Position numbers and translations under genes: made by a program
Virus record (IMG/VR): IMGVR_UViG_3300044612_003457
Location: 1-20,582 of that record
DNA from: a virus
Length of the DNA stretch: 20,582 bases
Reading direction: 5' to 3' (one strand)
In this document: in pieces, positions 1 through 20,582 of the stretch
Numbering within the stretch: the stretch's first letter is position 1
How the letters are laid out: each line of letters begins with the position of its first letter
Notes under the pieces: generated by a model
The model's database searches: none
What the model was told of the DNA's origin: nothing
The model's input: the letters and a program-made list of their open reading frames with translations, nothing else

Positions 1-95
1 CTAGCCCTTCGCGTTCTTCTGAGGTATTCGCGCCCCACCTCTGATTACTGCGGGGTATCAGTTATCCCTACGCAGCTTTATAGACGATGCACTAG
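1..95. other. GC-rich segment with two consecutive hairpins, function unknown
   Basis: This stretch is visibly richer in G and C than the rest of the window and has no convincing reading frame. Two hairpins can be drawn. The first pairs GAGGT (21-25) with ACCTC (37-41). The second pairs CTGCG (48-52) with CGCAG (71-75) and has an inner GGG (53-55)/CCC (66-68) stem. TTCGCG occurs twice (near 8-13 and 27-32), and CTAG stands at both ends (1-4 and 92-95). No T-tract follows either hairpin on either strand, so it is not a simple terminator. It could be the edge of a structured RNA or a regulatory region of a gene outside the window; I do not recognise it. Confidence 0.35.
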
Positions 96-124
96 TATAT
101 ATCACAACTGTTGTTTGTCAATAG

Positions 125-152
125 TTGACTTTCTCTTTTTTGGAGATATATT
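125..152 (+). promoter_or_regulatory. sigma70-type promoter (TTGACT-16-TATATT)
   Basis: A -35 box TTGACT (125-130) and a -10 box TATATT (147-152) are separated by 16 bp. Transcription would begin at about 158-160, essentially on the ATG at 159, so the first gene would be leaderless. Alternatively the GGAG at 142-145 serves as a distant ribosome site on a longer transcript. The 16-bp spacing matches the promoters at 1062 and 2551. Confidence 0.6.
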
Positions 153-158
153 GTACTC

Positions 159-332
159 ATGTTCAAACACATCAAAAATAATTTCGATCTTCGTGATTAC
201 TCTGAACGATTTTTGGCTATTACTTTGTCATTCATGGCTGGATTAATGGCCAACATGGGTGAAATTTGGATGGCTGGAATCATCATCTGTGTTGCAATGG
301 TTGATCCTAAATGGTTTAAGGATGTAAAATGA
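159..332 (+). CDS. small hydrophobic membrane protein, unknown function (57 aa)
   Basis: This 57-residue gene begins MFKHIKNNFDLRDYSERF and continues with a largely hydrophobic stretch (about residues 18-48) that could form one long or two short membrane segments around a short polar break (NMGE). The end (DPKWFKDVK) is polar. It is the first gene of a three-gene run and its TGA overlaps the next ATG (ATGA), which indicates translational coupling. It sits directly behind the promoter at 125-152, so it is probably an early gene. Small membrane proteins are common among early phage genes, but no specific role can be assigned. The start is the only ATG that uses the whole frame; GGAG lies 13 nt upstream, rather far. 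Confidence 0.65.
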   Translation: MFKHIKNNFDLRDYSERFLAITLSFMAGLMANMGEIWMAGIIICVAMVDPKWFKDVK

Positions 333-679
333 AAAAGAAAAGAACAAAAACCGTACCATTCATCTTAAACGACTTTGATTTTGTATCTTACCTTTTGGAG
401 GATGGTGATGAAAAATTCAATAAGTCTTTGGAGGAGATGCCTTTTACTTTACTTCTGCAAAATTATGCAGACTATTGTGAAGCAATTGGTACTCTTGTCA
501 AGGAAAGAAAATCAAATAGTAAAGATCCTAAAATCAGCAAACTTTATGAACGCAAGTATCTATTGGCCGACAGACTTAAGTTGAAGATGTTTGATACTCA
601 AGAGGAAGCAAGTAGAGCAAATTATCATTACGATAAAATTGCTGATGAGCACTGGGAATTAAAAAATAAATCAAAATGA
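329..679 (+). CDS. hypothetical protein, second gene of small early operon (116 aa)
   Basis: The product is soluble, charged and probably helical. It has a basic start (MKKKRTK), an acidic middle and a charged C-terminal half. No known domain is recognised. The ATG overlaps the stop of the membrane protein gene by four bases, and AAGGA (319-323) gives a good ribosome site inside the upstream gene. The 3' end overlaps the next gene in the same ATGA manner. The position behind an early-type promoter suggests an early host-interaction or regulatory role, but that is only inference. Confidence 0.8.
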   Translation: MKKKRTKTVPFILNDFDFVSYLLEDGDEKFNKSLEEMPFTLLLQNYADYCEAIGTLVKERKSNSKDPKISKLYERKYLLADRLKLKMFDTQEEASRANYHYDKIADEHWELKNKSK

Positions 680-882
680 CAAACAAGGATCTTGAAGCTA
701 AAATTTACGAATTTGGTCAAATTTTGTACCGTCTAGGTCGCATGGAGACTGATGACAAAGCTAGCACAAAGGAATATAACAAACTTTGTAAAGAGCGAGA
801 GGATTTGACAAAAGAGTTTGACGAGCACTTTAAGTCTCCAAGCATGAACCGAAAATTGGCAAACTCTATGGGTTTAGTCTAA
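676..882 (+). CDS. small coiled-coil-like hypothetical protein (68 aa)
   Basis: This is the third gene of the 159-882 run. The 68-residue product is rich in Lys, Glu, Asp and Leu with a heptad-like pattern over about residues 3-55, so a helical or coiled-coil protein is likely. It ends NRKLANSMGLV. The start overlaps the previous stop as ATGA. No clear Shine-Dalgarno is present, so translation probably relies on coupling. The stop overlaps the end of the convergent minus-strand gene by 9 bases, with no terminator hairpin between them. The function is unknown. Confidence 0.75.
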   Translation: MTNKDLEAKIYEFGQILYRLGRMETDDKASTKEYNKLCKEREDLTKEFDEHFKSPSMNRKLANSMGLV

Positions 883-1071
883 AGTATCTCCAAAAGTTGC
901 TTTGATCACCGCATCAATATTTTGAATTTTAGATCTGCTCAAATAATCCATAAGCTGCTTGCGGATTTCTTTTTTCCAAGAAGCCAGACCATCCTTTGAA
1001 GCATTTTGTGATGCACCAAAAGTTGTTTCAACATTGTACACATTTCCTTCATTTATCTTATTTGACTTCAT
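874..1071 (-). CDS. small hypothetical protein (65 aa), convergent to the first operon
   Basis: A 65-residue minus-strand frame with coding-like composition: polar N-terminus (MKSNKINEGNVYNVETTFG) and a basic helical centre (SWKKEIRKQLMDYLSRSK) followed by NIDAVIKATFGDTLD. No domain is recognised. A weak AGG lies about 8 bases before the ATG. Its start codon touches the -35 box of the oppositely directed tRNA promoter (1062-1089), so the two transcription units share control DNA. It overlaps the end of the upstream + gene by 9 bases. It is likely real because it fills the only gap between two + strand units and no competing + frame exists. Confidence 0.6.
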   Translation of the reverse strand: MKSNKINEGNVYNVETTFGASQNASKDGLASWKKEIRKQLMDYLSRSKIQNIDAVIKATFGDTLD

Positions 1072-1089
1072 TGTTTAGCCTGCTATAAT
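1062..1089 (+). promoter_or_regulatory. strong sigma70-type promoter for tRNA-Gly and following gene
   Basis: TTGACT (1062-1067), a 16-bp spacer and a perfect TATAAT (1084-1089) preceded by TGC, which resembles an extended -10. The predicted start of transcription, about 1096, is 3 bases before the tRNA 5' end. The -35 box abuts the start codon of the divergent gene at 1071. Confidence 0.75.
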
Positions 1090-1098
1090 AGTTATATC

Positions 1099-1170
1099 GC
1101 GGCTGTAGTATAATGGCCATTACTCTAGCCTTCCAAGCTTGATATGAGAGTTCGATTCTCTCCAGCCGCA
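1099..1170 (+). tRNA. tRNA-Gly (anticodon TCC)
   Basis: The 72-nt cloverleaf can be folded by hand. A 7-bp acceptor stem (GCGGCTG with CAGCCGC) is followed by a short D stem GTA/TAC, an anticodon loop CTTCCAA with TCC at 34-36, and a T arm GAGAG-TTCGATT-CTCTC with a perfect 5-bp stem. CCA is not encoded. Two oddities stand out: the anticodon stem (CTAGC/GCTTG) has a T·T mismatch at its second pair, and the discriminator base is A, whereas bacterial tRNA-Gly normally has U. Phage tRNAs commonly supplement host decoding; this one would read GGA/GGG. Only 3 bases separate it from the next ATG. Confidence 0.93.
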
Positions 1171-1173
1171 TTT

Positions 1174-1476
1174 ATGCCAAAACCACGTAAAACTTCTACT
1201 CAACCAAAGCGCAAGCCAAAAAAGCCCGAACCTGTAGTGGAAAAGGTTTATCCGGAGTATATTGAAAAATTTAAAAAGGAATTAAAGGAAAAAACTCCTT
1301 TTACTTTAAAAGTTGATCAATATTCCAAGGATGCCGCATACCATATTGGTGTTTTGGCAAAGCAAGGCAAAACCCATAGGTGTATTTGGATGGTGGGATT
1401 TGCTACTGGCCCAGAATATACTAATCAATTTTGGACATCTCAGGCATACAAAGAATGGAAGCAAAATAACATCTAA
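1174..1476 (+). CDS. hypothetical basic protein directly behind tRNA-Gly (100 aa)
   Basis: The start is the ATG at 1174, giving a Pro/Lys-rich N-terminus (MPKPRKTSTQPKRKPKKPEP) and then a folded-looking part with aromatic residues (HRCIWMVGFATGPEYTNQFW). The frame stays open upstream to an earlier ATG at 1144, but that stretch is the tRNA itself and cannot be coding. There is no Shine-Dalgarno: the bases before the ATG are the tRNA acceptor stem plus TTT. Translation would therefore use either the tRNA-mRNA precursor or a leaderless mRNA released by tRNA 3' processing. The stop codon TAA (1474-1476) lies inside the late-type motif of the next gene. The function is not recognised. Confidence 0.75.
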   Translation: MPKPRKTSTQPKRKPKKPEPVVEKVYPEYIEKFKKELKEKTPFTLKVDQYSKDAAYHIGVLAKQGKTHRCIWMVGFATGPEYTNQFWTSQAYKEWKQNNI

Positions 1477-1479
1477 ATA
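1473..1479 (+). promoter_or_regulatory. late-type promoter motif CTAAATA before the 82-aa gene
   Basis: CTAAATA lies 8 bases upstream of the ATG at 1488 and includes the stop codon of the upstream gene. It matches the -10 type late promoter of T4-like phages (TATAAATA) and the other eight copies in this window. Confidence 0.6.
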
Positions 1480-1487
1480 TTTGTAAC

Positions 1488-1736
1488 ATGTACGACAAAT
1501 ATTTTATAGCCAACCAATTTTCTTTAAATAGCTCAAAATTACCAAAACACAAAGGGCTATTATTTACTGGTGGAACAGCTGGAACTTTTGGAACAGCAAC
1601 ATTACATCTAGTAACATCTTTAGGAAATACAACTTCGGCATCAATGCTTGTTAATTCAAGTCCATTTATATTACCAATACAAGCATATGCAGTAACTGCA
1701 TTGCCAACTGGCATCACTGCTTGGTATTTAAATTGA
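1488..1736 (+). CDS. small beta-rich phage protein, possible virion decoration protein (82 aa)
   Basis: An 82-residue protein with a Gly/Thr/Ser-rich, alternating hydrophobic pattern (GGTAGTFGTATLH, then NSSPFILPIQAYAV) and an end TGITAWYLN. This is typical of a small beta-sandwich. Short proteins with this kind of ending are, from memory, common among structural genes of T4-like aquatic phages, so a minor virion or head-decoration role is possible; there is no catalytic motif. It has no Shine-Dalgarno, but CTAAATA lies 8 bases upstream, so it is the one small + gene here likely to be expressed late. That fits a structural role. A longer minus-strand frame over the same bases is rejected as a shadow. 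Confidence 0.7.
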   Translation: MYDKYFIANQFSLNSSKLPKHKGLLFTGGTAGTFGTATLHLVTSLGNTTSASMLVNSSPFILPIQAYAVTALPTGITAWYLN

Positions 1737-1739
1737 TAC

Positions 1740-1946
1740 ATGTCGAATGAAGTTCGTTGTTTACTCACAAACGAAGTGCTAAAACCGGGTCAATGGTACT
1801 GGTATTCATGGGAAATGGATGCCGCAGTATCAGAAAAAGGTATGGTAGAAATAGAAATTCGTCGTCATGATCCTGACGACGAATTTGCTAAATTGCTATG
1901 GGAAGAATGGCGTTGGAGTTCCCAAATAGGTCACATAGACCTTTAA
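1740..1946 (+). CDS. small acidic, Trp-rich hypothetical protein (68 aa)
   Basis: The product is acidic and unusually rich in tryptophan (WYWYSWEMD, LLWEEWRW). It begins MSNEVRCLLTNEVLKPGQ and ends SSQIGHIDL. The LLTNEVLKPGQWYWYSW part looks like a small beta structure, but no family is recognised. It starts 3 bases after the stop of the 82-aa gene, so the two are probably co-transcribed. No good ribosome site is seen. Its stop overlaps the stop of the convergent minus gene by four bases, leaving no room for a terminator. Confidence 0.7.
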   Translation: MSNEVRCLLTNEVLKPGQWYWYSWEMDAAVSEKGMVEIEIRRHDPDDEFAKLLWEEWRWSSQIGHIDL

Positions 1947-2557
1947 CGCTTTCCGCGCATCATTCTGTCAACGATACCTTCAATGCCTTCTTGTTCGTCC
2001 TCTTGGCGAGCGTAGTATTCAGCCTCTTGTTCTTCTCTGTGTGCTGTTTCCTTGTCCTCTTCTGTTTCGTAACCAGCTTCTGCTCTGGCTTGTCTTGCAA
2101 GCTTTGTTGGTGGACGCATCAAGTTTGGATCAATTGGATTGTCTTCGTCTTCAATGTTATTATCTTTGGCATCTGCTGCAACGTCTTGAGCATCAACCTT
2201 ACCATCACCAGTCATGTCTACTTGTGTTGGCATAGAATCCTTGGCCTTCTTAGCAGCCAAAATTTCTGCATAAATTTGAGCCGAGGTCTTCTTGACATCT
2301 CCAGCAAACTTTGGATCGATGTGGGGACCCTTTGGTGGTCTACCCGGACCATCGGTGCTAGTCATGAGCTCTTGGTGGGCTTTTTCCAAATCAGCTGGGT
2401 TTACGCCAACTGGCTTGCCCTTTCCCAAACCAGATTGCAATGATTCTTCAAGCATTGCTCTACCCTTAAAGTGAGCCTCTACAGATGCGGCCTTGAGGCT
2501 GTGAATCCACTGATAATAACCTTTATTATTCTTCATAAAATTATTTAGACTTGACAT
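1943..2557 (-). CDS. hypothetical acidic protein with EF-hand/dockerin-type calcium loop (204 aa)
   Basis: The N-terminal half is helical and mixed-charge. Residues 114-125 read DMTGDGKVDAQD, a textbook 12-residue calcium loop with Asp/Thr/Asp at 1, 3, 5, Lys at 7, Asp at 9 and Asp at 12, followed by a helix. Only one loop is visible; dockerins normally have two. The C-terminal third is highly acidic with a coiled-coil look (EEDKETAHREEQEAEYY) and ends in a basic MMRGKR. The start is uncertain. The ATG at 2557 overlaps the -35 box of a + promoter. The later ATG at 2536 has the late motif CTAAATA (2542-2548) 5 bases upstream and would give 197 aa. A virion-associated Ca-binding protein is a guess. 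Confidence 0.8.
   Translation of the reverse strand: MSSLNNFMKNNKGYYQWIHSLKAASVEAHFKGRAMLEESLQSGLGKGKPVGVNPADLEKAHQELMTSTDGPGRPPKGPHIDPKFAGDVKKTSAQIYAEILAAKKAKDSMPTQVDMTGDGKVDAQDVAADAKDNNIEDEDNPIDPNLMRPPTKLARQARAEAGYETEEDKETAHREEQEAEYYARQEDEQEGIEGIVDRMMRGKR
2542..2548 (-). promoter_or_regulatory. possible late-type motif CTAAATA, start-deciding for the calcium-loop gene
   Basis: CTAAATA read on the minus strand lies 5 bases upstream of the internal ATG at 2536. If it is a promoter, as at the other late genes, the protein begins at MKNNKGYYQW rather than at 2557. This is the weakest of the nine copies because it lies inside the longer frame. Confidence 0.4.
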
Positions 2558-2578
2558 TGCTTCACTTTAAGGTATAAT
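2551..2578 (+). promoter_or_regulatory. consensus sigma70 promoter (TTGACA-16-TATAAT)
   Basis: Both hexamers are perfect (TTGACA 2551-2556, TATAAT 2573-2578), separated by 16 bp. The predicted transcription start near 2585 is two bases before the ATG at 2587, so the first message would be nearly leaderless. The -35 box overlaps the upstream candidate start codon of the divergent gene. Confidence 0.8.
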
Positions 2579-2586
2579 TAAATAAT

Positions 2587-2733
2587 ATGGAAGGTATACA
2601 CGGTGCAGGTAAAGGTGACGCATATCGCCAAGTGAATTATGCAACTTATTGTAAAAATTGGGATAAAATTTTTGGAAAGAAAGAAGCCCCCAAAAAGAAA
2701 AAAGGGCTTGACAATAACAAAAAAAAGAAGTAA
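2587..2733 (+). CDS. small lysine-rich conserved phage protein (48 aa)
   Basis: A 48-residue frame beginning MEGIHGAGKGDAYRQVNY, then YCKNWDKIFGKKE and a Lys-rich tail ending NNKKKK. The pattern GKGDxxR...(Y/W)xxNxxxIFG is, from memory, shared by many small uncharacterised phage proteins, which supports its being real. The function is unknown; the basic tail suggests nucleic-acid or membrane contact. It is the first gene of the third + strand operon, directly behind the consensus promoter. No Shine-Dalgarno separates promoter and ATG. Confidence 0.75.
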   Translation: MEGIHGAGKGDAYRQVNYATYCKNWDKIFGKKEAPKKKKGLDNNKKKK

Positions 2734-2741
2734 TATATAAC

Positions 2742-2915
2742 ATGCCTAATTCGAAACAACGTATTACAGCTCGTCGTCACAAGAAGCGAAAGGACCGTCT
2801 TGCACGGAACCGCGCTAATAGCCTCATGGAGGCAAAAGTTGGTACACTTCGTGCGCTTGACGCGATTGGCCAACTCCCTAAGTCTGTCAAGCAAAAGAGA
2901 TTACCTAATGGCTAA
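2742..2915 (+). CDS. small highly basic protein (57 aa)
   Basis: The first half is extremely rich in Arg and Lys (MPNSKQRITARRHKKRKDRL), and the second half is a mild amphipathic helix (LMEAKVGTLRALDAIGQL) with a basic end. This looks like a nucleic-acid-binding small protein, but no family is recognised. It begins 8 bases after the previous stop, and its own stop overlaps the next gene start by 8 bases, so it sits firmly inside the operon. The composition is GC-richer than that of its neighbours because of CGT/CGC arginine codons. Confidence 0.7.
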   Translation: MPNSKQRITARRHKKRKDRLARNRANSLMEAKVGTLRALDAIGQLPKSVKQKRLPNG

Positions 2916-3207
2916 GACTGCCACTAATATGTCCTTATCTGATGTAAGGAGTAAGTATGACAACATCGATTGCTTTTTCACCTACTATGATGGTGAAAAG
3001 TCTACGTTTGATTTCTATGGAACTAACGCTTCTGGGAATGAAGTTCGAATTTCCTTGGGTGGTTGTCCAGCATGGATTCGTCATCTGTCATTTGGCCCAA
3101 ACGACTCCTTAAATATCAGTGATGCTATTGAGCGTCATGTTCGTTACCTTTCCGTCACAGATAATCACGGTAAGGTAGTTTATGAACAATTCTTTGACAC
3201 TAACTAA
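2908..3207 (+). CDS. hypothetical protein of early operon (99 aa)
   Basis: The start chosen is the ATG at 2908 (MAKTATNMSLSDVRSKYDN). The frame is open further upstream, but that part would lie entirely under the basic 57-aa gene. The product is a small mixed alpha/beta protein with a beta-rich centre (FFTYYDGEKSTFDFYG) and ends YEQFFDTN. It has one cysteine, in GGCPAWIRH. No family is recognised. AAGAGA about 9 bases upstream is a weak ribosome site, and the 8-base overlap with the previous gene suggests translational coupling. An alternative start is the ATG at 2929. Confidence 0.75.
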   Translation: MAKTATNMSLSDVRSKYDNIDCFFTYYDGEKSTFDFYGTNASGNEVRISLGGCPAWIRHLSFGPNDSLNISDAIERHVRYLSVTDNHGKVVYEQFFDTN

Positions 3208-3212
3208 AATAA

Positions 3213-3629
3213 ATGAATAACTCAGACTATAACGATTTTAAAAATTGGCAAAATAACGGGGATGATGAAAACAATCCCCATAATCCACATGGATTCTTTT
3301 ACTATGGACCTGTCAATGACAAGTTCAAGAAGATGTGGGACCAGATTAATAACAATGAAGATTATATGGAATCCATGAAAGATTATCTCAATATTGATGA
3401 TATTCTGAAGGAGGTCATGAATCCTATGAGTAAGATGCCGAGACCAAATAAACGTCATCAAAAACCAAAAACCACTACCGTAAACTTTACGCAAGATGAG
3501 TATATGAAGCTCATTGAGATTCGTGGATATCTTGCTATTACCGAGCAGCATGCTCACGTAAAAGCGTTAGATAAGGTTTTAAACCAAATTACCATGCTTC
3601 CCCCCAATGATCCAAGGAGAGTAAAATGA
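3213..3629 (+). CDS. hypothetical Asn/Asp-rich protein (138 aa)
   Basis: The N-terminal third is rich in Asn, Asp, His and Gly (NGDDENNPHNPHGFFYYGP) and is probably flexible. Residues about 40-75 are an acidic helix (DYMESMKDYLNIDDILKEVM), followed by a basic linker (RPNKRHQKPK). The last 50 residues are a likely folded helical part (FTQDEYMKLIEIRGYLAIT). No family is recognised. The gene follows the previous stop by 5 bases, has no obvious ribosome site, and overlaps the next gene as ATGA. It is co-transcribed with its neighbours from the promoter at 2551. Confidence 0.75.
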   Translation: MNNSDYNDFKNWQNNGDDENNPHNPHGFFYYGPVNDKFKKMWDQINNNEDYMESMKDYLNIDDILKEVMNPMSKMPRPNKRHQKPKTTTVNFTQDEYMKLIEIRGYLAITEQHAHVKALDKVLNQITMLPPNDPRRVK

Positions 3630-3847
3630 GCAAGTATACTCCCGGTGAAGGTTATGATAAGGGATTTCAGTGCCGTATGAATGGAGGTCAAAAGCCTATT
3701 CAGGCAATGTCAGCAACAGACCCATACTGGCAAGAATATTCTACTGGCTGGAATGATGCTGATACAAAGATTATCAACGAGGCAAGAGACAGAAATTCTT
3801 GCACTAAACCAAAGTGCTGTAAAAAGAAAAACTTTATTCAGGATTGA
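3626..3847 (+). CDS. small protein resembling ribosome modulation factor, with Cys-rich tail (73 aa)
   Basis: Residues 9-46 (GYDKGFQCRMNGGQKP ... DPYWQEYSTGWNDAD) follow the spacing of the ribosome modulation factor family: a GY..G....G stretch, then a short loop and (W/Y)..GW..A/D. RMF binds 70S ribosomes and promotes hibernating dimers; family resemblance is inferred from pattern only, and the usual CPY motif is replaced by DPY. The tail adds Cys59, Cys64 and Cys65 among lysines. The ribosome site AAGGAGAG just upstream is one of the strongest in the window, and the ATG overlaps the preceding stop. It is the last gene before the hairpin terminator. Confidence 0.75.
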   Translation: MSKYTPGEGYDKGFQCRMNGGQKPIQAMSATDPYWQEYSTGWNDADTKIINEARDRNSCTKPKCCKKKNFIQD

Positions 3848-3848
3848 T

Positions 3849-3873
3849 AAAATCCCCCGAAAGGGGGATTTTT
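3849..3873. terminator. bidirectional intrinsic terminator between convergent operons
   Basis: A perfect 10-bp stem (AAAATCCCCC 3849-3858 with GGGGGATTTT 3863-3872) is closed by a GAAA tetraloop. It is flanked by A's on the left and T's on the right, so it works as a terminator on either strand. It lies two bases after the last + gene and overlaps the stop codon of the minus-strand 514-aa gene (3872-3874). Confidence 0.92.
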
Positions 3874-5416
3874 ATCTTTGTCCAAAAACTTTTACAAATT
3901 TTGCAAATAAAGATGGATCAAGAACATCTTTTGCAACATCCAAATCATCTTGATCGGGAACGACGTGACTTGGCTGTATTTCAATATTTCTCTTAAGGGT
4001 TTCCATACCACTACGCGAACGAGCCAATTCAGAACCAGCCAACTGTGCTTGTGGTTCTGGTCTTCCTCTTTCGCCAACCGTACCTAACACAACTCTTACT
4101 GGTTGTTTCATAACATGCTTAACCATTCCTTCATGGGGAACCAATATTGGTTCTTCATGTGGTGTTACTGCTACAGTTGACTGTCTTAATCTATCTAAAT
4201 GTTTTTTTATTAGTCCTGCGATAGCTCTTTGTCTTGAAGGTGGTTCAGACCATTCTCTTGCCTGACCTCTCAAACGTCTCATTTCAGATTCAATCTTATT
4301 TGCTTCTTTTTCACTGTCAGATTCAGATTTTTGTTTTTTTAAATCATAAAAACTTGTTACTACTTTTTCTGGGAATCCTATCTCTTCTACGCCACGGGTA
4401 CCGAATGTAGCTCTATGATTTTTAAAATTTGCAACAAATGTCTGTCCGCGTTCATCTACACCCACTCCATCTTCACTTGTATCTGAAACATGCTTTTTAG
4501 AAGTTTCTATAGTCTTATTTAAGAATGGTTCTGTGATCTTTTTAGTCAAATTGCCAAGTGATGAAAAAAATGTGGCTGCACGCCCATATTGTTCGGCATC
4601 GGTTTTATTTATTTTTCCAGATTTTATTCTTAAAATTTTTTCATCATCTAATGGCTCAAGAACAGCACTTGCAGCTGCATTGAAATGTGGATCGCCTTTT
4701 TCTTCGTTGATAAAATCTTTGCCCGGATAATTGATCCAGTACAGATCATGGTCTCCACTTATTGGGTTTATACTTTTGATACCGATCTTTGCTTTTTTAT
4801 TTCTTCTTTGGAATCTTTGAAGATAATTTTTGGTTTCGCTATCGGGAACGTCTTTCCATTGCTTTGCGCTCTTGAAAGAAATGTACTCTTCTGGGCAAAC
4901 TTCAAACACTTCACAATTATCGAAGTATTTTGGCTTCTTCCTTCTCTTCAAACCCATTCCGAGTATCGGATCATATCCCGCTAGACCACCTTGGGAAACT
5001 TCTGGTGATGCAGGAACTGACAAACCACCCGGACCCGGACCAGCACCGCCACCAGTAGTCATGTCTTCTAGAAGTTGAATGTAACTCAATTCCTCATTTA
5101 CATTTGCTGCAACAAAACCTTCCATAAAAAAATTGTATTCTTCGGATGGAAGGTCAAATTGTTCACCAAACATATTCAAGGTTGCCATATAGTTTGACAA
5201 TTTTGCTTTTGTCGTTCCATATGGAAGTTCTTCGAATATCTTCTTTAATTTTATTACCAAATATTCAAATGAATCTATGCTGCTTTCTGGTTTTATTATA
5301 TTTCCATTGGCATCTATCGTACCAGCACTATATGCTTCAAGTGAGGTGTAGGGCGCACTAATGCCCTGTGCTAACTTGTAGAAGTAGAATGATGGTACGT
5401 AGGAACTAGCTTTCAT
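3872..5416 (-). CDS. hypothetical protein, probable virion or late protein (514 aa)
   Basis: The order is: an aromatic N-terminus (YVPSFYFYKLAQG); a helical domain to about residue 120 (SSIDSFEYLVIKLKKIFEEL); a flexible linker GGGAGPGPGG near residue 125; a basic patch (GLKRRKKPKYF); a mixed domain with two cysteines (CEVFEVCPEEY); a charged coiled-coil segment (SESDSEKEANKIESEMRRLRGQ); and a C-terminal part ending FAKFVKVFGQR. No known family is recognised. It is the last gene of the minus-strand block, has its own ATAAATA motif 7 bases before the start, and ends in the terminator hairpin. Size, late-type control and position next to the adhesin gene suggest a virion or assembly protein. Confidence 0.85.
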   Translation of the reverse strand: MKASSYVPSFYFYKLAQGISAPYTSLEAYSAGTIDANGNIIKPESSIDSFEYLVIKLKKIFEELPYGTTKAKLSNYMATLNMFGEQFDLPSEEYNFFMEGFVAANVNEELSYIQLLEDMTTGGGAGPGPGGLSVPASPEVSQGGLAGYDPILGMGLKRRKKPKYFDNCEVFEVCPEEYISFKSAKQWKDVPDSETKNYLQRFQRRNKKAKIGIKSINPISGDHDLYWINYPGKDFINEEKGDPHFNAAASAVLEPLDDEKILRIKSGKINKTDAEQYGRAATFFSSLGNLTKKITEPFLNKTIETSKKHVSDTSEDGVGVDERGQTFVANFKNHRATFGTRGVEEIGFPEKVVTSFYDLKKQKSESDSEKEANKIESEMRRLRGQAREWSEPPSRQRAIAGLIKKHLDRLRQSTVAVTPHEEPILVPHEGMVKHVMKQPVRVVLGTVGERGRPEPQAQLAGSELARSRSGMETLKRNIEIQPSHVVPDQDDLDVAKDVLDPSLFAKFVKVFGQR

Positions 5417-5423
5417 ACATTAA

Positions 5424-5430
5424 TATTTAT
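5424..5430 (-). promoter_or_regulatory. late-type motif ATAAATA before the 514-aa gene
   Basis: ATAAATA on the minus strand lies 7 bases upstream of the ATG at 5416 and contains the TAA stop of the 1259-aa gene (5427-5429). No Shine-Dalgarno lies between motif and start. Confidence 0.65.
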
Positions 5431-8400
5431 GGATTAAAAGGTAGTGTTCCATTCCATGTAGTTGTTCCTGCTGGCAATCCTTGTGTTGGGCATACAGGTG
5501 GATTTGTTACTATTGGTAATTCATATGTATTTGTTGTCCACCAGAGACCCTTTTCATGGTTTCCATTGTCTATGAAGTTTGTGATGCCTGCAATGTTATA
5601 TGTTGCTCCACTGGCATCGCCCAATCTACTTCCTTTTACATAAATTGGCTGTATTGCTTTATGTAAGAAAGTTATTCTCCATAAGTAAGAACCATTCTTT
5701 AGTTGAGCTCCAGAGAAAGCATATTCTTTTTCTCTCCAATTTATTGGAGCAAGGTACATGGTTTCGTGTACAATACCATTTCCCATAGTATTGCAATTTT
5801 CAACAACTTTATTTATTCTATAACCACTGTGTAACCATGCTTTATCTGCGCATACGCCACCCAAAGTAAATCCAGAAACACCACCGGGAGCGTTGAAAAG
5901 TGCATTCGCTCCTTTTGGATGGAATTGCGCAACTTCACTTGGATTTGTTACAGGCCAACGAGCAAGTGGACCGAAAGTTTGATTATAATTTACTCCAAAT
6001 TCAGTTCTATCTGGGTGAATAATACAAGCAACGCTTGGACTTCCCCATTGTTCTAATGTATCCATCTTGTGGAGATATGCGTGTCTAATATTTTCTGCCC
6101 AATAGTGATTTACATCACCATAGAATATTGTTGCTCCTCTTATGGATATACTTCCATCCCAATAATCTCTAACGATATCATACGTTATTCCTGTAGGTTT
6201 TAAGTAGAAATAAGGACTAATATTATTTTTATAATTTGTATCTGTAGTTGACCAAGTATTCAAAATAGATGATATTCCGAACGAAGGTATGTGAACCCAG
6301 TTTTGGTATGGCTTTTGTGGTATCGAAGGATCATTCAACCTATTTCTTTGTTCAATAGCATTGAAAACTTCTGTTGTTGCCATTTCTCGGTGTTGGCCAA
6401 GATCAGTAATGAATCCCATCCAACCAAGAGGATACCAGTGAGTATCATAATTTCTATAAATTGTACCCGGAAGAAGCGTTACTCCCGGAATAGGAATTCC
6501 ACATGGTGTGAAATAATTACCATTTGCTGCACCATTTGCAAGTCTAGCCCATTCTGCAGAAAGCTGACCTTGCGTATAACCAAATATAGCTGCACGCATA
6601 CTCATTGGAATTATTCCAATAGGACCAATTCCATCGTTTGCCTGAGTAATACCCCAAAGATCATTGAATAAGTAATCTAATGTGTATGTTGTTTGGTCAT
6701 TGCAACCAATACAAGTTACGCCAAACCCAGCAGAAATGCCTGTAAATGTTGCCGACATTGAATCTGAACAGTATATGCAGCTGAATGTAAATCCACTTCC
6801 AGAAGCCATGGTTATACCACGCCATCTTCCCGGAATATGTACTTGTTTTACTGTACTTACTCCAGTCGGCGTGCCTATAAGATACGCAGATTGTGGAACA
6901 TTTCCCCAACTTGCACCGGAATATCCATAACTATTCCCTGTAAGTGTTCTATTTCTATCGAACACTTTTCTTGCACCCATATTGTTGATCATATTGGTCG
7001 TAGCGGTTGCATCAGTTGGTGTTGAGTTCAGTCTAATATCAGAAACATAATCACCATACGGTGTGCCAGAACCCAGCCATGTTCCGTATGTGCTAGTTGA
7101 AGATCTGGTGCCAGTTTTATAATATGCCAACTGATTGGTACTATATGCAAAATCACCTTTAAAATCAAAGAATCTAAATTTATTTGGCGATTTGCCTTCA
7201 GAATCAGTTAAAGGATATAAAGAATTATAGGTCGGTAATACCATACTCAAAGGAGTTGGAGTTCCAGAAGAATCTAAGTAAGTATTTCCTACAAACGCTG
7301 CATATCCGTCTACATAACCATAATTGAATATTGCATGCGTTTCATCTGCTGTATTTCCTAACATCAACTCTTTGAATGGTGTTACTATTCCATCTTCTAT
7401 GAAGTAGGAAAGCATTTCAGTTGTAACTTCTTGGAAAATATTTTTGGTGAAGTTTCTTGGGTCCGATCCACTTACAGTATCTTTATTTGTATTCAAACCA
7501 TAATTTAAATTATCTATGTATCCTACTTGTGTTGAGTTTGTAGTGAAACCTCTCAACAATAATAGATCTCTAAAATTAGTTACGCCAGCAGATCCAAATC
7601 TGGTAGTTTTTGTAAACATGCATTTTGGTTGTGCTGATATACCAGTATAACTTACATACCAGCTATTACCAGATGAACTATTATTTTCTTTAAACGTGTT
7701 ATATTGTATGGCATAATCCGTAGTTTTAGAATTTATACCATCAGAAAGTTGCTGATAATATCCTTCATCATCTAGGGTCAACATTCCCATAGTAAACCCA
7801 TTTTGTAACATATAATTGAAAATATTTCTAGCTTCTTTTTCTACAAATGCACTTTTTCTGGCATGCCATATTGATTTATAACTAGATTGCACTCTCGTAG
7901 AAGATACAGAACCAGTTGTGTTTAAATAATAGTTAAATGCCGAAGAAGAATTGTCTACACCCTCCGCAAATTCTGCTTGGGCTCCCCACATTCTAAATGA
8001 AGATGCGAATGAACCACCAGCTCCAGAATTTCCAGAGATTTGAAATGTAATACCAGATGCTGCTGATACCCCGACCTCTACTTGGTATCTCCCCCAAGTA
8101 GTTCCCAATGTTACATTTACATTGGAACCAGATGTTCCAATTATATTGGAACCATTTACAGAAACATTAACTTGATTTCCCGCTGTAAGACCTTGCAAGA
8201 AAACGCTATATGTATATGTCACACCACCTCTTGGCAAAGCAGCAGATGTAGAGATTCTTGGCGTTAAAGATCCGGGGAAAGATATGAGACTTGCAGAAAG
8301 GCTTCCGGTGGCAACTCCATTTGGACCAGTGTGCCCTATAGATGTTACTGCCGCACTTCCAGCCAATGACCAGTTTGAATTTGAAAAACTATTTCCAGAA

Positions 8401-9206
8401 AGAATGTAATTAAATCTGAATAAAATTTCATTACCGGTGACCCCACCAGTGGTTTGATTGTATGCTGACCAAAGTTTGTTTGGTGAGAACAATCTTCTTT
8501 CTGAAGGTATCCAGCTATAACCATCTATTATGTGTTGAACAAGAGCAGTTGAACCGTGAGCAGAATTTCCCATAACAAAATTTGCAGGAGGTAGTGGTTC
8601 ATTTAAAATAGGAAATTCATGAAAAAAGTATTGGTATGAAAGAGGAGCACCAAATCCGGGCATATTATTTAATGTGCCTACACCCGTCCAACCAAAATAA
8701 GTAAAACCCGTATCTTCATTCATATTTCCAGAAGATACGGCTGCTGGTGTAGGTCCTTGGTATCCGGGATAATATGTTATATATGGATAAAAATAACTTA
8801 AACCTTTTTGGTCATTGTATTGTGTTGGCCAACCAGTAACCCCGCCCGGATACCCATAGGGTGAAGGCCCATAAGCAAAAAGAAAGTTAATTTGTGACGT
8901 TAAAGGAGCACTTCTTCTATCTGTTCCACCATCAGTATCCGTAGAATCTGCTAAACCTTCAAATTCTTGTTCAGAGTACCCCAAGGAAGCCGCGAGCGCA
9001 ACTGCTTGTGCATAGTCCATGGCGTGACCAAATTGGTTCACGAACATGTTCAAATCAGGGTTAAAGGAATAAACTAGACCATTGTAGCTGAAGCTTGATG
9101 GTGAGCTTGAGTTCCTAGATTCTTTAAGAATTCTATAATCAATTCTGTTAAGTTCATTTCCATACGAAGCCAAGAACATGTGAAGTGGGTTATAACGGTT
9201 TAGCAT
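5427..9206 (-). CDS. large tail-fibre/adhesin-like virion protein with carbohydrate-binding-like domain (1259 aa)
   Basis: The start is set at 9206 (MLNRYNPLHMFLASYG): AAGGAAAA precedes it at ideal spacing and CTAAATA lies further upstream. The longer frame to 9257 would overlap the neighbouring gene. Residues about 265-435 (FSNSNW ... YTYSVFLQGLTAGNQ ... TTWGRYQVEVGV ... FRMWGAQAEF) have the layout of carbohydrate-binding-module-like jelly-rolls found in phage fibres. Around residues 805-835 two CxxC pairs (CIYC and CIGC, 18 residues apart) could bind zinc or form disulfides. The C-terminal half is aromatic- and Asn-rich (NHYWAENIRHAYLHKMDTLE) and could be a receptor-binding or glycan-degrading part, but no catalytic site is recognised. 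Ser/Gly/Thr/Asn richness fits an extracellular fibre. It is the longest gene here. Confidence 0.8.
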   Translation of the reverse strand: MLNRYNPLHMFLASYGNELNRIDYRILKESRNSSSPSSFSYNGLVYSFNPDLNMFVNQFGHAMDYAQAVALAASLGYSEQEFEGLADSTDTDGGTDRRSAPLTSQINFLFAYGPSPYGYPGGVTGWPTQYNDQKGLSYFYPYITYYPGYQGPTPAAVSSGNMNEDTGFTYFGWTGVGTLNNMPGFGAPLSYQYFFHEFPILNEPLPPANFVMGNSAHGSTALVQHIIDGYSWIPSERRLFSPNKLWSAYNQTTGGVTGNEILFRFNYILSGNSFSNSNWSLAGSAAVTSIGHTGPNGVATGSLSASLISFPGSLTPRISTSAALPRGGVTYTYSVFLQGLTAGNQVNVSVNGSNIIGTSGSNVNVTLGTTWGRYQVEVGVSAASGITFQISGNSGAGGSFASSFRMWGAQAEFAEGVDNSSSAFNYYLNTTGSVSSTRVQSSYKSIWHARKSAFVEKEARNIFNYMLQNGFTMGMLTLDDEGYYQQLSDGINSKTTDYAIQYNTFKENNSSSGNSWYVSYTGISAQPKCMFTKTTRFGSAGVTNFRDLLLLRGFTTNSTQVGYIDNLNYGLNTNKDTVSGSDPRNFTKNIFQEVTTEMLSYFIEDGIVTPFKELMLGNTADETHAIFNYGYVDGYAAFVGNTYLDSSGTPTPLSMVLPTYNSLYPLTDSEGKSPNKFRFFDFKGDFAYSTNQLAYYKTGTRSSTSTYGTWLGSGTPYGDYVSDIRLNSTPTDATATTNMINNMGARKVFDRNRTLTGNSYGYSGASWGNVPQSAYLIGTPTGVSTVKQVHIPGRWRGITMASGSGFTFSCIYCSDSMSATFTGISAGFGVTCIGCNDQTTYTLDYLFNDLWGITQANDGIGPIGIIPMSMRAAIFGYTQGQLSAEWARLANGAANGNYFTPCGIPIPGVTLLPGTIYRNYDTHWYPLGWMGFITDLGQHREMATTEVFNAIEQRNRLNDPSIPQKPYQNWVHIPSFGISSILNTWSTTDTNYKNNISPYFYLKPTGITYDIVRDYWDGSISIRGATIFYGDVNHYWAENIRHAYLHKMDTLEQWGSPSVACIIHPDRTEFGVNYNQTFGPLARWPVTNPSEVAQFHPKGANALFNAPGGVSGFTLGGVCADKAWLHSGYRINKVVENCNTMGNGIVHETMYLAPINWREKEYAFSGAQLKNGSYLWRITFLHKAIQPIYVKGSRLGDASGATYNIAGITNFIDNGNHEKGLWWTTNTYELPIVTNPPVCPTQGLPAGTTTWNGTLPFNP

Positions 9207-9222
9207 GATTTTCCTTGTATAG

Positions 9223-9229
9223 TATTTAG
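9223..9229 (-). promoter_or_regulatory. late-type motif CTAAATA before the 1259-aa gene
   Basis: CTAAATA on the minus strand lies 16 bases upstream of the ATG at 9206, with AAGGAAAA between them. It is the only one of the nine copies with room for a normal ribosome site. It contains the TAA stop of the upstream gene (9226-9228). Confidence 0.7.
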
Positions 9230-9624
9230 TTTTTGGTTTGAGAAAGCTTTCTGTCAACCCTAGGATCGGTGTTTAATTGCAAATAATTTACTTCTGGAAC
9301 ATTTTTTACAGAAAAATTTAAAAATACTGTAAAAGATTTTAAATAAGAGTGTAATCTAGGTTCCAATTTGAAAAATAGTATTCTAGCGCAATTTTCATCA
9401 CCGAATACATTTTTTAAAATTATAAGATGGTTTATTATAAGTCTCTCTCTTATAGACTTAAGAGTTTTGTGCTTATGAATTTTTTGAAGTAATCTTTTAA
9501 TATATTTGATGCGTTTTAAATCATCAACAAATTCATTTTTTCCAGAGCACTCTGGATTAAAATAACATCTCTGACAGAATTCCAAAAAATCAGATTCTGT
9601 CAAAGGTGTGTATTTTTCTTTCAT
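9226..9624 (-). CDS. hypothetical conserved phage protein with Cys-rich N-terminus (132 aa)
   Basis: MKEKYTPLTESDFLEFC opens a short Cys-containing stretch (CQRCYFNPEC) that may bind metal. Basic helices follow (IKYIKRLLQKIHKHKTL), then SIRERLIINHLIILKNVFG and a hydrophobic run (ILFFKLEPRLHSYLKSFTVF). The pattern of a (N/R)ERLI(I/L)NH segment followed by NVFG is, from memory, shared by uncharacterised T4-like phage proteins encoded near structural genes. The ATG at 9624 lies 4 bases after the stop of the upstream gene. An alternative GTG at 9645 would overlap that gene and add 7 residues; neither has a clear ribosome site. The function is unknown. Confidence 0.75.
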   Translation of the reverse strand: MKEKYTPLTESDFLEFCQRCYFNPECSGKNEFVDDLKRIKYIKRLLQKIHKHKTLKSIRERLIINHLIILKNVFGDENCARILFFKLEPRLHSYLKSFTVFLNFSVKNVPEVNYLQLNTDPRVDRKLSQTKN

Positions 9625-9628
9625 TTGT

Positions 9629-10183
9629 TCAGTGCATGCAACCACAGTCAGAGCCTACCGAATCACCGTTATATGAAGAAGTTTCAGTAGGCAGAATAAC
9701 CATATTGACTTTGCGTAAGCCATTTGGGAGTCGCACTACATTTACAGATAATTTTAATGAATGGCCTAGCTTTTCCTTGATACCGTCACCCTGAGCGAAT
9801 CCCTTTTGATTGACATCATCATAAGGATTTTGTCCATACACTCCCAGTTGTGGGCTACCATATTGAACTAGTTCATAACTATTTTCACCGTCTTGAAGCT
9901 TACCATTGCACATGAAATCCAAACCAAAGTGGTTTAGCTTTTGCTTTACGACGCTTGTGATTCCATCCGGATCTATATAATCTCTGCTGGAAAATCCGCT
10001 TAATAATGCATTGATGGCATCGATTGAAAAGGGAAGCTTAACATTAAAGGTTCCCTTGTCTGTTAGAGCTGATGGGCCTTTTGGTGCTTGCGGATCACCG
10101 ATATAAAGACCTCCACCAAAGGTGTGTTCTGGTGCATTTTCGACAATTGTATTGATTTTTCCTAGTAGTTGTTTGAATTTCAT
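9629..10183 (-). CDS. hypothetical late protein with possible capsid-targeting N-terminus (184 aa)
   Basis: The N-terminus MKFKQLLGKINTIVENAPEH is a short amphipathic helix ending in Ile-Val-Glu before Asn16, which fits the (L/I)xE cleavage rule of the T4 prohead protease. The remainder looks like a compact alpha/beta protein (FNVKLPFSIDAINALLSGF, KLSVNVVRLPNGLRKVNMVI) and ends with a Cys-rich SDCGCMH. No family is recognised. CTAAATA lies 11 bases before the start, with GAGAGAAG in the gap as a partial ribosome site. The position between the 375-aa and 132-aa genes in the late block supports a virion or assembly role. Confidence 0.8.
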   Translation of the reverse strand: MKFKQLLGKINTIVENAPEHTFGGGLYIGDPQAPKGPSALTDKGTFNVKLPFSIDAINALLSGFSSRDYIDPDGITSVVKQKLNHFGLDFMCNGKLQDGENSYELVQYGSPQLGVYGQNPYDDVNQKGFAQGDGIKEKLGHSLKLSVNVVRLPNGLRKVNMVILPTETSSYNGDSVGSDCGCMH

Positions 10184-10194
10184 GGCTTCTCTCT

Positions 10195-10201
10195 TATTTA
10201 G
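10195..10201 (-). promoter_or_regulatory. late-type motif CTAAATA before the 184-aa gene
   Basis: CTAAATA on the minus strand lies 11 bases upstream of the ATG at 10183, just after the TAA stop of the upstream gene (10203-10205). Confidence 0.6.
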
Positions 10202-10202
10202 G

Positions 10203-11330
10203 TTAATTTTTTGTGTTTCTGTATTCCATTAAACCGAACAAATCAGAATTATAAGACTTGCCATGTAAATTTTTCAATGCTCTTTCAGCAATGTCTTCGG
10301 ACAACTTCTTCCACTTTCCGCCCTTGCTCTTGTAGCACTTTGCAGCCCAAGCATTGGCGTAGGCAGATGGGTAGACATCAAACTTTTTCTTTGCTTGGGC
10401 AACGCAAGAACTCCATTGTTTTGGGTTCTTTGGTTTGTTTTCTTCCTTCAACATTGCGCTTACTGGCTTCGCACTCCATGTCTTGCAGGCCCAGTAACGA
10501 GCCTTCCATCTTGGTCCCGGAGTATCGCAATTGTGTCTGGCTCTGAAGTTTCTGCGACGATCAGGATCATCGCGCTTGATTTCCATGTTTGGATCACCAA
10601 AGTTTACTTTTACGACATTTCCTTTGTCGTTCTTTACATAAACTTTGTACTTCTTTACATCCCCACGCATAATTTTGTTTAACTTTACTTTTTTCTTTTC
10701 TTCTTCGTGAAGCTCTAAATTCTCACCGAATTCATTTAACTCATGGCCTTCTGATGTGTCTACAAAACCCATAACGGTCTCGGGATCAAAAGACTCATAA
10801 ACTTCACAGCCCTTTTCATCGGTCAATGTTAACTTTATCTTGCTTTCATTAACCTCAATTAGGTCAACATTAAAAATTTGACCAGACTCATTTATGATAA
10901 TATCAAATGGAAGTAACTCTTTAGCTTCTATTGTCGCAAAAGATAGTGGAATGAGTTCTGTGTTTTCTACTAAGAAATAGTCAAAAGACTCTTTTAACTT
11001 TGTTACACCAGTCTCAACAAATACTGGCTTTTTGCCTTTTCCCTTTACCGATCCCTTTTTGCCTCTTCCAGCTTTCTTCTGGGCCGATCTCTTTCTTCTT
11101 ACAAATGAGCCTACTTTTTCTTTGCCGAGTTTATCTGCTTTTTGTCTGCTCAAGCACGCTGAATAAGGTTCGCCTTCCTTTGCATCACCACACTTACCTA
11201 TTCTTTCACCTTTTGTGTTGTAGCGATCCCATCCCGGTCCACCACCAGCTGATTCTTTGTTGAACCACTTTCCAAGGCCAGAGTTTGCATAAACCTTTTC
11301 TGTGATGAACTTTATCTGTTTAGAAATCAT
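10203..11330 (-). CDS. modular basic phage protein with three conserved Cys/Trp motifs (375 aa)
   Basis: The N-terminus MISKQIKFITEKVYAN has an Ile-Thr-Glu site after residue 11, like a T4 capsid-targeting peptide. Three modules follow. Residues about 20-100 (GGGPGWDRYNTKGERIGKCG, YSACLSRQKADKLG) end in a very basic Gly/Lys tail. Residues about 225-292 include VNFGDPNMEIKRDDPDRRR and ARHNC. Residues about 303-341 include WSSCVAQAKKKFDVYPSAYA and SKGGKW. From memory these motifs recur in proteins of aquatic T4-like phages, but no function is established. The middle (about 110-220) is acidic with further (L/I)xE sites. The ATG overlaps the previous stop (ATGA) and is preceded by AAGGGAAG, so it is translationally coupled to the 791-aa gene. 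A packaged DNA-contacting protein is plausible. Confidence 0.82.
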   Translation of the reverse strand: MISKQIKFITEKVYANSGLGKWFNKESAGGGPGWDRYNTKGERIGKCGDAKEGEPYSACLSRQKADKLGKEKVGSFVRRKRSAQKKAGRGKKGSVKGKGKKPVFVETGVTKLKESFDYFLVENTELIPLSFATIEAKELLPFDIIINESGQIFNVDLIEVNESKIKLTLTDEKGCEVYESFDPETVMGFVDTSEGHELNEFGENLELHEEEKKKVKLNKIMRGDVKKYKVYVKNDKGNVVKVNFGDPNMEIKRDDPDRRRNFRARHNCDTPGPRWKARYWACKTWSAKPVSAMLKEENKPKNPKQWSSCVAQAKKKFDVYPSAYANAWAAKCYKSKGGKWKKLSEDIAERALKNLHGKSYNSDLFGLMEYRNTKN

Positions 11331-13702
11331 TTCCAGCTTCCCTTATTTTGCTTTTCACCATTTTTGTGTCCATTATCGGATCTATTTGATGACCGATCTC
11401 TGACACGTAGATTATTTATGCCCTTTGAACCACCATGTCTTAAAGGCTTTTTGTGATCTATATCTTTCCCGTCGCCCTTTTTAACCTTGCCCTTTTTAAT
11501 CATCAATTCTCTGGCAGCGGTTCTCGCGGCTCTTTCTTTTCTTTGCTTTGGTTTGCCGTGGTAATTCTTATATTCTTTTTTGTAATCTCTCTCGTATTCT
11601 TCCTCAACCATATCCAAGAAGTTGTGCATTAGTTCTGGGTTTTCCAAAACTCTTACCATCACTCTTTCATATAGTCTCTTCAATATGGAATCATAATTGC
11701 ATTCTTCTGTTTCTTCAAGAAGAACGCTGATATCGCCATCGAAAAGAGAAGCTTCATCCTCTGTCAATACCCCGGCCTTTGTCATTGAAGTCAGAACAAA
11801 ATTATTTGTCAAAGCCTCAATCAGAATATCGTTGACGAGTACTTCTGCTTCTCCCAGCATCTGGGTGGTAATTTTTTCATTATTTTCTACTGGGATTTTT
11901 ACTGTTTTCTTGCCGATTCTAACATAGTTGTATTGAACGGCATTTAGATCTTTGGGAGAGAATCCCGGTAAAAGGCTAGCGTTAAGACTAAAATCATTGT
12001 TTGACATCAAATTACCGATGATTAGTTCCATCGGATTTATGGACTTGATATCGACTAAAACATCCTTTAAAGAACCCTTGGTTTCTTTTGCTTCGACAAT
12101 GGCTGTATACTTTTTCATCTTTTCTGCGGATGCTGTGTTATAACTTCCTATATTAGAAGTTGTCATTACATCTTTAGATGGTTTCATTTCTAGATCTGCA
12201 CTTTGTGCAAGAACATCGAAATATTCATCAGTCATTGGAAATACACCATTGACTGTTACAAGATGATTAGGTGCCATTTCCGGTGGAACAATGTTGTCTC
12301 CTCTGAGCATCGTCTTCAACAATGTTGAAGCTATCGCAATTTTGAGGGGTGACTTTTCGGAAGATTTAGCACCTTTCAGAAGAGATTTTCCGGCTTCAAG
12401 CCATCCCTCCCGATATTTGCTCAACGACGCAGCTGGATTCAATTCTCCATTTTCATCCAGTACTGGACCAAGATCATTTCCTTGCGAATCCTTTAATTTC
12501 ATGGATTGCAATTGTTTTGCCATGTTTTCATCTTTTAAGATTGCTGGTAGCATTTCATCAGGAATCAAAACTGTAGAAAACTTTGATGTAAGTTCTGTGC
12601 CTTGTTGTGCCAGAGCCGACAGTTTAGGATCATTTTGTACTATTGCACCATTATTTACGGCCTGCATCAATGCATTGCCCAATAGTCCTTTGAATGATTT
12701 ATTTGATTGATCAAACTGGCTTGTTGAAAATGAAACTTCACCGCCTGCGGATACTCTAAACCTATAATCACCGCATTGCATGTCGGTGGAGCCTTCTGCA
12801 TTTACACTCTTTGTTCCAGATTCTACATTTGAAACCAAGTTTTGAATGCATTCGTCTCCAATTTGAGACAAAATTTTCTTGGCTGTAAAGAATGCCTGTC
12901 TTGTAAATTCTGTTGCTGCGGGTGCTATAGCAGCATATGTTTGCATTTCTTGTTCGCCAGCACCAGCTTTGATCTTGGCCAAGAATACCAAGGCATTCAA
13001 CACCTGTTGGTTATATGGAAGATTTGATATGGGGCTAATGTTAAACTTGACGCTTAGAGCTTCATAGCTCATATTATCAAAATCAACGTTAGATGGTGGT
13101 TGTCGTGTCATCTTGAAATACTCTTGACGCATTTCAAGGGGCATCTGTGCTAGCTGTGCACCATCCATCTGTGACATGGCCTTGAAAATGTCTTCCTTAG
13201 ACATTCTCTTGCCCTTTTTCTTCTTTTCTTCGCTTTCGTCCTCTGCTTTTTCCTTTTTCTTCCCGCCCTCTTTCTTTTCTTCGCCTTGTTTTTTTCCTTC
13301 TTTTTTGCTTGGCTCTTTTGTTTTTACATCGCCAAATAAAAGCTGAGAAGCACGGGTTTGTTCAAACTTTGGGTCTTTTGTGGCTTGTTGGGCTTCTTCA
13401 ACGCTCATCTCCTCTTTGCTGATTCTGTCGTGTCTGTTTTTGTCAAAAGAATCTTTAAAGATTAATTGAACGCGACCCGAGGATGTTCTAACCAAAATTA
13501 CTTCTTTGATAAGTTCTTGCTTGGACTTCTTTTCTCTTGGAACTTGTCTTGCTCTTTCTGCACGCTTGCGTGCAGCATCCTTTGCCTTGTTGTCGGAGGC
13601 AGTGGATTTTAGTCTGTCCTTACGCATAGTTTCACCCGTTTTGGGTGTTTGAGTAGATGCGCGGGCTTCGTCCAATTTTAATATAAGATCAGTGAAGTTC
13701 AT
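11327..13702 (-). CDS. large late protein with C-terminal HNH-like domain and capsid-targeting-like N-terminus (791 aa)
   Basis: The N-terminus MNFTDLILKLDEARAST is an amphipathic helix ending in Leu-Asp-Glu before Ala13, a good match to the T4 prohead protease site. A Lys/Glu low-complexity stretch (about 125-175) follows, then a long helical central part with no recognised domain. The last 85 residues are a basic helix (KQRKERAARTAARELMIKKG) followed by DIDHKKPLRHGG, INNLRV and SSNRS. This is the His-Asn-His layout, with Asp-His near 749-750, Asn near 764 and a last Asn near 772, but without zinc cysteines. Such ends occur on other phage proteins and may nick or bind DNA. CTAAATA lies 7 bases before the ATG. 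The next gene starts inside its stop. Confidence 0.82.
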   Translation of the reverse strand: MNFTDLILKLDEARASTQTPKTGETMRKDRLKSTASDNKAKDAARKRAERARQVPREKKSKQELIKEVILVRTSSGRVQLIFKDSFDKNRHDRISKEEMSVEEAQQATKDPKFEQTRASQLLFGDVKTKEPSKKEGKKQGEEKKEGGKKKEKAEDESEEKKKKGKRMSKEDIFKAMSQMDGAQLAQMPLEMRQEYFKMTRQPPSNVDFDNMSYEALSVKFNISPISNLPYNQQVLNALVFLAKIKAGAGEQEMQTYAAIAPAATEFTRQAFFTAKKILSQIGDECIQNLVSNVESGTKSVNAEGSTDMQCGDYRFRVSAGGEVSFSTSQFDQSNKSFKGLLGNALMQAVNNGAIVQNDPKLSALAQQGTELTSKFSTVLIPDEMLPAILKDENMAKQLQSMKLKDSQGNDLGPVLDENGELNPAASLSKYREGWLEAGKSLLKGAKSSEKSPLKIAIASTLLKTMLRGDNIVPPEMAPNHLVTVNGVFPMTDEYFDVLAQSADLEMKPSKDVMTTSNIGSYNTASAEKMKKYTAIVEAKETKGSLKDVLVDIKSINPMELIIGNLMSNNDFSLNASLLPGFSPKDLNAVQYNYVRIGKKTVKIPVENNEKITTQMLGEAEVLVNDILIEALTNNFVLTSMTKAGVLTEDEASLFDGDISVLLEETEECNYDSILKRLYERVMVRVLENPELMHNFLDMVEEEYERDYKKEYKNYHGKPKQRKERAARTAARELMIKKGKVKKGDGKDIDHKKPLRHGGSKGINNLRVRDRSSNRSDNGHKNGEKQNKGSWK

Positions 13703-13709
13703 CTCAAAT

Positions 13710-13716
13710 TATTTAG
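13710..13716 (-). promoter_or_regulatory. late-type motif CTAAATA before the 791-aa gene
   Basis: CTAAATA on the minus strand lies 7 bases upstream of the ATG at 13702 and contains the TAA stop of the upstream gene (13713-13715). The gap (ATTTGAG) is too short for a normal leader. Confidence 0.65.
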
Positions 13717-14312
13717 CCTTCAGAAGATTCCTTATATTTTTCCAATGGGTTAAAAAGTTTTAAATTTTTGTAGCTTTTTGCCTTGCCCGTTGCAACTTTT
13801 CTTAAGTTTGCGTAATCAAGATTGTTTGTTTTGGCAAACTCGCTTATATTTGGAACTTGTAAAATTTCATTGGTATTCGTATCAATGAATATAGCTGAGT
13901 TCGTAATTGCTATCTTTTTCTTCTTTGGCTTCTTTTCTTTTACATTTGCACCATTTGTCTCTTTTACAGCCCGGATTTCAACGGCAGTCCAACCTTTGTA
14001 AGTCTTTCTTTTTCCGTTTAAAAGTTCGCAAATCTTTACAGCAGTTAGGCCATGTTGCTTTCCAAACTCTGTCATATTTTCAAAGAATACTTTTTCTCCT
14101 GTGTCTGCTCTTTTTAGCCAGTAACCGTTCTTTTCTTCTATGGGACTCTTCCAGAGCCAATAACGACCCTCTTGAATAAAGAACCCTCCATGTTGCTGAA
14201 CGAAAGCTGCTCTGAATTTTGTTGCTTTAGAGTTGTCATTCATCTGTGTCCAGAGTTTTGAACCTCTGGTATTCACCATATCCTCCAAAGTTTTAATCTC
14301 TTGGTAGTGCAT
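13713..14312 (-). CDS. protein with two tandem NUMOD/IENR1-like DNA-binding modules, no nuclease domain (199 aa)
   Basis: Two copies of one module are visible. Residues about 70-112 contain TGEKVFFENMTEFGKQHGL, then LLNGKRKTYKGW. Residues about 145-187 contain NEILQVPNISEFAKTNNL, then VATGKAKSYKN. Each fits the helix-turn-helix modules (NUMOD/IENR1) found on homing endonucleases, where they bind target DNA. Here no GIY-YIG or HNH catalytic part is present. A Lys-rich linker (EKKPKKKKI) separates the copies, and an aromatic N-terminal part (GGFFIQEGRYWLWKSP) is unassigned. The ribosome site AAGGAAG precedes the ATG, and the start overlaps the end of the exonuclease gene, so the two proteins may cooperate. 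A DNA-binding role is inferred from the modules only. Confidence 0.8.
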   Translation of the reverse strand: MHYQEIKTLEDMVNTRGSKLWTQMNDNSKATKFRAAFVQQHGGFFIQEGRYWLWKSPIEEKNGYWLKRADTGEKVFFENMTEFGKQHGLTAVKICELLNGKRKTYKGWTAVEIRAVKETNGANVKEKKPKKKKIAITNSAIFIDTNTNEILQVPNISEFAKTNNLDYANLRKVATGKAKSYKNLKLFNPLEKYKESSEG

Positions 14313-14967
14313 TTGCTTCCTTATATTTTTTAATCAAATTAAAAAGATGCTTAACGTAGTGTAAAGGCTTTCCTTGGAAGACTTGCATTATTCCATCTTC
14401 GCAAGCAATAATAATTGCAAAATTATCCACAACAATTCCTGTTCTTTCTTGGAACATGAGTGCATATGCTGTAGCCTGAGCAAAGTAGTTGTCGATATCT
14501 TCTTTGCGTTTTTCCTTGGTGCTTGCTTTGAAATCTATTATCGAAAGCTTACCATCATATTCTGCGATACAATCTGTTCTGCCAGCAAGACCTAAAGTCT
14601 TGGACCAGAGGGGTGTTTCGATTGCAATGATGTTATCAATTTTGTCTATTTCTGGCTTTATCAATGAAAACAAAGATTTTTGCATAGAATGCACTTCATC
14701 TAAATTTATGTTTTCATTTTTGATGTAATTTTCTAGGAGAGAGTGAAATTTTGTTCCTCTGGAAGTAACTCTTTTACTTTCCTCTGGATTCTTTGCTCTC
14801 CATTGCGAGAAAAACTTTTGTTTTTCAAAACCTACAACACTGGTTACACTAGGAAAAACACCGTCTGGAGTTTCATAAAATCTCTTTCCATCGGTGTTTA
14901 CTTCTTTTAAAGAAGCTTCTATTTTTATTGGTTTATGATTAAATTTTTTAAAATCGGATAAAGACAT
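14293..14967 (-). CDS. PD-(D/E)XK exonuclease, RecB/Cas4/MGME1-like (224 aa)
   Basis: The protein carries the ordered motifs of RecB-family nucleases: FPSVTSVVG (38-46), GTKFHSLLE with His75 and Glu79, Glu117 in AIETPLW, GLAGRTD with Asp132, IIDFKAST with Asp145 and Lys147 (the D-x-K core), and QATAYALMF with Gln164 and Tyr168 (motif III). It lacks the cysteines of Cas4 iron-sulfur enzymes. The length is close to that of the catalytic domain of MGME1-type single-strand exonucleases. The likely role is DNA end processing during phage recombination, replication or packaging. TTAAATA lies 26 bases upstream of the ATG. The gene is coupled to the NUMOD-like gene by a 20-base overlap. Confidence 0.88.
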   Translation of the reverse strand: MSLSDFKKFNHKPIKIEASLKEVNTDGKRFYETPDGVFPSVTSVVGFEKQKFFSQWRAKNPEESKRVTSRGTKFHSLLENYIKNENINLDEVHSMQKSLFSLIKPEIDKIDNIIAIETPLWSKTLGLAGRTDCIAEYDGKLSIIDFKASTKEKRKEDIDNYFAQATAYALMFQERTGIVVDNFAIIIACEDGIMQVFQGKPLHYVKHLFNLIKKYKEANALPRD

Positions 14968-14993
14968 AATAATTCACTGTATAATGACACATA

Positions 14994-15000
14994 TATTTAA
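14994..15000 (-). promoter_or_regulatory. possible late-type motif variant TTAAATA before the exonuclease gene
   Basis: TTAAATA on the minus strand lies 26 bases upstream of the ATG at 14967, leaving room for a leader. It differs from the other copies at the first base, so confidence is low. A CATTAT box nearer the gene is an alternative -10. Confidence 0.35.
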
Positions 15001-15011
15001 CTTTTCCAGAA

Positions 15012-16141
<1,130 letters not shown>

Positions 16142-16142
<1 letters not shown>

Positions 16143-17203
16143 TACATCGATTTTCTTTTGCTTGCTGCTCTGGCAATTCTTTCTTCCATCTCAGCTTTCT
16201 TTTGCTTTTCTTCTTCTGCTTCTTCTGCTGCGTTTTGGGCCATCTTATTTGGATCGCCTCCAGCAATACCTGTTGGCTTTGTATTTAGTTGCTCTGAAGA
16301 AGTTCCCTTTCCTGTCATCTTTCCGTAGATATCATAGATTCCTTTGCCTGTAACATCGGCAACTGTGGTTCCCTTTTCATCTACTTCTATATTAGAAATT
16401 GCTTCACCCGCTTTATAGCCACCATAAGCAGCCAATCCAGCTAATGCACCTGTTCCAGCAGCAACGCCAGCAGCCTTTAGACCAATAAGACCACCACCTT
16501 TAAGAGCAGTTCCTGCTGCAGCAGCAGCTGTACCGAAGCCTGCACCACCTAAAGCTTCACCAGAAATATCTCTTGCAACTTCATTTTCAACGCCAGCAAC
16601 ATCCATAACTGTATCAGAAATTCCTCTTCCAACTTGATAACCTACCATTCCTGCGCCAAATCCTGCAAGACCTCTTCCTAGTCCTTTAGCAACATTGGTA
16701 ACTTTTTGTCCACCTGATGTTTTTGCTGTAGTTTGCGGTGAAGATGTGTTTGTTTTTTGTTGTCCTGAAGTAGGTGTGGTTTTTGATTTTCCTGCGGCAG
16801 ATCCGGGCTTTGGATTGGCTCTTTCGGCAGCTCTTTGTTGTTCTGCCCATTGCTTGGCTTTAGTTTCTCTTGCAATATCTTCCGGTGTTCTTGCGGGAGG
16901 AGGTGAGGGGGGTGTTTCTTTTGGCTGGGCTTTTGGAGCTTCTGGTTTTGGAGCTGCTTTCTTTGGAGCTTCTTGTTTTGGTTTTTGAGTTTTTACTGAT
17001 TCTCCTCTTGCTTTAGCTCTCTTATTTTTTAGCGTTTCTCTCATGCTCGTAGCTTGTTCTTCGTTTTGAGCATTACCTTTAACCCAAGCTTCAATTTGAT
17101 CATCGGTCATTTTGCTGATGTCTTCAAACAACTTCATTAAGTTGTCATACTTTTCTTGAAGTTGTACAGCCTTGTAGTAATAAAGTTTAGTTACTTGGTC
17201 CAT
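16142..17203 (-). CDS. Gly/Ala-rich membrane-active-looking virion protein (353 aa)
   Basis: Residues 1-70 are a charged helix or coiled coil (MDQVTKLYYYKAVQLQEKYD); Leu-Gln-Glu at 15-17 could be a prohead protease site. Residues about 70-165 are a disordered Lys/Pro/Ala/Gln linker. Residues about 165-275 are Gly/Ala-rich and hydrophobic with glycine-zipper spacing (GRGLAGFGAGMVGYQVGRG, AAAAAGTALKGGGLIGLKAA, GTGALAGLAAYGGYKAGEA), compatible with membrane insertion or tight helix packing. The end is a charged helix (AAEEAEEEKQKKAEMEERIA). No family is recognised; the layout recalls tape-measure or DNA-ejection proteins. TAGGAT ahead of the ATG is a good ribosome site, and the upstream gene ends 3 bases before the ATG. 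Confidence 0.82.
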
Positions 17204-17205
17204 GA

Positions 17206-18558
17206 TTAGATCCTATATGATTTTGGTGCGGTTTGAGATGCTGACTGTGTCTTCGTGCCAGTTTGTGTTTGGCTTGCCATTTTTGATTCAGCTTCTTTTC
17301 TTCTTACTTCATCAGCCTTCTTTGCTAAATCTGCAACAACAGCACGATTTTCCGCTTCCTTTGCTGCTTTTTGTTCTGGTGTTCTAAATTTAATTTCTGC
17401 TTCACGCTCAACCATCCCAGCAATCTTCTCGTCAGACATATCTTTTGAGCCTTCTAGTTCTCTTTGAGCTCTTAGTTTGTTGACTGCAATTGTTCCTCTG
17501 CCAGAGGAAGATTGTTTCGACACATCAATTTGGCCCATTCTAGCGAGTTTTTCTTCAGCTTCTTGTCTTCGTTCTAAGTTTCTTCTCTTCCAGTATTCAG
17601 TACGTCCTTTGACAAATTTTTCTCTATCAACATTGGGTGGTGTTGCTTGTGGCTTGTTTTGCTTATCACCAAAGATTCCGCTTTGACCGCCCCTATTCGG
17701 ATCGTTCATTGCAGCTATTTGATCCGGGGTTTGTTGAGTTATGTCTTTACCAACAAATTCTCCAGATTGAGGTTGTTGTTCGGGCTCCTCTACTGGAGTT
17801 GGTGCAGGAGTTTCTTCTGCTGCAGCTGCTTGTGTTTCATCTGCGGTTTTTGTTTCTGCATCGGTAACCCAAGATGGTTTTGGGCTATACATAGCACCGG
17901 ATGCTGTTTGTCGTGTAACTGGGGCACCAGTTTCTCTGCGCTCTGCTTCGTCAGCAGCCAATTGTTCTAAGCCTTCTTCGCGCTTTAATTGGCCAGCAAG
18001 TTCACGCATTCTCATTTGCTCTCTTGTGAGAGGTGTACCGGGCTTAACATCCTGTTTGTCAACCTCTCTCATCAATTCATCGGAAGTTGGCATTGCAACA
18101 CCAGCTGCACGTTCCATCTCGGATTGTCCTGCGGTTTTTGATGTCGCAGAACGCATTCTATTTTTTCTAGCTCTTTCTTGAGATTCTGCTGCGGTCATCG
18201 CAGGAGCTGGAGCCATAAAGTCTTTAGCTTTTGCTGTTAGGCCGGAAATAAAATCATCCCAGTAACCTTCATTCAAACTTCTGAATGGATTGGTATCAAC
18301 ATTCTTTGTAAAGGCTTTACATTCTGGCTTAAATCTTTTTTCATTATTTTGAATAAGATCTAATGCTTGACGGATACCGTTTACGGTGTTAGAATTTGAT
18401 CCGTGTATTTGTTGTTTAAATGGCTTATTTTCTTCCAAGATAGTTTTAGCACTGTCAACCAATCTAGATGGTTTCTTGACCTGCTCATTGATTGACTTCT
18501 TGGAGGTCATAAAGTCTTTAACTTCCCAATAAAATTGTCTATCTGATTTTTTATCCAT
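17206..18558 (-). CDS. long disordered, charge-rich late protein (450 aa)
   Basis: The N-terminus (MDKKSDRQFYWEVKDFM) leads to an Ile-Asn-Glu site at 23-25, a possible prohead protease cut. Nearly the whole chain is hydrophilic and low in aromatic residues: RARKNRMRSATSKTAGQ, then acidic Pro-rich linkers (EETPAPTPVEEPEQQPQ), then long helical charged segments (RTEYWKRRNLERRQEAEEKL, KAAKEAENRAVV), ending in a Ser/Thr/Gln tail. No domain is recognised. It is the first gene of the late minus-strand block; CTAAATA lies 10 bases before the ATG. With the next two genes it forms a set of three disordered proteins, which suggests linked roles in the virion. Confidence 0.8.
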   Translation of the reverse strand: MDKKSDRQFYWEVKDFMTSKKSINEQVKKPSRLVDSAKTILEENKPFKQQIHGSNSNTVNGIRQALDLIQNNEKRFKPECKAFTKNVDTNPFRSLNEGYWDDFISGLTAKAKDFMAPAPAMTAAESQERARKNRMRSATSKTAGQSEMERAAGVAMPTSDELMREVDKQDVKPGTPLTREQMRMRELAGQLKREEGLEQLAADEAERRETGAPVTRQTASGAMYSPKPSWVTDAETKTADETQAAAAEETPAPTPVEEPEQQPQSGEFVGKDITQQTPDQIAAMNDPNRGGQSGIFGDKQNKPQATPPNVDREKFVKGRTEYWKRRNLERRQEAEEKLARMGQIDVSKQSSSGRGTIAVNKLRAQRELEGSKDMSDEKIAGMVEREAEIKFRTPEQKAAKEAENRAVVADLAKKADEVRRKEAESKMASQTQTGTKTQSASQTAPKSYRI

Positions 18559-18568
18559 GGCTGTAAAA

Positions 18569-18575
18569 TATTTAG
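18569..18575 (-). promoter_or_regulatory. late-type motif CTAAATA before the 450-aa gene
   Basis: CTAAATA on the minus strand lies 10 bases upstream of the ATG at 18558. Six bases separate it from the oppositely oriented ATAAATA at 18582, so the intergenic space holds a back-to-back pair. Confidence 0.7.
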
Positions 18576-18581
18576 AATTTC

Positions 18582-18588
18582 ATAAATA
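18582..18588 (+). promoter_or_regulatory. late-type motif ATAAATA before the HNH gene
   Basis: ATAAATA on the + strand lies 10 bases upstream of the ATG at 18599. It supports that start over the upstream ATG at 18557. Confidence 0.65.
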
Positions 18589-18598
18589 CTTAAAAGGT

Positions 18599-19084
18599 AT
18601 GAAAAAACAGGTACTCCTGTTAAACCAAGATAATACTCCCCTGAATATTATCACTATCTCTAAAGCTTTTAAGCTTGTAGCCAAAGATAAAGTTTGGCTA
18701 GATGAATCACAAGAATGCTACGAGGTAGTTTCTGTATCAAAAATTGTCAAAATTCCAAAAGTTTTGATACTAAAATATTACGTAAAATTGCCATTTAAAA
18801 AGGTGGCTGCAAATCGTAAAAATATCATGCAACGTGACAAATATTGTTGTCAGTATTGCGGCATCGATCTTTGTGATCGTACTGCTACAGTTGACCATAT
18901 TGTTCCTAAATCCAAAGGTGGCGGTTCTACTTGGGACAATCTTGTAACTGCGTGCAAAGATTGCAACTTGTTTAAAGGAAACAGAACTCCAAAAGAAGCA
19001 AAAATGGTTCTCAAATCAAAACCAAAAGAACCATCCTATGGATTTTTGTTTGAGCAAATGCTAATTAGTTTTAGGAAGACTTAA
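18599..19084 (+). CDS. HNH endonuclease, standalone (161 aa)
   Basis: The frame is open from 18557, but the start at 18599 (MKKQVLLLNQDNTPLNI) is preferred. Free-standing HNH proteins of this family begin with a VLxLNxxxxPLNI stretch, and the upstream codons hold the divergent promoters. The catalytic part has paired cysteines (CCQYC, 83-87; CKDC, 119-122) for zinc, Asp99-His100 in DHIVPKSKGGG, Asn114 and a final Asn123 with KGNRTP. The family cuts DNA with one metal ion; in phages it acts in packaging, recombination or homing. Here it is not next to a terminase gene and has no intron context. The stop is one base before the next ATG. Confidence 0.9.
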   Translation: MKKQVLLLNQDNTPLNIITISKAFKLVAKDKVWLDESQECYEVVSVSKIVKIPKVLILKYYVKLPFKKVAANRKNIMQRDKYCCQYCGIDLCDRTATVDHIVPKSKGGGSTWDNLVTACKDCNLFKGNRTPKEAKMVLKSKPKEPSYGFLFEQMLISFRKT

Positions 19085-19085
19085 T

Positions 19086-19385
19086 ATGCCAAATTATTCA
19101 TTCAAGTGCGAGGCATGCGATCATTCATTTGAGTTATTTTTGAAAATGAGTGAATCTGACAATCCTATCAAAGAAAAGTGTCCAAACTGCAAAAAGAAAA
19201 AGATTATTAAAGACTGGAGTCAGCAAAGCAATTCAATTGCAATGGATACGACATTGACTCCAACAAAAGTTAATGGTGGGGCATGGAAAGAAGTTATGGA
19301 TAAACTTAAGGCAAATGTGCCAAAGAGATACCATGACAAATTAGACTATTCTTCAAAATTAAACGGTGGAAGATTTGTACGTTAA
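19086..19385 (+). CDS. FmdB-type zinc ribbon protein (99 aa)
   Basis: MPNYSFKCEACDHSFELFL with Cys8 and Cys11, followed by CPNC at 32-35, is the classic N-terminal zinc ribbon of the FmdB/CxxC_CxxC family, here of normal spacing. The remaining 60 residues (WSQQSNSIAMDTTLTP, then WKEVMDKLKANVP) are unassigned. Small FmdB-like proteins are frequent in phages and bacteria; a regulatory or nucleic-acid-binding role is proposed for the family but not proven. It directly follows the HNH gene, so the two are co-transcribed, and its stop overlaps the end of the convergent resolvase gene by four bases. Confidence 0.85.
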   Translation: MPNYSFKCEACDHSFELFLKMSESDNPIKEKCPNCKKKKIIKDWSQQSNSIAMDTTLTPTKVNGGAWKEVMDKLKANVPKRYHDKLDYSSKLNGGRFVR

Positions 19386-19921
19386 TTTTTGTTATTGACC
19401 AAATATTTTAAAATGTAATAACTGTCTACAATGTCAGTTATTGGATTTGACAAAGTTTTTTGCCCAAAACTTAATAATAAATTGGTATTGGTTTCTTTGC
19501 TGAAGGTCTCGTACATTAGGGCTTTATCAGCGTTACCTTTGCCTGTGGCGTGTTTCTTTGACTTGGATGGCTCTACGACCGTCAGAGGAACCCCGGCCTT
19601 GTAGAGCTTGTGTTTAAAGATTCCCATATTCTCGGCCAAATGGAATACTCTTCCCTGAGAACCATACGAATAGCCTTCTATGGCTACCTCGGAGGCTCCA
19701 ATACACAAATTTATAGCCCAGTCTGAAATACTGTCAAATCTATCAACATCGGCCACATATTCCTGAAAACTTTCACCAGTGATGTTTGGTAAAATTTTAT
19801 CTGCGTATTTTTTAGTATTTGTTAGGTAGTAAAAAAAACAGTTATCAAATGTAAATGGCTTTCTCTCGTCATATAGACAGAGACACGGGCATGTTATCGA
19901 ATAATCTACACCTATTAACAT
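19382..19921 (-). CDS. RuvC-like Holliday junction resolvase (179 aa)
   Basis: The protein has the RNase H-fold signature: IGVDYSITCPCLCLY with Asp6 on the first strand, VAIEGYSYGSQGRVFHLAE with Glu82, the segment VVEPSKSKKHATGKGNADK, and the C-terminal helix ITDIVDSYYI with Asp163/Asp166. This set matches phage RuvC-like resolvases, which cut branched DNA before packaging or during recombination. The ATG at 19921 is preferred: it lies 12 bases behind the ATAAATA motif. The earlier ATG at 19930 is only 3 bases from it. The likely partners are the replication and packaging enzymes outside the window. Its 3' end overlaps the FmdB-like gene by 4 bases. Confidence 0.82.
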   Translation of the reverse strand: MLIGVDYSITCPCLCLYDERKPFTFDNCFFYYLTNTKKYADKILPNITGESFQEYVADVDRFDSISDWAINLCIGASEVAIEGYSYGSQGRVFHLAENMGIFKHKLYKAGVPLTVVEPSKSKKHATGKGNADKALMYETFSKETNTNLLLSFGQKTLSNPITDIVDSYYILKYLVNNKN

Positions 19922-19933
19922 GTGGAACATAGA

Positions 19934-19940
19934 TATTTAT
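19934..19940 (-). promoter_or_regulatory. late-type motif ATAAATA before the resolvase gene
   Basis: ATAAATA on the minus strand lies 12 bases upstream of the ATG at 19921 (3 bases before the alternative at 19930). It contains the TAA stop of the protease gene (19937-19939). Confidence 0.65.
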
Positions 19941-20582
19941 TCTTCGTACCAAGGCCAATCACAGAACCTTTCTTTCATAATATTATCTATCCACTCGTAA
20001 TAGTAACAAACTTTTATGGCTCCATTATCTATTACATTCCCAGAAGATGGATCTACACCGAAGAATGATATTATTCCTGCCAATTTTCCAGAGTCTTCAA
20101 AAATTCCGCCACCCGAATCACCATAATAAACTGAGCCATTGAGTGCAAGCATTCTCATAACTTGGCCCCCGTCTTCAATAAGAGAGCCGTAATAGCGCAT
20201 TAGACCCTTCTCGCTGACCTTTTTGTAGCCAAGGCTCCACCCAACAGTAATAACTTCTTCTCCCGGAATTAGATCCCACGGTATTTTTGAAAGTTCTGCT
20301 GGAGGTTCATAACAGTCTTCCTCTAAGATGCAAAGAACAATATCGTTCATTGGAAACCCCGGAACATATGGACTTGCTTTGTGTACTTTACCAATTCTTA
20401 AAAATTGTCCTCCATGAGTCCAAAAATATTTTGGAGGATCGTCGGACAATGCAAAACAATGCTGTGCACTAAGTATTGCATTTCTATGAATAAGAACCGC
20501 AGATCCTATTACATCACCTGATTGTGTAACTATAGCACCTACACAGGAGTAGCGGTCATCCTCAGCTAGCCCGATGGAATCG
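19937..20582 (-). CDS. trypsin-like (S1-fold) serine protease, N-terminus beyond the window
   Basis: The minus-strand frame is open to the right edge, giving 214 residues. The complete catalytic triad is visible: His in LSAQHCF (fragment residue 41), Asp in MNDIVLCILE (residue 80) and Ser in YYGDSGGGIF (residue 156). The flanking pattern (CVGAIVTQSGD, GSAVLIHRNAIL, VITVGWSLGY) matches chymotrypsin-fold proteases. A start placed at TTG 20449 would cut off the His motif, so it is rejected. Spacing is tighter than in chymotrypsin, as in compact bacterial enzymes. It may process phage proteins, serve in the virion, or act on host proteins; none is shown. T4-like phages normally use a different prohead protease (gp21), so this is an extra protease. 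Confidence 0.88.
   Translation of the reverse strand, partial: DSIGLAEDDRYSCVGAIVTQSGDVIGSAVLIHRNAILSAQHCFALSDDPPKYFWTHGGQFLRIGKVHKASPYVPGFPMNDIVLCILEEDCYEPPAELSKIPWDLIPGEEVITVGWSLGYKKVSEKGLMRYYGSLIEDGGQVMRMLALNGSVYYGDSGGGIFEDSGKLAGIISFFGVDPSSGNVIDNGAIKVCYYYEWIDNIMKERFCDWPWYEE

Follow-up and report, generated by a model that had tools for sequence, protein, structure and literature searches.

The window, that is, the whole stretch of DNA analysed, is an IMG/VR virus record of 20,582 bases, and its minus strand carries at 5427-9206 a long gene, for which the following features were defined:

5427..9206, minus strand: whole gene, 1259 aa (P0001); a single open reading frame, with a full-length relative, L001, that is 94% identical
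9217..9229, minus strand: late-promoter-like element CTAAATACTATAC of the T4/cyanophage type, 10 nt upstream of the ATG
8913..9206, minus strand: N-terminal domain (putative anchor), residues 1-98, almost without variation among the five sequences closest to one another
9117..9128, minus strand: LKE/S, prohead-protease-like site, residues 27-30; candidate cleavage site, by motif only
8421..8885, minus strand: core module, first part, residues 108-262, from the core-module profile match
7890..8420, minus strand: jelly-roll (CBM4/22-like) insert, residues 263-439, from alignment, profile and AlphaFold/VIA-align
5727..7889, minus strand: core module, second part, residues 440-1160, from the core-module profile and conservation
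7764..7772, minus strand: D479-D480-E481, candidate catalytic motif, in 17/17 modules and aligned to the D-x-E of a 480-aa family
6702..6779, minus strand: two CxxC pairs, residues 810-835 (CIYC 810-813, CIGC 832-835)
6429..6443, minus strand: THWYP motif, residues 922-926, with W924, Y925 and P926 invariant in 17 modules
6081..6095, minus strand: E1038-N-x-R-H1042 motif, with E, R and H in 17/17 modules, aligned to YYYE(L/M)(V/I)(R/K)H of the 480-aa family
5430..5726, minus strand: C-terminal beta-sandwich-like region, residues 1161-1259, from strands modelled at pLDDT about 60-75 (model 1)

As for the start of the gene, the reading frame opens at the ATG at 9206; a longer form from a TTG at 9257 is less likely, because the aligned relatives begin at the same ATG, preceded by the conserved promoter-like element and AAGGA. 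The element MTAAATANTATAC precedes all of the 11 starts read, and it resembles NATAAATA/TATAAATA, the late promoters of T4/cyanophages described in an excerpt of PMC2984593; the window holds one match to the promoter-like element versus 0 expected from 100 shuffles. Its position 10 nt upstream of the gene agrees with the earlier note on this DNA, which had taken the product for a late protein. The same note called the protein Ser/Gly/Asn-rich, which is correct (G 135, S 118 and N 101 of 1259 residues), threonine being equally abundant (T 118); its aromatic, His- and Asp-rich motifs are real as regards the conserved DDE, THWYP and ENxRH, but across the whole protein neither His (21) nor Asp (48) is abundant. 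Comparison of the window with L001 (dS 0.246, dN 0.033) clearly points to purifying selection.

Regarding its origin, the window appears to come from an uncultured T4-like bacteriophage. A T4-type capsid gene and a prohead protease gene are absent from this 20.6-kb fragment; the one record having both is the relative G006 (135,768 bases), which encodes T4-type Gp23 (E 2.4e-135) and the gp21-type prohead protease Peptidase_S77 (E 3.2e-39). A DUF7207 gene occurs in all 12 records examined and lies, in the window, directly upstream of the 1259-aa gene; psbA occurs in none of the 12, so that there is no sign of a cyanophage, although 11 of them are under 60 kb. In marine T4-like pelagimyophages, carbohydrate-binding and host-recognition proteins are kept in the structural region, according to part of PMC7029224. 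Elsewhere in the window, the 376-aa protein at 15012-16142 has a long Ala-Pro-rich repeat tract, and 19937-20581 is a contig-edge fragment of a trypsin-like protease (Pfam E 1.5e-6).

Core module, jelly-roll insert and the 480-aa family

The "large C-terminal half" of the earlier note is an unfamiliar family, as claimed, but it does not stand apart as a half: the jelly roll splits a single module made up of residues about 108-262 and 440-1259. This core module of about 980 residues wraps around the insert, and its profile matches on both sides, from about residue 108 to 1254. The large module had no meaningful family match in Pfam, PHROGs or NCBIfam, and PDB searches using profiles of the core, of its parts and of the 480-aa family returned nothing meaningful (best rows E 0.2-1.6, unrelated proteins); that no family was recognised from the letters thus holds for the large part, which is a family without annotation. 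Term searches of the open-access literature gave no paper recognised as describing it.

Scans with the whole module or its parts found it encoded in 11 other IMG/VR contigs, with either one copy in a protein or tandem copies within ORFs of 1977-3156 aa. Single copies are seen in L002/L003, two tandem genes of 1247 and 1055 aa, and in L004, a single gene of 1075 aa; two tandem modules within one of the long ORFs occur in L012/L013, L014, L015, L019, L020 and L021. A tblastn search of 50,697 phage records with three members of the module family gave zero relatives, and in bacterial and archaeal genomes no relative was confirmed. The alignment comprised 17 modules, duplicates excluded, and all 17 keep D479, D480, E481, D605, D750, E1038, N1039, R1041 and H1042, among others. 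E1148, although E in 15/17 modules (Q in 2) and catalytic in appearance, was rejected as a catalytic residue because it is not kept in the 480-aa family. The Q occurs in the first modules of two tandem pairs (L014:3216-6041 and L021:7920-10709).

The 480-aa family is about half the size of the core, more widespread, encoded beside the giant ORFs and likewise unannotated, and it is homologous to the core over both parts. In profile-profile comparison, the second part of the core matched it with probability 97.4, E 1.6e-11 and score 99.3, and the first part gave a weak but co-linear match (E 9e-4, probability 22.9, score 36.8); the maximum scores in column shuffles (n=60) were 25.9 and 25.6, respectively. 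Since both observed scores exceed the maxima of the 60 shuffles, the core and the 480-aa family appear to be of one kind, a view well supported where the second part is concerned and moderately so in the case of the first. Common to both are the invariant Glu in D-D-E/D-x-E and an E-x-x-R/K-H motif; in the 480-aa family, the D-x-E Glu and the E and H of YYYE(L/M)(V/I)(R/K)H are each found in 10/10 members. One gene of this family (L057:4947-6397) is split over three overlapping frames, by decay or sequencing error.

As for the jelly roll, alignment, profile and AlphaFold/VIA-align locate it at residues about 263-439, in good agreement with the 265-435 given earlier, and it is present in 3/17 modules: those of the window, L001 and the first copy of L002. 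VIA-align scores included those with CBA120 tailspike TSP4 (Z 12.4), CBM4-2 (Z 12.2, with an rmsd of 3.0 over 140 residues, at a local pLDDT of only about 54-72) and K2-2 TSP (Z 11.9), while CBM4, CBM22, CBM61 and CBM16 modules and phage tailspike jelly rolls also matched with Z about 10-12. The insert had no Pfam match; a profile of six such jelly rolls matched the phage baseplate proteins gp45/gp46 with E about 2e-5, the best stretch covering only 29 profile positions around WGxQ, and CBM4-2 (1k42) weakly, with E 0.0044. NCBIfam GTA_spike_fiber recognises a related jelly roll in L021 (E 3.9e-14) but not the window's own, for which E values up to 1 were considered. Both the head spike fibre and the tail fibre of RcGTA bind capsular polysaccharide, as part of PMC10218006 describes. 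Profile and model comparisons support its assignment as a carbohydrate-binding-like module, a part that is ordinary for phages.

Some of the related giant ORFs, and genes next to them, contain further jelly rolls. The 480-aa family domain of L054 is interrupted by one related to the window's, at a different position, and in the same place as L054 an insert of comparable length, without a jelly-roll match, is found in L055; the enzyme-like domains interrupted by inserts are those of L054:8472-11510, L055:9263-11527 and L056:2499-5783.

Cysteines and the putative fold

The two CxxC pairs, CIYC (810-813) and CIGC (832-835), have 18 residues between them, as the earlier note said. They are more than an effect of composition: when the composition was shuffled 20,000 times, 35 shuffles had at least two CxxC and none had the exact x18 spacing (0/20,000). 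This spacing is what speaks for an extracellular fibre with a zinc ribbon, the meaning that the note had given to it; against it stands conservation, because the complete set of four Cys is kept in only 2/17 modules, that of the window and the 94% identical one of L001. Taken singly, C810 is kept in 9 of the 17 aligned modules, C813 in 17, C832 in 3 and C835 in 8, in an alignment region that gaps make uncertain. The zinc ribbon was rejected on these grounds, and we regard it as highly improbable. The conserved cysteines are instead C813 and C1119 (17/17) and C902 and C1138 (16/17), which fits disulfides or local stabilisation better; the cysteines would thus serve as disulfides or local stabilisers.

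The AlphaFold models of the protein are poor (pLDDT 36 and 41). In the structure comparison with model 2, the best barrel reached Z 6.6 among the matches listed, below the 7-8 that the tool typically gives when a model has no clear match; the listed matches covering the N-terminal half are all what we take to be (beta/alpha)8-barrel enzymes, beta-galactosidases first, and the C-terminal part gave Ig-like/beta-sandwich matches with Z about 4-5. Foldseek with the model gave no PDB match with E below 0.4 and no significant one in BFVD, and a barrel drawn from Foldseek alone was rejected. The core is described here as a putative (beta/alpha)8 barrel.

Another candidate concerned the giant ORFs, in which a heparinase II/III-like HxHxD...GYKVILMDCG...GHN motif, a weak likeness, was seen in the C-terminal part or in a separate ORF (L012:9051-12470, L015:9018-12593, L020:14350-17166). 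A heparinase II/III reading of that part was rejected, as it rested on inspection by eye and one Pfam match below the cut-off (E 0.041); with whole giant ORFs, no heparinase was found in the Pfam scan or in NCBIfam.

Putative anchor, possible virion location and proposed function

The N-terminal domain is not confined to this protein. In L050-L052 it stands at the start of another kind of enzyme-like protein (E about 1e-31), and it occurs as short separate ORFs beside enzyme-like genes in L047, L048, L055 and L057, just upstream of them in L047, L055 and L057 (E about 1e-21); it therefore behaves as an exchangeable unit. The same swapping of anchors between bodies is described for receptor-binding proteins in an excerpt of PMC10684548.

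On balance, we favour, with modest confidence, a late virion protein with an anchor, a putative barrel module and a CBM-like insert, which would bind a surface polysaccharide and probably cut it. In favour are the jelly-roll likeness, the enzyme-like conservation of the core, its profile match to the 480-aa family, the barrel matches of model 2, the setting among a weak heparinase-like motif and further jelly rolls, and the swapped anchor; against are the poor models, the low Z of the barrel, the empty Foldseek result, the lack of any glycosidase match by sequence and the loss of E1148 in the 480-aa family. The conserved 98-residue N-terminal domain would attach the protein to the particle, and the large module, which probably folds as a (beta/alpha)8 barrel followed by a C-terminal beta-sandwich, would act on a glycan through E481 of DDE/D-x-E, possibly assisted by E1038 and H1042; the CBM4/22-like jelly roll would sit in a loop of the core module and hold the same glycan. 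The core appears more enzyme-like than a plain fibre would be, and its family is probably a carbohydrate-active one. A tail location is assumed here just as the more usual case.

The protein could instead be an adhesin without catalysis, much as the earlier note saw it, in which the large module merely binds a glycan or a protein and the CBM-like insert adds avidity; the jelly roll by itself is well supported, no enzyme family was recognised, and tandem and giant copies would suit avidity, but the acidic residues invariant in two diverged families (17/17 and 10/10) are hard to explain by binding alone, and this account appears rather unlikely. The site of the protein on the particle raises a different alternative, for parts of PMC9026906 and PMC9958956 describe that in T4 gp21 cuts head proteins C-terminal to a Glu after a short motif, and that short N-terminal peptides direct proteins to the head. 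By analogy, the N-terminal 29 residues would be a capsid-targeting propeptide cut by a gp21-type protease, with the protein in or on the capsid. An [IL]xE followed by S/N/A/T was read by eye just before the YNGL motif, at the same place, in 10/11 anchors, and [IL]xE[ASGNKR] near the N-terminus is found in 6/17 window genes versus 44/610 interior stretches, so that a head location deserves to be kept in view; the Gp23 and Peptidase_S77 of G006 and the likeness of the L021 jelly roll to a GTA head-spike domain agree with it. However, the giant clade-2 proteins have no anchor, T4 targeting needs about 10 residues (part of PMC9026906) and glycan domains are commoner on tails; the capsid reading appears quite unlikely. 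A bolder combination of these ideas is offered as speculation and seems improbable: the module would found a new glycoside hydrolase family, from uncultured T4-like phages, that has carbohydrate-binding jelly rolls in loops of its catalytic domain, the propeptide being cut by the head protease and the enzyme carried with the capsid rather than on the tail.

The window genes at 9629-10183, 10203-11330, 11327-13702, 15012-16142 and 16142-17203 begin with short peptides that resemble T4 capsid-targeting propeptides, in which [IL]xE precedes a small or basic residue. In contig G003, L041 has a run of proteins beginning MNYLTNYYKNLCEQLQEQ; its overlapping ORFs at about 7600-12400 have an unusual composition, and this stretch may be foreign or misassembled.

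Comparison with known systems

Returning to the polysaccharide-binding and probably cutting protein that we prefer, the closest parallels are with glycan-active proteins. The first half of model 2 may share the arrangement of (beta/alpha)8-barrel glycoside hydrolases (Z up to 6.6, below the noise guide and in a low-confidence model), presumably of the GH35/GH42 beta-galactosidase, GH5, GH53 and GH26 types. The core shares with these enzymes a D-x-E type glutamate and differs from them in lacking a sequence match, none of the glycosidase families in Pfam and NCBIfam being matched. The motif common to the two diverged families offers a direct target for mutation.

The jelly roll has the same fold as CBM4/CBM22 modules and the tailspike jelly rolls of CBA120 TSP4 and K2-2 TSP (window residues about 262-416, Z about 12), with an identity under 20% among the matches listed; unlike these, it lies inside another module and not beside it. 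Together with the exchangeable anchor, inserted jelly rolls suggest how such phages may retarget surface glycans.

Finally, if the enzyme reading is true, the family would be a source of depolymerases from phages with no relative of the protein among the 50,697 phage records, and one that departs from the beta-helix architecture prevailing among the phage depolymerases known so far, as an excerpt of PMC11326577 indicates. There, of the 984 folds detected by DepoScope in phage depolymerases, 85.8% were beta-helices, 12.1% propellers and 1.0% TIM barrels; the window protein likely has a role like that of these catalogued enzymes, whereas its putative barrel would be of a fold that is rare among them.
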